Shown: positions 1 to 64,000 of the stretch, in pieces | Layout of the letters: each line of letters begins with the position of its first letter | Numbering within the stretch: position 1 is the first letter of the stretch | From: Candidatus Roizmanbacteria bacterium | Lineage (GTDB): Bacteria > Patescibacteriota > Microgenomatia > UBA1406 > GWC2-37-13 | NCBI GenBank assembly: GCA_013335175.1 | Contig: JAAXWC010000006.1 | Location: 1-64,000, forward strand | DNA length: 64,000 nucleotides | Reading direction: 5' to 3' | Translations under genes and position numbers: made by a program | Notes under the pieces: generated by a model | What the model saw: only the letters and a program-made list of their open reading frames with translations | Database searches by the model: none | What the model was told of the DNA's origin: nothing

Positions 1-454
1 CCTTCTGACGTACATAACGTCGTTATACTATCATCTCTAGTGCCCTTAATTCAACCAGAAATCAACATTTTTGAGCGTGAATTTTTACAGATTTATCTTT
101 TTTGACTTTTTTTGCGGAACTCAGGAAACAATTAAGAACGTGTTACAAAAATATGAAGGTACGTCTGGTTTTCGGTTTACGTATTCCGGAGTCTCAGAAG
201 GTATTTCAGATATGAATTATCTCCAAGTAGACAGCAAAAAACGAAACGAATTACAAACATACGCTACAAATAATCCTGTTCTTGCAGAGTCTCCGCTCGA
301 TCTTGCAACACTCGCCGATATTTCTATGCCGATTGCTGATATTGGGCCCTATGGGTTTCATCTGCACGAGTCCAAGGAAAAAGTAGACATTGCGTTTACA
401 TTCCATATATTACCTCGCCTGCTCAAGGATATCATTTATGCATTGCAGAAATAG
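1..454 (+). pseudogene. C-terminal part of an M20-family (RocB-like) peptidase, frameshifted
   Basis: The window opens inside a gene. Frame 1 (1-114) reads a peptide with a DVHNVVILSS stretch and ends at TGA 112-114 within a T-rich run. Frame 2 then continues to the stop at 454 with ISDMNYL, a clustered APSD-like 'LADISMPIADIGPYG' segment and HESKEKVD. From memory this resembles the C-terminal end of M20 metallopeptidases of the RocB (arginine utilisation) type, where a GPxG-H-E region closes the metal site. The two frames join around 100-120 at homopolymeric T, so either one indel killed the gene or the assembly has an error there. A TTG at 71 could serve as a start for the frame-2 part but gives no sensible N-terminus. 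Family assignment is moderate; the upstream part is outside the window. Confidence 0.5.
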
Positions 455-493
455 TCATATCTTTGCTTTATCTCCGATATATTTCATTTTCAA

Positions 494-523
494 CTTGTAT
501 TTATTACAAGGGTAGTGTTTAAT
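494..523 (+). promoter_or_regulatory. Promoter and inverted repeat before the ArsR-type regulator
   Basis: TTGTAT (495-500), a 17-nt spacer and TTTAAT (518-523) form a sigma70-type promoter with a predicted start near 530, about 25 nt before the ATG at 556. A perfect inverted repeat CTTGTA-N5-TACAAG (494-510) overlaps the -35 element and spacer. Since ArsR-family repressors usually bind such repeats over their own promoter, it is a plausible autoregulatory operator; that role is inferred. Confidence 0.45.
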
Positions 524-555
524 ATTGATTATATTAAATATTTAAATATATCTAT

Positions 556-819
556 ATGAATGAGGACGTTAAAACAAAAGTTAAGGTATTTAAAGCACTC
601 GCTGACGAAACTCGGCTTGCAATTGTACTCGAACTTGCAAAACATAAAACACTTACGTGTGGTGAGCTTTCCAAACTCTTTCCGCTCTCTCAGCCGACTC
701 TTTCTCACCATTTCAATAAATTGATAGCTGTTGATGTAATCAACGCAAACAAAAATGCCACCCACATGATCTATTCGCTCAATAAAACGTATCTCAAACA
801 AATTGGATTTACTTTTTAA
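556..819 (+). CDS. ArsR-family winged helix-turn-helix regulator
   Basis: This 87-residue protein has the compact ArsR/SmtB layout: an N-terminal helix with FKALADETRLAIVLELA (residues 12-28), a recognition helix region LSQPTLSHHFNKL (44-56), and a beta-wing with THMIYSL (69-75). It should act as a cytoplasmic dimeric repressor of its own transcription unit. No ELCVCD metal-binding motif is present (a single Cys lies in TCGELS), so the inducer is not predictable and need not be a metal. The nitroreductase-family gene starts 20 nt after its stop on the same strand, so that enzyme is the likely target. There is no Shine-Dalgarno sequence before the ATG. Confidence 0.85.
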   Translation: MNEDVKTKVKVFKALADETRLAIVLELAKHKTLTCGELSKLFPLSQPTLSHHFNKLIAVDVINANKNATHMIYSLNKTYLKQIGFTF

Positions 820-839
820 TTATTAATTCTCTATCCATT

Positions 840-1475
840 ATGAACAATCAAATTCTTTCTGCCCTGAACTGGCGCTATGCCACCAAACAATTCGATCCGA
901 CAAAAAAGATCGATGCCGAAATATTACAAACCCTAACAGAGGCAATTCGCTTGTCACCATCTTCGTATGGACTGCAGCCATGGAAATTTCTCATTGTTAC
1001 CAATCCAGAGATTCGGGAAAAGCTAAAGGCAGCCGCTTGGGGACAACCGCAAATTACCGACGCCTCTCATTTGGTGGTATTTACTCGAAGAACAGATGTC
1101 AATGAAGCATTTGTAAACCGATTTATAGAATCAACTGCTGAAATACGTGGAATACAATCCAATGATTTAGATGGATTAAAGCAGATACTTCTGGGATATC
1201 TGAAAAATGCAACACCTGCTTATCTTCAAGAATGGACCGCAAAACAGGTCTATATTCCACTTGGAATACTCCTTGAAACGGCAGCTCTCTTAAAAGTAGA
1301 TGCCTGCCCTATGGAGGGTTTTGATAATAAGAAGTTTGACGAAATACTTGGACTACACGAAAGAAATTTATCTTCCGTTGTCCTTTGTGCTTTAGGGTAT
1401 CGAGCGTCGGACGATAAATACGCTACCTTGGCTAAATCACGTTTTGAAAAAGAAGAAGTGATCGAAACAATCTAA
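840..1475 (+). CDS. Nitroreductase-family NAD(P)H-dependent flavin oxidoreductase
   Basis: The 211-residue product matches the nitroreductase fold of the NfsB type. The N-terminal part contains NWRYATKQFDP (residues 9-19) with the conserved R-x-x-x-K-x-F pattern, followed by the flavin-binding segment RLSPSSYGLQPWKFLIV (37-53). The C-terminal part has MEGFDNKKFDEILGL and a closing ALGYRA segment, as in FMN enzymes that reduce nitro compounds, quinones or flavins with NAD(P)H in the cytoplasm. Length is typical of the family. It lies in a probable two-gene operon behind the ArsR-type regulator. The physiological substrate cannot be told from sequence. Confidence 0.88.
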   Translation: MNNQILSALNWRYATKQFDPTKKIDAEILQTLTEAIRLSPSSYGLQPWKFLIVTNPEIREKLKAAAWGQPQITDASHLVVFTRRTDVNEAFVNRFIESTAEIRGIQSNDLDGLKQILLGYLKNATPAYLQEWTAKQVYIPLGILLETAALLKVDACPMEGFDNKKFDEILGLHERNLSSVVLCALGYRASDDKYATLAKSRFEKEEVIETI

Positions 1476-1490
1476 CGACATACACTTGTC

Positions 1491-1520
1491 CGCAGGGGTC
1501 ACCACGAATTGGCCCCTGCG
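1491..1520 (+). other. GC-rich hairpin after the nitroreductase gene
   Basis: A perfect 8-bp stem CGCAGGGG/CCCCTGCG (1491-1498 and 1513-1520) encloses a 14-nt loop, 15 nt after the stop of the oxidoreductase gene. It stands out against the AT-rich surroundings. It lacks a following T-run, so it may be a weak or factor-dependent terminator or an mRNA 3' stabiliser. Confidence 0.4.
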
Positions 1521-1555
1521 AATAACCAAATTCTCGCTTCGCTCTTATATAAAAT

Positions 1556-1584
1556 TTGACAAAAAGATACGTTGTTTGTATACT
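1556..1584 (+). promoter_or_regulatory. Consensus promoter not followed by a protein gene
   Basis: TTGACA (1556-1561), exactly 17 nt, then TATACT (1579-1584) is the closest match to a sigma70 consensus noticed in the window. The expected start is near 1591, a few bases before the structured RNA candidate at 1591-1680. No convincing plus-strand protein gene follows. Confidence 0.7.
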
Positions 1585-1590
1585 TGTTCT

Positions 1591-1680
1591 CATATCGGGT
1601 GGTAAAGGAACTGAAGCGGTATCCATTCCGTTCAACGAACTTTACATTTCCCCCTTACGGGGTCCCCGATCTTTTTTTTT
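1591..1680 (+). ncRNA. Candidate small structured RNA of about 85 nt
   Basis: The segment begins about 7 nt after the -10 element of a consensus promoter and ends in nine T residues (1672-1680). It folds by eye as nested helices. An outer stem ATCGGG (1594-1599) pairs with CCCGAT (1665-1670), directly before the T-run. Inside it, GTAAAG (1602-1607) pairs with CTTTAC (1640-1645), which itself encloses GAAC (1608-1611) with GTTC (1630-1633). Next to this lies a hairpin CCCC-TTAC-GGGG (1651-1662). Promoter, fold and terminator agree on the same ends, which supports a discrete RNA. It matches no RNA family I recognise (not SRP, tmRNA, 6S or RNase P). It overlaps in antisense the last 49 nt of the minus-strand gene at 1632-2132. 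Confidence 0.6.
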
Positions 1681-2132
1681 GGTCGAAATTCTTGCATAAA
1701 TTCATCAAGTTGAACGACTTTATTCGGTTTTTTGTGTTTTCGCAATGTACCCCAGGCAACTGTGTGCGCTGGAGAATGTTTACCAACCAACGTGAATTGA
1801 ATAGCCCTTGGATCAACAAAGTAACCATTTCGTAGCAATAGATTTACCAGATGCTCTTTTATTGCATCATTTTTTCCCTGATATTCTTGATCAATATGCA
1901 CGCGCGTAAGAGTATGGGAATAATCTCTCAGAAGGAAGTAAAGTCCAACTGTAAACATCTGCAAATACATTTTCTGGGGAGGCATTTTATTACGTAATTC
2001 GCGTATACAAGTACGCTTGATTGAAGCAGAAATGCAAACAGAAAATGTTTTTCCGTTTGACATCGCAAGCACGGAATCTTCTTTTGTATCTTCTACTTTT
2101 CCACTTTGGTCTACCTCAACGACATAAGACAT
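1632..2132 (-). CDS. Hypothetical protein, possibly RNase H-like fold
   Basis: I do not recognise this 166-residue protein. The start is set at the ATG giving MSYVVEVDQSG; a longer in-frame extension adds six residues. Two short strand-like patches end in acidic residues, VVEVDQSGK near the N-terminus and TRVHIDQEYQG in the middle, with a basic C-terminal end (PNKVVQLDEF, RPKKK). This resembles the spacing of acidic residues in RNase H-like or DUF3800-type proteins, but that is only a suggestion. Its last codons fall inside the structured RNA candidate on the opposite strand, so the true C-terminus may be recent or the two units may interfere. No clear promoter or Shine-Dalgarno sequence was found. 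Confidence 0.5.
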   Translation of the reverse strand: MSYVVEVDQSGKVEDTKEDSVLAMSNGKTFSVCISASIKRTCIRELRNKMPPQKMYLQMFTVGLYFLLRDYSHTLTRVHIDQEYQGKNDAIKEHLVNLLLRNGYFVDPRAIQFTLVGKHSPAHTVAWGTLRKHKKPNKVVQLDEFMQEFRPKKKIGDPVRGKCKVR

Positions 2133-2156
2133 GAAGCTAAATTCAAGCAAAAAAAA

Positions 2157-2532
2157 TGCCGAAATGCTATAGTAGTACTAGCTTCCAGGCGACCTGTTAC
2201 AATTGTACTAAATGGGAAACTGAGTCCTCAAGCATCAACGCTGTTAGATACTCATCCCAATGTCATTCGCAACATATTTGAAACACAAAATCACGTTGCA
2301 GAATATTACAATGAAATAAGATCGATTTTATACTCACTCATGGAGATGTAACGGAACTCAATATTATCAAAACAACAGAGGGCATAAAACTGGTTGACTG
2401 GGACGACGCAATGCTCGCCCCCCCTTTGAGCAAGATATTAATTTCCTTATTGATATCCATGTTTTTCATGGAAGAGTATTCTCAATTATCCGGTTTCACG
2501 TACAGCTGAAAAAATATTACGTTCGACAGTGA
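2157..2532 (+). pseudogene. Degenerate aminoglycoside-phosphotransferase-like kinase gene
   Basis: Three frames together give the C-terminal half of an APH/choline-kinase-type protein. Frame A carries a helical stretch ending AEYYNEI (to about 2318). Frame B begins FILTHGDVTELN (2327 on) and continues KLVDWDDAMLAPP: this is the Brenner-type catalytic H-G-D-x-x-x-x-N followed by the DW/DxD metal site. Frame C, entered at a run of seven C (2418-2424), gives FEQDINFLIDI, matching the D-L-x-F-L-x segment that follows in the family. Two frameshifts and a missing N-lobe make it a remnant. It lies directly before an ABC-F gene, which may be coincidence. Confidence 0.55.
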
Positions 2533-2596
2533 AGTTTAGAAAGTATCTTGGGAAACTTTGAAAACTTAGATGATCAGTCGAAACGTCAAGTAAACT

Positions 2597-4075
2597 ATGT
2601 TCCAACTACACGATATTTCAAAAACATTCGGAGAAAGACAGGTTTTGCGCCATTGCAACCTTACAATTGATAAAGGTGAAGTAGTTGGGTTAGTGGGAAA
2701 AAATGGTGCCGGTAAGTCTACCCTGTTTCAGATTATTATGCAGGAGATAAAACCTGATGCGGGGTCGGTACAAATCAGTGAATCAATCGGGTATCTCCCC
2801 CAGTACCCAACATTTGGAAAAGAAGAAACCGTTGCTAAATTATTTCGCCAGTACCAAGAATTTGAAATCGACACCGTACTGCATACCGTGGGACTAACTA
2901 CCATTCCTCGAGCACAAAATATTATGCTACTCAGTGGTGGAGAAAAAACAAGACTCTTTCTGGCAAAAATAGTAATCGCCAATCCTGCTCCAACACTGCT
3001 TTTGCTGGACGAACCAACAAATAATCTCGACCTTGCGGGATTGCTGTGGCTAGAAGAATTTATTGCCACCTTTGAGGGTGCCGTTTTCCTTACATCTCAT
3101 GATCGACAGTTCTTAGATAATGCCATTGATACTACGATCGAATTGCGAGATGGTGAATTAAAGAAATATGGAGGAAATTACTCGTTTTATCGCGAACAAA
3201 AGGAGATAGAACAAGAGGCATATGAAAGGCAATATGATGCCCAACAGAAAAAAATAAAACGAATAGAAGAAGATATTAGTCGTATGGAAATACGTGCTCG
3301 GACTGGTGAAAAAGAATTTGGATCGAGAATGCCGTATCAGCGGAGGAAAATTCGCAAATCTGCGGAGCAAATGGCGAGCCGGAGAAAACGTCTAGAAAAA
3401 TTTCTACATAGTGAAAAAAAACTGGAAGAACCGGAAAAAAGAATGTCTTCATATATCCGTCTTTCCGGAAAAACCCCTTCGGGGAAAATACTGCTTCATA
3501 TAAAAAAACTTTCGAAATCATTTGAAAACCGCCTCATAATTGCTGATTTTGATGCAACAGTAACCGGAACAGAACATGTTTGGATTTCGGGAAATAACGG
3601 ATCAGGAAAAAGCACCTTGTTGAAAATAATTATGGATGAACTATCGCCAGATAGCGGTAGTATAGAAAAAGGTGTGGGGATATCTATCGGATATTATTCC
3701 CAGGAACGGGACGATCTTGATTCGGAAAATACAATTCTTGATGAATTAACAAAAATGGGATTAACACCCACCGAAAGTTATAAAGTAGCGATCAATTTTC
3801 GTTTCCAGAGAAATGAACTTATGAAAAAAATAAAAGAACTTAGCATTGGACAACGGGCAAAAGTTTCGTTTGCAAAACTTACTGCAGGCAACTATCAACT
3901 ACTGCTTCTGGATGAACCAACGAATAACTTAGAAATTGAAACGCGGGAGGTTATCGAAGATGCACTTCGTAATTTTAGGGGAGCGCTCCTTATTGCTTCT
4001 CACGATCGATATTTTCTGGAACAGATTGGGATTGACCGGGAAATCAATGAATTGTCTATCCACTCATCTCCTTGA
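2597..4075 (+). CDS. ABC-F family ATPase (ribosome-associated)
   Basis: The 492-residue protein has two ABC cassettes and no membrane domain, the hallmark of ABC-F proteins, which bind the ribosomal E site and act in translation or in protection against ribosome-targeting antibiotics. The first cassette shows GKNGAGKST (34-42), LSGGEKTRL (about 114) and LLLLDEPTNNLD (about 134). The second shows GNNGSGKST (about 333), LSIGQRAKV (about 414, a variant signature) and LLLLDEPTNNLE. Between them is a charged helical linker (about 190-300) rich in Lys, Arg and Glu, the region that reaches toward the peptidyl transferase centre in characterised members. No C-terminal extension is present. Whether it gives resistance (Lsa/Vga/Msr type) or is a housekeeping factor cannot be decided here. 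No Shine-Dalgarno sequence precedes the ATG. Confidence 0.9.
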   Translation: MFQLHDISKTFGERQVLRHCNLTIDKGEVVGLVGKNGAGKSTLFQIIMQEIKPDAGSVQISESIGYLPQYPTFGKEETVAKLFRQYQEFEIDTVLHTVGLTTIPRAQNIMLLSGGEKTRLFLAKIVIANPAPTLLLLDEPTNNLDLAGLLWLEEFIATFEGAVFLTSHDRQFLDNAIDTTIELRDGELKKYGGNYSFYREQKEIEQEAYERQYDAQQKKIKRIEEDISRMEIRARTGEKEFGSRMPYQRRKIRKSAEQMASRRKRLEKFLHSEKKLEEPEKRMSSYIRLSGKTPSGKILLHIKKLSKSFENRLIIADFDATVTGTEHVWISGNNGSGKSTLLKIIMDELSPDSGSIEKGVGISIGYYSQERDDLDSENTILDELTKMGLTPTESYKVAINFRFQRNELMKKIKELSIGQRAKVSFAKLTAGNYQLLLLDEPTNNLEIETREVIEDALRNFRGALLIASHDRYFLEQIGIDREINELSIHSSP

Positions 4076-4112
4076 TATTGATAAGTGCTCTTATTCTCTT
4101 TTCCGTTATGCT

Positions 4113-4259
4113 CTATTCGCTTTGTTTATATTTATAAATGGCAAAGATAATAATCAATAAAACCGCTAAACCAACAGAAACGAGTGGATGCAGCATTGAC
4201 GTAAAAAGCACCAAACACGCAGAAATCGCAGACATAAATGATTCTTGTTTTTGATTCAT
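4113..4259 (-). CDS. Small single-pass membrane protein (48 residues)
   Basis: A short minus-strand reading frame starts MNQKQESFMSAIS and has one strongly hydrophobic stretch (PLVSVGLAVLLIIIFAIYKY) followed by a Lys-Gln-Ser-Glu end, giving a short C-in or N-in single-pass protein. TATAAT lies exactly 6 nt before the ATG (4266-4271), which suggests a leaderless transcript. It is divergent from the 70-residue gene starting at 4290. No family was recognised; small size makes it less certain than longer genes. Confidence 0.5.
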   Translation of the reverse strand: MNQKQESFMSAISACLVLFTSMLHPLVSVGLAVLLIIIFAIYKYKQSE

Positions 4260-4289
4260 GATTTTATTATACAATGGTATACTTATTTC

Positions 4290-4502
4290 ATGATTCCTGA
4301 AGAACTAAAAGAGAAACTCATCGCAGAGGCAAAAGGTGTGTTGCAGAATGAATTTACGAATCCCTGTCATATGTGTAAACAACTCCTCTATGAAAGTCGC
4401 CGTCGAAGCAATATCCCTATGCTTATTATTCTGACCAATAATCACGGCGAAACAAAAGAGCTCCAACTGGACGAAATTATTTCGTATCCATGGCCAGTAT
4501 AA
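4290..4502 (+). CDS. Hypothetical 70-residue protein with a C-x-x-C pair
   Basis: Starting at MIPEELKEKL, the protein has an amphipathic N-terminal helix, a CHMC pair at residues 26-29 and a beta-strand-like end (IPMLIILTNNHGETKELQLDE split over two strands). The CxxC could be half of a metal site in a dimer or a redox pair. TATACT lies 6 nt before the ATG (4278-4283). An in-frame longer start at 4245 would place the protein start inside the divergent promoter region and is less likely. Function unknown. Confidence 0.5.
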   Translation: MIPEELKEKLIAEAKGVLQNEFTNPCHMCKQLLYESRRRSNIPMLIILTNNHGETKELQLDEIISYPWPV

Positions 4503-4554
4503 AAACCTGTAATAAACGGTTCGCCTCCAGATGCAAATGGAAGAATATTTACAG

Positions 4555-5322
4555 TCAAACCTTCGTACTATCAATAAACTCTCCAATCGTTTTCCATACG
4601 AATTCTCGTTCTGATTCCACAGTTGGATTGTGATATGAATGAGGTAAAAATATTAGCTTTTTAATTGGAGAAGAGACTCCATTAAACAGTTTTTTCGCAT
4701 ACTTTTTTTTCACCATTTTGTCATGCACTCCATGGATAATAAGAATGGGAGTAGTGATTATCTTAAGGATTTTTTTTGCGCGTATCGCTGCACGTAAAAT
4801 TTCGACAACGCTATGCACTGGTACGCGCGGGTAGTACTGTACCGTATAGGGAGGTGCATTTGCTGTTTTCAGATAAAGATTATTCGTGCATCCTTTTACG
4901 ACGGTAACATATTTCTTAACGATATTCAGTAGTTGAATACTATACACATAAATACGCGGATACAATGGCGGTGACATCGTTATAACTGCCTTGAGTTCAT
5001 TCTGGGCAGCCAATTGCAAAGCAATCAAACTACCCAATGAACGACCCACTACCGAAACATCATGCGAATACGCTTTCAGTTCATCAAGCTTTTGTTGTGC
5101 ATACTGTACCCATTGAATACTTGTTATGTTCTGCAAAGCTTGCGAAGTAGTCCCATGACCAGGAAGACAAATCGCAGATACGGTATATCCTTTTGCATGC
5201 AGATGAAGTGCTAGACCACGCATTTCTGAAGGTGTACATCCAAACCCGTGAATTAAAAGTACCGCGGAAGAATTCCCCTTGAGTACATACTCCCTATTGT
5301 CTGTGTAATAATCGAGCGCCAT
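4555..5322 (-). CDS. Alpha/beta hydrolase (carboxylesterase / monoacylglycerol lipase type)
   Basis: The 255-residue protein has the serine hydrolase triad in order: nucleophile elbow GRSLG with Ser95, Asp202 in HGVHDKMV and His232 in SYHNPTVESER. The oxyanion-hole strand VLLIHGFGCTPSEM (21-34) and LPGHGTT (54-60) match the small carboxylesterase group (Est30-like) and bacterial monoacylglycerol lipases, cytoplasmic enzymes that cleave short or medium acyl esters. No signal peptide is visible. The cap region between strands is short. It follows, 31 nt downstream on the same strand, a truncated kinase-like gene. The natural substrate is unknown. Confidence 0.85.
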   Translation of the reverse strand: MALDYYTDNREYVLKGNSSAVLLIHGFGCTPSEMRGLALHLHAKGYTVSAICLPGHGTTSQALQNITSIQWVQYAQQKLDELKAYSHDVSVVGRSLGSLIALQLAAQNELKAVITMSPPLYPRIYVYSIQLLNIVKKYVTVVKGCTNNLYLKTANAPPYTVQYYPRVPVHSVVEILRAAIRAKKILKIITTPILIIHGVHDKMVKKKYAKKLFNGVSSPIKKLIFLPHSYHNPTVESEREFVWKTIGEFIDSTKV

Positions 5323-5353
5323 GAGAAATTATAACAAGTAGAGTAAAGAGTAA

Positions 5354-5737
5354 TCATGAGAACGCCATACCCTTTCGAATCCTTGTTTGAACTGATTCCT
5401 GGGACAAGCTGACAATGATAAAGATCCCACCCGGCTCGACCCAACTTCCTTCGGCAAATCGTTTATTCGGCCAGTCGTATATCTTTGAGGTGGCTCGTTG
5501 TTTATTTTTCAGCGGAATAATAAGCTCATCTCTCACACGTAAAAAATCAGATCGCTTTAAATCCGGATCATAGTAAAAGTCCATACCAATTACCTTTGCC
5601 TGAGGAAGAGCTTTTTTTAGATGTTTTGCCAGTGTGCTTTTTCCCGCTCCGCCATTGCCATCAATTGCAACAAAAAAACTACTTTTTCCCGAGGAACGAG
5701 AGATAATATTCTGGATAATCGTATCAATTTTTTTCAT
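5354..5737 (-). pseudogene. Truncated uridine-kinase-like P-loop kinase
   Basis: From the ATG giving MKKIDTIIQNII the product is 127 residues. It has a Walker A motif GNGGAGKST (27-35), VIGMDFYY (the D-x-x-Y substrate strand), LKRSDFLRVRDELI and YDWPNKRF...WVEPGG as in uridine kinase/phosphoribulokinase-like proteins. After EPGGIFII the expected EG-x-x-x-L...Y-D segment and the C-terminal helices are missing: it jumps to SVQTRIRKGMAFS and stops. Family members are usually 170-210 residues, so the second half has been lost, probably by deletion. It could still be translated but should not be an active kinase. A longer in-frame start at 5866 adds a hydrophobic leader without support. Confidence 0.6.
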
Positions 5738-5789
5738 AATTATTGCTATCATATCACGATAGAAAAATAGCTGTAGTGTTTGCATCATA

Positions 5790-5981
5790 ATTACTGCATA
5801 TAATAATGCCATTATACCTGAAATCATTTTTGAAGGAAAAACAAAAAATAGCGAGGAGCTTATCATTCGTTATCCAACCATTGATGATGCGAGCAAAGTT
5901 GTGCACTGTATAAAAAACATGGATTTATTCAATATGGTCTACTCCCTCAGGGGATTCAATATAAAGGAAAAAAAAAGATGA
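5790..5981 (+). pseudogene. Remnant of a GNAT acetyltransferase N-terminus
   Basis: The plus-strand frame reads IPEIIFEGKTKNSEELIIRYP followed by TIDDASKVVHCIKNM, then loses resemblance and stops at 5979-5981. (The peptide is given in two parts.) An opening beta-strand pair with 'IIRYPTIDDA' is typical of the first strand and helix of GNAT N-acetyltransferases of the RimL/RimJ type. No standard start codon fits, and the acetyl-CoA-binding part is absent. It is read as a decayed 5' fragment; it also overlaps the upstream side of the truncated kinase gene on the other strand. Confidence 0.4.
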
Positions 5982-6093
5982 GATCTACATGTATAAAATG
6001 CTTTGATTAACAATTCACAACTCTTATAAAGCAGTGCTCTCTCTTTTCTTTGGTCGTGGTGTTTTTAAGCAAAACACCGTAGTGATAAAAATA

Positions 6094-6846
6094 ATGAAGT
6101 ATAATAATAAAATGACTGAAGGACATGAAGGAGACGGAAATCATGGGATAATTGATTTTCCACATAAATGGATACGTCCTCCAGATTTTAAACCACCAAA
6201 AATACCGCTTGAGGAAAAAATGCCTATCAATGGGGGACGTACGTTCATTAAAGATCATGCACATTTTAGTCTTCCTGCTACTACTGAAATGCCAGGTACT
6301 GATATAGAAATATTTTGCGATACAGGTAATGAAAATCGATTTGATGTAACTGTTTTCAACGATATCGATGAAAGGGATAAGAATCTTACTTCAGTTGCAG
6401 CGGTATACGACAAACTTGGAAATTTGGTATTGGTAGATATCATTGCGATTAATGTTGATGAGGAAAAAAAGAAAATGACTCCTACGTTCTGTTTTGAACG
6501 CAATTCCAACTGGAACCTCACCATAGAACCCACTGACAGAAACCAGGAGCCTTTCATTTATTCAACTGCGGATTTAAAGAAACCCGTTGGCTATGCCGAG
6601 GCTGGGTGTTTAACTACAATCACTGAAGTGAAACCTGATCTTCCCGATGTGTTTGAAGTTACTGCGGAAATAAAAAGACACGATCATGCGCAAAAATATA
6701 AGTATTCTGTATTGAAGTATATTAGTCCTGACGAGTTGCGTATGCTTATTGACCCAAAAGTAGAAAATAATACTGCTGTCAGTTTGTCAGAAAAATATTT
6801 TGGCATGGCTCTTGTGCCCCTATTTGACCAACAAAATAACCAGTAA
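6094..6846 (+). CDS. Hypothetical protein, about 250 residues
   Basis: I do not recognise this protein. The first ATG giving MKYNNKMTEGHEGDG is used; an ATG at 6112 (MTEGHEGDG) is equally possible, and a TTG at 6034 would add a hydrophobic leader of doubtful value. The N-terminus is rich in Gly, Pro, His and charged residues (RPPDFKPPKIPLEEK). The rest looks like a beta-rich domain with repeated short strands (FDVTVFNDID, LGNLVLVDIIAINVD, WNLTIEPTD, VFEVTAEIK). No signal peptide, membrane segment or Cys-based motif is evident apart from scattered Cys. It precedes a membrane-anchored FecR-like gene by 42 nt on the same strand. Confidence 0.6.
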   Translation: MKYNNKMTEGHEGDGNHGIIDFPHKWIRPPDFKPPKIPLEEKMPINGGRTFIKDHAHFSLPATTEMPGTDIEIFCDTGNENRFDVTVFNDIDERDKNLTSVAAVYDKLGNLVLVDIIAINVDEEKKKMTPTFCFERNSNWNLTIEPTDRNQEPFIYSTADLKKPVGYAEAGCLTTITEVKPDLPDVFEVTAEIKRHDHAQKYKYSVLKYISPDELRMLIDPKVENNTAVSLSEKYFGMALVPLFDQQNNQ

Positions 6847-6888
6847 AGTGTACAACGACTGAAAATAAAATCCGCTACAATAGGAAGT

Positions 6889-7542
6889 ATGAAACCAATT
6901 ATCATTCTGATAAGCTCTATTCTTGTCGGTGTTCTCCTTGCCTTTGGATATATCCAATTTTTCCCTGTGAAAAAAACTGTTTCTTCATTACCCACTCCTA
7001 CGCTCCCCATCCCGTCTGTTTACCCTTTCTCCATTGCCAATCCTCCATCAGAGACACTAACTGGGACCGTTACTGCGCAAAAAGGTATCGTCAAAGTAAC
7101 CTCTCGCACAGATACAATACCCAAACTCTTCAGCTCTTCCTCCATTGTGCAGGGTGAAGAGGTGATAACTGAAAAAAATAGCTCATTGAGTGCTACATTT
7201 TCACCCGTCGGTTCTTTCGAACTTGGGGCAGAAACCCACATTAATGTTGTCCAGACGCTCCCTACAAATATGGTGATTACCCAACAGACGGGAGATGTCA
7301 CCTACACTGCTTCAACAGACACACCGATTGGAGTACGCGCTCTTCATCTCCTCGTACAAGAACATCAGGGAAAAATGAACGTGATGTTGGATACAGAAAA
7401 AGGAAGAATAACCATTCATGTTTTGGAAGGTTCTGTTGAACTTGCATTTAACAACAAACAAGCAGAAACACAATATTCCTCATTTACCAAGGGAAAAACT
7501 ATTGTGTACGATGAAACAACACGAACGATAGATACCCACTAA
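6889..7542 (+). CDS. Membrane-anchored FecR-like domain protein
   Basis: The 217-residue protein begins with a signal-anchor (IIILISSILVGVLLAFGYI, residues 4-22), a Pro/Ser/Thr-rich linker (about 30-60) and then a beta-rich domain with a repeated 'GTVTAQKGIVKV...GEEVITEKNSSLSATFSPVGSFELG' style pattern and VLEGSVELAF near the end. That pattern resembles FecR-type periplasmic beta-jelly domains, where tandem strands alternate Gly-Val turns. In a bacterium without a clear sigma/anti-sigma pair here, it is more likely a surface or wall-associated domain than a FecR signal relay. TACAAT lies 7 nt before the ATG (6876-6881), and AGGA could also act as a weak Shine-Dalgarno. It converges with the GH18-type gene, with 1 nt between stops. 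Confidence 0.65.
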   Translation: MKPIIILISSILVGVLLAFGYIQFFPVKKTVSSLPTPTLPIPSVYPFSIANPPSETLTGTVTAQKGIVKVTSRTDTIPKLFSSSSIVQGEEVITEKNSSLSATFSPVGSFELGAETHINVVQTLPTNMVITQQTGDVTYTASTDTPIGVRALHLLVQEHQGKMNVMLDTEKGRITIHVLEGSVELAFNNKQAETQYSSFTKGKTIVYDETTRTIDTH

Positions 7543-7543
7543 T

Positions 7544-8719
7544 CTACTTTTTATAGTCCTTTAAGGGATTCAAAATCGTTGACCCTTCATAGCCAAGAGC
7601 CCATAATGCCACTCCCCCCAGATTTAAATCTGTTGCAAACTGAAGTTTTGCTTGCATAGATTTTATATCAGGAAAATAGATTTGGTGAAATACATGGGTT
7701 GTTTCATCTTTATACACCACATAATGCTCGATTGCCTCTTTTTCTTCGGCCAATGTACAAGTTGTACATTCCTTAAATAGATTCTCTACACGGCGATTAC
7801 TCGCAGCAAGTCCAGAACCCGGAATTACTGCTGAACGTGGGGTATCTCCGATTGTTTCCCATTCATAACCATACAGTGGAATTCCCATAATTATTTTTTC
7901 CTTTGGAAGCGTTTTTATCGCCTCCTGCATCGCCTGGGCTACGTCAAACTCGGAAATCGTCGCTCCTCCGTAGAGTGGAGCTACCGGGCCGCTCACCGAT
8001 GAACCCTGATAGTGATAGTCGTAGGTCATGAATACAATTTGGTCCACGAATGAGGTAATAGATGGTACATCGACAAGATATTTTTTTACCAACACAATGG
8101 GACTTACATCAATCGTTACGGTGCCCGCATTTTGTTCCTTCATACTCTTTCGAATTTCCTGGATAAACTCGGTAAAATGAAGACGCGCTTCATCCGATGC
8201 CTCTGTAGTGCTTTCAATATCGATATTCAGATCAGTAAAACCGTGTTTCTTCATAATTGGGATTACTTCATTCATCAGTGTATCAGCGTGAGCTCGAGGA
8301 TCGGAAATGAGTTGGTGAATTGAGTCTTCTACTCCGTTAAAAACAACCAAAGATAATGATTGCCCATTTTTTTTTGCAAGAGAAAAACGATCTTGTAATG
8401 CGCCTGAGTTGAGAAGGTGCCAACCAGTATTTTCCTCTTGTTCATTGTTCATTTTGACAATGGCGCCATCAGAACCGACAGTAAGGCCGAAATAGGCAAA
8501 GGTCGTAAGTGAAGAATAATCTGAAGTAGCGGTTTCTTGCGCCCAGTACGGAAAAAAACCAATAACCTGCTTTTTTGATGAAAATGGCGAGAATATGTTT
8601 TCCACTGGTGAACGCAAACGATCTAATCCCGAAGAATACACCATCACTGCAATACCTATGCCGATACAAAGACCAACAATTCCAATAATACTATTTTTTA
8701 CCACACCCCATTGTACCAT
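7544..8719 (-). CDS. Membrane-anchored glycoside hydrolase family 18 protein
   Basis: With the ATG giving MVQWGVVKNS the protein has 391 residues. A signal-anchor (IIGIVGLCIGIGIAVMVY, 11-28) is followed by a TIM-barrel domain starting VIGFFPYW (52-59). The GH18 catalytic motif D-x-x-x-D-x-E appears as DLNIDIE (163-169) with Glu169 as general acid, then VFMTYDYHY and IIMGIPLYGYEW, both typical barrel strands, and GGVALWALGYEG at the end, as in the YaaH/SleL-like peptidoglycan or chitin-type hydrolases. It should face outside the membrane and cut a beta-1,4 GlcNAc polymer. A TTG at 8767 could extend it by 16 residues, but that would put charged residues before the anchor. Confidence 0.85.
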   Translation of the reverse strand: MVQWGVVKNSIIGIVGLCIGIGIAVMVYSSGLDRLRSPVENIFSPFSSKKQVIGFFPYWAQETATSDYSSLTTFAYFGLTVGSDGAIVKMNNEQEENTGWHLLNSGALQDRFSLAKKNGQSLSLVVFNGVEDSIHQLISDPRAHADTLMNEVIPIMKKHGFTDLNIDIESTTEASDEARLHFTEFIQEIRKSMKEQNAGTVTIDVSPIVLVKKYLVDVPSITSFVDQIVFMTYDYHYQGSSVSGPVAPLYGGATISEFDVAQAMQEAIKTLPKEKIIMGIPLYGYEWETIGDTPRSAVIPGSGLAASNRRVENLFKECTTCTLAEEKEAIEHYVVYKDETTHVFHQIYFPDIKSMQAKLQFATDLNLGGVALWALGYEGSTILNPLKDYKK

Positions 8720-8795
8720 TCTTAGGCACGCATCATCTTCTTTTCTTTCCGGTGCAAAGTGGTACAATAGAACCTGTTACTAGTACTGTACGTTC

Positions 8796-10049
8796 ATGTT
8801 ATCCATCGATTTCATTCGCGAAAACAAACAAAAAGTTATCGAGACACTCAAAAATAAAAACAGAGTGGCTGATATTGATCAAATCCTTAAAGTAGATGAT
8901 ATACGCCGAGAGTTCATTCAAAAAACACAAAAACTTCGTGAAGAACGAAACATACTCGCAAAACAACAATATACGGAAGAAACAAAAACACGAGGAAGAG
9001 AAATTAAAGAAGAACTCCAGAAGCTTGAGCTTGAACTTGAATCGATTGAAATTGAACTACAAACTCTTATTTCATATGTCCCCAATGTACCCTTAGACGA
9101 AGTGCCTATTGGAAAAAGTGAAGAAGATAATGTCGAACTAAGAAAATGCGGCGAACCAAAAAAATTTGAATTTGAACCAAAAAATCACATCGATTTAGGG
9201 CTTGCACTTGATATTTTCGATCTTGATCGCGGTTCTAAAGTATCCGGATTTCGAGGCTATTTTTTAAAAAACGAAGGAGCTATGCTTCAGTTATCGCTCA
9301 TGTTTTATGTTCTCAAAAAACTAGTGCAAAAAGGGTATACTCCCCTTATAGCCCCATCTATTGTAAAAGGTTTTACCCTCTTTGGCACCGGGCAATTTCC
9401 CTGGGGTGAACAGGAAGTGTATAAACTCAATGATGAAGATGCATATCTTGCTGGAACTGCTGAAGTTCCCGTAACTGCGTATCATTCCGGTGAAATTCTA
9501 ACCGAAAAGGAATTGCCAAAGAAATATGTGGCTTTTTCACCCTGTTTTAGAAAAGAAGCTGGTTCGTATGGAAAAGATACAAAAGGCCTCTACCGCGTAC
9601 ATGAATTTTGGAAAATTGAACAGGTTATCATTGGTAAAAATGATCTCATGCAAGCAAAAGAATTACATGAAGAATTACAAAAAAACGCAGAAGAGATTTT
9701 GCAGGATCTTGGACTGCCCTACCGAGTTCTTCTTATGTGTACCGGGGACATGGGCGAACCACAAATGAAAAAATATGATATAGAAACCTGGATGCCCGCA
9801 CGAAACGGATACGGGGAGACAATGTCCAACTCTATTATGGGAGATTTTCAGGCACGAAGACTTAACATAAAATACCGTACTCCAGAGGGAAAAATCGAAT
9901 ATTGTTTTACCTACAACAACACTGCTTTGGCCTCCCCACGCGTGCTCGTTGCAGTGCTTGAAAATTATCAGCAAGAGGATGGCTCTGTGATTGTACCCGA
10001 GGTCCTTCGCACCCTTACCGGGTTTGAAAAAATCGTTGCGAAGAAATAA
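8796..10049 (+). CDS. serS: Seryl-tRNA synthetase
   Basis: The 417-residue protein has the two-part SerRS architecture. Residues 1-110 form the long antiparallel coiled coil that grips the variable arm of tRNA-Ser (KLEELQKLELELESIEIEL-type heptads). The class II core follows with motif 2 (CFRKEAGSYGKDTKGLYRVH, about 249-268) and motif 3 in the segment NTALASPRVLVAVLENYQ near the C-terminus; TAEVP (about 222) contacts the serine. It charges tRNA-Ser and, as in other bacteria, the tRNA for selenocysteine if present. Length is normal. A hairpin terminator follows at 10078. Divergent from the GH18-type gene, sharing an AT-rich spacer with TACAAT at about 8763. Confidence 0.97.
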   Translation: MLSIDFIRENKQKVIETLKNKNRVADIDQILKVDDIRREFIQKTQKLREERNILAKQQYTEETKTRGREIKEELQKLELELESIEIELQTLISYVPNVPLDEVPIGKSEEDNVELRKCGEPKKFEFEPKNHIDLGLALDIFDLDRGSKVSGFRGYFLKNEGAMLQLSLMFYVLKKLVQKGYTPLIAPSIVKGFTLFGTGQFPWGEQEVYKLNDEDAYLAGTAEVPVTAYHSGEILTEKELPKKYVAFSPCFRKEAGSYGKDTKGLYRVHEFWKIEQVIIGKNDLMQAKELHEELQKNAEEILQDLGLPYRVLLMCTGDMGEPQMKKYDIETWMPARNGYGETMSNSIMGDFQARRLNIKYRTPEGKIEYCFTYNNTALASPRVLVAVLENYQQEDGSVIVPEVLRTLTGFEKIVAKK

Positions 10050-10077
10050 GCACCGTCATTCCGGCTTCACCCCGCGT

Positions 10078-10118
10078 GCACGGGGACGCCCCATTCTCGT
10101 GCCACCCATTCTTTTTTT
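10078..10118 (+). terminator. Intrinsic terminator after serS
   Basis: A nested stem GCACG/CGTGC (10078-10082 and 10098-10102) encloses GGGG-ACG-CCCC (10082-10092) and is followed by a run of seven T (10112-10118). It lies 29 nt after the serS stop and separates serS from the zinc operon. The 90 nt between it and the zur promoter hold no gene that I can see. Confidence 0.6.
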
Positions 10119-10209
10119 AGTTTTGTTCGTCATTGTCGCTTTCAGAGTCAAACTCGGCTCATTCGACTTTCGCCACATTAGGAAACAATATGTACTAACT
10201 ATTTTCCGT

Positions 10210-10238
10210 TTGACTTATTGCAAATTGTTTGCAATAAT
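10210..10238 (+). promoter_or_regulatory. Zinc-operon promoter covered by a perfect palindrome (probable Zur box)
   Basis: TTGACT (10210-10215), 17 nt, AATAAT (10233-10238) form the promoter. Two perfect 10-bp arms, TTATTGCAAA (10215-10224) and TTTGCAATAA (10228-10237), are separated by TTG and fill the space from the -35 to the -10 element. Fur-family boxes are usually 15-23 bp inverted repeats, and the next gene encodes a Fur-family protein, so this is a likely Zur operator for the whole operon. The predicted start is at or next to the ATG at 10244, implying a leaderless mRNA. Confidence 0.75.
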
Positions 10239-10243
10239 CCGGT

Positions 10244-10651
10244 ATGGAGTATGTTGAAACACTGAAAAAAAACGGGTACCGCATTACCAAACAACGTAGC
10301 GAAATTTTAAATGCACTTGCTACGTACCCTCTTTCAGTACATGAACTATTCAAGATTCTCCAACAAAAGAGCGTAAAAATCGACCTTGCCTCTATCTACC
10401 GAAGTCTCGAAACTTTTGAACGCTTAGGATTAGTTGCCTCATCAGATCTTGGTGAAGGAAAAAAACGTTACGAACTTCTTCATACAAAGCATCATCACCA
10501 TTTAATCTGTACGAGTTGCGGAGGAATTGAAGATATCGACTGTGCCGATATCGAAACGGCTATACAAAAAATATATAAAAATACTCAGTTTAAGGTCGAA
10601 CGTCATACGTTAGAATTTTTTGGGCAGTGTCATCTGTGTCAGCAATTATAA
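10244..10651 (+). CDS. zur: Fur-family zinc-responsive regulator (Zur-like)
   Basis: The 135-residue protein has the Fur layout: an N-terminal winged helix (RITKQRSEILNALA and IDLASIYRSLETFERLGLV, residues 13-64) and a C-terminal dimerisation domain with HHHHLICTSCGG (83-94). Two C-x-x-C pairs, Cys89/Cys92 and Cys129/Cys132, form the structural Zn site. It should repress the operon when zinc is plentiful by binding the palindrome just upstream. The Zur rather than Fur or PerR role rests on the adjacent znuACB-type genes 15 nt downstream. Only five bases separate the -10 element from the ATG and there is no Shine-Dalgarno sequence. Confidence 0.88.
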   Translation: MEYVETLKKNGYRITKQRSEILNALATYPLSVHELFKILQQKSVKIDLASIYRSLETFERLGLVASSDLGEGKKRYELLHTKHHHHLICTSCGGIEDIDCADIETAIQKIYKNTQFKVERHTLEFFGQCHLCQQL

Positions 10652-10666
10652 TTTCACTTTTAAGTT

Positions 10667-11572
10667 ATGAAAAAAAATATGATAGTTGTAGCGATTATTT
10701 GTATTACCTTTGCAGGTATTTTATTTATCTTACAAAAAAAACAAACTTCGTCTTTATCAAAAACAAATAAGATAAAAGTGACAGCAACATTTTATCCCCT
10801 TGCAGAGTTTGCCCGCAATGTTGGAGGAGATCTTGTAGAGGTAACAACAATTGTCCCTCCGGGAGCCGAGCCACACGATTATGAACCCACTCCCCAAGAT
10901 ATTGCCACAATAGCTTCTTCAAAAGTCTTTATTATGAATGGCAATGGTGTTGATGCCTGGGGTGAAAAATTACAAACTGATCTTCAGAAAAAAGGCGTGG
11001 TTATCATTAAAATGAGCGACTCTCTCAATCCTCTTACTCATTCTTCCGATCCGCATTTTTGGCTCGATCCTGTGTTGGCAAAAGCAATGACTCATAGTAT
11101 TCAGGAAGCGCTTGGTAAAACCGATCCTGCCCGAGTACCCGTGTATGAAAAAAATGCGTTGTCATACGAAACAAAATTAGAAGAACTAGATACCCTCTAC
11201 AGACAGAACCTTTCCTCATGTAAAAATAATGAAATTATTGTTTCTCACAATGCATTCTCCTATCTTGGAAAACGCTACAATTTTAGTACCATACCTATCT
11301 CGGGAATCTCCCCCGAAGAAGAACCCTCTCCTAAAAAACTTGCTGAAATTGCAGAGCTTGCAACACAAAAAAATATTCATTACATCTTTTTTGAAACGCT
11401 GGTAAATCCCAAACTTGCAGAAACGATCGCAAAGGAGGTAGGAGCACAAACATTAGTTTTAAATCCGCTTGAAGGGCTCGGACAAAAAGAGGTACAATCA
11501 GGCAAGAATTATATAACGGTCATGGAAGATAATCTTACCAATTTAAAGTTAGCACTCGTATGTCAACCGTAA
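10667..11572 (+). CDS. znuA: Zinc/manganese ABC transporter substrate-binding protein
   Basis: This 301-residue cluster A-I (ZnuA/TroA) protein starts with an uncleaved-looking hydrophobic segment (IVVAIICITFAGILFIL, 6-22) without a lipobox, so it is probably tethered by that helix. Metal ligands are visible as His70 in GAEPHDYEP, His130 in SSDPHFWLDP and His194 in IIVSHNAFSYL, with the fourth position near the C-terminal NPLEGL, where Asp is usual. There is no long His-rich loop, unlike many ZnuA. It should bind zinc outside the membrane and hand it to ZnuB. Its last 13 nt overlap the start of znuC. Confidence 0.9.
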   Translation: MKKNMIVVAIICITFAGILFILQKKQTSSLSKTNKIKVTATFYPLAEFARNVGGDLVEVTTIVPPGAEPHDYEPTPQDIATIASSKVFIMNGNGVDAWGEKLQTDLQKKGVVIIKMSDSLNPLTHSSDPHFWLDPVLAKAMTHSIQEALGKTDPARVPVYEKNALSYETKLEELDTLYRQNLSSCKNNEIIVSHNAFSYLGKRYNFSTIPISGISPEEEPSPKKLAEIAELATQKNIHYIFFETLVNPKLAETIAKEVGAQTLVLNPLEGLGQKEVQSGKNYITVMEDNLTNLKLALVCQP

Positions 11573-12315
11573 CTGAGCCACTCATTGAAGTTTCCAATCT
11601 GTACTACGCCTACAATGATACTCCCGTATTAGATCATATCTCCTTTTCTATTGAAAAGGGAAGTTATGTCGGTATTATCGGCCCCAATGGCGGTGGGAAA
11701 ACTACGCTTCTGAAAATTTTGCTTGGATTATTGCAGCCAAAATCTGGAACTGTTCGAGTGCTGAGTAAATCTGTTTCTGACCTGAAGGACAAATATCGTA
11801 TTGGATACGTCCCTCAGCGCGTAGCAGACACCAATATTCAGTTCCCCGCGACTGTTCAGGAACTAGTAGAAAGCGGACTCACTCCAAAAAAACCATTTTT
11901 CGGCACACTGTCTTTGAAAGATAAAAAACGAATAGAAGAAGTAATGCACTTAGCTCGTATTGAGCCGTATAAAAACCGCCTGATTAGTAAACTTTCTGGA
12001 GGAGAACGACAACGGGTGTATGTTGCACGGGCACTGGTTTCAGAGCCTCAGATTCTTCTTCTTGATGAACCATTTGTTGGAATCGATGTTGCTTCACAAA
12101 ACCAGTTTTACACCTTGCTGCAAGAGTTAAATACCAAAGAAAAACTAACTATTTTATTTGTTTCTCATGATATCGATGTCATTAGCTCACAGGTGAAACA
12201 ATTGTTGTGTCTCAATAAACGCATTGTGTGTAAAGGTGAGCCGCAGTCTATCTTGGAATCTGAGATGGTTGAAGAGTTATACGGGAAAAAAGTTACCCAT
12301 TTGCACCACGAATAA
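11560..12315 (+). CDS. znuC: Zinc ABC transporter ATP-binding protein
   Basis: The 251-residue ATPase has Walker A GPNGGGKTT, a Q-loop in GYVPQR, signature LSGGERQRV and Walker B LLLDEPFVGID, followed by the H-loop FVSHDID. It is the cytoplasmic motor for ZnuB. It belongs to the metal (Mn/Zn/Fe chelate-free) subfamily by context and by similarity to ZnuC/MntB-type proteins. Translation overlaps the end of znuA and the permease gene starts 4 nt after its stop, so the three subunits are coupled. Confidence 0.93.
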   Translation: MSTVTEPLIEVSNLYYAYNDTPVLDHISFSIEKGSYVGIIGPNGGGKTTLLKILLGLLQPKSGTVRVLSKSVSDLKDKYRIGYVPQRVADTNIQFPATVQELVESGLTPKKPFFGTLSLKDKKRIEEVMHLARIEPYKNRLISKLSGGERQRVYVARALVSEPQILLLDEPFVGIDVASQNQFYTLLQELNTKEKLTILFVSHDIDVISSQVKQLLCLNKRIVCKGEPQSILESEMVEELYGKKVTHLHHE

Positions 12316-12319
12316 CGAT

Positions 12320-13120
12320 ATGTTTGACTTATTTACCTATGATTTTATGATACGTGCCTTTTTAGCAGGCGCACTTGTCGGGATTATAGCCCCTATTATC
12401 GGGCTGTTCCTCGTTGTGAGAAGATATTCGCTTATGGCTGATACCCTTGCGCATGTTTCGTTAGTCGGAGTAGCCGGAGCACTCATTTCAGGCGGGAATC
12501 CTGTTGTGGGTGCCCTCATAGCTTCGATACTTGCCGCATTTGGCATTGAGCACCTGCGTAGTTCACGAAAGTTATATGGAGAATCCGTACTTGCACTTTT
12601 TCTATCCGGCAGCTTGGCTCTTGCTGTCATAATTATGGGTTTAGCGCACGGGATTAATGTAAATTTTCTTTCATATCTATTTGGGAGTATCGTTACCGTC
12701 TCTCAACTAGATCTTCTTGTCATTGCAAGCCTTGGGCTTCTCACGCTTGCATTGATGGTGGTGTGCTACCGCCAACTTTTCTTTATTTCATTTGATGAAG
12801 AGCTTGCAAAAGCAAACGGACTACCGGTAAAGCTATTAAATATTATTTTGATTGTTTTAACTGCACTCACCGTTTCTGTATCGATGCGGATTGTAGGTAT
12901 TCTACTCGTCGGAGCGTTAATGGTGATCCCGGCACTTACTGCAATTCAGTATGGAAAGAGTTTCAAAAAAACCCTCGTTCTCGGCGTTCTCTTTTCTCTG
13001 TCATCTGTTTTGATCGGGCTGTATAGTTCGTACTATCTGAATGTTGCCAGCGGGGGTACTATAGTTGTGGTAACACTGCTTTTCTTTACAATAAGCCTTA
13101 TTTTCAATAGAAAAGGTTAG
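12320..13120 (+). CDS. znuB: Zinc ABC transporter permease
   Basis: From the ATG giving MFDLFTYDFMIRAFLAG the product has 266 residues and about eight hydrophobic segments, as in the ABC-3 family. Characteristic stretches are PIIGLFLVVRRYSLMADTLAHVS near the N-terminus (quoted in part: GLFLVVRRYSLMADTLAH) and SFDEELAKANGLPVKLLN in the cytoplasmic loop that meets the ATPase, then IVGILLVGALMVIPALTA. It forms the membrane channel for zinc (or manganese). A reading start at 12224 would overlap znuC by 92 nt and is rejected. It converges with the PBP gene; only 3 nt lie between the stops. Confidence 0.93.
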   Translation: MFDLFTYDFMIRAFLAGALVGIIAPIIGLFLVVRRYSLMADTLAHVSLVGVAGALISGGNPVVGALIASILAAFGIEHLRSSRKLYGESVLALFLSGSLALAVIIMGLAHGINVNFLSYLFGSIVTVSQLDLLVIASLGLLTLALMVVCYRQLFFISFDEELAKANGLPVKLLNIILIVLTALTVSVSMRIVGILLVGALMVIPALTAIQYGKSFKKTLVLGVLFSLSSVLIGLYSSYYLNVASGGTIVVVTLLFFTISLIFNRKG

Positions 13121-13123
13121 AAA

Positions 13124-15439
13124 TTAATGCGTTGGCACGAGCGTTGCACTTGGCGTAGCAAACATACAATTTACATTTGTCTCTGTCCCCTTTATAAAAT
13201 ACTCTTTCCTACCAAAATAGCAGTCTTTCGCAACTACATTGTCCGGCTTATTAAGCCATGGTGTACTCGCAGTTGTGTTCGTTACCAAATAGCTCATAAC
13301 TCTGTTCCAAATGGGTGCTGCACCGGTAATACCCGAAGTAAGACTTGGATTCATAGGGGTATTATCATTGTTTCCTACCCAAACAGCCACAAGATAATCT
13401 CCATTGTATCCAATGGTCCAGTTGTCTTTTTTATCATTGGTCGTACCTGTCTTTACCGAAATAGTATATCCGGGGATCTCTAAAGATGAATGGGCACCAA
13501 AGGCATTTTGGCGAGCAAAATTATCCGCTAAAATATGGGAAATTATGAAAGCAACCCCCTCATTTAAGACCTTTTTTTGTTCCGGTTGAAAAGCATACAA
13601 CGTTGAGCCATCTATTTTGTAAATTCCTTTTACGGGTGAAAGCGTTGCTTTATTTCCGGCATTTGCGAATGTACCATACGCCTCGGCCATATCAGTCATA
13701 TGAACCTCTCCCCCGCCGAGCGTAAGAGATAGCCCGAATCTGCTTTGATCGGTCCACGTAGTGATACCCAGTCGCTTTGCTTGTTCGACAAATGAGTCTA
13801 CACCTACGGCATTGAGTACTTTCACAGCAGGAATATTGTATGAATTCGCAAGCGCCATGCGCAGTGGCACTTTCCCGTGATACCGACCATCATAATTCAA
13901 CGGTGTATATGCCGGCCCCCACGGATTGGGAAATGAAACGGGTGAATCGTCAATCAGACTAGCCGCAGTATAGCCTCGATCAAGTGCAAGGGAATACATG
14001 AGTGGCTTTATAGAGGAACCTGGCTGACGAAGTGCCGTAGTAACATTGTACGCCCCCGAGGGGGCCGCGAAATAGTCAACGGAACCCACCATAGCCAAAA
14101 TTTCACCGGTCTTTGGTTTGGTTACCAGAATAGCACCATTCGTTACGTTGAGATTTTTAATTTTTTCTAATTCTTCTCTCAAAATTTGTTCTGCTTTTTG
14201 CTGTAGCGGCAAATCGAGCGTAGTCGTGATGGATAGCCCTCCCTGTTCCACCAGATTTGATCCGTACTGGTCCTCTAATACCGCCTTCGTGTAAAACACA
14301 AAGTGAGGTGCGTGAATAACTGTTTGAATCGGTTTTATCTGAATGTCTTCCTGCTCTGCTTTTTGTTTTTCTGGCAAACTAATATATCCCTGTTCCGCCA
14401 TTTTTTTCAAAACATCATTTTTGCGCTGCTTTGCCAACTCAGGATTTATATACGGTGAGTACAGTGAAGGAGCCTGGGGAAGTCCTGCCAAAAAAGCTGC
14501 TTCTGCTAAACTCAGCTGCTTTGCAGGAATACCAAAATAACTTTTCGCTGCCTCCTCAATGCCATAGGCAGACCCTCCATACGAGACCTGATTGAGGTAC
14601 ATTTCCAATATTTTATCTTTGGCATACAGTCGTTCTGTCCACAATGCAAGAATAAATTCTTTTACTTTCCGTTGTACCGTCCGTTCCGGGGTAAGGAGCG
14701 CGCTTTTTACCAATTGTTGAGTAATCGTTGACCCTCCTTGTACATTTTTAGAAACCACCGTTTCCCACAGTGCCCGTAGGACCCCTGAGTACCATGATAC
14801 TCCATTGTGCCGATAAAAATCTTTATCCTCAATTGCAACTGTTGCTTTCCCCACATAGGATGGCAGTTGTGATAGCTGTATGGGCGTTCTGTTTTGATCG
14901 TCGTACATTTCATATAACAGTGTTCCATGACGATCATACAAATGGGTTGAAAGTGCATAATTAACCTTTCCAATGGATTTTGGCGAGGGGAGATCTCGTA
15001 CAAATTGGTACGCTTGAAAGATTCCAACAACAACAATACAAACGATAAAGCCTAATAAGAAAAAACGGAATTGAGGGGAAACTACCGCACAAAATATATG
15101 AATGGGTACCGCGATTATCGAGTATAAAAAACGATAGAGGCCGCGCACAAGCGATTGAACGGGAAGGTAGCAGTATTTGAACGGAACATGAGGCAAACGA
15201 GGGAAACGTAATCGAGGAAAAGTCGACAGGTGAATCGGAACGAATGATAGGCGTGGTCGAGGTCGAAAACGTTTTAATTTTTTAATAAGTAAGATCGGGG
15301 CCATAACTAAGATTGCAATACAAAACCGGGTTCCTTCACCAACAAGAATAAAAAAATTAACAAATAAATATAACAAAAAAAATACCCCTCGGAGCAAAGG
15401 GCGGAGGGATTTCATTGGGCCAGTTAATAATTGATTCAT
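13124..15439 (-). CDS. Bifunctional penicillin-binding protein 1A (glycosyltransferase + transpeptidase)
   Basis: The 771-residue class A PBP polymerises lipid II and cross-links the stem peptides. The GT51 domain shows ATVAIEDKDFYRHNGV with catalytic Glu204 and GGSTITQQLVKS. The transpeptidase has PGSSIKP (SxxK, near residue 470), SYN (SxN) and VKTGTTNDK (KTG, near 662). Unusually, the catalytic part is preceded by about 150 residues with several hydrophobic segments (about 18-33, 38-52, 104-120, 127-148) and a basic stretch, instead of the usual single anchor. A short Cys-containing tail (DCYFGRK, NCMF) follows the transpeptidase. It is the last gene of an envelope cluster on this strand. 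Confidence 0.95.
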   Translation of the reverse strand: MNQLLTGPMKSLRPLLRGVFFLLYLFVNFFILVGEGTRFCIAILVMAPILLIKKLKRFRPRPRLSFVPIHLSTFPRLRFPRLPHVPFKYCYLPVQSLVRGLYRFLYSIIAVPIHIFCAVVSPQFRFFLLGFIVCIVVVGIFQAYQFVRDLPSPKSIGKVNYALSTHLYDRHGTLLYEMYDDQNRTPIQLSQLPSYVGKATVAIEDKDFYRHNGVSWYSGVLRALWETVVSKNVQGGSTITQQLVKSALLTPERTVQRKVKEFILALWTERLYAKDKILEMYLNQVSYGGSAYGIEEAAKSYFGIPAKQLSLAEAAFLAGLPQAPSLYSPYINPELAKQRKNDVLKKMAEQGYISLPEKQKAEQEDIQIKPIQTVIHAPHFVFYTKAVLEDQYGSNLVEQGGLSITTTLDLPLQQKAEQILREELEKIKNLNVTNGAILVTKPKTGEILAMVGSVDYFAAPSGAYNVTTALRQPGSSIKPLMYSLALDRGYTAASLIDDSPVSFPNPWGPAYTPLNYDGRYHGKVPLRMALANSYNIPAVKVLNAVGVDSFVEQAKRLGITTWTDQSRFGLSLTLGGGEVHMTDMAEAYGTFANAGNKATLSPVKGIYKIDGSTLYAFQPEQKKVLNEGVAFIISHILADNFARQNAFGAHSSLEIPGYTISVKTGTTNDKKDNWTIGYNGDYLVAVWVGNNDNTPMNPSLTSGITGAAPIWNRVMSYLVTNTTASTPWLNKPDNVVAKDCYFGRKEYFIKGTETNVNCMFATPSATLVPTH

Positions 15440-15446
15440 GCAACAA

Positions 15447-15486
15447 ATAGCAATTTTTTGTAAAGGTACACTATTTTAATTGCTAT
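15447..15486 (-). repeat. Inverted repeat between sortase and PBP genes
   Basis: Perfect 9-bp arms ATAGCAATT (15447-15455) and AATTGCTAT (15478-15486) enclose 22 nt, spanning the sortase stop codon and ending 7 nt before the PBP start. It can form an intercistronic hairpin in the mRNA, or act as a DNA-binding site. No T-run suits an intrinsic terminator. Confidence 0.45.
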
Positions 15487-16228
15487 CGGGCAGATTATCA
15501 AGCTTAGCGCGAATCACGAGTCGATTCCAATAGGTGCCGGGAGGCACACAGGTAATAAGCGTGAGGTATGAAGCGTCGTATTTTTGCTCCAGGACAGAAA
15601 TTTGATCCGGTTTTACTACAAACATGTCATATACGGTATATTCAAACTCCGAATCCCCCATTTTTATTATTGCCTTGTCTCCTTTTTCCAAGGAGGGCAG
15701 ATAGGTGAATATTGTTTTGTAATCTTTCGGATTGTATAGCTGAGGAAGCGTTGAATGACCAAAAATTGCGACATTGCCAACCTCGCCAGGTAAAGATGTA
15801 GGAATATAATGAATAAGACTTTTTGAAAGATCTTCGCCTCCTACTACCACATGTGCATTTACAATATTAATTTTGGGAATAGATAGATAATAATCTTTTA
15901 CGGTTACTTTTTCTTCCGGAGCAGCTGCCTGTACCTTTGTGGGAAACCACATACTTGCCTGAACAAAGTCTTTTAAATTGCTCGAAAAAACATTCGACGT
16001 TCCCAAAACTGAACTTGCTTCCTGCAACGCGCTCGCCATCTGAGAATGAGGAATCGGGCTCAGTATATCGCGCTGAATAAAGAGTCGAGAATACAATTCA
16101 AATGAAATAATAGGATAAAATGCCCAAAACAAGAGCATACAGCCTATTACCAATGAGGCATAAGAAAAAACATGAATCATTTGTCGCTTTACTGTGCGAA
16201 CTTCTTTCGCATACACTCGCAGTGCCAT
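15476..16228 (-). CDS. Class D-like sortase (LPXTG transpeptidase)
   Basis: The 250-residue membrane protein has an N-terminal anchor (VFSYASLVIGCMLLFWAF, about 20-37), a linker, and a sortase beta-barrel from about residue 108. Catalytic residues are His158 in AIFGHST, Cys227 in TLITCVPPG and Arg236 in YWNRLVI. YLSIPKINI at the barrel start is typical. It should cleave C-terminal LPXTG-type signals of secreted proteins and attach them to cell wall or pilus subunits. Candidate substrates with LPKTG and MPNTG/PPVTG motifs lie at 27.2-29.8 kb. It sits between PBP1A and the actin-like/transmembrane gene in one orientation. Confidence 0.92.
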   Translation of the reverse strand: MALRVYAKEVRTVKRQMIHVFSYASLVIGCMLLFWAFYPIISFELYSRLFIQRDILSPIPHSQMASALQEASSVLGTSNVFSSNLKDFVQASMWFPTKVQAAAPEEKVTVKDYYLSIPKINIVNAHVVVGGEDLSKSLIHYIPTSLPGEVGNVAIFGHSTLPQLYNPKDYKTIFTYLPSLEKGDKAIIKMGDSEFEYTVYDMFVVKPDQISVLEQKYDASYLTLITCVPPGTYWNRLVIRAKLDNLPDSN

Positions 16229-16239
16229 AGGTTATAAGC

Positions 16240-18372
16240 TTACAATGAAGTAAATCTCAAATCAATATTTTGTTTAAAAAACGGCAGCCACAAAATATTA
16301 TCTGGAAGATACATACCCTGGTTCTTAATTTCGTAGCCCGTACACATATAGGTATTTTTCAAAATCTTTTCAACATCACCCTTTGATTTTCCTGTAATCT
16401 TAGCAATAATTTCTTCCTTCGGAATATCTTTTGAAGCAACACTTTTCACCGAGAGCGTAAGCGATACTTTGTCATTTTTTACCGTAGGTTGACTCATGGT
16501 AAAGTGGATCCCATCTTCTGATAATTTGTACCCCGTCTGGACCTGAGTTTGGAGATACGTTTTTAGATAGTGCTTTACCTCAGACGTTTGATAGGCATAA
16601 TACTCAGCAGAAACCACTGCATCAAGAGCAACTTCTGCTGCGTCCTCTCCGATTTCTTTAGAAAATGTTGTTTTTCCAAGTGTAAAGGTTGTCAGGCCAT
16701 CAAGAACTTTTTTTTCATCACTCCCTTGCTGACTAACATCGGCTGTCATTTTTGTTTTTGCCTGATCTAACACCTGCTGTTTTAAATCATCATAATCTTT
16801 TTTAGTAACTGTCTGTACTTGTTTTTTTGAGCCTCCCGTAAACGCCTTTTCATTGATAGCAAAATACAAACTAGAAGACAGATTCCCAATTTTTAATCGT
16901 TGATTGGCGCCTATGTTTGATTCTGTACCAATTGCACTCGCCGTAACGGTTGTCTTTGCTTTACCTGCTTCTTTAACGACTTCGCCATTGATAATATTTT
17001 CCGATGATGAAGCCACTTTTATATCAGAATCCGTAACAAATGCAAGACCATTTACCGTTAAGGTTGTCCCTTTTTCGATTACCCGCGTTGTATCGTCAAA
17101 ATTATGAACCGTTACTTCACCACGAGCCGAATCCCCAATAGCACGCTGCCCTGTGGTTGTTTTTTTTGAGGTAAAGTGAGATGAGATAGTCGCTGTCTGT
17201 ATATCAAAACTATCATTTGGTTTGTCCAATGAAAGTGCAAGCGGAATCTCCTGGGTAAGTTCCTGCGTGGGAAGATAAGCGGTAACTCGAACTTTATGAA
17301 AGAAAAACTCCAAAATAAACAAAGCACTTACAATAAGGACCAGACCAACTATCAGCGAAAGTTTGGAAAACGAAAGGTTCAATTTTGGTACTTTTATGGT
17401 AAGAGTGGGAAGTTTCGGAAAACCAAAAGAGCGTTGAGACGCTGCTGAAATTGGTTTATCTGACAGCAACGGCGGAGTAACTTTGCTATCCGCATGAATA
17501 GTTGGATGAGTTTTATGAATATCTTCATTCATCACAAACCCGAGAACATCTTGCTTCTTTGCTGGTTCAGGTTCAGAAGGAATAGATTCTTCCTCATTTC
17601 CAAAATATTCCTGTTCCTCTTCATCTTCTTCACGAACCTCTCCGGTCGCATCCATAATTTGCTCAGAAAAAATATCGCGAAGATTACTGTATACCTCTTC
17701 TTCTTTCATAATCTCCGGGCGAGGTGGTTGCACAAAAAGATCGGTCTGCCACTTATGAGAAAGGATTGCCTGAGCTTCTGAATCTAAGGCAGTTGAATCG
17801 TATAAAATAATACGAGAGGGAAGAATCTGTCCTTTCAACTGAGATAGAACTTCAAGAATATCCTCCATGAAATGATTTGTGCGCGCCGCAGTTTGTTGAA
17901 AGAGTAACTTTCCTGATTTATAAACAAATAGTCCAAAATTAGTTTTGTCTAACTCCAGCAAAATGGCATTTAATGGCAGGCTTTCCTTTTTTTGCCAAGC
18001 ACGAGAAACAGCCTCGTGACATTCTATATACCCCAATGGCTTTAATTCGAGACTCTTCGAAAGAGACTTGATTATAGATTTATAGGGCTGTTTGATGTCT
18101 CCAGATGGAGCATCGATAAAGGAAGAATACAAAAAATAAATTACCTGTTCGACATGAACAGATGTGGTTTTTTCCAAACCAAAAAGAAGTTCGTCTATAT
18201 CTTCTGCCAATTGTTCAAATCCATTTGAATACGAAACTTTCTGTTTGTCTAGTGTATGCATTTCGCCGTTCTTTTCTTCATAAATAAACCCAACAGCCTC
18301 ATGTTCATGAAGAAATAGACCGAAATAGACATTTTTTTTATGGTTATTTTTGTTAAGTAAAGACCCAAACAT
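16240..18372 (-). CDS. Transmembrane protein: actin/PilM-like cytoplasmic half plus extracytoplasmic beta domain
   Basis: I know no named family for the whole 710-residue protein. Residues 1-230 resemble a degenerate actin/PilM/FtsA fold: VYFGLFLHEHEAVGFIYEE as a first hairpin, NAILLELDKTNFGLFVYKSGK as the second-phosphate-like hairpin, then SRIILYDST. A Glu-rich linker (about 245-275) precedes one membrane helix near 340-362 (SLIVGLVLIVSALFILEFF). Outside, GEVTVHNFDDTTRVIEKGTTL and the following ATG-like repeats (FVTDSDIKV, TVTASAIGTESNIG) resemble the core of baseplate-J-type proteins. The C-terminal 120 residues are a further unknown domain. It follows the anchored solute-binding gene by 1 nt and precedes the sortase gene by 11 nt. 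Confidence 0.7.
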   Translation of the reverse strand: MFGSLLNKNNHKKNVYFGLFLHEHEAVGFIYEEKNGEMHTLDKQKVSYSNGFEQLAEDIDELLFGLEKTTSVHVEQVIYFLYSSFIDAPSGDIKQPYKSIIKSLSKSLELKPLGYIECHEAVSRAWQKKESLPLNAILLELDKTNFGLFVYKSGKLLFQQTAARTNHFMEDILEVLSQLKGQILPSRIILYDSTALDSEAQAILSHKWQTDLFVQPPRPEIMKEEEVYSNLRDIFSEQIMDATGEVREEDEEEQEYFGNEEESIPSEPEPAKKQDVLGFVMNEDIHKTHPTIHADSKVTPPLLSDKPISAASQRSFGFPKLPTLTIKVPKLNLSFSKLSLIVGLVLIVSALFILEFFFHKVRVTAYLPTQELTQEIPLALSLDKPNDSFDIQTATISSHFTSKKTTTGQRAIGDSARGEVTVHNFDDTTRVIEKGTTLTVNGLAFVTDSDIKVASSSENIINGEVVKEAGKAKTTVTASAIGTESNIGANQRLKIGNLSSSLYFAINEKAFTGGSKKQVQTVTKKDYDDLKQQVLDQAKTKMTADVSQQGSDEKKVLDGLTTFTLGKTTFSKEIGEDAAEVALDAVVSAEYYAYQTSEVKHYLKTYLQTQVQTGYKLSEDGIHFTMSQPTVKNDKVSLTLSVKSVASKDIPKEEIIAKITGKSKGDVEKILKNTYMCTGYEIKNQGMYLPDNILWLPFFKQNIDLRFTSL

Positions 18373-18373
18373 A

Positions 18374-19882
18374 TTATTCTATTTTAAATTTAGAAAATAC
18401 CGAACTAATTCCCTGGCCAGCAGTTTTCATCGCTTCGCTATACGATACTCCCTGGGTAGTGGAGGTTACCGCATTTTCTAGGTAGGTAATAATTTCGTCA
18501 TTCAGACCGTTATCAAAGGTACGAGCTGAAAGGGGTAACGAGTAAACAGAATCCAGTTGGGAAGCAATGACATTGAGATACTCATTTGAACTAAGCATAC
18601 TTCCCAAATCCACCCGTGAATATGCTTGCCCGAACAACCGGACTTTGCTTTGCGCCTCAAACCGCTTCATTTCTGCATCCTTCGTTGATAAATATTTTAA
18701 AAACTTCCATGCTTCCAACTGATTCGCGCTAAATCGGGACACACCCTCCACCCAGTAACTCGCAAGGGAAATGGATTTTGAGCCGGGAACATTGGGGACA
18801 GAGGCAACTTTCACTTTTATATCCGGATTCATTGCTTTTATGGTGAGAACTTCCCAAAGGGGCACGATTGTCATAGCAACCTTTTCCTGAGCAAACGCCG
18901 TGATGGAATCGGGCATTGTATCGTTCCAATAATCGGTAGGCGCTTCAGCAAATTTACGATAAATCTCCAACGCTTGAGCGGCTTCAGGGGTATCTAACTT
19001 TTTGAGATTACCACCGTTTTGAAGGAGCATAAGCCCCAGTACCTCTGAAAAATGTTGAATATTGGTGGCAGTACCCAAAGCTATTCCCGAGGTTATCAAT
19101 TTATTATCAGAATCTTTAATTGATAGTTTTCCAACATCCTCCATTACTTCATCCCAGTTTGCGGGTGCTGTCAAAATACCCGCTTTTTTAAATAAATTTT
19201 CATTGTATGCAAGTACCAACATATCCATTTCCAGAGGAATACCATAGTAATGATCCTGAACTTTCAAATCTTTCGTATAAATAGGGTAAAATGTTTTTTC
19301 AAACTCCTGGTTGCTCATTATGCTTGAGGGGAGCGGAGTAACGACCTCCTGAATCTCTGGTAACCATGTGTTGTGAAATCGAAAAATATCTGGTCCCTGA
19401 CCATTTCGTCCACGGGCGATGAGCTTTTCGCGATAGGATTGAGGGGACATTTTTTCATAATTAATCTTTATAGTCGGGTTTTTTACCTGATATTCATTTA
19501 TTAGGGGCTCCATTATCTGTCGATCTTCCCACAGTCCCCAGTACGTGAGTGTGATAATTTTAGGAGCCTTCTTTGCCCCGAAAAACAACTGAAAGATAAG
19601 AAAAAATAGTATGAGCACCCCGAGTGCTCCGCCACCAATAAATAAAAACTTCATGCGATTATTTTCATTGAGAAGGAATGGATGACCAGCATCAATGACT
19701 TCATGACCAGCAACGGCATCTTCAGCAGAAGCTACATCTGAAGAAACTTCTTCCACCTGAAGTTCTTCCTCTGCAGGCAGTTCCTCTGGGGTGAGATTTT
19801 CATTTCCGTCAAAAATTGTCTTGGGTTCTTGTTTTAAGGGCGAAGATTGATTTTCCTTATTATTTTCAGTATTATCATTCAT
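18374..19882 (-). CDS. Orphan family 1 extracellular solute-binding protein with acidic cytoplasmic tail
   Basis: Residues 1-75 are acidic and Gln/Asn-rich (EELPAEEELQVEEV), which is not a signal peptide. One membrane helix follows at about 80-103 (FLFIGGGALGVLILFFLIF), then an extracytoplasmic periplasmic-binding domain of about 390 residues: ITLTYWGLWEDRQIMEPLI, GPDIFRFHNTW, YGIPLEMDM, ALGTATNIQHF, AMTIVPLWE. These are typical of the sugar-binding (MalE-like, family 1) group. No permease or ATPase gene of a sugar transporter is near. It may sense or present a glycan, or serve a distant transporter. Its start codon is 6 bp from that of the divergent VanW gene. Confidence 0.85.
   Translation of the reverse strand: MNDNTENNKENQSSPLKQEPKTIFDGNENLTPEELPAEEELQVEEVSSDVASAEDAVAGHEVIDAGHPFLLNENNRMKFLFIGGGALGVLILFFLIFQLFFGAKKAPKIITLTYWGLWEDRQIMEPLINEYQVKNPTIKINYEKMSPQSYREKLIARGRNGQGPDIFRFHNTWLPEIQEVVTPLPSSIMSNQEFEKTFYPIYTKDLKVQDHYYGIPLEMDMLVLAYNENLFKKAGILTAPANWDEVMEDVGKLSIKDSDNKLITSGIALGTATNIQHFSEVLGLMLLQNGGNLKKLDTPEAAQALEIYRKFAEAPTDYWNDTMPDSITAFAQEKVAMTIVPLWEVLTIKAMNPDIKVKVASVPNVPGSKSISLASYWVEGVSRFSANQLEAWKFLKYLSTKDAEMKRFEAQSKVRLFGQAYSRVDLGSMLSSNEYLNVIASQLDSVYSLPLSARTFDNGLNDEIITYLENAVTSTTQGVSYSEAMKTAGQGISSVFSKFKIE
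19847..19875 (+). promoter_or_regulatory. Promoter for the VanW-family gene
   Basis: TTGATT (19847-19852), 17 nt, TATTAT (19870-19875) lies entirely within the 5' end of the divergent solute-binding gene, with the ATG at 19889, so the leader would be about 5-7 nt. For the opposite gene TATCAT (19889-19894 on the minus strand) lies exactly 6 nt before its ATG and overlaps the VanW start codon. Confidence 0.5.
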
Positions 19883-19888
19883 AATTCT

Positions 19889-21313
19889 ATGATAGCAAAT
19901 ACCAGAAAAAAAACTAGTATCTTTCGGATACTCACCCTCATACTAGGAATTTCATTCGCGCTTTTGTTCTTTACCGTACTTATTCTTGGGAACTATATCG
20001 TGTTTATGGAGAAAAAACTCTCTTCCAGTCTGTATCCTGGTGTATTCATAGATAAGCAGGAAGTAGGCTATAAAACAGCTGCCCAACTCAAAAAAGAATA
20101 TCAAGCAAAATACGCATATCTCCAAAATAAAGCTTTTACCATACGATACAAAGATCAACCGGTAGCGACTCTTTCTGCAGAAAAAATAAACCTTCATTCA
20201 AATGCAAATGAGATTGTCGACCGCGCATACCTCGTGGGCCGTACCCCACACATACCAACGCGTGTAACTCAAAAACTGCTATCTCTATTGCATCTTTCTA
20301 CATTTCAGTTCTCTACCTACGTCACCTATGATAAAAACTCCATTGATGAGGTACTCGGTGACCTAGAAGATAGGTTTAATCAGAAACCAAAGGATGCTCT
20401 CTTTACCTTTGAAAATGGGAAGGTTAAAGAATTTAGTAAAGATGAACCGGGACTCCGGATTAAATCAAATATGGTACGGCTTCACTTGGAACGAGCAGTA
20501 TTTGACGTTTCAACCAATCCCCAGGCCTCAACTACGATTACTCTGGAAGATGAGGTTATCCAACCAGAGATTACCTTAGCAAAGGCAAACAACTTTGGGA
20601 TTGAAGAACTTATCGGTGAAGGGGTATCTAATTTTACTCATTCAATCCCTTCGCGTATCTATAACGTCAATATTGCCAGTTCAAAATTCAACGGCGTACT
20701 CATCGAAAAAGATAAAGATATTTCATTTAATCAGATCGTTGGTGAAATTTCAGCACGTACCGGATACCAGCCAGCCTACATTATTCAAAATGGCAGAACT
20801 GTCTTGGGTGATGGTGGCGGGGTATGTCAGGTTTCTACCACACTCTTTCGTGCTGCTATGAATGCCGGATTGCCCATTCTCGAACGCCATGCACACGCCT
20901 ATCGTGTGGGGTACTATGAGAATGATTCTAAACCAGGGTTTGACGCAACGGTTTACTCCCCGACTGTCGACTTACGCATTAAAAATGACACGGGAGCAGC
21001 TATTTTAATTCTGACAGAAATTGATAAAGACAAAAATCTTCTCTACTTTCGACTGTATGGTAAAAAAGATGGTCGAAAGTCAGAAATTTCTGAACCGGTT
21101 ATTTCTGATCAAGCTCCGCCGTTACCAGCAGTCTATCAAGATGATCCTACGTTGAAAAAAGGAGTAACGAAACAAGTAGACTATCCGGCATGGGGCGCTA
21201 AATCTGTATTTAACTACAAAATTACGTACGCTACGAATAAAATAGAAGAACAAAAATTCGTTTCTGTGTACAAACCTTGGGCACCTGTTTACTTAGTCGG
21301 TACTGCTGATTAA
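19889..21313 (+). CDS. VanW-family protein with peptidoglycan-binding-like domain
   Basis: The 474-residue protein starts with a signal-anchor (LTLILGISFALLFFTVLILGNYI, about 15-36). Then comes a YoaR-type putative peptidoglycan-binding region (YPGVFIDKQEVGYKT on), followed by the VanW domain with its signature DGGGVCQVSTTLFRAA (about 307-322) and RVGYYENDSKPGFDATVYSP. The end (KKGVTKQVDYPAWG, YKITYATNK) looks like a G5-type strand pair. Family members are wall-associated and of unresolved biochemical role; none confers vancomycin resistance alone. Start MIANTRKK is preferred over an upstream in-frame start that overlaps the divergent gene. Its 3' end overlaps rlmN by 21 nt. Confidence 0.88.
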   Translation: MIANTRKKTSIFRILTLILGISFALLFFTVLILGNYIVFMEKKLSSSLYPGVFIDKQEVGYKTAAQLKKEYQAKYAYLQNKAFTIRYKDQPVATLSAEKINLHSNANEIVDRAYLVGRTPHIPTRVTQKLLSLLHLSTFQFSTYVTYDKNSIDEVLGDLEDRFNQKPKDALFTFENGKVKEFSKDEPGLRIKSNMVRLHLERAVFDVSTNPQASTTITLEDEVIQPEITLAKANNFGIEELIGEGVSNFTHSIPSRIYNVNIASSKFNGVLIEKDKDISFNQIVGEISARTGYQPAYIIQNGRTVLGDGGGVCQVSTTLFRAAMNAGLPILERHAHAYRVGYYENDSKPGFDATVYSPTVDLRIKNDTGAAILILTEIDKDKNLLYFRLYGKKDGRKSEISEPVISDQAPPLPAVYQDDPTLKKGVTKQVDYPAWGAKSVFNYKITYATNKIEEQKFVSVYKPWAPVYLVGTAD

Positions 21314-22297
21314 CTGACCACATGCAGCTTGGATATCATCTCCCATAGTCACCCTGAGCGTGTACGGGATGTTGTTTTGACGAAGAATTTCTGCGAAACG
21401 ATGAACCTGATTATTACTCGGACGTTCATACAAACTCCCGGCAACCGGATTATTTGGAATTAAATTCACATGGGCGAACCGTCTTTTTAAGAGTTCAACG
21501 AGCTGTTTTGCATGGAGTTCCTGATCATTTACTCCTTTTATAAGGATATATTCAAATGTGATTCGTTTGTTCGTCTTTTTGGTATATTCATCGAGAACTA
21601 CGAATAACTCAGGTAACGGAACAAGTTTCGCGACCGGCATCAATTGTTCTCGCAATTGTTGAGTTGGAGCATGAAGACTAATAGCAATTCTCCCCTTAAA
21701 TCCATGCGACAGGAACTGTTGCAACTGAACTGCATATCCTGAGGTAGAAATCGTAACTCTACGATCACTCATTGCCATTTTTCCCGGGTCGGTAAAAATA
21801 TCTATCGCTTGTTCTACTTGCTCTAAATTAAGCATTGGCTCTCCCATTCCCATAAAAACAATATTCGTAACACTTTGGTTTTCGCGTTTGAGGAGTCGTT
21901 GAAAATGCAATACCTGATCAACGATTTCATCGGCAGAAAGAAGCGCTCTGAGTCCCATTTGACCGGTAGCACAGAATGTACATTTTACCGGACAACCGAC
22001 CATACAACTCACACATACCGTATTTCTTCCATCACCATGGCGCATTAGCACTGTTTCAATCTGTTGTTTGTCAGTACGAGAAAATACGGTTTTGTATACG
22101 TCCTTATGTTCTGAAATAAGCGTTTTTACTTCTTCCAGACGAGAAAATAGAGTCTCTGCGGCAAGCTGTTGCCGTAGGTCTTTCGGCCAAGTTGTGAGTC
22201 CATCAAATGAATCTATCGGCTCCTGATAATACGCTTTATAAAACTGTGTTTCCCGGTATCGTGGGAGAGCATGTATAGCTATAAACTGGTTGATCAT
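21293..22297 (-). CDS. rlmN: 23S rRNA (adenine2503-C2)-methyltransferase
   Basis: This 334-residue radical SAM enzyme carries the cluster motif C-x3-C-x2-C as GCPVKCTFCATG (Cys102, 106, 109), the GEPMLN SAM-contact stretch (MGMGEPMLN), and the second catalytic Cys near the C-terminus in QAACGQL. It methylates A2503 of 23S rRNA and A37 of some tRNAs using two SAM molecules. It is distinguished from the resistance enzyme Cfr by overall similarity to RlmN, but this cannot be proven by eye. Length is slightly short. The 3' end overlaps the convergent VanW gene. Confidence 0.93.
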   Translation of the reverse strand: MINQFIAIHALPRYRETQFYKAYYQEPIDSFDGLTTWPKDLRQQLAAETLFSRLEEVKTLISEHKDVYKTVFSRTDKQQIETVLMRHGDGRNTVCVSCMVGCPVKCTFCATGQMGLRALLSADEIVDQVLHFQRLLKRENQSVTNIVFMGMGEPMLNLEQVEQAIDIFTDPGKMAMSDRRVTISTSGYAVQLQQFLSHGFKGRIAISLHAPTQQLREQLMPVAKLVPLPELFVVLDEYTKKTNKRITFEYILIKGVNDQELHAKQLVELLKRRFAHVNLIPNNPVAGSLYERPSNNQVHRFAEILRQNNIPYTLRVTMGDDIQAACGQLISSTD

Positions 22298-22371
22298 GGT
22301 ACGATAAAATGATATAGTAATATTTGGGCTATTTTGTTACGTTTAAAGTATATTAAAAATTTACTCATTTC

Positions 22372-22542
22372 ATGATAAAAAAAAGCACCTCTCAAAAAGG
22401 AATTTCTACACTACTACTCCTTGTTCTCGTAGTAGTCATATTTGTCATTATTGCAGCAGTCTCGCAAATTGTGCTGAAATCGACAAATAAACTCGAAAAT
22501 CGAGATATTCCAACACAACAAAATGATCATAATGGCCTATAA
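22372..22542 (+). CDS. Small membrane protein (56 residues) with prepilin-like N-terminus
   Basis: The frame encodes MIKKSTSQKGISTL followed by a long hydrophobic helix (LLLVLVVVIFVIIAAVSQIVL) and a polar tail ending NDHNGL. A short basic leader ending in Lys-Gly before a hydrophobic helix is reminiscent of type IV prepilin cleavage sites, but the conserved Glu5 is absent and the body is too short for a pilin. It may simply be a single-pass membrane peptide. A bidirectional terminator follows 17 nt after the stop, which supports it being a transcribed unit. Confidence 0.55.
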   Translation: MIKKSTSQKGISTLLLLVLVVVIFVIIAAVSQIVLKSTNKLENRDIPTQQNDHNGL

Positions 22543-22558
22543 ATAATAGGCAAAAAAA

Positions 22559-22611
22559 AACTATCTGCCTCCATGTAGGAAAATCCTATATTTCAACAGA
22601 TAGTATTTTTT
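22559..22611. terminator. Bidirectional intrinsic terminator
   Basis: An outer stem ACTATCTG/CAGATAGT (22560-22567 and 22597-22604) has A-rich sequence on its left and seven T on its right; an inner hairpin TAGGA-AAA-TCCTA lies in its loop. It sits between the convergent small membrane gene (stop 22542) and RRM gene (stop 22616), serving both. Confidence 0.75.
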
Positions 22612-22615
22612 TGTA

Positions 22616-22924
22616 TTAGTAACTTCGGCGATGAGGTCGAAATCCACTATTACCACCACCATTACGTGACTCTTCTTTTGGTCGAGCAACGTTAACGATG
22701 ATTTTGCGTCCTTCAACTTCTTGTTCATTCATAGCTCGGACAGCATTTCCAGCAGATTCTTCATTGTCAAAAGTGACAAATCCGAAACCTTTGGATCTAC
22801 CTGTCATTCTATCAGAAATGACGACTGCATCAGTGATTTCACCAAACTGTGAAAACATTTCACGAAGCGTGTCATTGGTCATAGACCAAGGAAGATTACC
22901 GACGTATAATTTATTATTTTGCAT
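22616..22924 (-). CDS. RRM-domain RNA-binding protein
   Basis: The 102-residue protein is a single RNA recognition motif with RNP2 LYVGNLPW (6-13) and RNP1 RSKGFGFVTF (43-52), plus a Gly/Arg-rich tail (RNGGGNSGFRPHRR). Similar small RRM proteins occur in cyanobacteria and other bacteria, some of them cold-induced. It should bind single-stranded RNA in the cytoplasm. It has one of only two textbook Shine-Dalgarno sequences seen here, AAAGGAGGTG at 22936-22945 (minus strand), 11 nt before the ATG. The upstream region up to 23037 has two TATAAT elements, one of them an extended -10, giving a leader of up to about 100 nt. Confidence 0.93.
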   Translation of the reverse strand: MQNNKLYVGNLPWSMTNDTLREMFSQFGEITDAVVISDRMTGRSKGFGFVTFDNEESAGNAVRAMNEQEVEGRKIIVNVARPKEESRNGGGNSGFRPHRRSY

Positions 22925-22982
22925 GTATGTTATTTCACCTCCTTTTGATTGGTATAATCTAACAGAGAAGTAGTCTTACTGA

Positions 22983-23037
22983 ATTATAATCAACGCAGTT
23001 TCCTAAACATTCTGTCTAACTACTGTACATTATAGCA
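22983..23037 (-). promoter_or_regulatory. Promoter region of the RRM gene
   Basis: On the minus strand TGCTATAAT (23029-23037) is an extended -10 element and a second TATAAT lies at 22983-22988. Neither has a convincing -35. Starts from them would leave leaders of roughly 100 and 50 nt before the strong Shine-Dalgarno of the RRM gene, unusual in a window where most leaders look absent. Confidence 0.4.
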
Positions 23038-23055
23038 GAAATAAATAGAGTTTGA

Positions 23056-23655
23056 TTAGAAAAACAGTTTTCTGCCTAATCGATAGTTGAGTACCTTTAC
23101 TTTTCGTTCTCCTATGGGTTTTGCGGGAACACCACCTACTATGGCAAGAGGTGAAACATCTTTGGTTACTACTGCCCCTGCAGCAATAACGGCGCCTTTC
23201 CCAATCGTTACCCCTGGCAGTATGATGGCTCGCGGACCGACGAAAACATAATCTTCTATCGTTACTGGCTCAGATTTTGCTTCAAAAAATTCGTCTTCAA
23301 CATCGTGCTCTGAGTTATAAACCATTACTTCACTTGCAAAATCTACATGATTTCCAATCCGAAGCGGAGCACGGCCATCAAGTACGGTGTTATCCCCTAA
23401 GATAGTATCATCGCCTATGGTAATACCACGAGGATTATAAAATTTCGCGCCACGATGAATAATGCTCCCTTTCCCAATACCCAATCCAGCAAGTCGATAT
23501 ATGAAGACTCGTACGCTATTTAAAGGAAGAGCTCCTACAAGAGTAAGCCAATTCAGTGTAATTTCTAATCCCCAAGATCGAAAACGATTTACTCCCTTGG
23601 AAAATACTTGTGCATTGGTAAGCGCCTGTCCATGCCGGTCTTTTAGAAAAACCAT
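23056..23655 (-). CDS. Left-handed beta-helix acyltransferase (hexapeptide repeats)
   Basis: From the internal ATG giving [10 protein letters not shown] the protein has 199 residues. From about residue 70 it shows imperfect hexapeptide repeats ([62 protein letters not shown], in pieces) of the LbetaH fold, with His in the [11 protein letters not shown] loop as likely catalytic base and [21 protein letters not shown] at the end, typical of maltose/galactoside or WcaF-type O-acetyltransferases. It probably acetylates a sugar of a surface glycan. The start at 23655 is preferred because TATAAT (23662-23667) lies 6 nt upstream; a start at 23673 would put that -10 element inside the gene. Confidence 0.85.
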
Positions 23656-23701
23656 ACCTCTATTATAACGCATTTTTGTATCAATCTATCAGAATACGGA
23701 A

Positions 23702-25498
23702 TTACCAATAATTCGTAGGATCGTTATTTTCATCTTCATCGCTAATAAAGCGCGATTTCTTGCCGTACATCGGCCGTCCAAAAATAAACCGACGTTTTGC
23801 ATAACTCAGGTATAATTTTCTCCGTGCTCGGGTAATGCCCACATAGAGTAACCTTCGCTCTTCTTCTAACTGAAATAAATCTTCTGTAGACCGAGAATGG
23901 GGAAGAATTCCCTCTTCTACGCCAGTGATGAAAACATACGAAAATTCCAATCCTTTTGCCTGATGAAGCGTCATAAGTCGAACTCTCTCACTATTGCCAT
24001 TTTTTTCACCTTCAAAGTACTCCGATTCAACAAGAGCTACCTGCTCCAAAAACTCCCCAAGCTTAGGAAACTGGACAGCAACCGATTTTAACTCCTTAAT
24101 ATTTTCTAATCGACCGTAGTCTTCCTCATCATGGGCATCATACGTTTCCAGATACCCCGTTTCGCTAAAAATGAGTTCCATGATCTCGTTTGTTTCATGC
24201 GCTTCTATCTCCCCGGATATTCGTTGATGCAGAGCTCGATATTTTTCAAACCGTCCTTTTCCCAGTTTTTTAATTCGCTCCATAGCCATACTATCCTGAG
24301 GATTAAGCATGAGCCGCAGGTACGAAAGTACATCCTTAATTTCTTTACGTTCATAAAATCGAGTCCCACCAATGAGCGTGTACGGAATTCCGTACCGTAA
24401 GAATAGTTCTTCAATAATACGGGATTGTGCGTTCGTCCGATATAAAACAGCAAAATCACTGTAGGTTGACTCTGATTCTGATTCCAAATCTTCTATTTCT
24501 CGAGCCACAAATCGAGCTTCTTCCTCCTCATTCACACATTCTTTAATCTCTATCTCTTCCCCTTCTCCATTTTCTGTAAACAATTCCAACACGGGATGCG
24601 TTTGATTTTTGGAAATAACATCGTAGGCAAAACTCAAAATTGCCTGGGTGGAACGATAGTTTTGTTCCAGATGAAAGGTAAGAGTCTGCGGAAAATTTTC
24701 TTCAAACTTCTTCAAATTTTGAATATCCGCCCCGCGCCAAGAATAAATACTCTGTGAAAAGTCTCCAACAACCGTAACATTGTGATATTTTGATCCTAAA
24801 ATACGAGTTAGCTCGTACTGCGCACTATTAGTATCCTGAAATTCATCGACTAATAGATACCGATATTTCTCTTGGTACTTTTCCAATACTTCCGGATGAG
24901 ACTGCAACAGATAAATTAATCGAATGATTAAGTCATCAAAATCGAGTGCATGATTTTTTTGAAGCTCTTTCTGGTACTGAAAATACACTTCCGCAGTCAG
25001 AGCCGCGCCATAATCGGCAAACACTTCAATATACCGTTCAGGAGAAATAATCTGATTTTTTGCCTGAGAAATCCGATGAACAAAATAGGAAGGCGTAAAT
25101 TTCTTAGTATCCATTTTTTTAAGTATCGCTTTTATGAGATCGAACTGATCATTATCATCATAAATCGTAAAATTATGATCAATGTCAATATGGTGTCCTT
25201 CAATTCTGAGCAAGCGGCAACAAAACGAATGGAATGTTCCGACATATCCGAGGGAAATATCCGCTCCGACTGCACGCTGGATTCGTTCCTTCATTTCTTT
25301 GGCTGCCTTGTTTGTAAAGGTGATCATAACAATTGAAGATGGAGGCACCGATTCTTTTTCAATGAGCTGCAAAACTTTTTGTACAAGCACCCGCGTTTTT
25401 CCCGATCCTGCACCTGCTAAAATAATAGACGGACCGTGTGCATGCAAGACAGCTTTTTGTTGTTTTTCATTTAACATGTTGATTGCAGTATCGTTCAT
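23702..25498 (-). CDS. UvrD/PcrA-type superfamily 1 DNA helicase
   Basis: The 598-residue helicase carries the SF1A motifs in order: Q-motif LNEKQQKAVLH (9-19), Walker A AGAGSGKT (28-35), motif Ia TFTNKAAKEM, motif II LLVDEFQDTN, motif III VVGDFSQSIYSWRGA, motif IV EQNYRST, motif V MTLHQAKGLEF and motif VI LLYVGITRARRKLY. It unwinds DNA 3' to 5' in repair or replication restart. It is about 120 residues shorter than E. coli UvrD, ending soon after motif VI, so the C-terminal Tudor-like tail is missing. A second UvrD-family protein at 59.7-62.6 kb has a nuclease domain. Confidence 0.95.
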   Translation of the reverse strand: MNDTAINMLNEKQQKAVLHAHGPSIILAGAGSGKTRVLVQKVLQLIEKESVPPSSIVMITFTNKAAKEMKERIQRAVGADISLGYVGTFHSFCCRLLRIEGHHIDIDHNFTIYDDNDQFDLIKAILKKMDTKKFTPSYFVHRISQAKNQIISPERYIEVFADYGAALTAEVYFQYQKELQKNHALDFDDLIIRLIYLLQSHPEVLEKYQEKYRYLLVDEFQDTNSAQYELTRILGSKYHNVTVVGDFSQSIYSWRGADIQNLKKFEENFPQTLTFHLEQNYRSTQAILSFAYDVISKNQTHPVLELFTENGEGEEIEIKECVNEEEEARFVAREIEDLESESESTYSDFAVLYRTNAQSRIIEELFLRYGIPYTLIGGTRFYERKEIKDVLSYLRLMLNPQDSMAMERIKKLGKGRFEKYRALHQRISGEIEAHETNEIMELIFSETGYLETYDAHDEEDYGRLENIKELKSVAVQFPKLGEFLEQVALVESEYFEGEKNGNSERVRLMTLHQAKGLEFSYVFITGVEEGILPHSRSTEDLFQLEEERRLLYVGITRARRKLYLSYAKRRFIFGRPMYGKKSRFISDEDENNDPTNYW

Positions 25499-25508
25499 AA
25501 ACTATAAT
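25479..25508 (+). promoter_or_regulatory. Promoter for tpiA
   Basis: TTGATT (25479-25484), 18 nt, TATAAT (25503-25508) lies between the divergent helicase and tpiA genes, 16 nt before the tpiA ATG, leaving a leader of about 10 nt without Shine-Dalgarno. The -35 element lies inside the helicase gene. Confidence 0.55.
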
Positions 25509-25524
25509 AGTATCACAAATACCT

Positions 25525-26196
25525 ATGAAACTAATCGTAGCGAACTGGAAATCGCATAAAACTGACAAAGAAGGTGTAGAGTGGTTTCAGGAGCTGGAAA
25601 CATTGCTCAATACCAACCCGATAACCCTGGAAAAGATTCGTGAAAATCAGATTCGAGTCGTTGTTTGTCCCCCTTTTCCCCTTCTTCCCCTCTTACATCC
25701 GCTTGCTCAACCACTCGGAATATTTCTTGGCGCGCAAAATATTTCTTCGCATGAAGAAGGAAGTTTTACCGGAGAAGTCCCTACTCTCATCATTGCAGAT
25801 ATGTGTCAGTACGTAATTGTTGGGCACAGCGAACGACGAGCACTATTTCATGAAACAGATGCAGATATTGGCAAGAAGGTTACTCTTGCTCTCGAGCAAA
25901 GAATAGAGCCAATTGTTTGTGTGCGAAATGAAGAGGATATCATTCCTCCCCATGCGTCTATCGTAGCGTATGAACCGGTTGCAGCCATTGGAACGGGAAA
26001 TAATATGCGACCTGAAGAAGTGGTCGCGGTAAAAGAAACATTACTTCTCTCTCAAAAAGCACTCTTTTTATATGGCGGAAGCGTAGATCCTGAGAATGCC
26101 TCTTCATATCTGGCACACCAACAAATCGATGGACTCCTGATCGGTAGTGCTTCGCTGGATCCGTACCAGTTTTACACGATTCTGCGAGAAGCGTAA
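25525..26196 (+). CDS. tpiA: Triosephosphate isomerase (short form)
   Basis: The 223-residue enzyme interconverts dihydroxyacetone phosphate and glyceraldehyde 3-phosphate. Active-site elements are ANWKSHK (Lys near residue 9), GHSERR (electrophile His near 93), AYEPVAAIGTG (Glu near 149, with the flexible loop 6 that follows) and the phosphate-binding YGGSV and IDGLLIGSAS. It is about 25-30 residues shorter than the usual 250, mainly because the helix between CV and the catalytic Glu strand is reduced (CVRNEEDIIPPHAS). All catalytic residues remain. It begins a plus-strand pair with the LCP gene, 4 nt after its stop. Confidence 0.93.
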   Translation: MKLIVANWKSHKTDKEGVEWFQELETLLNTNPITLEKIRENQIRVVVCPPFPLLPLLHPLAQPLGIFLGAQNISSHEEGSFTGEVPTLIIADMCQYVIVGHSERRALFHETDADIGKKVTLALEQRIEPIVCVRNEEDIIPPHASIVAYEPVAAIGTGNNMRPEEVVAVKETLLLSQKALFLYGGSVDPENASSYLAHQQIDGLLIGSASLDPYQFYTILREA

Positions 26197-26200
26197 TACT

Positions 26201-27253
26201 ATGCGTACAAAACTAATTGCTGCCTTCCTGCTGATTTTTGGACTTTTGTTGGGTGGATCATATTTTACGCTCAAACCTTACTATGATTTTGCAACACAAA
26301 CTCTCGCAATTTCACCCTTAAAAACTCTGTTGCCTTCTACCGTAAAAACAATAAACAACCAGATGAATATACTGGTACTTGGTATTGCCGGAGGAGACCA
26401 CGACGGCCCGAATTTATCAGATTCTATCACTGTTGCACATTACGACTTTACCACCAACACCCTCACTACAATTGGCATTCCTCGAGATATGTGGAGTGAC
26501 ACCCTCAAAGAAAAAATAAATGCGGCATATGCAATTGGAGAAGCTATCCAAAAGGGTGGCGGGCTAAAACTGGCAAAAGCAGAAGTAGGTGCGCTTCTGG
26601 GACTACCTATATCTTATGGAGTTGTCATTAATTTTTCTTCCTTTGAGAAACTCATTGATTATCTGGGAGGCATTGACATTGTAGTTGAGCATTCCTTTAC
26701 CGATCGGCAGTTCCCCATTACAGGTAAAGAAAACGACCTGTGCGGCGGAGATCTTACCTATGGTTGTAGATACGAAACACTTCAGTTTAACAAAGGTGTA
26801 AATCATATGAATGGTGAAACGGCATTGAAGTTTACCCGTTCTCGTCATGCAGAAGGCTCGGAAGGTTCGGATTTTGCCCGAAGCAATCGTCAGCAACTTG
26901 TTCTTCAGGCAGTAAAAGAGAAAATTCTTTCTGTTGTAAAAACTAAAGATTTAAAAAAAATTATCCCTCTCTATACAACAATTAATAGTCTTGTTGAACG
27001 GGATATATCAAACCAGGATGGAGTCTTTATTGCAAAGAATATTGTGCTCAAGAAAAATTTTACCCAAGTACACCTTACTATTCCACAAAATGCTCTGTAT
27101 GTGCCATCCTACGACGATTATGATGGTAAGTACGTGCTGGTTCCTCAAGATAAAGATTCCAAAAACTTTCATCAGCTTGTTACCTGCCTCATCCAGTACC
27201 GGAAAGAAGAATCGTGTACTGCCTACCTTAAAACAGAAACGAAAGAACAATAA
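26201..27253 (+). CDS. LytR-CpsA-Psr (LCP) family protein
   Basis: From MRTKLIAAFLLIFGLLL the protein has 350 residues: a signal-anchor (5-19) and an extracytoplasmic LCP domain with NILVLGIAGGDHDGPNLSDSI (pieces) and IGIPRDMWSD, the Arg/Asp signatures that bind the pyrophosphate of polyprenyl lipids, then ALKFTRSRHAEGSEGSDFARS with its conserved arginines. LCP proteins ligate glycans from undecaprenyl pyrophosphate to the cell wall. It is likely to attach the polysaccharide made by the cluster at 34-41 kb, although the genes are apart. Two Cys pairs (CGGDLTYGC and CLIQYRKEESC) may form disulfides. Its 3' end overlaps the convergent LPKTG gene by 26 nt. Confidence 0.92.
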   Translation: MRTKLIAAFLLIFGLLLGGSYFTLKPYYDFATQTLAISPLKTLLPSTVKTINNQMNILVLGIAGGDHDGPNLSDSITVAHYDFTTNTLTTIGIPRDMWSDTLKEKINAAYAIGEAIQKGGGLKLAKAEVGALLGLPISYGVVINFSSFEKLIDYLGGIDIVVEHSFTDRQFPITGKENDLCGGDLTYGCRYETLQFNKGVNHMNGETALKFTRSRHAEGSEGSDFARSNRQQLVLQAVKEKILSVVKTKDLKKIIPLYTTINSLVERDISNQDGVFIAKNIVLKKNFTQVHLTIPQNALYVPSYDDYDGKYVLVPQDKDSKNFHQLVTCLIQYRKEESCTAYLKTETKEQ

Positions 27254-27755
27254 TCCCAATACCGGTACCAATAACCGGTAACAAAAAATCTGTCCACCCC
27301 GTTTTTGGAAGAGTAGTTTGTACTGGAGGGGAGGTAATTCGGGTCACGACAACAGTTGGGCTCGTCACCGCTGTAGACGTATTAATTTTTGTGGGAGTAA
27401 TGCTCGAAGAATACTTCATTGTTGGCGTGATAGAAGAGGAAATTCGTGGGGTAGGACTCATTCCTGCAGTTACCACAATTGGAGTTGGAGTATTCGTCTT
27501 TTGAGACAATATAACTGGCGTCGGCGTACCTGTTTTTTTAGCTCCAACGGGCGTAGGAGAGGTCTGTATGAGCGGTGTAATTCCCGTTCCCAATTGAATT
27601 GTTTGGGTGTATGTTTGGGCTGCTGCTTTTGTCTTTTTAATCGTTGTGGGAGACGACGTAGAATCACTACGGAGCAAAAAACTTAAAGCAAACGTAGAGA
27701 CAAGTAAAAAAACAACTGCCCCAATCAATAGATATGTTGTGAAATTAAGTTTCAT
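27228..27755 (-). CDS. Ser/Thr/Pro-rich secreted protein with LPKTG sorting signal
   Basis: The 175-residue product from MKLNFTTYLLIGAVV has an N-terminal hydrophobic signal/anchor (5-27), a long Ser/Thr/Pro/Lys-rich stalk with repeated TPTP, SPTP and SSSITPT elements, and a C-terminal LPKTG motif followed by 22 residues (WTDFLLPVIGTGIGIIVLSFLF split) that form one helix. The usual Arg/Lys tail after the helix is missing. It is the best candidate substrate of the sortase encoded at 15.5-16.2 kb. The stalk probably spans or is linked to the cell wall; it has no globular domain. Last gene of the S20-PilN-PilO operon. Confidence 0.75.
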   Translation of the reverse strand: MKLNFTTYLLIGAVVFLLVSTFALSFLLRSDSTSSPTTIKKTKAAAQTYTQTIQLGTGITPLIQTSPTPVGAKKTGTPTPVILSQKTNTPTPIVVTAGMSPTPRISSSITPTMKYSSSITPTKINTSTAVTSPTVVVTRITSPPVQTTLPKTGWTDFLLPVIGTGIGIIVLSFLF

Positions 27756-27756
27756 A

Positions 27757-28413
27757 TTAAGTACCCAACCACCCATCCTGGGCTGTATGTAACTGCGCAT
27801 CTATTTTGAGTGACTTCACTCCTTCCGGAATAGTATATTCTTTATAAAATACCTGATATTTTTTTTCAAACTGAAGTGTGATGTGTTCGGTTGTCCACAC
27901 CGTTTCATTCACTCGAATGCGAGCTCTATCTATGGAACCATCGGCAATGGACGCGACACCAATAACTATAGTACTCCCCGGTTTTAGATTGTTCCAATCT
28001 TTTTTATCTATTTCTGTAAAACTTCGGTCAAACAACCGGATACCCGCAGACCTTACCTCCTGAACAGTTACACTTCCTCCGTTTGACTCCTCAGAAGCAG
28101 TCTTTTCTTTATTCCCCGTCCAAAATGTAATCACTCCAAACACAAGAAGCATAATAATTAAAAGCGGAAGCAGGAGGGAATGAAATCGAGCAGATTGTAG
28201 GAAACCGATCTTGTGGGGCATCTTGAGTGGCGTTGCATGTATCGTCTTTGGTTCCGTACTGACTGTCTGGTCGAGTTGAGGGATAACCGGTACCGATTGC
28301 ATCTTTTTCTGATCCTTCAGTCGTTTAATTTCATAGATTACAATCCCAAGCGTAACAATAAACGCCATCAAACTAAATATATTAATAGATTGAAAAATTG
28401 ATTCAAAATCCAT
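27757..28413 (-). CDS. Two-pass membrane protein with C-terminal beta domain, unknown
   Basis: The 218-residue protein has an N-terminal membrane segment (LMAFIVTLGIVIYEI, about 15-29), a cytoplasmic-type linker (RLKDQKKMQ and Pro/Thr-rich), a second membrane helix (LLLPLLIIMLLVFGVITFW, about 80-98) and an extracytoplasmic domain of about 110 residues with paired strands (GIRLFDRSFTEIDKKDW, GSTIVIGVAS, IRVNETVWTTEHITLQF). I do not recognise the family. Its 1-nt spacing to the LPKTG gene and 3-nt spacing from the upstream FN3-like gene suggest that the three products act together at the cell surface. Confidence 0.7.
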   Translation of the reverse strand: MDFESIFQSINIFSLMAFIVTLGIVIYEIKRLKDQKKMQSVPVIPQLDQTVSTEPKTIHATPLKMPHKIGFLQSARFHSLLLPLLIIMLLVFGVITFWTGNKEKTASEESNGGSVTVQEVRSAGIRLFDRSFTEIDKKDWNNLKPGSTIVIGVASIADGSIDRARIRVNETVWTTEHITLQFEKKYQVFYKEYTIPEGVKSLKIDAQLHTAQDGWLGT

Positions 28414-28416
28414 ACG

Positions 28417-29760
28417 TTAAAAAACAAACATTAACCCTGCGCCAATAACAATAAGTGCAAAGCTACCTAAAATAAAGGGGATATGATTGTCCCCGGTCAC
28501 TGGTGGAGTAGCGGTAAGAGTAGCTGACAATGTCCCAGTCTGACCTCCTCCTGTGTTTGGCATCGTTGTCGGAGTAGTCAGACTCGAAACCGTGGGAGAT
28601 ACAATCGATGTTACTGCGGGAGTAGTAGTGGGTGTAAGTTTCCCAGAGGCAGTCGACTCCCCCAAGACCTGTTGACCACTTTTAGCAATCGTAAAACTAT
28701 TACGCGCCATGACCGTTTCTCCTTGTTTATTTTTGCCCGTTGCAGTCACCGTGTATGATCCAGGATTCATAATAACCGGAAAATCAACATCCCACTCTCC
28801 TTGTGAATCAGGCACAACTAAAAAGGCATATTGCGGATTCGTGTTTACCGAAATAGTCAGCTTAATGCCAGGCGTCCCCACCCCTTTTATGAGTGGCTTC
28901 GTTCCCGGGATAACTGCTCCATCTTTTGGAAAGATAATGGAAATATCCGAACTTTTTGTAGTAGACGTAGCCTTATTTGCAACTGCTCCTAAGACATTAT
29001 CCTCTTGTAACAGGACATAATCCTTTCCCAGAACCACCGATTGCTCAAACGGATTTATTTTATTAACGAGTGCCTCAATATGAGAAGTATAATCATCATT
29101 GAGCACTTCCATTTTAACTTTATCGGTATCTGTCAATGTCTGTACTTGATTGGAATATTTATCTACCGTGTACTGTAAAGGTATCAGCCATTCACCGGTA
29201 ACTTTACTTAAACTTAACAAGGGATATGCATTTTTGTAATACAAAAGAATAATCGCATTGTTGGCCGGCTCGCTGTTAGGGAGGAGTACCTTACCAAACG
29301 CCGGTTTTGTGGCTGCCGCCGTGGTAATGGCTTTCACTGTGTGGAGTTGAAATGGTACCCCCCCTTCAAGGGAAGAAAGTTCGTCACCGGAAATGATTTT
29401 GTAATAATAGGTTGTATCAGGATCAAGATTACGAAGCATAACGTAGTGATAATATGACGGAGTTTTACTATCTGCGATATCGCGTTCATCCAAAGCAATT
29501 TTCGTTACCTTATCCATTGTTTGTCCATATACAATCCACCCTGTTTCTTTTTTCTCCGACTGCCAGAATATACCTGCTGTACGAGCAGAGACATTGACTT
29601 TTTCATGACGTACCAAAACCTTTTTGGAAGCACGTGTGGGGATCTGAGAACGAGTGCTAAAAAGGAGTGCGAAAAAACCAATACCTATTATAACGGCCAC
29701 GCCGATAAGGAGATAAGAAGGATTCCCTCGCTGTTTGGTATAGAGATCAGTGTACATCAT
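28417..29760 (-). CDS. Secreted FN3/Ig-like surface protein with degenerate sorting signal
   Basis: The 447-residue protein begins with a signal-anchor (LLIGVAVIIGIGFFALLF, about 17-34). A fibronectin-III-like domain follows (TAGIFWQSEKKETGWIVYG to NLDPDTTYYYKI), then a beta-rich part with an Ig/carboxypeptidase-regulatory-like module (DISIIFPKDGAVIPGTKPLIKG to YTVTATGKNKQG in pieces). A Thr/Pro/Ser-rich stretch leads to MPNTGGG and PPVTGDN, both LPXTG-like, and a final helix (IPFILGSFALIVIGAGLMFVF) without basic tail. It resembles surface adhesins anchored by sortase. A second ATG one codon later is equally possible as start. The FN3-like start also resembles the N-terminus of purple acid phosphatases, but no phosphatase domain follows. 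Confidence 0.7.
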   Translation of the reverse strand: MMYTDLYTKQRGNPSYLLIGVAVIIGIGFFALLFSTRSQIPTRASKKVLVRHEKVNVSARTAGIFWQSEKKETGWIVYGQTMDKVTKIALDERDIADSKTPSYYHYVMLRNLDPDTTYYYKIISGDELSSLEGGVPFQLHTVKAITTAAATKPAFGKVLLPNSEPANNAIILLYYKNAYPLLSLSKVTGEWLIPLQYTVDKYSNQVQTLTDTDKVKMEVLNDDYTSHIEALVNKINPFEQSVVLGKDYVLLQEDNVLGAVANKATSTTKSSDISIIFPKDGAVIPGTKPLIKGVGTPGIKLTISVNTNPQYAFLVVPDSQGEWDVDFPVIMNPGSYTVTATGKNKQGETVMARNSFTIAKSGQQVLGESTASGKLTPTTTPAVTSIVSPTVSSLTTPTTMPNTGGGQTGTLSATLTATPPVTGDNHIPFILGSFALIVIGAGLMFVF

Positions 29761-29765
29761 ATGAC

Positions 29766-29948
29766 TTACTCGGTTTTTCCCCTCAGAATTGTAAATACAT
29801 CAGTATGAATATTATAGAGGTTTTGTGGAACAGGTTTCACTGATATTGTCTCCGTTTTTGTTTGCAGATGATAAAAATCTATCAGCATCCAAGCAACAAT
29901 AGTAAGAAAGACACCAATTGTTAACAGGAGCAACTCTTTTTGATTCAT
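29766..29948 (-). CDS. Small membrane protein (60 residues) in pilus-like operon
   Basis: This 60-residue protein has one helix (LLLLTIGVFLTIVAWMLIDFY, residues 6-26) and a short extracytoplasmic tail. It overlaps the end of pilO by 4 nt (ATGA) and precedes the FN3-like gene by 5 nt, so it is translated with them. Position after pilO would fit a reduced PilP-like or minor pilus assembly partner, but there is no sequence evidence for that. Unknown function. Confidence 0.65.
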   Translation of the reverse strand: MNQKELLLLTIGVFLTIVAWMLIDFYHLQTKTETISVKPVPQNLYNIHTDVFTILRGKTE

Positions 29949-30541
29949 AGATAATATCCGGAAATTTCCAATTTCATTATTAAAGCTCCGCTTTTTGAAG
30001 ATACCTGGGTCTCAGTTTCATCGCCTCTTTGAATCGAAATAGTATTGATAGATTTTAATCTGCGCTGCTTTAAGAGCATATCTATAAAACTTTTTGATTG
30101 TTCATAATTTGAGTTCGTTTCAATATTTACGGCATACGATTTGACATTTTTTTTGTTAGAATCTTCTTTAAGACTGACCTCGCTGATATCAAGTCGCTTA
30201 ATGAGAATCCCTGAAGCTGTCGCGCTATTCTTGACATCATCAACAACCTTATTTACCTGCGGACGCGACGGAAGAGCTTGATCCAACAAGATAAAATCGT
30301 CCCGATTCTTTTCTAACACTGTTTGAAGATCAACAATATGGAGGATAATATTTTCATATGCGCTGTCAGTTTTTTTTAATGTTTCTAGTTGTTTATTCAA
30401 TGTGATAACGGTTGCGATATTTGGACGTATTGCAAAGACGATAAAAAAAGAAAAAACAAGAAAAAAACCTATAACAAAACTATAGTCCTTAATTTTACTG
30501 CGAAGTATCTTTTCCCATGATATTTTGGTTATGGTACTCAT
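29945..30541 (-). CDS. pilO: PilO-like type IV pilus assembly protein
   Basis: The 198-residue protein has an N-terminal cytoplasmic stub, one membrane helix (SFVIGFFLVFSFFIVFAI, about 21-38), a coiled-coil-rich segment (NKQLETLKKTDSAYENIILHIVDL in parts) and a C-terminal ferredoxin-like domain. This is the PilO layout; PilO pairs with PilN to link the cytoplasmic ring to the outer parts of a type IV pilus or related secretion machine. Sequence identity in this family is low, so the call depends on layout plus the adjacent PilN-like gene, with which it overlaps by 4 nt. Confidence 0.75.
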   Translation of the reverse strand: MSTITKISWEKILRSKIKDYSFVIGFFLVFSFFIVFAIRPNIATVITLNKQLETLKKTDSAYENIILHIVDLQTVLEKNRDDFILLDQALPSRPQVNKVVDDVKNSATASGILIKRLDISEVSLKEDSNKKNVKSYAVNIETNSNYEQSKSFIDMLLKQRRLKSINTISIQRGDETETQVSSKSGALIMKLEISGYYL

Positions 30542-31074
30542 GTTTTTTTATCAGCATTAAAATTAAGTAACGAGAGATTGAAGGTATACCCAAGCTCTGT
30601 CTTTTGGAGATTGGAAAGATTTATCTGCGCAAAACGGGCATCAGATTTCAGTCTATAGTAATAACTTCTCAATGCGATAACATCTCTCGTTGCTCCCTCC
30701 ATTACCACCCCATTTGCTGTAATTGATAGCCGCGTTAGCGAGACACTTGCCGGGAAATAGCTCATAATGTACGAAAAAACTGCCGAAACAGTATCTTGCC
30801 CTTTCGTTATCTTTTCAATAATTGTAATTTTATTCGTCATTGACTCTACTTCCCGTACAAGAGGTTGCGATACAGCAACTATTTCCTGTTTTTGATCCAA
30901 CGCATCTTTCAGATCGATGATTTCCTGATCGACTTTAAATCGATAAAAAAACACAAAAATCACAATAAGCTGCGTGAATACTAAGATATAACGCAAATAA
31001 TGGAATGAAAAATAGATTACGCGATCAACGATATTTCGTTCCTTTGGAGGAAGCAAGTTGATACGGTATTTCAT
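30538..31074 (-). CDS. pilN: PilN-like type IV pilus assembly protein
   Basis: The 178-residue protein starts with YRINLLPPKE (residues 3-12), the PilN signature by which it docks on cytoplasmic PilM, then one membrane helix (YILVFTQLIVIFVFFY, about 29-44), a coiled coil and a C-terminal alpha/beta domain (YFPASVSLTRLSITANGVVMEG). PilN-PilO heterodimers form the inner-membrane alignment complex of type IV pili. The start overlaps the end of the S20 gene by 4 nt, an unusual pairing. No PilM is adjacent; an actin-like protein with its own membrane helix is at 16.2-18.4 kb. Confidence 0.82.
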   Translation of the reverse strand: MKYRINLLPPKERNIVDRVIYFSFHYLRYILVFTQLIVIFVFFYRFKVDQEIIDLKDALDQKQEIVAVSQPLVREVESMTNKITIIEKITKGQDTVSAVFSYIMSYFPASVSLTRLSITANGVVMEGATRDVIALRSYYYRLKSDARFAQINLSNLQKTELGYTFNLSLLNFNADKKT

Positions 31075-31325
31075 TTTTTTCCAAAAAATAATTTGCTAAT
31101 CTTCGCTTTAAGACGGGCTGCTTTGTTTTTGTGAATTACCTTTTTCTTGGCTGCTTTATCTATTGTGGAATATGCGCCATTTAACTCTTTTGCATTCTTT
31201 GCTGTTTTAGGAGTTTTGACAATTTTTTTGACCGTCTTTTTTACTTTTAAGCGTTGTTCGTCGTTCCGTGCTGTTTTTTTTACATCTTTTCGTACCTTTT
31301 TTTTTGCTGATTGAATGTTTGGCAT
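31071..31325 (-). CDS. rpsT: Ribosomal protein S20
   Basis: From MPNIQSAKKKVRKDVK the product has 84 residues, almost half of them Lys or Arg, with AYSTIDKAAKKKVIHKNKAARLK (quoted in pieces: STIDKAAKKKVIHKNKAAR) as the conserved core of S20, a small-subunit protein that binds the 5' domain and the h44 region of 16S rRNA. It has a strong Shine-Dalgarno, GGGAGGTG at 31335-31342 (minus strand), and its own promoter. Four bases (ATGA) overlap with pilN. Confidence 0.93.
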   Translation of the reverse strand: MPNIQSAKKKVRKDVKKTARNDEQRLKVKKTVKKIVKTPKTAKNAKELNGAYSTIDKAAKKKVIHKNKAARLKAKISKLFFGKK

Positions 31326-31349
31326 AACAGAATTCACCTCCCTTCCTTA

Positions 31350-31379
31350 ATAATACAAATAATATGATTGGTTATGCAA
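31350..31379 (-). promoter_or_regulatory. Promoter for the rpsT-pilN-pilO operon
   Basis: On the minus strand TTGCAT (31374-31379), an 18-nt spacer and TATTAT (31350-31355) precede rpsT. Transcription would start near 31343, at the Shine-Dalgarno region, so this is one of the few units with a classical leader. It is the only promoter I see upstream of the pilus-like genes. Confidence 0.55.
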
Positions 31380-31380
31380 G

Positions 31381-31848
31381 TTATTGTAATTGAAAATCTT
31401 TTTGAAACAATTTTTCCCCATATGATCCACTAAATTTAAGCGAGAGACTAACTGGACCTTCTACCGTATGATATACACAGGTACCGGATGAACAAGTACC
31501 AAGAGTTATTTTTTTCTGATACTCAGTTTCCCCACCTGTAAGTGTCGCATTCCCAATTGCTCCTTGTGATCCCTTACCCATGGCCTGATAGGAAAGTTCA
31601 TATTCTATCTTCGCTGTTGAAGCAGGAATTCCCTGAATAGAAAGGGTTACCTCTTTTTTCGCTGCATCTGCACTCAAAGAAACTTTAACTGAGGCATCCA
31701 CTGTGGGGATCGCTTCAACGGTTGGTTGAATGGCAGAATTATTTTGAGCAGTAGTACGAGGTTTACTGGTTAATATAATACCTACAACAATAATAAAAAC
31801 AATAACACCGCCAATTGCAGGGTACAAATACTTTTTATTCATATTCAT
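31381..31848 (-). CDS. Membrane-anchored hypothetical protein
   Basis: The 155-residue protein has a short basic N-terminus, one hydrophobic helix (AIGGVIVFIIVVGIILTS, 11-28), a Pro/Thr linker and a single extracytoplasmic beta-sandwich-like domain with EVTLSIQGIPASTAKIEYELSY and TLGTCSSGTCVYHTVEG (partial quotes). The CSSGTC pair could form a disulfide. I do not recognise a family. It lies 17 nt downstream of glyS and before the rpsT promoter. TATAAT lies 8 nt before the ATG. Confidence 0.65.
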   Translation of the reverse strand: MNMNKKYLYPAIGGVIVFIIVVGIILTSKPRTTAQNNSAIQPTVEAIPTVDASVKVSLSADAAKKEVTLSIQGIPASTAKIEYELSYQAMGKGSQGAIGNATLTGGETEYQKKITLGTCSSGTCVYHTVEGPVSLSLKFSGSYGEKLFQKDFQLQ

Positions 31849-31865
31849 GGATATAAATTATAATA

Positions 31866-33248
31866 TCACACGCAATCACCAACATGAGACGCAAAATACG
31901 ATTTCAGATCTTTTATAGCTATCCGTTCCTGTTCCATTGTATCTCGATCCCGTACAGTAACAGACTCATCCTTCAGTGTATCATAATCTATCGTAACACA
32001 ATAGGGTGTTCCAATTTCATCCTGTCTCCGATACCGTTTACCAATACTTCCCGACGCATCAAACTCACACATATACTTTTCTCGAAGTTGCTGACACACA
32101 CCCTCTGCCTTTTCTGAAAGACCATCTTTTTTCATAAGAGGAAGAACTGCTACTTTGATCGGAGACAAACGTTTGTCTAGCTTCAATACAATGCGTTCTT
32201 CCCCATTTACTTGTTCTTTTGTGTATGCATGATCTAAAAACATAAGCATAAGACGATTGAGACCAACAGATGTCTCCATAATGTGTGGAATAAATTTCTC
32301 GTTACGTGCCTGATCGAAATACTCCAAATTTGCTCCTGAGAACGTGCTATGCTGGGTAAGATCGTAATTTCCTCGTGCATGTATTCCTTCTACTTCGTCG
32401 AACTTTTTCATACACTTGAAATGATATTTTATGTCGTACGCTTTTGAAGCATAAAAAACCAATTTTGTGTGCCCAACCCATTTGAGCTCTTCCTCAGTAA
32501 TTCCCAAATCGAGATACCACTGCCATCGATACTCGTGCCATTTTTCGTAAGAAATCTCCATGTCGTCCGGATGTAAAAAATACTGCATTTCCATCTGCTC
32601 AAACTCGCGCGTACGGAAGATAAACTGACGAGCAACGATTTCATTTCGAAATGCCTTTCCAACCTGAGCTATACCAAAAGGAAGTTTTGGATGCAAGGAA
32701 TTAACCGTATTTTTGTATTCTAAATAAATACCACCGCAGGTCTCAGGACGAAGATATACTACGTTTTCTTCTGATAATTGGTCGAGCGGAGAACCCATGT
32801 TTGATTTCACCATAAGCGAAAAAGTGCGAGCAGGCGTCAGGTCTGTTCCGCCACAACTTACACATTTCATTTTTCCTTCTTTTTTGAGTGCATCTAAATG
32901 CTCGTTCAAAAATTCAAGAGTTGCTTTATCCGCGTCAATTCCGTGTTCTTCTAAAAGATGGTCTGCTCGCATACGGGCCTTACACGTGCGGCAATCTACT
33001 TGCGGATCATTAAAACCATCGACATGTCCCGATGCTTTCCATGTGGTCGGATGCATAAAAATTGCACTATCGAGTGCATAGACATCTGAACGTTTCTGCA
33101 CCATTGACTTCATCCACTCCTTTTGAATGTTATTCTTTAAAAGAATTCCATAGTGCCCATAATCATAAATACCAGCAAATCCACCATAAATTTCTGATGA
33201 AGGATAGACAAACCCACGGGTTTTACAAAATGTTACTAATTCTTCCAT
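31866..33248 (-). CDS. glyS: Glycyl-tRNA synthetase, dimeric type
   Basis: From MEELVTFCKTRGFVYPSSEIYGG (start quoted in part: MEELVTFCKTRGFVYPSS) the protein has 460 residues and follows the class II alpha2 GlyRS (GRS1/GlyQS) layout: motif 1 region near EIYGG, motif 2 FRNEIVARQFIFRTREF (about 213-229), motif 3 TSVGLNRLML, and a C-terminal anticodon domain (LSPIKVAVLPLMKKDGL). A zinc-like insertion holds CRTCK and CVSCGG. It charges tRNA-Gly. TATAAT lies 6 nt before the ATG (33255-33260), inside the end of recO. Confidence 0.96.
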   Translation of the reverse strand: MEELVTFCKTRGFVYPSSEIYGGFAGIYDYGHYGILLKNNIQKEWMKSMVQKRSDVYALDSAIFMHPTTWKASGHVDGFNDPQVDCRTCKARMRADHLLEEHGIDADKATLEFLNEHLDALKKEGKMKCVSCGGTDLTPARTFSLMVKSNMGSPLDQLSEENVVYLRPETCGGIYLEYKNTVNSLHPKLPFGIAQVGKAFRNEIVARQFIFRTREFEQMEMQYFLHPDDMEISYEKWHEYRWQWYLDLGITEEELKWVGHTKLVFYASKAYDIKYHFKCMKKFDEVEGIHARGNYDLTQHSTFSGANLEYFDQARNEKFIPHIMETSVGLNRLMLMFLDHAYTKEQVNGEERIVLKLDKRLSPIKVAVLPLMKKDGLSEKAEGVCQQLREKYMCEFDASGSIGKRYRRQDEIGTPYCVTIDYDTLKDESVTVRDRDTMEQERIAIKDLKSYFASHVGDCV

Positions 33249-33255
33249 ATGTGAA

Positions 33256-33783
33256 TTATATAACAAGATCCGGCATTTTTTCATTCATTAACTCTTCAAC
33301 TATCATAATTAATTCTTCATAGGATTTGTTTTCTTTTAAAAATCCGAGCGATTGAAGTAAGGCGTTTAAATAAAAAGCCAATCGAGTCTTCGTAAAACTT
33401 TCACTACGTGCTAATTCCTTCATAAGTGCAAGCGTAATATGAAATGATTCCTGTTCCGGTTGTTCCCGCGGCAAAAGACGTTCGAGAACAAAATAGTAGA
33501 TAAATAAAATACTCATCTTTTTCATATCTTCTTTTATTGAAGAAAAAGCAGATATAAGCGTCGTTTCTTGTATGTACAACGTATCATGTCGTGATGCAAG
33601 TGTGGATCGTATAAGATTCCCTGTCTGAAGATGCGGGGCTCTTCTACTGGTGATTTTTTTTACCCCTTTTGCTACTGAAATAATTTTCCCCTGTTCCTTG
33701 GTAAAAAGGGTAACAATCGTGTCGGCACCAGTAAGTCTATTTTTCTTTAGAACAAAAGCTTCCGTTTGTACCACCTGTCTCAT
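33256..33783 (-). CDS. recO: DNA repair protein RecO, reduced
   Basis: The 175-residue protein has the RecO N-terminal OB-fold (EAFVLKKNRLTGADTIVTLFT, in part, and GKIISVAKGVKKITSRRA) followed by a helical domain (MSILFIYYFVLERLLP, ALLQSLGFL). RecO helps load RecA onto SSB-covered DNA with RecR. It is about 60 residues shorter than E. coli RecO and contains no Cys at all, so the zinc-binding site of many family members is missing. TACAAT lies 8 nt before the ATG. It is 7 nt upstream of glyS. Confidence 0.88.
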   Translation of the reverse strand: MRQVVQTEAFVLKKNRLTGADTIVTLFTKEQGKIISVAKGVKKITSRRAPHLQTGNLIRSTLASRHDTLYIQETTLISAFSSIKEDMKKMSILFIYYFVLERLLPREQPEQESFHITLALMKELARSESFTKTRLAFYLNALLQSLGFLKENKSYEELIMIVEELMNEKMPDLVI

Positions 33784-33809
33784 ATTCAGGTATTGTACCT
33801 TATTTATAT

Positions 33810-33835
33810 AAAAAAGGCGGGTGTTGCCACCCGCC
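33810..33835 (-). terminator. Intrinsic terminator at the end of the glycan cluster
   Basis: Stem GGCGGGTG/CACCCGCC (33816-33823 and 33828-33835) with a 4-nt loop is followed on the minus strand by six T (33810-33815). It lies 26 nt after the DUF4012 stop and before the recO start, so it closes the long minus-strand series of genes that begins in the ribosomal block. No other strong terminator was seen on this strand between rplC and here. Confidence 0.85.
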
Positions 33836-33860
33836 CCTTATTTTTTGTCTAACAAAAAAT

Positions 33861-35699
33861 TTACTTTATATCTTTGTCCTTATCAAACTCTCCATCATAC
33901 TTTGATGCTCCATTTACCGTCACTTTTAGTTTTTGATTATGAGTCCCGGACTGTTTCTGAACGTACAGTTTGTATTCAGAAGTACTCACCGAAGTTGGTA
34001 ATGTATACGTTACCGTAATTTGGGATTTTCCCATAGGGGGGACTGTCATAAATCCTTCAAACACGGTCTTATCGAGTTCATTATAGACCAACGCTTTCTT
34101 TTCTATTCCCTTGAAATTAACCAACTGAGCTCCCTTAGGTACATATACTCGTACCCAGTTTCTGAGTGTGGCGTTTAGACACAGTCCTCCGCGCTCTAAA
34201 CTACAATCAGAGTGAGCGTATGGATTACGATATTCTACTGTAACTTCTCGGTTTATTTTCCCGCCCTCTATCGTCGATTTCGAGGTGTACTGTTCGTTGA
34301 TGAACATATTCGATTTTGCTCCAGCAAAATTCACATTGGTTACCAACAAGTAATCTTGCGGGGCCGACTGCACCCGTCCGGCAAAATTCAGTTTTTCTAC
34401 TGATCCCTGGACCTCTGCATCGGTGAAGTTCAACAAAATATCTTTCGTCTCCATATCTTGATACATTGTTTGGAACAGAGTCCCCCAGTACTTGGAAGGC
34501 GAGAACCCAATAGCTTTATAGAACAACGCGTACATCAACTCCCCAAGAATTCCTTTTCTATTTTCTTTCACGTACCCGACAGGTCTATCTACCATATCAG
34601 AAAGCTGGTATATTACCTGAGGGCAATCACACCGTTTGTCTATTTTTGCTGAAAATCGGACACCATCTGCTTCAGTGTCACCAAAAATAGTAAGCATGTC
34701 AACTAATACCTTCGAATCAAGAGCGATAACGCCATCATACTTTACTTTATCTCCACTTTTTTCATACAGTGAATTAAATAATTTCAAAGACTCTACAAAA
34801 TCTGGAGAAAGGTTGCTATCTCTGATATAGAACTGACTTACATTTTTGTGATAGGTAAGAATTTTATCAGGCGCAGCTGGATGAACTGCGATACTATTAT
34901 CCAGAGAATAGATATCCGCAGATTTAGCAATGTTCATCTTACCATCTTTTATTTTAAAAATAGCATAAGCGGTCAAAAATCCTCCCGTTGCCCTTCGTTC
35001 ACTTTCATTTTGGAAAAGGACTAAATATGTTTTCTCCTTGTCTTTTCCCATAATATACGGCAGTTTTTTTAACAATGGTTTCGCATCAACAAAAAGTGAA
35101 GATACACCACTAAACTGATCTTTTATATTATTAATTTTTGCACGTACCTCGGTAGAGCCAAACTTCTCAGGATAGCGATTTGCATCTATAGTCTGAAGTC
35201 TTTTTTCAACCTCGCTAATATCTGCAGAGATTGCATCCACTTTACCCAGAACTTTATCCAGTGTAATTACCGCTGTCTGCAAGCGGTCTTCTGCGGAACG
35301 TTCAATAAAAGATGCCTTCCCTTTCTTCATACCGATAAGGTCTGCATAGGGATATATCGCCTCAACAGCCTGATTTCCCGCGTCTATCATGTAGGTCCCT
35401 GCTTCTACTCCATTTTTAAAATCAGAGACATACGGAATAAACGATGCCCAATATACAGACTGTGACTCTTTCGCAAAATCGGCATACTGCATTGAAACTT
35501 TCGTCAAATTTTTTTTCACAAGATCGATATCATTTGCGAGCAGACTCGCTTTCAATTCTTTTGCGGAAGCTACAAGCACATTTGCCTTCGCTTTTATGCG
35601 ACTATACGGCAAATATACCAGAAAAAAAAGAAGTGCTATAAAAACTACTACAAACGAAAGAATGCTGAAAATAAGCTTTTTTTTAGATTTTCTTCTCAT
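33861..35699 (-). CDS. DUF4012-family membrane-anchored protein
   Basis: The 612-residue protein starts with KSKKKLIFSILSFVVVFIALLFFLVYLP (signal-anchor, residues 5-32, cited in part), a helical region of about 200 residues, and a large extracytoplasmic domain with ATGGFLTAYAIFKIKDGKM and NSIAVHPAAPDKI, features of the DUF4012 family. These are often next to exopolysaccharide genes in Gram-positive bacteria and CPR, but their biochemical role is not known. It is last in the glycan cluster, 15 nt after the sugar transferase, so it may work at the cell surface on the polymer made by that cluster. Confidence 0.82.
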   Translation of the reverse strand: MRRKSKKKLIFSILSFVVVFIALLFFLVYLPYSRIKAKANVLVASAKELKASLLANDIDLVKKNLTKVSMQYADFAKESQSVYWASFIPYVSDFKNGVEAGTYMIDAGNQAVEAIYPYADLIGMKKGKASFIERSAEDRLQTAVITLDKVLGKVDAISADISEVEKRLQTIDANRYPEKFGSTEVRAKINNIKDQFSGVSSLFVDAKPLLKKLPYIMGKDKEKTYLVLFQNESERRATGGFLTAYAIFKIKDGKMNIAKSADIYSLDNSIAVHPAAPDKILTYHKNVSQFYIRDSNLSPDFVESLKLFNSLYEKSGDKVKYDGVIALDSKVLVDMLTIFGDTEADGVRFSAKIDKRCDCPQVIYQLSDMVDRPVGYVKENRKGILGELMYALFYKAIGFSPSKYWGTLFQTMYQDMETKDILLNFTDAEVQGSVEKLNFAGRVQSAPQDYLLVTNVNFAGAKSNMFINEQYTSKSTIEGGKINREVTVEYRNPYAHSDCSLERGGLCLNATLRNWVRVYVPKGAQLVNFKGIEKKALVYNELDKTVFEGFMTVPPMGKSQITVTYTLPTSVSTSEYKLYVQKQSGTHNQKLKVTVNGASKYDGEFDKDKDIK

Positions 35700-35714
35700 A
35701 GAAATAAAATAAAT

Positions 35715-36404
35715 TTATATTGCTCCCTTTCCAGTAAGCATAACGAGTGGAGTCCTTAACATAATACTCATATCCTGTTTTAATGATATCGTATCAACAT
35801 ATCGTGCGTCAATGGCTATTCGCTTATCGAAATTGATTTCTGATCGGCCCGAAACCTGCCATAAGCCTGTTATCCCTGGCTTCACTGAAAGTACCTTCGT
35901 CACTAATTTCTTTGTTTCCGGATAATTCTTTTGCTGATTCTCTAATTCATCAGGATAGTAGGCTCGAGGGCCAACGATACTCATATCACCACGGAGTACA
36001 TTTAATAACTGAGGAATTTCATCGATAGAGTGTTTCCGGATAAACTTTCCAATACGAGTAATTCGTGGATCTTTTTTTAATTTATAGCTCCCCTGTTTAT
36101 ATTCTTCAAACAATGCCTTAAAACGAGGATCGGTACGAAGTAAATAATGCGCATTGACGATCATAGAACGAAACTTGAACATCTTAAATGTTTTCCCATT
36201 CTGCCCGATTCGTTCCGGTACATCAGCGAAAATTGGCCCGTCAGAATCCAACTTAATAAGAACGGCTATAACAAGACACACTGGTGAGAAAAAAACCAGT
36301 ATAACAAAGGCCAACACACAATCAATCAACCGTTTAATAGAGTCACTATATGTAAAAAGGCGTGCAAAAGATCTCGTGGGCATTGCTTCTATTGTATCAT
36401 ACAT
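35715..36404 (-). CDS. Polyprenyl-phosphate sugar-1-phosphate transferase
   Basis: The 229-residue protein belongs to the bacterial sugar transferase family (catalytic part of WbaP/WcaJ). One helix (CVLAFVILVFFSPVCLVIAVLI, about 29-50) enters the membrane, followed by KMFKFRSM, then GKFIRKHSIDEIPQLLNVLR and GDMSIVGPRAYYP. These conserved Arg/Asp/Glu residues form the catalytic site that transfers hexose-1-phosphate to undecaprenyl phosphate, the first step of a repeating-unit glycan. The start may also be at 36383 (MPTRSFARLF), which has TACAAT 7 nt upstream. It lies 21 nt after manC. Confidence 0.93.
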   Translation of the reverse strand: MYDTIEAMPTRSFARLFTYSDSIKRLIDCVLAFVILVFFSPVCLVIAVLIKLDSDGPIFADVPERIGQNGKTFKMFKFRSMIVNAHYLLRTDPRFKALFEEYKQGSYKLKKDPRITRIGKFIRKHSIDEIPQLLNVLRGDMSIVGPRAYYPDELENQQKNYPETKKLVTKVLSVKPGITGLWQVSGRSEINFDKRIAIDARYVDTISLKQDMSIMLRTPLVMLTGKGAI

Positions 36405-36425
36405 AAACGGGACAGTAAGAGAGAC

Positions 36426-37511
36426 TTATGTTAACTGTTCGTGTTCGGTCCCCTTAAAATTTTCTACTATTTTTTTAATCTTTGCTACCGAGGTCTTTTT
36501 GGCTACAAGTAATACATCGTCGGTATTCACAACTAAAAGCCCATCCAAATCAACTGCTACAATCATTTTTGAATTTTGGTAATTGTAAATAAGATTATCT
36601 TTACACCCATCTACATACATATCACCTTGAGTAACATTATCATCCGGATTTTTTTCAAGTGCCTCTTTCAGAGCTTCCCATGCGCCCACATCGCTCCAAC
36701 CGATGTCATCTACCACCACCAGTGCATTCCCGTTGTCAATTTGCTCAATAACGGCATTATCAAAGTTAATTTCTGGCATCTCCGTATATTTTTGTAAAAA
36801 TATTTTATTGTAATTCGCTTTACCCTTACTGCTTATAATATCCACAACCAAACGATGAATATGCGGTGCAAAACGTTCAAAAAGGGTGAAAATAAACTGT
36901 GGAGTTGAAACAAAGTATCCTAAATTCCAACAATGATGTCCACTTGCGAAATATGTTTTTGCCAGTTCCGCATCTGGTTTATATTTGAACCCGTGGAACG
37001 CGCGAAACGAAACTTCTTCCATGGTTTTTACATTCTCCCCCATCTCTATCCACCCCAGATTATCCGAGGCAAACCGAGCTTGCTGACCAATGAAGATAAT
37101 TTTATTCGGGTCTTTTTTTACCAGTTCGCCCGAGACTCGTATAATATGTTTAAATTTCTTCGTTTCTTTCACTAAGTGGTCGCTCCACAAAATAATTACC
37201 GGTTCATTCGGAAATTTTTTTGCTAAGACACCCATCACGTATGCTACGGCCGGGCCGACATCTTTTTTTACCGGCTCTCCGATGATATTTTCTGTAGGAA
37301 CAAATGGAATTTGAGCTGCAACCATCTCGGTATATGCTGCACCAGTTGAGACATAGATATCCTCTGGCTTAAATTCCGGAAGAAGTCGTTCTACTGCAAG
37401 TTGAAGTGTTGTTTTTTCGCCGACAATTTTTTCAAACTGTTTCGGTGATTTACGGCGAGATACCGGCCAAAGTCTTGTTCCAACGCCCCCTGCGAATATA
37501 ACGGCTTTCAT
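36426..37511 (-). CDS. manC: Mannose-1-phosphate guanylyltransferase
   Basis: The 361-residue protein starts with AVIFAGGVGTRLWPVSRRKSPKQF (quoted partly), the GTP-binding signature GGxGTRLWPxSR of ManC-type nucleotidyltransferases, and has ILWSDHLVK and WNLGYFVSTP typical of this enzyme. It makes GDP-mannose from mannose-1-phosphate. It lacks the C-terminal cupin isomerase domain of bifunctional ManC, in line with its length. The GDP-mannose should feed the neighbouring glycosyltransferases. Same-strand spacing to the downstream sugar transferase is 21 nt and from the upstream glycosyltransferase 15 nt. Confidence 0.95.
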   Translation of the reverse strand: MKAVIFAGGVGTRLWPVSRRKSPKQFEKIVGEKTTLQLAVERLLPEFKPEDIYVSTGAAYTEMVAAQIPFVPTENIIGEPVKKDVGPAVAYVMGVLAKKFPNEPVIILWSDHLVKETKKFKHIIRVSGELVKKDPNKIIFIGQQARFASDNLGWIEMGENVKTMEEVSFRAFHGFKYKPDAELAKTYFASGHHCWNLGYFVSTPQFIFTLFERFAPHIHRLVVDIISSKGKANYNKIFLQKYTEMPEINFDNAVIEQIDNGNALVVVDDIGWSDVGAWEALKEALEKNPDDNVTQGDMYVDGCKDNLIYNYQNSKMIVAVDLDGLLVVNTDDVLLVAKKTSVAKIKKIVENFKGTEHEQLT

Positions 37512-37526
37512 AGTAGATAGTTAAGA

Positions 37527-38675
37527 TTAAGAAATGCTAATAAGGTGTCTGATCTTATCTTCAAACACGTTTTTTTTAAATCGTTGTACCCGCTCCTTGC
37601 CTTCCATTTTTAGGTACTTTTTTACATTGTATGACACCGTATGAAAATGTGCAAGGGCTTTCAACAGATCTTCTTCCGTCTGTTTTTCAAAAAAAATTCC
37701 AGTTTTGCCTGCTTGTACCGTCTCTATTGCTCCTCCTTGGCGATACGCAATAACCGGACAACCAAAAAAAACAGCTTCCAGAGCGACATACCCAAAATCT
37801 TCTTCTTGTGGCATAATAAATGCGTTCGCATTGGCGTATAAATACGCAAGTTGTTCCTCGGTAACTGCTCCCAAAAATGTACAATTTTTGCCCGCCAACT
37901 TCCTCAACTGAGCAGATTTACTACCTGTCCCGACAATTATCAGTTGTTCTTGAGGCAGGCTTTTCATAGCCTTTATGGCCAAATCTACCTTTTTATACGA
38001 TTCTAATCGTGAAACAACAAGATAAAATGACGATTGAATTCCACAAGAATGCGCCCATTCTCGAAGAGCTTGCGTGTGAAGCGTATGCGCAGTTTGTAAC
38101 GTCTCCCAATATTTGGTGTCAAAAGGAGGGTACACTAGGGTGCTCTGTCGCTGGTAGTACTTTGTAATTCTCTGTTGAACCACCTCAGAAAGTGCTACGA
38201 GTACATCAGGTCTTTTGGAGGCATAAAAATCCCATTCTCGGAGCCAGGTCAAAACAGGTGCTGAAATAAAAGCAAGAAAACGATTCTTAATATACTCTTC
38301 CTGTTTTACCCATAAAAAACGTGTGGGAGTTAAAATATATGAAATATGCAGTGTGTCTGGTTTGGTGATGACTGCCTTTGCGAACGATGAAGTAACGGAA
38401 AGTACCACATCGTACTCAGATAAATCTATCGATTCAAAGGCAAACGGGTAAAACAAAAGCGATAGGATTCTGTTTCGCGTAATAAATTTGGGAAGTTTTT
38501 GCATAAATGTTGCACGTAACGGCAGCGACTTTGCCCAGGGGGCTTTCTCTAAGTCAACATGTGACGTATAAAAAACAGCATTGGGGAACATCTGGTGAAG
38601 GTTGAGCAAAATTCGTTCAACGCCCCCCCATTTATCCATCCAATCGTATACAATGGCATATTTTTTTTCAGTCAT
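37527..38675 (-). CDS. Glycosyltransferase family 4
   Basis: From MTEKKYAIVYDWMDKWGGVE the protein has 382 residues with a GT-B fold. The N-terminal Rossmann half has YDWMDKWGGVERILLNL, the C-terminal half has YLVVSRLESYKKVDLAIKAM and FGYVALEAVFFGCPVIAY with the E-x7-E nucleotide-sugar signature (EDFGYVALEAV). GT4 enzymes are retaining, and with manC nearby a mannosyl transfer from GDP-mannose is likely. The in-frame extension from 38753 has no support. The 82-nt gap upstream to the next glycosyltransferase holds no feature that I recognise. Confidence 0.92.
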   Translation of the reverse strand: MTEKKYAIVYDWMDKWGGVERILLNLHQMFPNAVFYTSHVDLEKAPWAKSLPLRATFMQKLPKFITRNRILSLLFYPFAFESIDLSEYDVVLSVTSSFAKAVITKPDTLHISYILTPTRFLWVKQEEYIKNRFLAFISAPVLTWLREWDFYASKRPDVLVALSEVVQQRITKYYQRQSTLVYPPFDTKYWETLQTAHTLHTQALREWAHSCGIQSSFYLVVSRLESYKKVDLAIKAMKSLPQEQLIIVGTGSKSAQLRKLAGKNCTFLGAVTEEQLAYLYANANAFIMPQEEDFGYVALEAVFFGCPVIAYRQGGAIETVQAGKTGIFFEKQTEEDLLKALAHFHTVSYNVKKYLKMEGKERVQRFKKNVFEDKIRHLISIS

Positions 38676-38757
38676 TTTAAAGCAAAATAGTAGATATTTG
38701 TAATAGATTCTACTCCAGATCGACTCTATTTTGAATTCAATAATTCGTACCACACAA

Positions 38758-39858
38758 CTACTCTCCTAAGTAGTTTTTATAGAGCTTAACTGTTTTTTTC
38801 GTCATTTCCTCAAACGAATATCCATTTAATAGCTCTTCAGATAAAAATGTGGTTGGATGCGAGATCTCTTTTTCTATAGCAATACGCATACTATTTGTAT
38901 TGTACGGATCGAACTGGTGAAATTTTTTTCCAATCAACTCATGAAACACCGGTATATCTGAGGTAATGACAGGTGTACCAAAGTACAACGATTCTACTAT
39001 TGGCAAACCAAATCCTTCAGATAAAGAAGGTACTACAAGCGCCTGCGCATTACGGTATAAGAAGGCCATATCCTCAAACGTATGAGGATAATAGAATATC
39101 ACTCGTTCTGTCAGATTGTTTTCGTGAACCAACTGCTTGAGACGTTTCGAAAAATAATTATCAGGACCCCTCAGTACAAGTTTAATATCCCCAGATACAG
39201 ACTCAAAGGCCTTGATCAACCGCTCTACATTTTTGTGCGGATAGTAATTTCCTACATATAATAAATAAGGAAAGTGAAACTGTTTCCTCAATGTTTCATT
39301 TTGGTGTACGTTGTGATACCGCCAATCTACTCCTTCATAGATCGAAACAATTTTGTTTCCAGATATATCGGGATACTGAGCAAGAATCTGATCTTTCACT
39401 ACCTGAGTTGGGACAATGAGACGTTTTGCTCTATGTATCTGAGTGGAAAGAACCCATGTAAAAATACGATGTTTAAATTCATATAAGAGTGGTTGACGCG
39501 TAGAAGCCTGTCCTGTTTTAAAAAGGAGAGGGGTTAAATCGTGGACAGTAGCAATGAACGCGCGTGGATACCAGATAGGGAAACTAAAATACGTAAAATG
39601 CATAAGATCGAGTTTATCCTGCATAAGCTGCACGCCAAACAAACTTTGCTCCTGTAACGTATGCCACTTCGCGTGTGTTATTTTAATTGTCATGCGAGGA
39701 TGGGCTAAGGAAATCGTGGGAGCATCTTCTGGAGAGACATAAAGATTAATTTGATAATTTTCAGGGACATGTGCAGGGAGGAAATGGATAAAGTTTTGAA
39801 GATATGTGCCAACACCAGTCTGAGAATAAAGACGGGCGTCAATCCCGATAGTTTTCAT
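38758..39858 (-). CDS. Glycosyltransferase family 4
   Basis: The 366-residue GT-B protein starts MKTIGIDARLYSQTGVGTYL, typical of GT4 mannosyl- and glucosyltransferases, has YLLYVGNYYPHKNVERLIKA as the donor-binding start of the C-terminal half and SEGFGLPIVESLYFGTPVI with the E-x7-E motif. It is probably the second of three sugar-adding enzymes for the surface glycan. Its start overlaps the end of the GT2 gene by 20 nt. Spacing and order show that the cluster is co-transcribed. Confidence 0.93.
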   Translation of the reverse strand: MKTIGIDARLYSQTGVGTYLQNFIHFLPAHVPENYQINLYVSPEDAPTISLAHPRMTIKITHAKWHTLQEQSLFGVQLMQDKLDLMHFTYFSFPIWYPRAFIATVHDLTPLLFKTGQASTRQPLLYEFKHRIFTWVLSTQIHRAKRLIVPTQVVKDQILAQYPDISGNKIVSIYEGVDWRYHNVHQNETLRKQFHFPYLLYVGNYYPHKNVERLIKAFESVSGDIKLVLRGPDNYFSKRLKQLVHENNLTERVIFYYPHTFEDMAFLYRNAQALVVPSLSEGFGLPIVESLYFGTPVITSDIPVFHELIGKKFHQFDPYNTNSMRIAIEKEISHPTTFLSEELLNGYSFEEMTKKTVKLYKNYLGE

Positions 39859-40747
39859 ATCTCTTCATCTTACGATAAATAACGTCGTGAATCAAAGCAT
39901 TTACTACCTTCGGGTACTGTTTGGCGTAGTGTTTGTCGTAAAAAATGCGCATTGCATTGTAAAAATGCCAACGAATTTGATTGCGGGTAATTGAGCTTTT
40001 TGTCTGTAGACCACTTTTATATTTCAAATGAGTTACTTCGTATTTCGGATAATAGAGTATCTGATAGCCCAACTCCTTTATCCGGTACGCAAAATCTAAA
40101 TCTTCTCCATACATGAAAAAGTTTTCATCAAACCCGTGTAATTCTCGTATGAGATCCAACCGTGTTAAAAAAAATGCACCGGTTGGTGAATCTATTTGAT
40201 GAATACTCGTAAGATCTGCACCGGTCAGATGATATCCTCCAAACAACTGACAAAAAAAAGGAAGTTTCCCAAATGTTTTTTCTAATTTCGTAAAGTAGGT
40301 GAAAGATCGCCACGGAGTGGGAAACCCTCTGTGTGAAGCCGGGTCAATAGACCCATCTTGCAGATTTACCCGTACCGTCAGTGCTCCCACTTGGGGATGG
40401 TCATGGAGATAGGTGCAAAGATCTATAAAATCGACATCCTTTACAATAACATCTGAGTTCAAACACAGAACATACGTCCCTGTTGCTTGCGCAAATGCTT
40501 TATTATTCGCAGTACCAAAGCCATAGTTTTTATCCAAAGCAATAAGTTCCTTTTCTACTTTTTCATGTTTTGATTGCTTAAATAGTTCGAGAATTGCTGC
40601 AGGAGATCCGTCTTCTGAGCCGTTGTCTACTACAATAATCTCGGTATTAAGTTCCTGAACGGCAACAACGGATAACAACTGAGATATACAGTCCACCGTC
40701 ATTTGTTTTGTATTAAAAGAAGGGATAATGATAGATAAATCTGTCAT
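39839..40747 (-). CDS. Glycosyltransferase family 2
   Basis: The 302-residue GT-A protein begins DLSIIIPSFNTKQMTVDCI, and has VVDNGSEDGS and CLNSDVIVKD (the D-x-D-like region), followed by GAFFLTRLDLIRELHGFDENFFMYGEDLDFAYRIK (quoted in pieces) typical of rhamnosyl/galactofuranosyl-type GT2 enzymes. It acts in the cytoplasm on lipid-linked sugars. No membrane helix is present. Its ATG lies only 3 nt after the rpsI stop, so it is directly downstream of the ribosomal operon and probably translated from the same mRNA. Confidence 0.93.
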   Translation of the reverse strand: MTDLSIIIPSFNTKQMTVDCISQLLSVVAVQELNTEIIVVDNGSEDGSPAAILELFKQSKHEKVEKELIALDKNYGFGTANNKAFAQATGTYVLCLNSDVIVKDVDFIDLCTYLHDHPQVGALTVRVNLQDGSIDPASHRGFPTPWRSFTYFTKLEKTFGKLPFFCQLFGGYHLTGADLTSIHQIDSPTGAFFLTRLDLIRELHGFDENFFMYGEDLDFAYRIKELGYQILYYPKYEVTHLKYKSGLQTKSSITRNQIRWHFYNAMRIFYDKHYAKQYPKVVNALIHDVIYRKMKRYENYRD

Positions 40748-40750
40748 ACC

Positions 40751-41203
40751 TTAACGTTTTGGAGATTGTTTCTGTCGGCGTGCTTTTCCTCCCGTTCCAA
40801 CTTTTCTTCTTTCTCGAACTCGAGGATCACGGGTAAGAAGTCCTTCTGCGCTTAAAAGTGGTTTATAGGTATCGGTATCTACAAGAGTCAATGCACGTGA
40901 AATTCCAAGTATTACTGCATCAAGCTGTCCATTTTTTCCTCCACCTTTTACCAAAATAGATATAGCGAATCTATCATTCGTATTGGTAAGTACTATTGGT
41001 CTCATATACTGTTGCTGTTCTGAAACACTCGCAAATAATGTTGCAATAGGAGAACCATTGGCAATAATTTCACCTGCAGTTATTTTCTTATCTGCTACTG
41101 TAGCGGTTTTATCTTTTCCTGTAATATATAATCGGACTCGGGCAACAGATTCTTTTCTTCGTCCGGTTGCTTCAAAATATTTAAGATTTTTGACTGTTTT
41201 CAT
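40751..41203 (-). CDS. rpsI: Ribosomal protein S9
   Basis: From MKTVKNLKYFEATGRRKESV the product has 150 residues with the S9 hallmarks ATGRRKESVARVRL, GGGKNGQLDAVILGISRAL and a C-terminal basic tail RKVGTGGKARRQKQSPKR whose last Lys-Arg reaches the P-site tRNA in other ribosomes. TACAAT lies 6 nt before this ATG (about 41210-41215), so a separate leaderless message is possible. A GT2 gene follows 3 nt after the stop. Confidence 0.96.
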   Translation of the reverse strand: MKTVKNLKYFEATGRRKESVARVRLYITGKDKTATVADKKITAGEIIANGSPIATLFASVSEQQQYMRPIVLTNTNDRFAISILVKGGGKNGQLDAVILGISRALTLVDTDTYKPLLSAEGLLTRDPRVRERRKVGTGGKARRQKQSPKR

Positions 41204-41233
41204 GAAATCATTGTACAATAAATAGTAATTCTT

Positions 41234-41671
41234 TTATCCATTATCTAACACTTTATCCTTATGTGGGTGGTCAGCACCAGGATAGATAAATAATCGTGCT
41301 AGTCTTCTGTCTCGTAATTTATTTTTTGGAAGCATTCCAGAGACTGCATGTCGTATCAGTTCTGAAGGCTTTCGTTCCATTAACGTTTTATACGGTACTG
41401 CTTTTAAACCTCCTGGATACCCCGAATAATAGGTATAGACCTTTGTATCGGCTTTATTTCCGCTAACTTGAACTTTTTCTGTATTGATAACAACAACAAA
41501 ATCTCCACTATCGAGATTGGGCGAATAGGTTGGCTTATGCTTCCCTTGTAATAATTCAGAAATAATCGTACTCATTCGTCCAAGCACCTGATTATCCAAA
41601 TCAATTACATGCCATGCTCGTTTTATATCTTTTGCAGAAATGGGTTTAGTTGTTTTCGTTAATGCTACCAT
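41234..41671 (-). CDS. rplM: Ribosomal protein L13
   Basis: The 145-residue protein has WHVIDLDNQVLGRMSTIISELL, GDFVVVINTEKVQVSG and YPGGLKAVPYKTLMERKPSELI, with GMLPKNKLRDRRLARLFIYPGADHPH (in parts) at the end, all characteristic of L13. L13 is an early large-subunit assembly protein binding 23S rRNA. It pairs with rpsI downstream, the usual L13-S9 order, 30 nt apart. Confidence 0.97.
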   Translation of the reverse strand: MVALTKTTKPISAKDIKRAWHVIDLDNQVLGRMSTIISELLQGKHKPTYSPNLDSGDFVVVINTEKVQVSGNKADTKVYTYYSGYPGGLKAVPYKTLMERKPSELIRHAVSGMLPKNKLRDRRLARLFIYPGADHPHKDKVLDNG

Positions 41672-41683
41672 ACGTTCAAAAAA

Positions 41684-42151
41684 TTAATTAGTATCAGTTT
41701 CTTTCTTCTTTGTAACACGTTTTTTTGGCTTTTGTTCTTTTTCAATAACTTCTTTTGTTGCTTTTGCTTCTACTACTTCCTCGACCTTAGTAGTAAGTGG
41801 GTGTGCCCATGTTACTTTTGCCATTAAAGCGCCATCAGAATCTCTTTGATTTAATCGAGAAATTCGAACATAGCCTCCCTGGATATCCTTCATAGAAGGC
41901 CCAATTTCGCTAAACATTCGTGCGATAAGCTTCTTGTCGGCAAGAGCAGAAAGCAGAACATTTTTGTTTGCTTCTGATTCCACTTTTGCTTTCTGGACCA
42001 ATCGTTCAACCGTTGTTTTCAACACTTTTGCTTTCGTAATCGTTGTTTCTAATTTTCCATGAGTAAAAAAATTGATCGCCAACTTTCTCACTAATGCACG
42101 ATTAGCGTCTTTTCCGTTATTAAATTTAACTTTAGTTGATTGGTGTAACAT
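41684..42151 (-). CDS. rplQ: Ribosomal protein L17 with C-terminal extension
   Basis: The 155-residue protein starts MLHQSTKVKFNNGKDANRALVRKLAINFF, related to the usual MRHRKAGRKLGR start but more divergent. It has TTITKAKVLKTTVERLVQKAK and GGYVRISRLNQRDSDGALMA as in L17. A Lys/Glu/Thr-rich tail of about 35 residues (EVVEAKATKEVIEKEQKPKKR) extends beyond the usual end. It follows rpoA as in most bacteria, with 27 nt between. Confidence 0.93.
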   Translation of the reverse strand: MLHQSTKVKFNNGKDANRALVRKLAINFFTHGKLETTITKAKVLKTTVERLVQKAKVESEANKNVLLSALADKKLIARMFSEIGPSMKDIQGGYVRISRLNQRDSDGALMAKVTWAHPLTTKVEEVVEAKATKEVIEKEQKPKKRVTKKKETDTN

Positions 42152-42178
42152 GTCTCTAGTTCATCAAAATAGTAATTC

Positions 42179-43105
42179 TTATTTCAATTCGATACCCATT
42201 TTTTTCAATTCTTCATCTATCAGGTCGATGGATTTTCTACCGACACCTTTTAAGACGACTAATTTTTCTCTTCCTTTTTCTACTAAGTCTGCCACAGTTT
42301 CAATATTTTCTCGAAGCAAAGCATTAATAACTCGAGACGGAAGATTGAGTTCGTCAATAATCACATCGTACAATTTAGAATCTGCTTCTTCCTTTTGGGC
42401 AGGAGCAATTTCACCTGTGTTTTTGTGTTCCTCTACATCTTTTGCTGCTAATACATAGGCAAAATGTTTTGACATCATATCGGAAGATGCTTTCAAAGCA
42501 TCGACTGGAGTTACACTTCCATCAGTCCAGACTTCAAGAACAAGTCGTTCAAAATCACTTTTTCGTCCGACGCGTGCATCTTCAACGAGAAAGTTAACTT
42601 TTTTTACTGGTGAAAATGCAGTATCTAACGTGATATATCCTACCTCAGTGTGTTCTTTTTCTTCTGCTGCCACGTATCCAATACCTGTTTCTACAATGGC
42701 ATCAATCTCTAATTTTCCCTTTGGATCGGTTACCTCTGCAATATAAACATCTCCATTTACAACTCCTACTTCGCCGGTAAAATCTTTTGCAAACACTTTT
42801 CCTGGCTTCGTAACAGAAAGTGAAACGTGATATGGACCTTCACCGGTAGCTGCAAAATGCAACTGCTTTAAGTTGAGGATAATATCGAGAACTGATTCTT
42901 TTACTCCCTTAAGGGTTGTAAACAAATGAGGTGCTCCTTCGACTTTAACATAGGCAATCGATGCGCCTGGTAACGAAGAAAGAAGAGTTCTTCTGAGTGC
43001 ATTACCGACACTTTGTGCAAAACTAGGATGTAATGGTTCAAAAATAAAACGAGCATAGGTTTCTGACTGCTCTTCGACTTTGGTTGAAAAAATAGGATCT
43101 GTCAT
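42179..43105 (-). CDS. rpoA: RNA polymerase alpha subunit
   Basis: The 308-residue protein has an N-terminal dimerisation domain with FIFEPLHPSFAQSVGNALRRTLLSSLPGASIAYVKVEG (quoted in pieces) and GEVGVVNGDVYIAEV. A flexible linker (HKNTGEIAPAQKEEADS) leads to the C-terminal domain LNLPSRVINALLRENIETVADL...GVGRKSIDLIDEELKKMGI, the helix-hairpin-helix part that contacts UP elements and activators. It assembles the core RNA polymerase. Context S4-rpoA-L17 is canonical. Confidence 0.97.
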   Translation of the reverse strand: MTDPIFSTKVEEQSETYARFIFEPLHPSFAQSVGNALRRTLLSSLPGASIAYVKVEGAPHLFTTLKGVKESVLDIILNLKQLHFAATGEGPYHVSLSVTKPGKVFAKDFTGEVGVVNGDVYIAEVTDPKGKLEIDAIVETGIGYVAAEEKEHTEVGYITLDTAFSPVKKVNFLVEDARVGRKSDFERLVLEVWTDGSVTPVDALKASSDMMSKHFAYVLAAKDVEEHKNTGEIAPAQKEEADSKLYDVIIDELNLPSRVINALLRENIETVADLVEKGREKLVVLKGVGRKSIDLIDEELKKMGIELK

Positions 43106-43128
43106 AACAAAAGGTAAACTTTTAAATA

Positions 43129-43749
43129 TTATCTCGAGTAATACTCAACTACAAACCGTAAATTAATTTGCTTTTCAAGTATTTCTGAGGTTGGTTCTGC
43201 TGCAAGTTTACCGTGGTCAGCTTTTCGCTCTAACCAGGGTGCAAGAAATTCATCTTTTTTTTCAAGAGCAGCCTCAATTGCAGGAATTTTTTTCGTTTCT
43301 GCTTTCCGGAATCCAATTACGTCTCCCACTTTTACTAGATAGGAAGGAATACTTACTACCTTATCCGCTATAGTAATGTGTTTATGAGAAATAAGCTGAC
43401 GTGATGCTGCTCGAGTAGGAGCAAGTCCTAATCTGTATACAACATTGTCTAATCGTTTTTCAAGTAATTCACTTAAATGAATACTTGTATCTCCAGGTTT
43501 TCGCGCTGCTTTGCTAAAGTATGATTTCAGTTTTGTTTCAGTCAGTCCAAACATAAATCGCAATTTCTGTTTTTCTCTGAGCTGTCGACCGTACTCTGAA
43601 ATTTTTCTACGACCTTTTGTTCCATGTTGTCCTGGCAATACCGTTAATTTTTTTAATAACGTTGCCTGACTTTTGGAACCGGGTGTTTTTAATCCCAGAT
43701 CCATGCCTTCTCTTCGTGCAACTTTGTTTTTAGAACCTGTGTACCTCAT
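43129..43749 (-). CDS. rpsD: Ribosomal protein S4
   Basis: The 206-residue protein has the S4 core: KQKLRFMFGLTETKLKSYF, LLEKRLDNVVYRLGLAPTRAASRQLISHKHITIADKVV (quoted partly) with the S4 RNA-binding fold, and ends INLRFVVEYYSR, close to the usual INLIVELYSR. The N-terminal region lacks the zinc-type CxxC seen in some bacteria. It is a primary 16S rRNA binder. Gene order S13-S11-S4-rpoA is intact. Confidence 0.97.
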   Translation of the reverse strand: MRYTGSKNKVARREGMDLGLKTPGSKSQATLLKKLTVLPGQHGTKGRRKISEYGRQLREKQKLRFMFGLTETKLKSYFSKAARKPGDTSIHLSELLEKRLDNVVYRLGLAPTRAASRQLISHKHITIADKVVSIPSYLVKVGDVIGFRKAETKKIPAIEAALEKKDEFLAPWLERKADHGKLAAEPTSEILEKQINLRFVVEYYSR

Positions 43750-43774
43750 ATTCGTAACATTATAAATTTAAAAA

Positions 43775-44149
43775 TTAAACACGTCGTACTTTTGGTGGGC
43801 GCACACCGTTATGGGGAACGGGTGTCATGTCCACAATTCGTTCAATGTCTAAATCTGCGCCTTTAATAACCCGCATCGCTGCTTCACGTCCTGGACCAAT
43901 CCCTTTGACAAAAACATCTACGCGAATCAGACCATAATCATTAATTGCTTTTTTCACTGCATTATCTGTAGTAACGGTAGCGGCATACGGGGTTGATTTT
44001 CGTGTTCCAGAAAACCCATACATTCCGCAGGAACTCACCACAATTGGCTGCCCTTTTTCGTCAGATACCGTAACAATTGTGTTGTTAAAAGTTGCGGTGA
44101 TATAAATATTGCCTTTTTCAACGGTACGAGATGTTTTTTTCTTTTTCAT
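43775..44149 (-). CDS. rpsK: Ribosomal protein S11
   Basis: The 124-residue protein has NIYITATFNNTIVTVSDEKG, SSCGMYGFSGTRKSTPYAA and GPGREAAMRVIKGADLDIERIVDMTPVPHNGVRPPKVRRV (in pieces), all diagnostic for S11, part of the small-subunit platform near the mRNA exit. Length and termini are normal. It has a 19-nt gap from rpsM and 25 nt to rpsD. Confidence 0.98.
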   Translation of the reverse strand: MKKKKTSRTVEKGNIYITATFNNTIVTVSDEKGQPIVVSSCGMYGFSGTRKSTPYAATVTTDNAVKKAINDYGLIRVDVFVKGIGPGREAAMRVIKGADLDIERIVDMTPVPHNGVRPPKVRRV

Positions 44150-44168
44150 ATATAAATATTAAATGCTA

Positions 44169-44585
44169 TTATTTTTTTGCTGATTGCTGTTTTGCTTGCT
44201 CCAATTTTGCCCATACTTCTTTTGTAAGTGCTCCGACTGTTCGTTTCTTACCTTTTTTGGTACGAGCATTCGATTTCGTTCGCTGACCATTCACAGGTAA
44301 TCCATGAACATGACGTGATCCTCGGTATGAACCAATTTCCTTTAAGCGTTTTACATTATCAGTTATTTCTTCTCGTAAATCTCCTTCTAGCTTATAATTC
44401 TTTTCCAGAACCGCGGTAATTTTTTTCAATTCATCCTCTTTTAAATCTTTTACACGTACAGACAAATCTACACCTGCTTGCGTAAGTACTTTTTTTGCAG
44501 AAGTCCAACCTATACCATAGAGTAAGGTTAAAGCATAATCAATGCGTTGTTGTTCGGGAAGTTGAAGACCGAGTATTCGTGCCAT
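44169..44585 (-). CDS. rpsM: Ribosomal protein S13
   Basis: The 138-residue protein has the S13 start MARILGLQLPEQQRIDYALTLLYGIG (in part), the helix-two-turn-helix WTSAKKVLTQAGVDL, and GSYRGSRHVHGLPVNGQRTKSNARTKKGKK (pieces), the tRNA-contacting tail. The C-terminal tail KRTVGALTKEVWAKLEQAKQQSAKK is about 15 residues longer than usual. It sits in the head of the small subunit. Upstream lies rpmJ. Confidence 0.97.
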   Translation of the reverse strand: MARILGLQLPEQQRIDYALTLLYGIGWTSAKKVLTQAGVDLSVRVKDLKEDELKKITAVLEKNYKLEGDLREEITDNVKRLKEIGSYRGSRHVHGLPVNGQRTKSNARTKKGKKRTVGALTKEVWAKLEQAKQQSAKK

Positions 44586-44625
44586 CTTGGTAATTTTATA
44601 TAATAAAAATAATAATTATATCTAC

Positions 44626-44739
44626 TTATCCCTGACGTTGCTTGTGTTTTGTATTCGTACAGGTAATATACAGTTTTCCTCTTCGTTTGACCATTTTGCA
44701 ATGGCTACATAGTTTTTTAATAGATGATTGTATATGCAT
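44626..44739 (-). CDS. rpmJ: Ribosomal protein L36
   Basis: This 37-residue protein is encoded between infA and rpsM. It reads MHIQSSIKKLCSHCKMVKRR and goes on to the end TNTKHKQRQG, with the L36 zinc ligand pattern: Cys11-x-x-Cys14, then Cys27 and His32. The start differs from the usual MKVRPSVKK by two to three residues. It lies only 2 nt downstream of infA. L36 stabilises the large-subunit core. Confidence 0.95.
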   Translation of the reverse strand: MHIQSSIKKLCSHCKMVKRRGKLYITCTNTKHKQRQG

Positions 44740-44741
44740 AG

Positions 44742-44963
44742 TTATTTTCTGAATATAATTCTCCCTCGATTCAAATCGTATGGAGTAATCTCAATACGGA
44801 CCTTATCTCCGGGCAAAATTTTAATATAATTTTTTCTCATTTTGCCTGAAAGATAACACATGATAATTTTATCATTTTCTAGCAATTTTACACGGAATAA
44901 TGTATTTGGTAAATTTTCTATTACTTCACCATCTACTACTATTTCATGATCCTCTTCTGCCAT
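44742..44963 (-). CDS. infA: Translation initiation factor IF-1
   Basis: The 73-residue OB-fold protein has [43 protein letters not shown] (quoted in pieces), matching IF-1 (usual: G-x-V-x-E-x-L-P-N-x-x-F-x-V). It occupies the ribosomal A site during initiation. TACAAT lies 9 nt before the ATG (44973-44978). No Shine-Dalgarno sequence is present, as for most genes of this block. Confidence 0.96.
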
Positions 44964-44986
44964 AAGGTTACTATTGTATCACAAAT

Positions 44987-45739
44987 TTATGTCAATATGT
45001 GGGCATTTTTATCTGTCAGTGCCACTGTCTTCTCAAAACAGGCAGACAAACTCCCATCTTTCGTAACTAAGGACCAACTATCGCCCTTTTCATGCGCAAT
45101 ATCTTCACTTCCTTTGGAATAAATGATTTCTATGGCGATAACTAATCCGGGTTTCATGACGATTGTTTTCTCTACTGGTTTCTCTACATATCCAAAAACA
45201 TACGGATCTTCGTGCAAATCCCGCCCAATTCCATGTCCGGTAAGATCATGAAGGGTAAAATAGCCATGACCGTAAATTTCATCTTCTATAACCTTCGAAA
45301 TTTCTCCCAAATGATTGCCCGGCTTTGCCTTTGCGATTGCTTTTTCCAACGTGTTCTTTCCAACCTGTAAAAAGTGCTTCGTATCTTCGTCTGTTTCTCC
45401 ACCGATTACAATGGTATCTGCATAATCTGTATGAAATCCTTTGTAAAAAACTCCAATGTCCACCGTCAAAACCTCTCCTTTTTTGAGAATCCGCTTTGAA
45501 GGTCGAGTATGAACCACCTGATCACCGATAGGTACACAGGTAGTCCACGTATATCCGGGGACCCGTTTAAACGACGAACTCCCCCCTTGTTTTATAATCA
45601 ACTCTTCTGCTTTTCGATCTACCTCCTGCGTGGTCATCCCTTCTTGAATCCAAGGCATCAACTCATCTACCACTGCTCGTAGCCGTTTTCCTCCTTCTTT
45701 CATAATTTCAATTTCTTCTTTTGTTTTATAGTGAATCAT
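44987..45739 (-). CDS. map: Methionine aminopeptidase type I
   Basis: The 250-residue enzyme removes the initiator Met. Metal ligands are present in order: Asp in VDIGVFYKGFHTDYADT (both Asp), His in HGIGRDLHEDP, Glu in AIEIIYSKG and Glu in SACFEKTVAL; the substrate-side His is in VHTRPSKR. It is a little divergent (IEIIYSKGS instead of IEP). Position between adk and infA is the classical one in Gram-positive bacteria. Confidence 0.96.
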   Translation of the reverse strand: MIHYKTKEEIEIMKEGGKRLRAVVDELMPWIQEGMTTQEVDRKAEELIIKQGGSSSFKRVPGYTWTTCVPIGDQVVHTRPSKRILKKGEVLTVDIGVFYKGFHTDYADTIVIGGETDEDTKHFLQVGKNTLEKAIAKAKPGNHLGEISKVIEDEIYGHGYFTLHDLTGHGIGRDLHEDPYVFGYVEKPVEKTIVMKPGLVIAIEIIYSKGSEDIAHEKGDSWSLVTKDGSLSACFEKTVALTDKNAHILT

Positions 45740-45746
45740 ATCATTG

Positions 45747-46871
45747 TTATGAAAAATATACTGCTCGGTACGCTTCTTCTAATTTATCAAATAGTTCATC
45801 TTTTGAGTAATTATTCTTAATTAAAAAATCTGCAAATGCAATTGTTGGTCCCATATTTGTACGGATAACTTCATCCATATCACGGTCTTCTCCATAAAAA
45901 CCAGCTCTATCTTTCCGCTGTGAAAGACGTTTATACCGTAACGTTTTATCTGCAAATAATGAGATTATTTTAATTTTCACTTCAGGGAATTCTTGTTTCA
46001 AATATATATATTCCTCCCAAGAACGTAATCCGTCTATAATTAGTACTTTGCTATTTTTAAGTGCATCTTCAATCTTATTTTTATTCATTACTGCCAAAGC
46101 CTGGTTTCCATACTGTTCCCTCAATCCTTCCCGCAGTTTTTTATGAACTTCTTCTGTATGCGCAAGCCCTTGATTATCTACCAAATCATTGATTATCTTT
46201 CCAAAACTAATGACCGGTAATTTTTTTGCCTTGAAAAAATCAGCTGCTTCGGTTTTTCCGCTTCCAGGGAGACCAACAATCGCAATAATTGATTTTTTCT
46301 TTTGTTCCCACGTCTTAACTTCGTCTGCTACAACCTGTCGCCCCAAACTTTTTAGAATTTCATCGTTCACTTCCTCGATACTCTTTGATCCATCTATCTC
46401 TATAAGTATCCCTTTTTCTCGGTAATACTGAACTACTGGCTCTGTTACCGTATGAAAGAGCTCAATACGTTTAATGATAGCCTGAAGGGTATTATCATCT
46501 CGATTTTCATTGCGATATGCAAGACGCCAAAGGGCTTCTTTATCGTCTAACTCTATACAAACTACATGATCTACATTGTTTACAAACTGTTCACACTGAG
46601 CAATAGTTCGCGGAAAACCGTCTAAAATATACCCTTTTTTATATTCTGGACGTGATAGATATGAATTAACAATCTCTATCGTTTTATCATCTGGGATAAG
46701 GATCCCGGCGTTAATTAATTCTTTGAGGTATCTTCCTAGTTTCGTTTTTTCCTTCGCTATCTCTCGAAAAATATGCCCTGTCGAGAGATATGGAATCTTA
46801 AATTGCTTTGATAATAGGTTACCTTGGGTGGATTTACCCGCCCCCTGAATCCCCATCAAGACAAGTTTCAT
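45747..46871 (-). CDS. adk: Adenylate kinase fused to a second P-loop kinase domain
   Basis: Residues 1-180 are a short-LID adenylate kinase: P-loop GIQGAGKST (7-15), STGHIFRE (AMP site), GYILDGFPRTIAQCEQF and a very short LID (LAYRNENRDDN). It converts ATP + AMP to 2 ADP. Residues 190-374 form a second domain with P-loop IAIVGLPGSGKTEAADF (about 195-211), ISFGKIINDL, LREGLREQYGNQALAV and VLIIDGLRSWEEY. This second part resembles UPF0200/dephospho-CoA-kinase-like NTPases of Archaea, better than canonical CoaE. No linker disorder is evident. It stands between secY/rpmG and map, where adk normally is. Whether the second domain is a kinase for dephospho-CoA or a nucleotide is unproven. Confidence 0.88.
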   Translation of the reverse strand: MKLVLMGIQGAGKSTQGNLLSKQFKIPYLSTGHIFREIAKEKTKLGRYLKELINAGILIPDDKTIEIVNSYLSRPEYKKGYILDGFPRTIAQCEQFVNNVDHVVCIELDDKEALWRLAYRNENRDDNTLQAIIKRIELFHTVTEPVVQYYREKGILIEIDGSKSIEEVNDEILKSLGRQVVADEVKTWEQKKKSIIAIVGLPGSGKTEAADFFKAKKLPVISFGKIINDLVDNQGLAHTEEVHKKLREGLREQYGNQALAVMNKNKIEDALKNSKVLIIDGLRSWEEYIYLKQEFPEVKIKIISLFADKTLRYKRLSQRKDRAGFYGEDRDMDEVIRTNMGPTIAFADFLIKNNYSKDELFDKLEEAYRAVYFS

Positions 46872-46913
46872 AGTGTTTCGGAACTAGTAATTACATACCA
46901 ATCAAGCTGCTTT

Positions 46914-47087
46914 TTAGTCCAGCTTTTTCTTTTCCTTGTGTTCAGTATGCTTTCTACATTTATTGCAATACTTATTTAACTTCAGTGCGCCAGTGGTATT
47001 TATTTTATTTTTATCTACCACATAATTCTGTTTATCGCAAACAGTACAGATTAATCCAACCAGGATTCGTGAGCTTTTTTTTGCCAT
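46914..47087 (-). CDS. rpmG: Ribosomal protein L33
   Basis: The 57-residue protein begins MAKKSSRILVGLICTVCDKQ and contains NYVVDKNKINTTGALKLNKY then CNKCRKHTEHKEKKK. The two C-x-x-C pairs (CTVC at 14-17, CNKC at 41-44) and the T-x-KN/T-x-x-L-KLNKYC pattern identify zinc-binding L33. It is at the E site of the large subunit. Its position between secY and adk, rather than with tRNA/secE-nusG genes, is unusual. Confidence 0.93.
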   Translation of the reverse strand: MAKKSSRILVGLICTVCDKQNYVVDKNKINTTGALKLNKYCNKCRKHTEHKEKKKLD

Positions 47088-47114
47088 AGGTGTAAAAAAC
47101 TAAATAACAATAGA

Positions 47115-48401
47115 TTACTTTACAAACTTTTCGTAACTCTTCATTACCAACTGAGACTCAACTGTTTTGAATGTTTCTAAAACAACTGAAACAATAATGA
47201 GAATTCCGGTGCCACCAATGATAAGACTATCAATGCCTGTTACTTTCGAAACGATTGCAGGCAGAATAGCTATTATACCTAAAAATAGCGCGCCAAGTGT
47301 AGTAATTTTATAGAGAATTTTTTCTAAATATTGTTTTGTGGCTAATCCGGGGCGAATGCCAGGGATAAATCCACCGTGTTTTTGAATTTCTTCTGCAATT
47401 TTTTGTGGATTAAAAATAATTACGGTGTAGAAAAAAGTAAACGCGATAACAAGTATAAAATAGAAAAAATTATAAAAGAAACCCGACGGATTAAATGCGG
47501 ATGCTAAAAAATGCGCAACCGCGGCAACTACAGGAATTTTCGAATACTGGAAGAAATTGCCAATGAGTTGAGGAAACAACACAAATGAAACTGCGAAAAT
47601 AATTGGGATAACTCCCGCCTGATTTAATTTTAAAGGAAGGTAATTCGTTTGTGCCTGATACATTTTATTTCCCTTAATCCGCTTTGCATAGTAAACAGGA
47701 ATACGACGAACGGCCTGATTAATAAACACGACAGCGGCGATAACAATTATTCCCAAAACTGCAAAAATAACAAAATTAAAAATGAGATCCTGGTTAATGG
47801 TACTTACCGTCTTGCCAAAGACCACCGGAATTCTACCGACAATCCCTGCAAAAATAAGCAGCGAAATACCATTCCCTAATCCAAATTCCGATATAAGTTC
47901 TCCGAACCAAACCAAAATAAACGTACCTGCAACAAGCGTAACCATGAACGATACGAACTCTATCGGATTGAGATTACCAATAACATGCTGATTTTTTAAT
48001 AAAACATAAATTCCCACAGCTTGCACAAATGTCAGTGGAACAGTTAACATGCGAGTATATTGATTGATTTTAAATTTACCATAATCCCCCTCTTTCGCCA
48101 ACTGTTCTAATTTAGGAAAAACTACCGTTAACAACTGCATAATGATCGATGCATTAATGTATGGATTCAGACCTAGAGCCATAACCGAGAAGTTGATGAG
48201 GGTTCCTCCCGAGAAAATATCTAGAAGGGATAAAAATTGATTTTGTGCAAACAATGCTTTCAGTTGAACCAGGTTTATTGCAGGTACGGGTAAAAAAGCA
48301 AATAATCGAAACGCTGCAAAAATAAGAAGGGTAATAATTAGTTTCCGTTTTAACTGCGGATCGTTGAGAAGAAGTCTTATTTTATCAACAATATATTTCA
48401 T
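47115..48401 (-). CDS. secY: Preprotein translocase subunit SecY
   Basis: The 428-residue protein has ten hydrophobic helices as expected for the translocation channel. Family features are FFYFLLVIAFTFFYT-like helix 8, GGFIPGIRPGLATKQYLEKI (cytoplasmic loop that contacts SecA and ribosome) and GLGNGISLLIFAGIVGRIP. The plug-region stretch SGGTLINFSVMALGLNPYINASIIMQLL (in parts) is also clear. It is 2 nt downstream of L15, as in the spc operon. It should carry all secreted proteins noted in this window. Confidence 0.97.
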   Translation of the reverse strand: MKYIVDKIRLLLNDPQLKRKLIITLLIFAAFRLFAFLPVPAINLVQLKALFAQNQFLSLLDIFSGGTLINFSVMALGLNPYINASIIMQLLTVVFPKLEQLAKEGDYGKFKINQYTRMLTVPLTFVQAVGIYVLLKNQHVIGNLNPIEFVSFMVTLVAGTFILVWFGELISEFGLGNGISLLIFAGIVGRIPVVFGKTVSTINQDLIFNFVIFAVLGIIVIAAVVFINQAVRRIPVYYAKRIKGNKMYQAQTNYLPLKLNQAGVIPIIFAVSFVLFPQLIGNFFQYSKIPVVAAVAHFLASAFNPSGFFYNFFYFILVIAFTFFYTVIIFNPQKIAEEIQKHGGFIPGIRPGLATKQYLEKILYKITTLGALFLGIIAILPAIVSKVTGIDSLIIGGTGILIIVSVVLETFKTVESQLVMKSYEKFVK

Positions 48402-48403
48402 GA

Positions 48404-48847
48404 TTATTGTACCTCTCCACCTAATTCTTCGATACGTTTCTTAGCCGACTGAGAAACTGGTAATACGACTATAAGTTTTTTTTCCAGTTTTCCCGTCGAT
48501 AATACTTTCACACTTACTTCCTTACTCCCAATAGTGATAAGTTTTTTATCAAGCAAAGCCTGCATATCAACAATGGCTCCGTCTTCAAACATATTTAAGT
48601 GAGTGAAGGTAATAATTTCTGGTTTTTCTACAAAAGACTTATTGCGTCCCTTTCCACGAAGGAGCGGGAATCGTTTTACCATTCTTCCCTGTCCACCTTC
48701 AAAATGGAGTGGTATATTTTCGCGCGCAGCCTGATGACGAGTGGTTCCTCGTGTTGATTTTGCACCTTTTCCCGATCCTGCTCCACGACCAACTCGTTTC
48801 TTTTTTGGTTCAACTGTTTTGGGAAGCTGTGATAAAAATGCATTCAT
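48404..48847 (-). CDS. rplO: Ribosomal protein L15
   Basis: The 147-residue protein has KKKRVGRGAGSGKGAKSTRGTTRHQA (quoted in part), HFEGGQGRMVKRFPLLRGKG and ends VSQSAKKRIEELGGEV, all typical of L15, which binds late in 50S assembly. It follows S5 directly, 16 nt after it, with no L30 gene in between. Confidence 0.97.
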   Translation of the reverse strand: MNAFLSQLPKTVEPKKKRVGRGAGSGKGAKSTRGTTRHQAARENIPLHFEGGQGRMVKRFPLLRGKGRNKSFVEKPEIITFTHLNMFEDGAIVDMQALLDKKLITIGSKEVSVKVLSTGKLEKKLIVVLPVSQSAKKRIEELGGEVQ

Positions 48848-48863
48848 AGGTATAATCTAATAT

Positions 48864-49361
48864 TTAATTTCGTGCTTTTAATTTTTGCAACGCTTTAATA
48901 ACTGCGTATGAATTAACAACCTGATTTCTTGTCCCCATAATCTTTCCAGAGGCATTATGTACTCCTGCAAGATCAAGAATAATTCGTGCAACACTTCCTA
49001 CTTTTAATCCTGTTCCTGATGGAGCTGGCTTTAAAAATAGTCGTGCAGATTTGAATTTTACTGTTACCTGGTGTGGGATAGAATCTTTATCAAGAGGAAC
49101 AGTTATGAGTTGTTTTTTTGCTCGAGCAATAGCTTTTTGAATAGCGGGTGGGACTTCAAGACCTCGACCTACACCAATACCAACCTGACCTTTTCCATCA
49201 CCGACCACCACGAGGGCAGAAAATGTGACATAATTTCCACCGGTAGTCTTTTTAGAAACTCGACGAATCAAGAGTACTTTTTCTTCCATTTTTTCTGTTT
49301 TTTCGGTTCGATCTCCGTTTTCTGTCTTTTCTACCTTTTTATCTTCTGGTTTATCGTTCAT
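48864..49361 (-). CDS. rpsE: Ribosomal protein S5
   Basis: The 165-residue protein has a Lys/Glu-rich N-terminal extension (DKPEDKKVEKTENGDRTEKT) that is longer than usual. Then the S5 RNA-binding domain VSKKTTGGNYVTFSALVVVGDGKGQVGIGVGRG (in parts) and the second domain with GTGLKVGSVARIILDLAGVHN. S5 controls decoding fidelity near the mRNA entry. No L30 gene follows. Confidence 0.97.
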   Translation of the reverse strand: MNDKPEDKKVEKTENGDRTEKTEKMEEKVLLIRRVSKKTTGGNYVTFSALVVVGDGKGQVGIGVGRGLEVPPAIQKAIARAKKQLITVPLDKDSIPHQVTVKFKSARLFLKPAPSGTGLKVGSVARIILDLAGVHNASGKIMGTRNQVVNSYAVIKALQKLKARN

Positions 49362-49391
49362 ATCTTCAAATAATTAATAATGTTCTTATGT

Positions 49392-49751
49392 TTACATAAT
49401 AATGCCGCCTTCACGGACTCCCTCTGCCAATGCTTTTACACGTCCATTATAGGCATATCGGTTGCGGTCAAAAATAGCTTTTACAATTTTATTTTCTATT
49501 AATTTTTTTGCTAGTTCAATTCCGACCTGTTTTGCTTCTTCAGATTTTTTCAGTACTTTCTTTCCATCTTCCCGCACCGACTGGCTGGAATAGGAAGCAA
49601 CTGTTACCTGCTTTACATCATCAATAGCCTGTGCATAAATATAATTGTTTGAGCGATGAACAGAAATACGTGGTCGTTCAGTCGTTCCCTCTAAAGAAGA
49701 ACTGACTCTTCTTTTTCTTCGAATTATTCTGTCCCGTGTTATAGTTCTCAT
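49392..49751 (-). CDS. rplR: Ribosomal protein L18
   Basis: The 119-residue protein has RRKRRVSSSLEGTTERPRISVHRSNNYIYAQAIDDV (quoted in pieces) and IFDRNRYAYNGRVKALAEGVREGG, the diagnostic end of L18. It carries 5S rRNA into the large subunit together with L5. Order L6-L18-S5 is canonical. Confidence 0.97.
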   Translation of the reverse strand: MRTITRDRIIRRKRRVSSSLEGTTERPRISVHRSNNYIYAQAIDDVKQVTVASYSSQSVREDGKKVLKKSEEAKQVGIELAKKLIENKIVKAIFDRNRYAYNGRVKALAEGVREGGIIM

Positions 49752-49768
49752 ATTTGTATTAAATTAAA

Positions 49769-50311
49769 TTATGCTGTTTTAGCTTTTTTACCAGCTTTTG
49801 TTCTTATAAATTCACCTTCATAACGAATCCCTTTTCCTTTATAAGCGTCAGGCTTGCGAATCATTTTGATCTGATATGCTACTTGCCCTACCTGCTGTTT
49901 GTCAGCACCACTTATAACAATTTTCGTATTTCCTTCAACCTGATAACTAACTCCATTTACTTTTTTGTAGATCACGGGGTGAGAATATCCGATTTTAAAA
50001 ACCAGGTCTTCTCCCTGCATTTTTACATTAAACCCAGTTCCTGTTATTTCAAGTCGTTTCTGCCAACCTTTATCTACTCCTTCAATCGCATTAAAAACGA
50101 TACTACGGAACAATCCGTGTAAAGCCTTCAACTGTTTTGTATCTTTTTCACGCGTCACACGCAAAGATCCTTCTTGTTTTTCTATAGAAATCCCCACCGG
50201 AAGTTCAACTGTCAAGGTACCTTTTGAACCTTGTGCAGTGACTGTTTTCCCTTGAATATCAAGGTTGACAGATCCCGACAGTGGAATAACTTTTTCACCT
50301 ATCTTAGACAT
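49769..50311 (-). CDS. rplF: Ribosomal protein L6
   Basis: From MSKIGEKVIPLSGSVNLDIQ the protein has 180 residues with two similar alpha/beta domains. VTAQGSKGTLTVELP is the first, and the end KPDAYKGKGIRYEGEFIRTKAGKKAKTA (in parts) is the L6 signature PEPYKGKGIRY. L6 lies near the factor-binding region of the 50S subunit. The start at 50311 leaves 1 nt to the stop of rpsH; a longer in-frame start overlaps rpsH. Confidence 0.97.
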   Translation of the reverse strand: MSKIGEKVIPLSGSVNLDIQGKTVTAQGSKGTLTVELPVGISIEKQEGSLRVTREKDTKQLKALHGLFRSIVFNAIEGVDKGWQKRLEITGTGFNVKMQGEDLVFKIGYSHPVIYKKVNGVSYQVEGNTKIVISGADKQQVGQVAYQIKMIRKPDAYKGKGIRYEGEFIRTKAGKKAKTA

Positions 50312-50312
50312 A

Positions 50313-50702
50313 TTACCAAAGAGTAAATAATAATTCTCCACCTACGTTTTTCTTTTTTGCTTCTGTATGAGTAACGATTCCAAGTGGAGTAGAAAGAATT
50401 CCGTATCCGATTCCTCCCATAACAGGTTTTAATTCATTGTGAGCTATATACCATCTTCGTCCCGGTGTAGAATATATCTTTACATCGGTAAATGCTGGTT
50501 CACCATTTGCATATGACAATGTTATATTCATCGTTTTTTTGATCTCTCCACTTACTTCATACCCTTTCAAAAATTTTAAGGCTACGAGTTTTTTTATTAT
50601 CTCCTCTCGAAATTTCGAGTACGGAGATTGAATAGACTCTTTGCGGGCGCCATATCCGTTTTTTATTCTTATGATTAAATCTGATGCTGGGTGTTGTGAC
50701 AT
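50313..50702 (-). CDS. rpsH: Ribosomal protein S8
   Basis: The 129-residue protein has DLIIRIKNGYGARKESIQSPYSKFREEIIKKL (in pieces) and GGIGYGILSTPLGIVTHTEAKKKNVGGELLFTLW, the latter including the conserved S-T-P/S-x-G-I/V stretch of S8, and ends in the typical L-x-x-x-W. It is an early 16S rRNA binder and, in E. coli, the repressor of the spc operon. Gene order S14-S19-S8 here is unusual because of S19. Confidence 0.97.
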   Translation of the reverse strand: MSQHPASDLIIRIKNGYGARKESIQSPYSKFREEIIKKLVALKFLKGYEVSGEIKKTMNITLSYANGEPAFTDVKIYSTPGRRWYIAHNELKPVMGGIGYGILSTPLGIVTHTEAKKKNVGGELLFTLW

Positions 50703-50721
50703 ATGCGTAATTTTCTATAAA

Positions 50722-51006
50722 TTATGTTTTCTCTGTTACTCTCTTAGTAACTTTTCCATGACCTCGGAAGGTACGTGTCGGAGAAAATTCTCCTAATCGA
50801 TGTCCTACCATTGTTTCGGAAATCAAAACTTCTATAAATTTTTTTCCATTATAAATACCAAGTTTATGTCCTACGAAATCCGGTGCTACCTGACATGCAC
50901 GTTTCCACGTTTTAATGGTTGTATGTTCACCACTTACTTTTTGCTTTTCTATCTTTGCTAATAATTTTGGATCGACATTCGGTCCTTTTTTTACAGATCT
51001 ACTCAT
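50722..51006 (-). CDS. rpsS: Ribosomal protein S19 at an unusual position
   Basis: The 94-residue protein starts MSRSVKKGPNVDPKLLAKIE and has IKTWKRACQVAPDFVGHKLGIYNGKKF, then ISETMVGHRLGEFSPTRTFRGHGK, which are unmistakable S19 motifs. S19 forms the head of the small subunit with S13. Normally rpsS lies between rplB and rplV; here those two are adjacent and S19 lies between rpsN (4 nt upstream) and rpsH (19 nt downstream). Reading starts upstream of 51006 would overlap rpsN and are rejected. Confidence 0.97.
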   Translation of the reverse strand: MSRSVKKGPNVDPKLLAKIEKQKVSGEHTTIKTWKRACQVAPDFVGHKLGIYNGKKFIEVLISETMVGHRLGEFSPTRTFRGHGKVTKRVTEKT

Positions 51007-51010
51007 AAGA

Positions 51011-51196
51011 TTACCAAGAAACTTTTTTAACTCCCGGAATTTCTCCTTCCAATGCTTTTTCACGGAAACAAATTCTACATAATCCAAATCTTCTGATATA
51101 TGCTCGTGATCGACCACACAACGGACAACGGTTATGATCCCGTACGCCAAATTTTTGTGGGTGTTCAAATTTTATTTCATCCGATTTTTTTGCCAT
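51011..51196 (-). CDS. rpsN: Ribosomal protein S14, zinc-binding type
   Basis: The 61-residue protein has CPLCGR followed by [17 protein letters not shown], i.e. two C-x-x-C pairs (Cys24/27 and Cys40/43) that bind one zinc in the short S14 form, and ends [11 protein letters not shown], the classical end. It sits in the head of the small subunit. It follows rplE, 36 nt away, and precedes rpsS by 4 nt. Confidence 0.97.
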
Positions 51197-51232
51197 ATAT
51201 ATAATTCAAATTCTAAATCTTTCTTATTGTTC

Positions 51233-51778
51233 TTAAACCTTTTTAAAAGGAATTCCTAACTCTTCAAACAATTTATATCCTTTTTCGTGGTTTCTTGCAT
51301 TCGTAACTACTGTTACCTCTAGACCTCTTATTTTATCAATTTTATCAAATTCTATCTCAGGAAACAGTGTCTGTTCGGTGAACCCGAGATTCAAATTTCC
51401 ATGTTGATCTACAGAAGTATGGGTAATCCCTCTAAAATCTCGGAAACGAGGCATGACGATACGAATGATCTTTTCTAAGAACTCATACATTTTCTGTCCA
51501 CGAAGTGTTACTTTTACGCCGATAGGAAATCCTTGACGAATTTTGAAAGCAGAGATTGATTTTCGTGCTTTTGTAACAATCGGCTTTTGTCCGGTAATAA
51601 GTGTTAGTTGTTCTTCTACGTGTCCAATCACATTTTTATTAGAAACTGCTTCACCAGCCCCGACGTTTACCACAATTTTTATGATGTGGGGAACAGCCAT
51701 AGGATTAGTAATCCCCAGTTCCTTCATGAGTTTTGATTTTACCTCTGTATTATATTTTTCTTTTAATGTGATATCCAT
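51233..51778 (-). CDS. rplE: Ribosomal protein L5
   Basis: From MDITLKEKYNTEVKSKLMKE the 181-residue protein has NPMAVPHIIKIVVNVGAGEA, LITGQKPIVTKARKSISAFKIRQGFPIGVKVTLRG (in parts) and FPEIEFDKIDKIRGLEVTVVT, all L5. It binds 5S rRNA. The longer in-frame start at 51817 would overlap L24 and is rejected. Confidence 0.97.
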   Translation of the reverse strand: MDITLKEKYNTEVKSKLMKELGITNPMAVPHIIKIVVNVGAGEAVSNKNVIGHVEEQLTLITGQKPIVTKARKSISAFKIRQGFPIGVKVTLRGQKMYEFLEKIIRIVMPRFRDFRGITHTSVDQHGNLNLGFTEQTLFPEIEFDKIDKIRGLEVTVVTNARNHEKGYKLFEELGIPFKKV

Positions 51779-51798
51779 AGTTTGAGATCTGAATAATG

Positions 51799-52104
51799 TT
51801 ATATCGCCGACTGGCATTTTTTACAAATACGAATCTTTCGTTCACCTTCCAACAAATAACCAATGCGTGCTAATTTGTTGCACTTGGGGCACTTTAACAT
51901 AAGCTTAGAAACATCAATTGGTCTTTCAACGCTTATTATTCCGCCCTGTGGCATCTGTTCATTCTTACGCACATTTTTCTTCACCACGTTTATTTCAGGA
52001 ACGATGACTTTGTTTTTATTTTTATACACACGTTCAATAACGCCTTCTTTCCCTTTATATTTTCCGGTAATTACGACTATTTTGTCGCCTTTCTTAAGTT
52101 TCAT
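51799..52104 (-). CDS. rplX: Ribosomal protein L24
   Basis: The 101-residue protein has the KOW motif MKLKKGDKIVVITGKYKGKEG and VYKNKNKVIVPEINVVKKNVR, VSKLMLKCPKC. Two C-x-x-C pairs (CPKC and CKKC, about residues 72-75 and 95-98) make a zinc-ribbon-like end, which some bacterial L24 have and others lack. L24 starts 50S assembly and lies by the exit tunnel. It is between L14 (1 nt gap) and L5. Confidence 0.96.
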   Translation of the reverse strand: MKLKKGDKIVVITGKYKGKEGVIERVYKNKNKVIVPEINVVKKNVRKNEQMPQGGIISVERPIDVSKLMLKCPKCNKLARIGYLLEGERKIRICKKCQSAI

Positions 52105-52105
52105 A

Positions 52106-52480
52106 TTAGTATATTTCTTCTGCTAAACTGGCAATTTTATTGAATCCATTATCTTTAATTTCTTTTGCAATAGGTCCAAAAATACGACTTCCTTTTGGAT
52201 CTTTTACATCTTTACTTGCTAAAATAACACAGGCATTTTCATCAAATCGGATATAGCTTCCATCTGGTCGACGTCTTTCTTTTTTTGATCGAACGATAAC
52301 AGCATATACAATGTCACCACTTTTTACCTGTCCGAAAGGCAAAGCCTCTTTAACAACTCCGGTAATTACTTCCCCGAGATATCCATAGAGCCGATTCCCC
52401 TTTTTTGGGATACCAATCATCATCACTTTTTTTGCTCCACTGTTATCGGCCACATTCATCATTGATCTTAGTTGCAACAT
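52106..52480 (-). CDS. rplN: Ribosomal protein L14
   Basis: The 124-residue protein has MLQLRSMMNVADNSGAKKVM, GDIVYAVIVRSKKERRRPDGSYIRFDENACVIL (pieces) and GSRIFGPIAKEIKDNGFNKIASLAEEIY (pieces), all diagnostic. L14 meets 16S rRNA at a subunit bridge and binds the silencing factor RsfS. It is 8 nt downstream of S17. Confidence 0.98.
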   Translation of the reverse strand: MLQLRSMMNVADNSGAKKVMMIGIPKKGNRLYGYLGEVITGVVKEALPFGQVKSGDIVYAVIVRSKKERRRPDGSYIRFDENACVILASKDVKDPKGSRIFGPIAKEIKDNGFNKIASLAEEIY

Positions 52481-52488
52481 AGTATTTA

Positions 52489-52737
52489 TTAAGAAACTTG
52501 TTCTTTGGTTGCACGACTTACTACTGCAAAATGTTTCTCTGCAGAAATAGGTGCTGTTTCTCTGATTACAACCAAATCTCCAATTTGTAACCCTTCCAAT
52601 TCATTATGTGCTTTGTACTTTTTATTCCGAACAATAACTTTCTTGTAAAGTTCGTGTCTAAATTTTCTCTCAACCAATACGACAACAGTTTTTTGCATTT
52701 TGGTTGAAACAACAGTACCTGTTAATTGTTTACTCAT
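52489..52737 (-). CDS. rpsQ: Ribosomal protein S17
   Basis: The 82-residue OB-fold protein begins [45 protein letters not shown] (quoted in parts), the S17 core with the M-x-K-T-x-V-V pattern, then [22 protein letters not shown]17 binds the 5' domain of 16S rRNA. It is 2 nt upstream spacing from L29. Confidence 0.97.
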
Positions 52738-52739
52738 AG

Positions 52740-52943
52740 TTATTTTGTTTCCAGTTCCTGTGAACGTTTAATAGTAAGCACCACTGCTAATTCTTTTCTT
52801 TTCTTAAAAAGCACATTACAATCTTTTTCAGGATTTACCTTCTGTGCTGCAACAAGGTGAGAAATCTCACTTTTTAATCGAACGATTTCTTTAATCAATT
52901 CTTCTCCTGATTTATCTCTTAACTGTTGTGTTGATTTTCTCAT
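52740..52943 (-). CDS. rpmC: Ribosomal protein L29
   Basis: The 67-residue helical-hairpin protein has [23 protein letters not shown] and the KRSQELETK end; L29 is mostly helical and binds domain I of 23S rRNA by the exit tunnel. The middle ([12 protein letters not shown]) matches R-x-x-I-A-R-x-x-T-x-L only loosely, with a few extra residues. The start overlaps the end of L16 by 4 nt (ATGA), so they are translationally coupled. Confidence 0.92.
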
Positions 52944-53353
52944 ACTATATCTTTTATGATTAACTTCGTATTAACAGATAATTTTGCTGATACATTTCTG
53001 AACACTTCTTTCGCATCTTTTTCTGGCAAACCATCGAGTTCAAAAAGAACACGACCTGGGGTAACTGATGCTACGAAATATGCAACATCTCCTTTTCCAG
53101 CTCCCATGGTAACCTCAGGAGGTTTTTTAGAAAAGGGCTTATCTGGAAAAATACGAATCCAAAATTTTCCATTCTTTCGGGTTGCTCGTGCTAATACCAC
53201 ACGTACTGCTTCTATTTCTCTATCTTTTATCCAAGCTGCATCAAGCGTTTTAATACCGATACTTCCAAAGTTTAGTTCATCACCTTTCACGGCGATTCTT
53301 CTCCATGTTCCTCTAAACTGTTTTCTATGTTTTTGTCTTTTAGGTGATAACAT
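52940..53353 (-). CDS. rplP: Ribosomal protein L16
   Basis: The 137-residue protein starts MLSPKRQKHRKQFRGTWR and has IRIFPDKPFSKKPPEVTMGAGKGDVAYFVASVTPGRVLFE (in pieces), the L16 core with the RMGKGKG-type loop appearing here as TMGAGKGD, so the first Arg is replaced by Thr. L16 orders the A-site tRNA acceptor arm. The mature length is normal. Confidence 0.96.
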   Translation of the reverse strand: MLSPKRQKHRKQFRGTWRRIAVKGDELNFGSIGIKTLDAAWIKDREIEAVRVVLARATRKNGKFWIRIFPDKPFSKKPPEVTMGAGKGDVAYFVASVTPGRVLFELDGLPEKDAKEVFRNVSAKLSVNTKLIIKDIV

Positions 53354-53369
53354 ATTAGTTAATTAATCT

Positions 53370-54008
53370 TTATTTACAAATCCAAACTTTTACTCCGACG
53401 TATCCCGATTTCGTCAATGCCGGGTAACGGGCAAAGTCTACCTCTTCTCGAATTGTCGAGGTCGGGATTGTTCCCTGGAAATATTTTTCTCTTCTTGAAA
53501 TTTCTGCTCCTGCGATACGTCCTCCAAGTTGAATTTTCACTCCCTTGGCTCCCGATTCCATAACCCGATCCATCGTATTGTGAACCACTCCTCGATGAGG
53601 AAAATTACGAACGAGCTTATCTGCCACCGACTGCGCTACATAGTATGCGTTTACGTATGGTTTTTTTACCGGTTCAATTTTCAAATCAATTTTAATTTCT
53701 TTTGCTTTTTTGGGTGTTTTTAAATGAGCACTTACAAATTTCTTGACCTCTTCAAGTCCTTTTCCACCTCTCCCAATAATCATTCCTGGTTTTACCGAAT
53801 AGATAATTACGGTAATTTTATTAATTGCCCGCTCTATATCTACCTGAGTAACAGAGGTATAGGAATACTTCTTCATTAGATCTTTTCTCATTACTAAATC
53901 AGAATGAAGCGAATCTCTATATAATTTTTTCTGGGAGAAAAACCAACGTGATCCCCAATTATATACAATTCCCAATCGCAATCCTTTTGGATGAACTTTT
54001 TGTCCCAT
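53370..54008 (-). CDS. rpsC: Ribosomal protein S3
   Basis: The 212-residue protein has MGQKVHPKGLRLGIVYNWGS, a KH-type domain with VKPGMIIGRGGKGLEEVKKFVS, and the C-terminal domain with GAKGVKIQLGGRIAGAEISRREKYFQGTIPTSTIREEVDFA (in parts). It forms the mRNA entry helicase with S4 and S5. It ends soon after VGVKVWICK without the long tail of other bacteria. Confidence 0.97.
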   Translation of the reverse strand: MGQKVHPKGLRLGIVYNWGSRWFFSQKKLYRDSLHSDLVMRKDLMKKYSYTSVTQVDIERAINKITVIIYSVKPGMIIGRGGKGLEEVKKFVSAHLKTPKKAKEIKIDLKIEPVKKPYVNAYYVAQSVADKLVRNFPHRGVVHNTMDRVMESGAKGVKIQLGGRIAGAEISRREKYFQGTIPTSTIREEVDFARYPALTKSGYVGVKVWICK

Positions 54009-54009
54009 A

Positions 54010-54480
54010 TTATTTTGATTTTGTTGTTAACTTCTTAGTCTCTTTTTTAACTTTAGATACAGCTGTTTTTTTTGCTTTTACTTCTTTCTTTTCTACGACT
54101 TCTTCTATTTCTTTCTTTTCTACTTCTAAAGCTTGAGGTAACGTAACCGTTTGTGTTACTAAGCTAATCTTTATGTGAGAAAAGCGCCGAACAAATGGTT
54201 TTGCAGAACCTCTACTCCCGGCATAATACCGTTTCATCTTCTGCCCTTCCTCTATTGTGAAAAGCTTAAATTGTAACAAATCTTCCTGTACTTTTAAAGT
54301 GTTTTTTGCATTCGAAATTGCAGATAATATTGCTTTTCGCAAAATTCGAGCGCTTGCATTCGGTGTATAAAACAGCACTTTTGCTGCCTCTGCTGGTTTC
54401 TGCTTTTTAATAGCTGGCAAAAACATACGCAGTTTTTTAGGTGTTACTTTAATATTTTTTAAATATGTTAGAGATTCCAT
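54010..54480 (-). CDS. rplV: Ribosomal protein L22 with charged tail
   Basis: From MESLTYLKNIKVTPKKLRMF the protein has 156 residues. KPAEAAKVLFYTPNASARILRKAILSAISNA and RAKGSARP-type loop RYYAGSRGSAKPFVRRFSHIKISL (in parts) are L22. A Lys/Glu/Val-rich tail of about 45 residues (EVEKKEIEEVVEKKEVKAKK) extends past the normal end. It follows rplB directly with 5 nt between; the rpsS gene that normally lies here is elsewhere. Confidence 0.94.
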   Translation of the reverse strand: MESLTYLKNIKVTPKKLRMFLPAIKKQKPAEAAKVLFYTPNASARILRKAILSAISNAKNTLKVQEDLLQFKLFTIEEGQKMKRYYAGSRGSAKPFVRRFSHIKISLVTQTVTLPQALEVEKKEIEEVVEKKEVKAKKTAVSKVKKETKKLTTKSK

Positions 54481-54485
54481 AGTAA

Positions 54486-55289
54486 TTAATTTCCTTTCAC
54501 AATAAACTTCTTTACCCAACTGTATTTCTTTCCCGTCTTTGTCCCACGTGCTGACTTACCCCATGGCGTCTTTGGATGCATACCTTCTCCAGATCTGCCT
54601 TCTCCTCCTCCATGAGGATGACTTCGAGGATTTTGTGCAGTACCACGGACTGTTGGACGAACTCCCATTAACACTTTTCTTCCTGCTTTACCAATAACCC
54701 GATCTTTATGTTCTACATTTCCAACAACACCTACTGTTGCATAACAATCTGCGAAAAATTTTCGGACTGTTCCGGACTGTAACTTTACTTGGACAAATGT
54801 TTCATCTTTTGCAACAACCAATGCTGTTGTCCCTGCACCACGTACCATTTTACCTCCCTGTCCAGGATATAATTCAATATTATGTACTTCAATTCCTACT
54901 GGTATATTTCGTAATGGTAACGCGTTTCCTAGTTTTATTTCAGCATTTTCACCTGAGATTACGGTACCACCTATTTTAAGATCTTTTGGTGCTAATATAT
55001 ACCGTTTTTCGTTATCTTCGTATTGTATAAGTGCAATATGTGCATTCCTATTTGGATCATATTCAATTGTCAAAACAGTTCCAACACTATCTCTCTTGTT
55101 ACGCTTAAAATCTATGATACGATAAAATCTTTTCTGGCGACCTCCTTGGTGACGCATAGAAATGGTACCTGAGGAATCTCTTCCTGAATGTTTTTTCAAA
55201 AGTACAATCAGGCTTTTTTCAGGCTCCTGTGTCTTTGGTATAGATACTTTAGCTACTAAATGTTTCTTTGGAATGATAACTCTACCCAT
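54486..55289 (-). CDS. rplB: Ribosomal protein L2
   Basis: From [16 protein letters not shown] the product has 267 residues. It has [30 protein letters not shown] (parts) and the C-terminal stretch [25 protein letters not shown] with the conserved His needed for peptidyl transferase integrity (E. coli His229 region). The end shows [20 protein letters not shown] five codons upstream could be an alternative start. Canonical order L4-L23-L2 precedes it. Confidence 0.97.
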
Positions 55290-55312
55290 TCTCTTAATAT
55301 TCAATTAATAAA

Positions 55313-55600
55313 TTATGCTTGTGGAAATACATCTATTTTCCCTGACTTCAAAACTACATATGCTCTTTTCGTGTCAGGAAGTTGAATTGTTTTTCCCGTT
55401 TTACCTACTCTTCGTGTTTTTCCAACACGTACAAGAATACGAACTGTTTCAACCTGAACTTTATATAACTCTTGGACTGCTTTGGCAACCTGCGTTTTTC
55501 GCGCTGTTGAATCAACTTCAAACAAATATACTGCTTTTTGTGCTAACTGCGTTGCTTTCTCTGTTAATACCGGCTTACGAATTATTGCTTTCGTTATCAT
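55313..55600 (-). CDS. rplW: Ribosomal protein L23
   Basis: The 95-residue protein has ITKAIIRKPVLTEKATQLAQKAVYLFEVDSTARKTQVAKAVQELYKVQVETVRILV (quoted in pieces), the L23 signature of a start helix followed by P-V-x-T-E-K and N/T-K-x-x-I/V-x-x-A. It lies at the tunnel exit and docks SRP and trigger factor. It overlaps the end of rplD by 26 nt, which is more than usual. Confidence 0.95.
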   Translation of the reverse strand: MITKAIIRKPVLTEKATQLAQKAVYLFEVDSTARKTQVAKAVQELYKVQVETVRILVRVGKTRRVGKTGKTIQLPDTKRAYVVLKSGKIDVFPQA

Positions 55601-56297
55601 TGTTTGATTGGATTTGATCCACTAAAACTTGTAATCCAGATTCTGTTACATACAGTTTTTTATGTGAAAGTACTTCATAGGTATTCGTATTTTTTGCTTG
55701 CGCAACACGGATATATGGTACATTTTTTCCAGCTAATCTCAGTCCTTGGTCTTCTCCACCGGAAAGTACAAGAAGTATTTTTGTTTTCTCTGCGTTGATT
55801 GCTTGTAAGGAAGAAACAAAGGATTTTGTCTTCGGCTCCAATTTTTCAAAGGATTTGCCCAAGACAATAATATTTTGCTCCTGCGCTTTCATACTCAAAG
55901 CACTGATATATGCCAATTTTCTTTGTTTTTTGTTCATTTTCAATTCGTAATCTTTTGGTTTTGGTCCAAAAGCTACTCCCCCACCGACAAAAATAGGTGC
56001 TTTCTTTGCTCCATGGCGAGCTCGTCCGGTTCCTTTTTGTCTGTATATTTTTTTCGTAGTGCCAATAACCTCAGAACGCGTTTTTGTAGAAACCGTTCCC
56101 TGTCGTTGATTTGTCAAATATACTCGTACATACTGAGCAATTAATGCTTTGTGAATCGGTTTGCTAAAGATTGCTTCTGGCAAATTAATTTCTTGTTCTA
56201 CATTCCCTTTAACATCATACACTTTTGCTGCATACGTTACTGGTTTCTTTGCTACGCTTGCTACTTTTACAACTTTGCTTTTTGTTCTTTTTTCCAT
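55575..56297 (-). CDS. rplD: Ribosomal protein L4
   Basis: The 240-residue protein has KVYDVKGNVEQEINLPEAIFSKPIHKALIAQYVRVYLTNQRQGT (in parts) and KIYRQKGTGRARHGAKKAPIFVGGGVAFGPKPKDYELKMNKK (in parts), the latter the loop reaching into the exit tunnel. L4 autoregulates the S10 operon in E. coli; a candidate attenuator precedes rplC here. Its C-terminal 26 nt are shared with rplW. Confidence 0.96.
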   Translation of the reverse strand: MEKRTKSKVVKVASVAKKPVTYAAKVYDVKGNVEQEINLPEAIFSKPIHKALIAQYVRVYLTNQRQGTVSTKTRSEVIGTTKKIYRQKGTGRARHGAKKAPIFVGGGVAFGPKPKDYELKMNKKQRKLAYISALSMKAQEQNIIVLGKSFEKLEPKTKSFVSSLQAINAEKTKILLVLSGGEDQGLRLAGKNVPYIRVAQAKNTNTYEVLSHKKLYVTESGLQVLVDQIQSNNDNESNNS

Positions 56298-56313
56298 GAT
56301 TTCTATAATTAAT

Positions 56314-56985
56314 TTATGTATGCTGAGTAATTTCTATAAGACAGTTTTTGACACCGGGCACTAAACCCTTTACATAAAGTCCATCTTCTGTAATCGTTAC
56401 AATTTCCAAATTCTTTACGGTTACTCGTTCTCCTCCCATACGTCCTGCCATACGTTTTCCTTTGTACGTTCGTCCCGGTGTGGTAGATTGTCCCATCGAT
56501 CCTGGAGCACGTAAGCGATCGGATTGTCCATGGGTTTTCGGTCCACCCGCAAATCCATGACGTTTTACTACTCCTTGAAACCCTTTTCCCTTACTTATTC
56601 CCGCAACATCTACCATATCTCCTACTTTAAACACTTGTTCTGGTTTCAGTTCAGTTCCAACGTACAGGGTGTTTTCACCCTGAGCTATACCAACTTTTTC
56701 ATCTTGAAGAAACGTATAGGAAGCTTCATTCTGAAGTTTTTTCTCCTTTAAAAAACGAAGCGAGGCTTCTATCCCCGCTTTTTTTAATTCTCCGCGCAAA
56801 GGTTCTTTAATATTTCTTTTGGTACCCATTCCGAGTTTAACTGCGGCATAGCCACGTTTTTCTGAGGAATGAACATCTACCAAATAACATGGGGATGTTT
56901 TCAAAAAGGTCGTAGGAATACGTTTTCCTTTTTCATTAAATTTTTGTGATTGTTCGCCTTTTTGAGCAAGTAAAAAACCAAACAT
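56314..56985 (-). CDS. rplC: Ribosomal protein L3
   Basis: The 223-residue protein has a divergent start (MFGFLLAQKGEQSQKFNEKG) and the unmistakable core KGFQGVVKRHGFAGGPKTHGQSDRLRAPGSMGQSTTPGRTYKGKRMAGRMGG (in pieces) with the loop that reaches the peptidyl transferase centre. It is the first gene after the promoter and attenuator-like region at 57011-57154. No Shine-Dalgarno sequence precedes the ATG. Confidence 0.97.
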   Translation of the reverse strand: MFGFLLAQKGEQSQKFNEKGKRIPTTFLKTSPCYLVDVHSSEKRGYAAVKLGMGTKRNIKEPLRGELKKAGIEASLRFLKEKKLQNEASYTFLQDEKVGIAQGENTLYVGTELKPEQVFKVGDMVDVAGISKGKGFQGVVKRHGFAGGPKTHGQSDRLRAPGSMGQSTTPGRTYKGKRMAGRMGGERVTVKNLEIVTITEDGLYVKGLVPGVKNCLIEITQHT

Positions 56986-57010
56986 AGTGGGTCAAAACAA
57001 ATACGGTAAC

Positions 57011-57032
57011 AAAAAAAGCCCCAGACTGGGGC
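57011..57032 (-). terminator. Terminator/attenuator in the rplC leader
   Basis: A 6-bp stem GCCCCA/TGGGGC (57018-57023 and 57027-57032) with a 3-nt loop is followed on the minus strand by seven T (57011-57017). It ends 25 nt before the rplC ATG and lies within the leader of a promoter at 57101-57129. It is a full intrinsic terminator by appearance, so it would stop most transcripts unless it is overcome, as in attenuation. Confidence 0.75.
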
Positions 57033-57100
57033 TTGTCGCCAATCTGTGCAAGTTCTATCTCTGATACGTTTCCATCTTTTGGAAATTAATCATCAGATGA

Positions 57101-57129
57101 ATTATATACTATTTAACTAAAATGTGCAA
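57101..57129 (-). promoter_or_regulatory. Promoter of the rplC-led ribosomal operon
   Basis: On the minus strand TTGCAC (57124-57129), 17 nt, TATAAT (57101-57106). The -35 element is part of the 3' arm of the hairpin that follows rpsJ. The start near 57094 gives a leader of about 110 nt before rplC containing the second terminator hairpin. Confidence 0.7.
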
Positions 57130-57154
57130 GGCCTCCTATCGGAAACCTTGCACA
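57122..57154 (-). terminator. Hairpin terminator after rpsJ
   Basis: Perfect 9-bp arms TGTGCAAGG (57123-57131) and CCTTGCACA (57146-57154) with a 14-nt loop are followed on the minus strand by TTTTAGTT. It begins 7 nt after the rpsJ stop. The T-run is short, so termination may be partial. It also carries the -35 element of the rplC promoter. Confidence 0.6.
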
Positions 57155-57161
57155 AGTTTCT

Positions 57162-57470
57162 TTACATTTTAACTTCTACCTCAACGCCTGCAGGTAGTTC
57201 CAGATGCATAAGAGAATCAATTGTTTGATTTGTAGGATTCACAATATCTAACAATCTCTTATGGATTTTCATGCCAAAGTGTTCTCTGGCATCCTTATCT
57301 GTAAAAGGTGATTTATTTACAACATATACCTCTTTCCGTGTGGGTAAGGGAATAGGTCCTAACACTGATGCTCCTGTTCGAGCAGCAGTATCTACAATCT
57401 TTTGACAGGTTTCATCAACCAATCTATGATCGTATGCTTTTAATCGTATTCGAATTCGTCCTTTTGGCAT
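57162..57470 (-). CDS. rpsJ: Ribosomal protein S10
   Basis: The 102-residue protein has [66 protein letters not shown] (in parts) and [16 protein letters not shown], diagnostic S10 (also NusE). It links the ribosome to NusG and antitermination. It follows tuf by 38 nt and is separated from rplC by two hairpins and a promoter. Confidence 0.97.
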
Positions 57471-57508
57471 AGTTGTAAAAAGTGCTTATATAACTTAGAT
57501 ATGAGTCT

Positions 57509-58693
57509 TTATTTTATAACATTGGTAATGACTCCGGCACCAACGGTGTGTCCACCTTCTCGGATAGCAAACTTTAATCCTGTTTCAAGAGCGATTGGGT
57601 AAATAAGTTTTGCTGAGATTTTGATACTATCTCCTGGCATAACCATTTCTACGCCTGCTGGAAGATTCAATTCTCCCGTGATATCCGTTGTTCTGATGTA
57701 GAACTGTGGACGGTATCCTGTGAAGAATGGAGTATGTCTTCCACCTTCGTCTTTATTCAAAACGTAAATTTCTGCTTCAAATTCAGTGTGTGGTGTAATA
57801 GAACCTGGTTTAGCAAGTACCTGTCCACGTTCAACATCGGTCTTTTCGATTCCTCGAAGAAGAAGTCCGACATTATCACCCGCTCGTGCTTCATCAAGTG
57901 ATTTTCTAAACATTTCAATTCCGGTAATAACCGTTTTTCGTGTATCTTTGATACCGACGATTTCCAGTTCTTCGTTTACTTTCAATACGCCTCGTTCTAC
58001 ACGTCCAGTAACAACTGTTCCACGTCCTGGAATAGTAAATACGTCTTCGATAGGCATAAGGAATGGCTTATCGACTGGTCGAGTAGGTTCTGGGATATAT
58101 TCATCTACTGTCTTCATAAGTTCTTCTATTGCTGCAACAGATTCTGGATCGTCTTGCAACGCTTTTAATGAAGAACCTTTGATAACAGGTACGGTGTCTC
58201 CTGGATATCCATATTTTGTGAGAAGATCTCGAACTTCCATTTCAACCAGTTCAACGATTTCTTTATCCTGAACCATGTCTACTTTGTTCAAGTAAACAAC
58301 GATTGCGGGAACATTAACTTGATTTGCAAGGAGAATGTGTTCTCGTGTTTGAGGCATAGGACCATCGGGAGCGGAAACAACAAGAATTGCTCCGTCCATC
58401 TGAGCTGCTCCAGTGATCATGTTTTTGATGTAATCTGCGTGTCCTGGTGCATCAATGTGAGCATAGTGACGATTTGCAGTTTCATATTCAGAATGGTGAA
58501 GGTTGATGGTAACTCCGCGTGCTTTTTCTTCAGGAGCTTTATCAATTTCCTCATATTTCATTGCTTTTGCTAAGCCTTTTTTTGAAAGAACATAGTGAAT
58601 AGCTGAAGTAGTGGTAGTTTTTCCATGATCTACGTGACCAATGGTACCAATATTTAAATGAGGTTTATTTCGAACGAATGTACCGTCTGCCAT
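57509..58693 (-). CDS. tuf: Elongation factor Tu
   Basis: The 394-residue GTPase brings aminoacyl-tRNA to the ribosome. Motifs: GHVDHGKTT (G1, about 19-27), [13 protein letters not shown] (switch I), [12 protein letters not shown] (G3), LNKVDM (G4) and GSSLKAL (G5). Domain II/III features such as [18 protein letters not shown] and [24 protein letters not shown] (in parts) are normal. Two small deviations are DAPGH for the frequent DCPGH and NKVDM for NKCDM; both occur in nature. It is first in a tuf-rpsJ unit with its own promoter. Confidence 0.98.
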
Positions 58694-58710
58694 ATGAAAT
58701 GAAATTTAAA

Positions 58711-58783
58711 TTAGTAAATTACGAACAAGAATAAATCAACCTCCTATTTAGAGGTTGACATTTTTTCTTAGTGTCCTTATGAT
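58711..58783. promoter_or_regulatory. Divergent promoters of tuf and the DUF1189-like gene with shared inverted repeat
   Basis: For tuf (minus) TTGATT (58734-58739), 17 nt, TACTAA (58711-58716). For the plus gene TTGACA (58755-58760), 17 nt, TATGAT (58778-58783). Arms TCAACCTC (58736-58743) and GAGGTTGA (58751-58758) form a perfect 8-bp inverted repeat with 7-nt spacer that includes both -35 elements, so one factor could control both genes, or it is simple symmetry of the two TTGA boxes. Confidence 0.6.
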
Positions 58784-58793
58784 AATTGGTAGC

Positions 58794-59645
58794 ATGAAAA
58801 AAGTCAAGGGATTTTTAGCATGGTATCGAGAGAGTTTACTCCCTCAATATCCTTTTTATCACCGTTTACTCAAAAAAAGACTTCGCATCTCTCTTTTGTA
58901 TGGGATCGCAATGATTCTCGTTTCATATTACACATATATAAGTATATATATTATAGTACGTCAGCCCATCCAATCAATGGGAAGTACAATAGAAGCAGTG
59001 GAACAATCCCTGCATACCTATCCTTCAGATCTTGTCATTCGTATCCAAAAGGGTGTTGTTTTTTCAAATTATGATCGGCCTTATTTTCTTTGGGCAACCG
59101 AACAAGGCAAGAAGAGACTACTTGCTGTACTAGATACTTCTGCCGACGCCTGGAGTATTCATGATTATCAGTCAGAACTGTTGCTTACCGGACATCAGCT
59201 CATTCTTGCGTCTTCGCACGCACCGGGATATGACATCATTTCGCTCAACAATGCTACCCACGTGATAAATAAAGCTTCTGTTGGAACGATAATTAAAACG
59301 ATTGAATTGCTGAAAGTGATACTCCCCTATTGCTATCTCTTGCTGGTATTTGTGATTATTCCCCTCGTGCTGCTTGTTATGTATGCCGGTACTACGTTAT
59401 TGATCGCACTTATTTCTTACGGGATCGCACATTACTTTTTTTCGGCAGTACAGTATAAACGAGCATTGCAACTTACGATTCATGCCTCAACATTGCCATT
59501 TGCAGTATTCTTCGGAGTACATCTTGTTAGCTCTCGTTTTATTGCCTTTCCCTTATTGATCCTCCTTTTCTTGGCTTTTTCACTTACAGCCCTTTATGAG
59601 GCTTACGGCGATCATGCAAGCTTCCACCGTGGGACAAACTCGTGA
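58794..59645 (+). CDS. Membrane protein, DUF1189-like
   Basis: From MKKVKGFLAWYRESLLPQYP the protein has 283 residues. A membrane helix (LLYGIAMILVSYYTYISIYIIV, about 36-57) is followed by an extracytoplasmic domain (LVIRIQKGVVFSNYDRPYFLW) and then about four to five hydrophobic helices in the C-terminal half. Layout and 'YPSDLVIRIQKG...' resemble DUF1189 proteins of Gram-positive bacteria, which are of unknown role; confidence in the family is moderate. The ATG at 58794 is about 4 nt downstream of the predicted transcription start. It is followed 14 nt later by the helicase-nuclease gene. Confidence 0.72.
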   Translation: MKKVKGFLAWYRESLLPQYPFYHRLLKKRLRISLLYGIAMILVSYYTYISIYIIVRQPIQSMGSTIEAVEQSLHTYPSDLVIRIQKGVVFSNYDRPYFLWATEQGKKRLLAVLDTSADAWSIHDYQSELLLTGHQLILASSHAPGYDIISLNNATHVINKASVGTIIKTIELLKVILPYCYLLLVFVIIPLVLLVMYAGTTLLIALISYGIAHYFFSAVQYKRALQLTIHASTLPFAVFFGVHLVSSRFIAFPLLILLFLAFSLTALYEAYGDHASFHRGTNS

Positions 59646-59659
59646 TACAATAAGAACTT

Positions 59660-62599
59660 ATGAGCCTCGATCTGCCTACAAAAACGTTGAATACGAATCA
59701 ACACCAAGCGGTCGTAATGAATGACGGACCCCTACTTATTGTTGCTGGCGCTGGAACAGGCAAGACCACGGTTATCGTAGAAAAAATAAAATACCTGATT
59801 ACGCATCTTTCGGCAAAACCAGAGGAAATTTTAGCACTCACTTTTACAGAAAAAGCAGCTTCAGAAATGGAAGAGCGTGTAGACGTAGCCCTTCCTTACG
59901 GATATTTTCAAATGGAAATTGCCACTTTTCATGCCTTTGCAGACAAAATACTTCGAGCCGAGGCTCATCACATTGGACTGAATCCTGCCTATACGCTTAT
60001 GACACAGGCGGAGTCAATTATGTTTTTGCGTAAACGCCTCTTTGTTTTTGATCTCAAGTATTTTCGACCATTGGGAAACCCGCATAAATTTATTGAATCG
60101 CTTTTACAACATTTTTCACGGTTAAAAGACGAAGACGTTTCTCCCAAGGACTACCTCGACTGGGCAACGGGTTTAACTGAAAGCTCCTATTCAGAAGAGG
60201 AACGGGAAAAGTATCAAGAGCTTGCCCGAGCATATCAAACCTACGAAGAACTCAAAATGAAAGAAGGGTATTTTGACTTTTCCGATCTGATATTTTATCT
60301 CCTTACTTTGTTCCGAACGCGACCATCCGTATTGGCAGCCTATAAAGCACAATTCAAGTACGTTCTGGCCGACGAGTTCCAAGATACCAATATTGCACAA
60401 TATTCGCTCTTAAAACTTCTCTGTCCACCCGAAGAAACCCCTCATCTTACTATTGTAGGAGACGACTCTCAGGCCATTTATAAGTTTAGAGGTGCTTCTG
60501 TTTCGAACATTCTGGCGTTTATGCGAGACTATCCAACGGCAAAGCAAGTGATGTTAAACGAAAATTACCGTTCATATCAATCTATTTTGGATACTTCTTA
60601 TACACTAATTCAAAACAACGATCCTGATACCCTCGAAGCACAACTGGGAATTTCTAAAAAATTAGTAAGCTCCCGTGGGAAAAATGGAGAGTGTGTAAGC
60701 TTTCACCTGTTTGACAAAGGGGATGAAGAAGCTGATTTCATTGTTGAAACAATCCAGAATCTGAAGGCTGCCAATTCGTATACCTATTCTGATTTTGCTA
60801 TTTTGATGCGTGCTAACTCGCATGCCGAGCCGTTTGTCCGTGCACTCAGTTATGCAGGAGTCCCGTATCGATTTTTAGGGGCAGGAATGCTCTACAAACA
60901 GCCCGAGGTAAAAGATCTTATTGCCTACCTAAAATTTTTATCACTCATTGATGACTCTCCATCGTTTTATCGAGTGCTCACCATGAATATCTTTCAGCTG
61001 GACCATCAGGATATCCACTTACTCCTCTCATTCGCTAAAAAAACTACGCTTTCTCTTTTCCAAGCAACTCTGCTGTACTGTTCCTTTTTCCAATCTGATT
61101 GGTTTTTATCTGAATACGAAATATACCGGCACTATCTGCCATTAATAAAGGAGGATACTCGAAACAGCCTCATTCCCATTATCGGGATGGTAAAAAAACA
61201 TTTAGGATGTATAAAACGGGACAGCGCAGGACAAATTCTCTACTATTTTTTAGAGGATACCGGATTGCTCAAAAAACTTGCAGCTTCCAGTACGGCTGAA
61301 GAAGAGAAAGAAATAAAAAATATCGCGCGTTTTTTTGAAAAATTAAAAGCATTTGAAGTTGAGCATGAAGAAGCGTCCGTTGAGGCAGTGGTCGATTTCA
61401 TTGAAATGAGTATGGAATTGGGTGAATCGCCTGTTGCAAATGGAGGAGATGTCCCTAATTATGATGGTGTTCAGCTCCTTACCACCCATGCTTCAAAAGG
61501 GTTAGAATTTCCGGTTATTTTTTTGGTTAATTTGAGTAAAGGTCGATTCCCAACCACCGAAAAAAAAGACCCTATTCCTATCCCACCGGAACTTATCAAA
61601 GAGATTCTTCCCCAGGGAGATTACCATTTAGAAGAAGAGCGACGCCTTTTTTATGTTGGACTTACTCGTGCGCAAGATCGTGCCTATTTAACGGCATCCT
61701 TTACCTATGGGACCGGGAAACGAGAGCGAAAAATTTCTCCCTTCGTTCAGGAAACTCTTGGTATAGATGCAATTAAAAAAGAAGAAACACCAAAAAAGGA
61801 AGAAAAAATTCAACTTTCTCTGTTTGAGTACAAAAAAAAGGAGACACCAATCCCCCAGGAAATTGTAAATTTAAAAACATTTTCTTTCTCTCAGCTTGAA
61901 TCGTTTGCAACCTGTCCTCTTCAGTATAAGTATCAGTATCTTTTGAAAATTCCATCTTCCCAGAATGCAGCAGCTTCATTTGGAGATAGCATTCATAAAA
62001 CCCTTCAGCGATTTTACACCGAATTTTCTGAAGATAAAACAATTGGATTACCCCGACTCCTGGAGCTCTATGAACAGAACTGGATCCCCGTGGGATATGC
62101 TTCCCAGGCTCATCACGTAAAGCGAAAAAAGGAAGGAGCAGAACTGCTTACGCAGTACCTAGAGACATTTCATCACATTGACTTAGATATTCTCGATTTG
62201 GAAAAATTATTTAAAATTAGAGTGCGCGACGATATTTTTATTACCGGGAAAATAGATCGCGTAGATAGAACTTCAGAGAATGGAATTGAAATAATAGACT
62301 ATAAAACGGGAAGACGCCCCGATGACCGTGAATTGAAAAAGAGCCTTCAACTTTCTGTATATGCGCTCGCGGCCTGCGATCCCGGGCTTTATCATAAAAA
62401 TATTAAAGACGTAACCCTCACCTTTTATTATCTGCAAAGTTTAGAGCAGATACGCATGCAGAAAAGCGCAGAAGATCTCGAACAGGTAAAAGATGAAATT
62501 ATTGAAAAAGTAGAAACGCTCCGCAACTCAACGTTTGAACCCAAAAAAAGCCCTGCTTGTACATTTTGCCCGTTTCGCATGATCTGTGAAGCTTGGTAA
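59660..62599 (+). CDS. UvrD-family helicase fused to a PD-(D/E)xK nuclease with Fe-S-type Cys
   Basis: Residues 1-700 hold the SF1A motifs: NQHQAVVM (Q), AGAGTGKTTV (29-38), FTEKAASEM, DEFQDTN, GDDSQAIYKFRGA, LNENYRS, TTHASKGLEF and LFYVGLTRAQDRAYL. From about 740 comes a RecB-like PD-(D/E)xK nuclease domain: FSQLESFATCPLQYKYQYL, GDSIHKTLQRFY, IIDYKTGR (D-x-K, near 876) and the end SPACTFCPFRMICEAW. The first Cys (near 750) and three C-terminal Cys form the four-Cys arrangement that holds an Fe-S cluster in AddB/Cas4-type nucleases. It is a one-chain helicase-nuclease likely working in double-strand break processing. TACAAT lies 8 nt before the ATG. Confidence 0.92.
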   Translation: MSLDLPTKTLNTNQHQAVVMNDGPLLIVAGAGTGKTTVIVEKIKYLITHLSAKPEEILALTFTEKAASEMEERVDVALPYGYFQMEIATFHAFADKILRAEAHHIGLNPAYTLMTQAESIMFLRKRLFVFDLKYFRPLGNPHKFIESLLQHFSRLKDEDVSPKDYLDWATGLTESSYSEEEREKYQELARAYQTYEELKMKEGYFDFSDLIFYLLTLFRTRPSVLAAYKAQFKYVLADEFQDTNIAQYSLLKLLCPPEETPHLTIVGDDSQAIYKFRGASVSNILAFMRDYPTAKQVMLNENYRSYQSILDTSYTLIQNNDPDTLEAQLGISKKLVSSRGKNGECVSFHLFDKGDEEADFIVETIQNLKAANSYTYSDFAILMRANSHAEPFVRALSYAGVPYRFLGAGMLYKQPEVKDLIAYLKFLSLIDDSPSFYRVLTMNIFQLDHQDIHLLLSFAKKTTLSLFQATLLYCSFFQSDWFLSEYEIYRHYLPLIKEDTRNSLIPIIGMVKKHLGCIKRDSAGQILYYFLEDTGLLKKLAASSTAEEEKEIKNIARFFEKLKAFEVEHEEASVEAVVDFIEMSMELGESPVANGGDVPNYDGVQLLTTHASKGLEFPVIFLVNLSKGRFPTTEKKDPIPIPPELIKEILPQGDYHLEEERRLFYVGLTRAQDRAYLTASFTYGTGKRERKISPFVQETLGIDAIKKEETPKKEEKIQLSLFEYKKKETPIPQEIVNLKTFSFSQLESFATCPLQYKYQYLLKIPSSQNAAASFGDSIHKTLQRFYTEFSEDKTIGLPRLLELYEQNWIPVGYASQAHHVKRKKEGAELLTQYLETFHHIDLDILDLEKLFKIRVRDDIFITGKIDRVDRTSENGIEIIDYKTGRRPDDRELKKSLQLSVYALAACDPGLYHKNIKDVTLTFYYLQSLEQIRMQKSAEDLEQVKDEIIEKVETLRNSTFEPKKSPACTFCPFRMICEAW

Positions 62600-62631
62600 T
62601 AATTCGGGGTATTATAATATATACTATCCCT

Positions 62632-64000
62632 ATGAAAGACAAAGTAAATAACTATCTTGCCACGACCGTTTCCAATTCGCATTGGTACCTTCGATTTACC
62701 GAAATATTTGTGCCACTTACCGCTTGGATTATGATCACGATGCCCATTTGGCTTTCGTTTTGGCATCCTGCATTGGTCGCATATTTCATTATTGCCTTTG
62801 ATCTCTACTTTTTGTATAAATCTATCCAAACTGCATATTATGCAACCATATCCTATAAGGTAATTTTAGAAACTGAAGATGTCCCTTTTAACAAGAAAAT
62901 TGAAAAATGGGAAAAAGCAAAACCGCTTGCACATTTTGTTATTATTCCGAATTATAAAGAGCCTCTTTATAAATTAGAGGACACCATTGGCGATATTGTA
63001 AAATCCGATTATCCCTTCAAAGAAATATACCTTGTTTTAGCATTTGAGAAGCGAGAGGAAGAAGCAAAGGACAAATACGAAGCGCTCAAAGAAAAATTTG
63101 GCCATTTTTTCAAAGACGTAATTGTTTCCTATCATGTTTTAGTTTCAAATGAAGTACCGGGAAAGGCGAGTAACCAGACCTTTGCTTCGCGAATTGTCTC
63201 GGATTATGTAAGAGCACATGGATTGAGCCCGGAAGAAACGGTCGTTACCATATGCGATGCCGATAGCCGACTTCCGATCAACTATTTTTCATATCTTACC
63301 TATGAATTTATAAAGGATGTAAACCGTAAATACCATTTTTACTGGGCACCAGTATTCCTGTATAACAATTTCTGGCAACTGCCCTTTTTTGTACGCATGC
63401 AAGCAACGCTCTCTTCGATTTTACGACTTGCCTTTCTTTCTCAAAAAGAACGGCTTATTCAGCTATCCACCTATTCCACCAATTTATGGTTGCTTGAAGC
63501 TGTTAATTATTGGGACGTAGATATTATCCCGGAAGATTGGCATATTTTTTTCCAGGCATTTTTTGCATTTGGAGATAAAGTTCGCACCATTCCACTGTAT
63601 ACAACCACCAATGGTGACGCGGTATATTCTGGAAACATGTTCAAAACATTGGTAAATCGATATGAGCAGGAAAAACGATGGGCCTGGGGTGTAACAGACA
63701 TAAGCTACGCCTTAAGCCGGCTTTTTACCACGCCGCATATTCCTATGAAGCTCAAGTTAAAACGAATTTTTCTTCTTACTGAAACTCATTTACTTTGGCC
63801 AACTTCGTTTTTTATACTTACTCTTTCAGCCTCGGTCCCTCCACTTGTAAACCCTCTTTTTAAACGAACCGTGCTCGGATTTATCTTGCCTCAGCTCTCT
63901 GGTCTTATTCTGACAATCGCTTCACTTACCCTCATTCTCTATATTTATCTTGATATTACTCTGAGAAAACGATTAAAAATCGAAACGAAATTAATCAGTA
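62632..64000 (+). CDS. Membrane glycosyltransferase family 2, partial
   Basis: The gene runs to the window end without a stop, giving at least 456 residues. N-terminal helices (FVPLTAWIMITMPIWLSFW, VAYFIIAFDLYFLY) are followed by a GT-A domain: VIIPNYKEPLYKLEDT, VPGKASNQTF, CDADSRLP (D-x-D), EDWHIFFQAFFAFG (general base ED) and QEKRWAWGV (the Q-x-x-R-W motif). After this come further hydrophobic helices (LLWPTSFFILTLSASV, LSGLILTIASLTLILYIYL). This is the layout of processive cellulose/hyaluronan-synthase-like enzymes, so it probably makes or exports a beta-linked polysaccharide. TATACT lies 6 nt before the ATG. Confidence 0.88.
   Translation, partial: MKDKVNNYLATTVSNSHWYLRFTEIFVPLTAWIMITMPIWLSFWHPALVAYFIIAFDLYFLYKSIQTAYYATISYKVILETEDVPFNKKIEKWEKAKPLAHFVIIPNYKEPLYKLEDTIGDIVKSDYPFKEIYLVLAFEKREEEAKDKYEALKEKFGHFFKDVIVSYHVLVSNEVPGKASNQTFASRIVSDYVRAHGLSPEETVVTICDADSRLPINYFSYLTYEFIKDVNRKYHFYWAPVFLYNNFWQLPFFVRMQATLSSILRLAFLSQKERLIQLSTYSTNLWLLEAVNYWDVDIIPEDWHIFFQAFFAFGDKVRTIPLYTTTNGDAVYSGNMFKTLVNRYEQEKRWAWGVTDISYALSRLFTTPHIPMKLKLKRIFLLTETHLLWPTSFFILTLSASVPPLVNPLFKRTVLGFILPQLSGLILTIASLTLILYIYLDITLRKRLKIETKLIS

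What the first reader, a model, noticed from the sequence alone, without database searches (positions are those of the whole stretch)
1556..1680. Candidate small RNA with its own consensus promoter, nested fold and terminator
A TTGACA-17-TATACT promoter predicts a start near 1591. From there two long-range helices (ATCGGG/CCCGAT and GTAAAG/CTTTAC), a CCCC-TTAC-GGGG hairpin and nine T residues define an RNA of about 85 nt. The agreement of promoter distance, helix ends and terminator is hard to get by chance. It fits no RNA family I recognise and runs antisense to the 3' end of a hypothetical gene, so it may regulate it or act alone.
Basis: partly seen in the sequence, partly recalled or inferred. 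Interest (0 to 1): 0.72.

Follow-up and report, generated by a model that had tools for sequence, protein, structure and literature searches.

The report
Mobile RNA-plus-protein pair in inteins
The candidate small RNA is real: it is one half of a previously undescribed, roughly 570-base mobile unit (a structured RNA facing a small putative DNA-cutting protein) that is scattered through one phylum of small-genome bacteria and also sits, RNA included, inside self-splicing protein segments.

Summary
In detail: TTGACA-17-TATACT promoter, nested ~85-nt fold and T9 end at 1556-1680. By itself the fold is unremarkable (z -1.5). Comparison settles it. The antisense "hypothetical gene" (1632-2132, minus) belongs to a protein family with no Pfam, NCBIfam, PHROG or PDB relative. 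Almost every homolog has the same RNA facing its 3' end. All base pairs covary (score 0.71 against at most 0.10 for shifted controls). In loci from outside the class, never used for training, 20 of 20 hits within E<=0.05 fall convergent at the gene's end. The unit is sporadic, multicopy and often decayed. One clean insertion compared with an empty site runs exactly from the RNA's -35 box to the ORF start codon. The same domain fills the homing-endonuclease slot of at least eight inteins. All eight keep the RNA, antisense, inside the intein reading frame, four by covariance model and four by promoter and fold. Best reading: a homing-type element made of a putative RNase-H-like nuclease plus an obligate ncRNA partner. 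Protein-RNA binding, DNA cleavage and the RNA's exact role are inferred. RNA-flank complementarity was tested and not found. It matches no known RNA-associated nuclease system tested.

The parts
1556..2132 (.). Whole element: RNA promoter -35 box to ORF start codon
   Evidence: Limits taken over from the insertion/empty-site comparison in G304 and G208 and from the module limits in inteins; inferred for the window, where no empty site is available
1556..1584 (+). Sigma-70-type promoter TTGACA-17-TATACT
   Evidence: TTGAC-16..18-TANNNT recurs upstream of the RNA at most homologous loci
1591..1680 (+). Structured ncRNA, start predicted about 1591
   Evidence: CM R3 hit 1592-1678, 56.8 bits, E 3e-11; covariation
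1594..1670 (+). P1 closing helix 1594-1599/1665-1670, which is also the terminator stem
   Evidence: homologous helix 98.9% paired over 25 sequences, 7/7 pairs with two-sided changes
1602..1645 (+). P2 helix 1602-1607/1640-1645
   Evidence: homologous helix 6/6 pairs with two-sided changes
1612..1634 (+). P3 hairpin 1612-1619/1628-1634; loop 1620-1627 UAUCCAUU, a member of the UAAYCANU loop class
1651..1662 (+). P4 hairpin CCCC-UUAC-GGGG, an optional helix of the family
   Evidence: absent in 8 of 25
1671..1680 (+). T-run of the intrinsic terminator
   Evidence: core T columns 100% conserved in 37 RNAs
1632..2132 (-). Protein gene (166 aa from ATG 2132), putative RNase-H-like nuclease; conserved domain about 1668-2120
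   Evidence: Homologs; invariant D8, S10, K39, D81 and near-invariant E14, F60, E83, Y84, H123 over 54 sequences. Nuclease function inferred

Best explanation
The RNA and the convergent ORF form one mobile unit of about 570 bp. SHOWN by sequence: a conserved three-way-junction RNA with its own promoter and terminator; its fixed convergent partnership with one orphan protein family; sporadic, multicopy, often decaying copies; precise presence/absence at one site; and the same protein domain plus antisense RNA in the endonuclease slot of inteins. INFERRED: the protein is an RNase-H-fold DNA nuclease that acts like a homing endonuclease, cutting element-free sites so that repair copies the unit in, and the ncRNA binds the protein as an obligate RNP cofactor needed for folding, activity or target recognition. 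Conserved unpaired motifs (GAYC, UAAYCANU, UNUAA) would be the protein-binding or tertiary contacts. The RNA does not appear to be a simple guide complementary to its own flanks.
For: RNA reality: 23/23 pairs with two-sided changes, covariation 0.712 against at most 0.10 for shifted structures; repeated in a set from other classes, 0.657 against at most 0.11. G-U pairs are common, which fits RNA rather than a DNA hairpin. Partnership: with a model trained only on the first class, all 20 hits in other-class loci within E 0.022 lie convergent, within -14..+39 nt of the protein domain's end; genome co-occurrence Fisher p 1.5e-18; RNA and protein distances correlate, Mantel r 0.54, p 0.0002. Mobility: 32/373 genomes of the class and 21/380 of the phylum, up to five matches per genome; decayed and internally deleted copies; insertion against empty site with edges at the -35 box and the start codon; G304 and G235, of different genera, share the site, while G208 of G304's own genus is empty. 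Homing module: domain between Hint blocks of PF14890 inteins. RNA with promoter and terminator kept antisense inside the intein frame: by CM at L072 55.9 bits, L056 39 bits, L154 60.5 and 40.2 bits; by promoter and fold at L071 (two), L073, L074.
Against: No biochemical evidence of nuclease activity or RNA binding. No sequence relative of known function. The AlphaFold2 model from a single sequence is poor (pLDDT 38), so the RNase H fold rests on predicted element order and conserved acidic/His residues. Co-distance is expected from linkage alone. RNA is sometimes kept where the ORF is broken or absent (L095, L098, L155, L161), so it may have a role of its own. Only one exact empty-site pair was found. 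Four of the eight intein RNAs are not found by the CM.
Confidence: 0.55

Rival explanations
1. The RNA is an inhibitor or antidote of the protein (toxin-antitoxin-like or a self-limiting switch). It binds the nuclease and keeps it off, and the pair persists as a selfish module.
For: Tight linkage of a small toxic-looking enzyme and a structured RNA; RNA retained in copies whose protein is internally deleted or broken.
Against: The insertion/empty-site edges and the intein location point to homing. The RNA is single-copy with an intricate three-way junction, not a repeat array, and lies downstream and convergent rather than in the toxin operon.
Confidence: 0.2
2. RNA-guided nuclease: short discontinuous segments of the RNA pair with the target, as in IS110 bridge RNAs or OMEGA RNAs.
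For: Nuclease-plus-ncRNA architecture and site preference (two genera at one site; three genomes at the start of the same glycosyltransferase family).
Against: No RNA-extein match beyond chance in four inteins. No cognate excess over non-cognate pairing in 35 loci, apart from one tandem RNA copy. Unpaired positions are at least as conserved as paired ones (0.89 against 0.78 bits), the opposite of a guide.
Confidence: 0.12
3. cis-antisense regulation: the RNA, or transcription through it, controls expression of the protein gene by convergent transcription.
For: Convergent promoter and 3' overlap at almost every locus.
Against: The fold is conserved with two-sided changes while the P2/P3 sequence drifts; overlap with the ORF is short and variable. 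Simple antisense action needs no three-way junction.
Confidence: 0.1
4. Host ncRNA targeted by a freestanding homing gene that sits beside its target; the RNA is not part of the element.
For: Some RNAs lack an intact protein gene (L095).
Against: Empty-site comparison shows RNA and ORF inserted together. The RNA travels into inteins. Several different RNAs occur in one genome, each with its own protein. Of 22 RNA-positive genomes 18 are protein-positive.
Confidence: 0.03

Closest known systems
IS110/IS1111 recombinase with bridge RNA (PMC11208160)
   Same: Compact mobile element with a small putative RNase-H-fold enzyme and one structured ncRNA driven by a sigma-70-like promoter; no terminal inverted repeats seen; site-specific insertion
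   Different: No DEDD domain (PF01548) or Tnp domain (PF02371) match; hhalign against 12 IS110 DEDD domains of the same phylum gives probability 0.1%. RNA of 65-115 nt is convergent with the ORF 3' end and has no evident guide loops. Present in inteins.
OMEGA systems (IscB/HEARO, TnpB)
   Same: Nuclease gene plus adjacent structured ncRNA in a selfish element
   Different: Protein shares no HNH/TnpB family match. The RNA ends in its own terminator, with no guide running into the flank; opposite strand and own promoter.
Intein and freestanding homing endonucleases (LAGLIDADG, HNH, GIY-YIG); CPR rRNA insertions (PMC11270868)
   Same: Sits in the endonuclease slot of inteins; sporadic, precise presence/absence, decay cycle
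   Different: New protein family; accompanied by an ncRNA, even inside the intein frame.
TIGR-Tas (PMC12045711)
   Same: RNA-associated nuclease system also found in CPR bacteria
   Different: No Nop domain, no dual-spacer array, one folded RNA per unit.
Type III toxin-antitoxin
   Same: Small protein plus structured RNA
   Different: No repeat array; RNA on the opposite strand, downstream; no family match.

Membership tests
IS110/IS1111 bridge-RNA elements | DEDD RuvC-like domain (PF01548) and Tnp domain (PF02371) | tested here: not met
   No Pfam match in 31 members; hhalign probability 0.1% against 12 IS110 domains
IS110/IS1111 bridge-RNA elements | ncRNA loops complementary to target and donor | tested here: not met
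   No match beyond chance in inteins or 35 flanks; very short split guides not excluded
OMEGA (IscB/TnpB) | HNH/RuvC nuclease of the IscB/TnpB families | tested here: not met
OMEGA (IscB/TnpB) | Guide at the RNA end reading into flanking DNA | tested here: not met
   RNA starts at P1 and ends at its terminator
Homing endonuclease (functional class) | Occupies the endonuclease position of inteins | tested here: met
   PF14890 over cut-off around the domain
Homing endonuclease (functional class) | Precise insertion at a site that is empty in close relatives | tested here: met
   G304 against G208, one exact case
Homing endonuclease (functional class) | Belongs to a known nuclease family | tested here: not met
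   No match in Pfam, NCBIfam, PHROGs or PDB
Homing endonuclease (functional class) | Cuts the element-free site | not testable with these tools
   Needs biochemistry
RNase H-like superfamily | beta1-beta2-beta3-alpha-beta-alpha-beta-alpha order with carboxylates on strands 1 and 4 | tested here: inconclusive
   Strand/helix elements of a poor model and invariant D8, D81, near-invariant E83, H123 fit; no profile match; Foldseek on that model meaningless
TIGR-Tas | Nop-domain protein | tested here: not met
   No Pfam match
TIGR-Tas | TIGR array of dual spacers | tested here: not met
   One folded RNA, at most two tandem copies
Type III toxin-antitoxin | Tandem-repeat RNA antitoxin with ToxN-like protein | tested here: not met
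Any Rfam 15 family | Score above the gathering threshold | tested here: not met
   gathering, none; lax search, nothing near threshold

The most novel reading that the evidence does not exclude
An RNA-dependent homing endonuclease: a minimal ~150-aa RNase-H-fold nuclease that needs a ~65-115-nt co-encoded ncRNA to recognise and cut its site. It spreads both as a freestanding element and as the homing module of inteins, where the RNA gene survives, dual-coded, antisense inside the protein-coding intein.
Probability: 0.42. Interest if true: 0.95.

Novelty: categorically new. Interest (0 to 1): 0.86.

Why it matters
It would add a new class of RNA-associated mobile nuclease, smaller than the TnpB, IscB or IS110 enzymes, in a largely uncultivated group of bacteria. 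To my knowledge no intein homing module has been reported to depend on a non-coding RNA; the searched papers show none. It also gives a rare, testable case of dual coding, a structured RNA gene with promoter and terminator preserved antisense inside a translated frame. The unit (~570 bp) is small enough to test in one plasmid.

Tried and rejected
DNA-level search for the RNA in 83 genomes of the order: only chance matches. Exact pattern in GTDB genomes: chance hits. Single-sequence CM: weak, but it led to the synteny. Divergent SRP RNA idea: RF00169 not found in the genome, but the RNA lacks the SRP S-domain motif by eye and is sporadic and multicopy, so rejected. Simple guide RNA: tested twice, negative; the only excess came from a tandem RNA copy at L039. 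Phage or plasmid origin: no homolog in phages, plasmids or IMG/VR. Defence system: PADLOC matches only in single members. IS110 kinship: hhalign negative.

Full report
OBSERVATION. The promoter is the best 11/12 match in the first 6 kb. The fold alone is not significant (z -1.49, 17 of 200 shuffles as good), no Rfam family matches, and nucleotide searches in the genome and 83 relatives find nothing.

HOW IT WAS RESOLVED. The antisense hypothetical protein (1632-2132, minus) has distant homologs (about 30% identity) in four further genomes of the order with clear matches. A covariance model built from the single window RNA hit the opposite strand exactly at the 3' end of two of those genes. Reading the flanks showed the same anatomy at these loci: TTGAC-17-TANNNT, then an RNA whose outer helix is also the terminator stem, then a T-run. 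A protein-profile search of 373 genomes of the class found 32 positive genomes, some with up to five matches, and almost all intact loci with readable flanks showed the convergent RNA. Thirty-nine hand-extracted RNAs have mean z -3.3.

THE RNA. P1 (7 pairs, closing helix), P2 (6), an asymmetric internal loop (5' GAYC-like, 3' UNUAA), P3 (4-6) with an 8-nt loop of the class UAAYCANU, and an optional P4 between P2 and P1. On 25 sequences all 23 pairs show two-sided changes, 95% of cells are paired, and the covariation score is 0.712 against 0.04-0.10 when partners are slid by 1-3 columns. These alignments were fitted to the model, so an independent check was made. Loci found in other classes by protein only were scanned with the model trained on the first class. 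All 20 hits within E 0.022 (19 of them below 1e-4) were on the convergent strand, between -14 and +39 nt from the domain's end, with the same covariation (0.657 against at most 0.113). Frequent G-U pairs and the conserved T-run argue for function as RNA, not as a DNA hairpin. The unpaired motifs are at least as conserved as the stems (0.89 against 0.78 bits); two A's of the 3' internal loop are nearly invariant. The window RNA scores 56.8 bits, E 3e-11; it was a low-scoring member of the training set, so this is not an independent test for the window itself.

THE PROTEIN. 54 members share invariant D8, S10, K39, D81 and near-invariant Q9, E14, F60, E83, Y84, G117, A122, H123. No family in Pfam, NCBIfam or PHROGs and no PDB chain matches convincingly; isolated PADLOC hits come from single members. 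The order of predicted strands and helices (low confidence) and the residues at the ends of strands 1 and 4 fit an RNase-H fold; this is inference. hhalign finds no kinship with IS110 DEDD domains.

INTEINS. In three genomes of the class (G392, G226, G327) and one of another class (G753) the domain lies inside very large repeat proteins, between the Hint blocks of an intein (TxxHPYL ... HNFVGNDIVAHN|T). PF14890 is above its cut-off in all seven stretches scanned, covering eight inteins; L058 is cut by a contig end. In all eight the stretch right after the domain encodes, on the opposite strand, an RNA of the same shape with its own promoter. Four are found by the covariance model (L072, L056, L154 twice) and four by promoter and fold inspection (L071 twice, L073, L074). 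The RNA gene, promoter to terminator, is thus preserved while being translated in antisense as part of the intein. This is the strongest sign that the RNA is needed by the protein module.

MOBILITY AND LIMITS. Distribution is patchy (32/373 class genomes, 21/380 phylum genomes). Copies in one genome are as diverged as copies from different genomes. Many are decayed, including in-frame internal deletions that remove the D81 region but keep both ends and an intact RNA (L155, L161; also L060, L098), and one RNA without any protein (L095). Comparison of G304 with the empty site in G208 of the same genus gives a clean insertion that starts at the RNA's -35 box and ends at the ORF start codon. G235, another genus, carries a degenerate copy at the same place. 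The module in inteins has the same limits. So the element is just [ORF -> <- RNA], about 570 bp. Elements often abut the start codon of the next gene (no statistical control). RNA-positive and protein-positive genomes coincide (18 of 22; Fisher p 1.5e-18), and G193, counted as RNA-only, does have the protein. RNA and protein distances correlate (Mantel r 0.54, p 0.0002), as expected for one unit.

MECHANISM. I commit to an RNP homing-type nuclease: the protein cuts element-free DNA and the ncRNA is its obligate cofactor. Shown: fixed partnership, joint insertion, intein slot, RNA-level selection. Inferred: nuclease activity, RNA binding, role of the RNA. A contiguous guide was tested against extein junctions and 35 flank sets with non-cognate controls and not found; very short split guides remain possible. 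Rivals are an inhibitory RNA, split-guide targeting, and cis-antisense control.

COMPARISON. It works most like IS110/bridge RNA and OMEGA elements (mobile nuclease plus structured ncRNA) and like intein homing endonucleases, but fails defining tests of each known family (see membership table). The literature searched (open PMC only) shows homing endonucleases in CPR rRNA genes, of LAGLIDADG type (PMC11270868), TIGR-Tas in CPR (PMC12045711) and IS110 bridge RNA (PMC11208160), but no ncRNA partner for an intein endonuclease. Subscription papers and preprints were not searched, so novelty is provisional.

Noticed in passing
L071, L072, L073, L074 (G392), L056 (G226), L058 (G327), L154 (G753): Several large repeat proteins per genome carry inteins at a recurring HVVGQ|C ... 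HN|T site with this endonuclease-like domain and an antisense RNA.
   Followed up: yes
L155, L161, L060, L098: In-frame internal deletion versions of the protein (about 40-104 aa) that lose the D81/E83 region but keep an intact RNA; possible non-autonomous copies or short functional forms.
   Followed up: partly
L042, L039, L065: Two tandem RNAs beside one gene (L042, L039) and two tandem gene+RNA units (L065).
   Followed up: partly
L037, L048, L061, L052, L059, L035, L043: The element's RNA -35 box directly abuts the start codon of the next host gene, e.g. the same glycosyltransferase family in three genomes and the same small gene (MKQ.NRL.G) in two; suggests insertion at gene starts.
   Followed up: partly
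whole genome G000: Rfam bacterial small SRP RNA (RF00169) gave no match in this genome, rated 100% complete, although 13 of 14 control genomes ring.
   Followed up: no
window 2150-2590: Stretch without an intact long reading frame between the element and the ABC-F gene; looks like gene remains.
   Followed up: no
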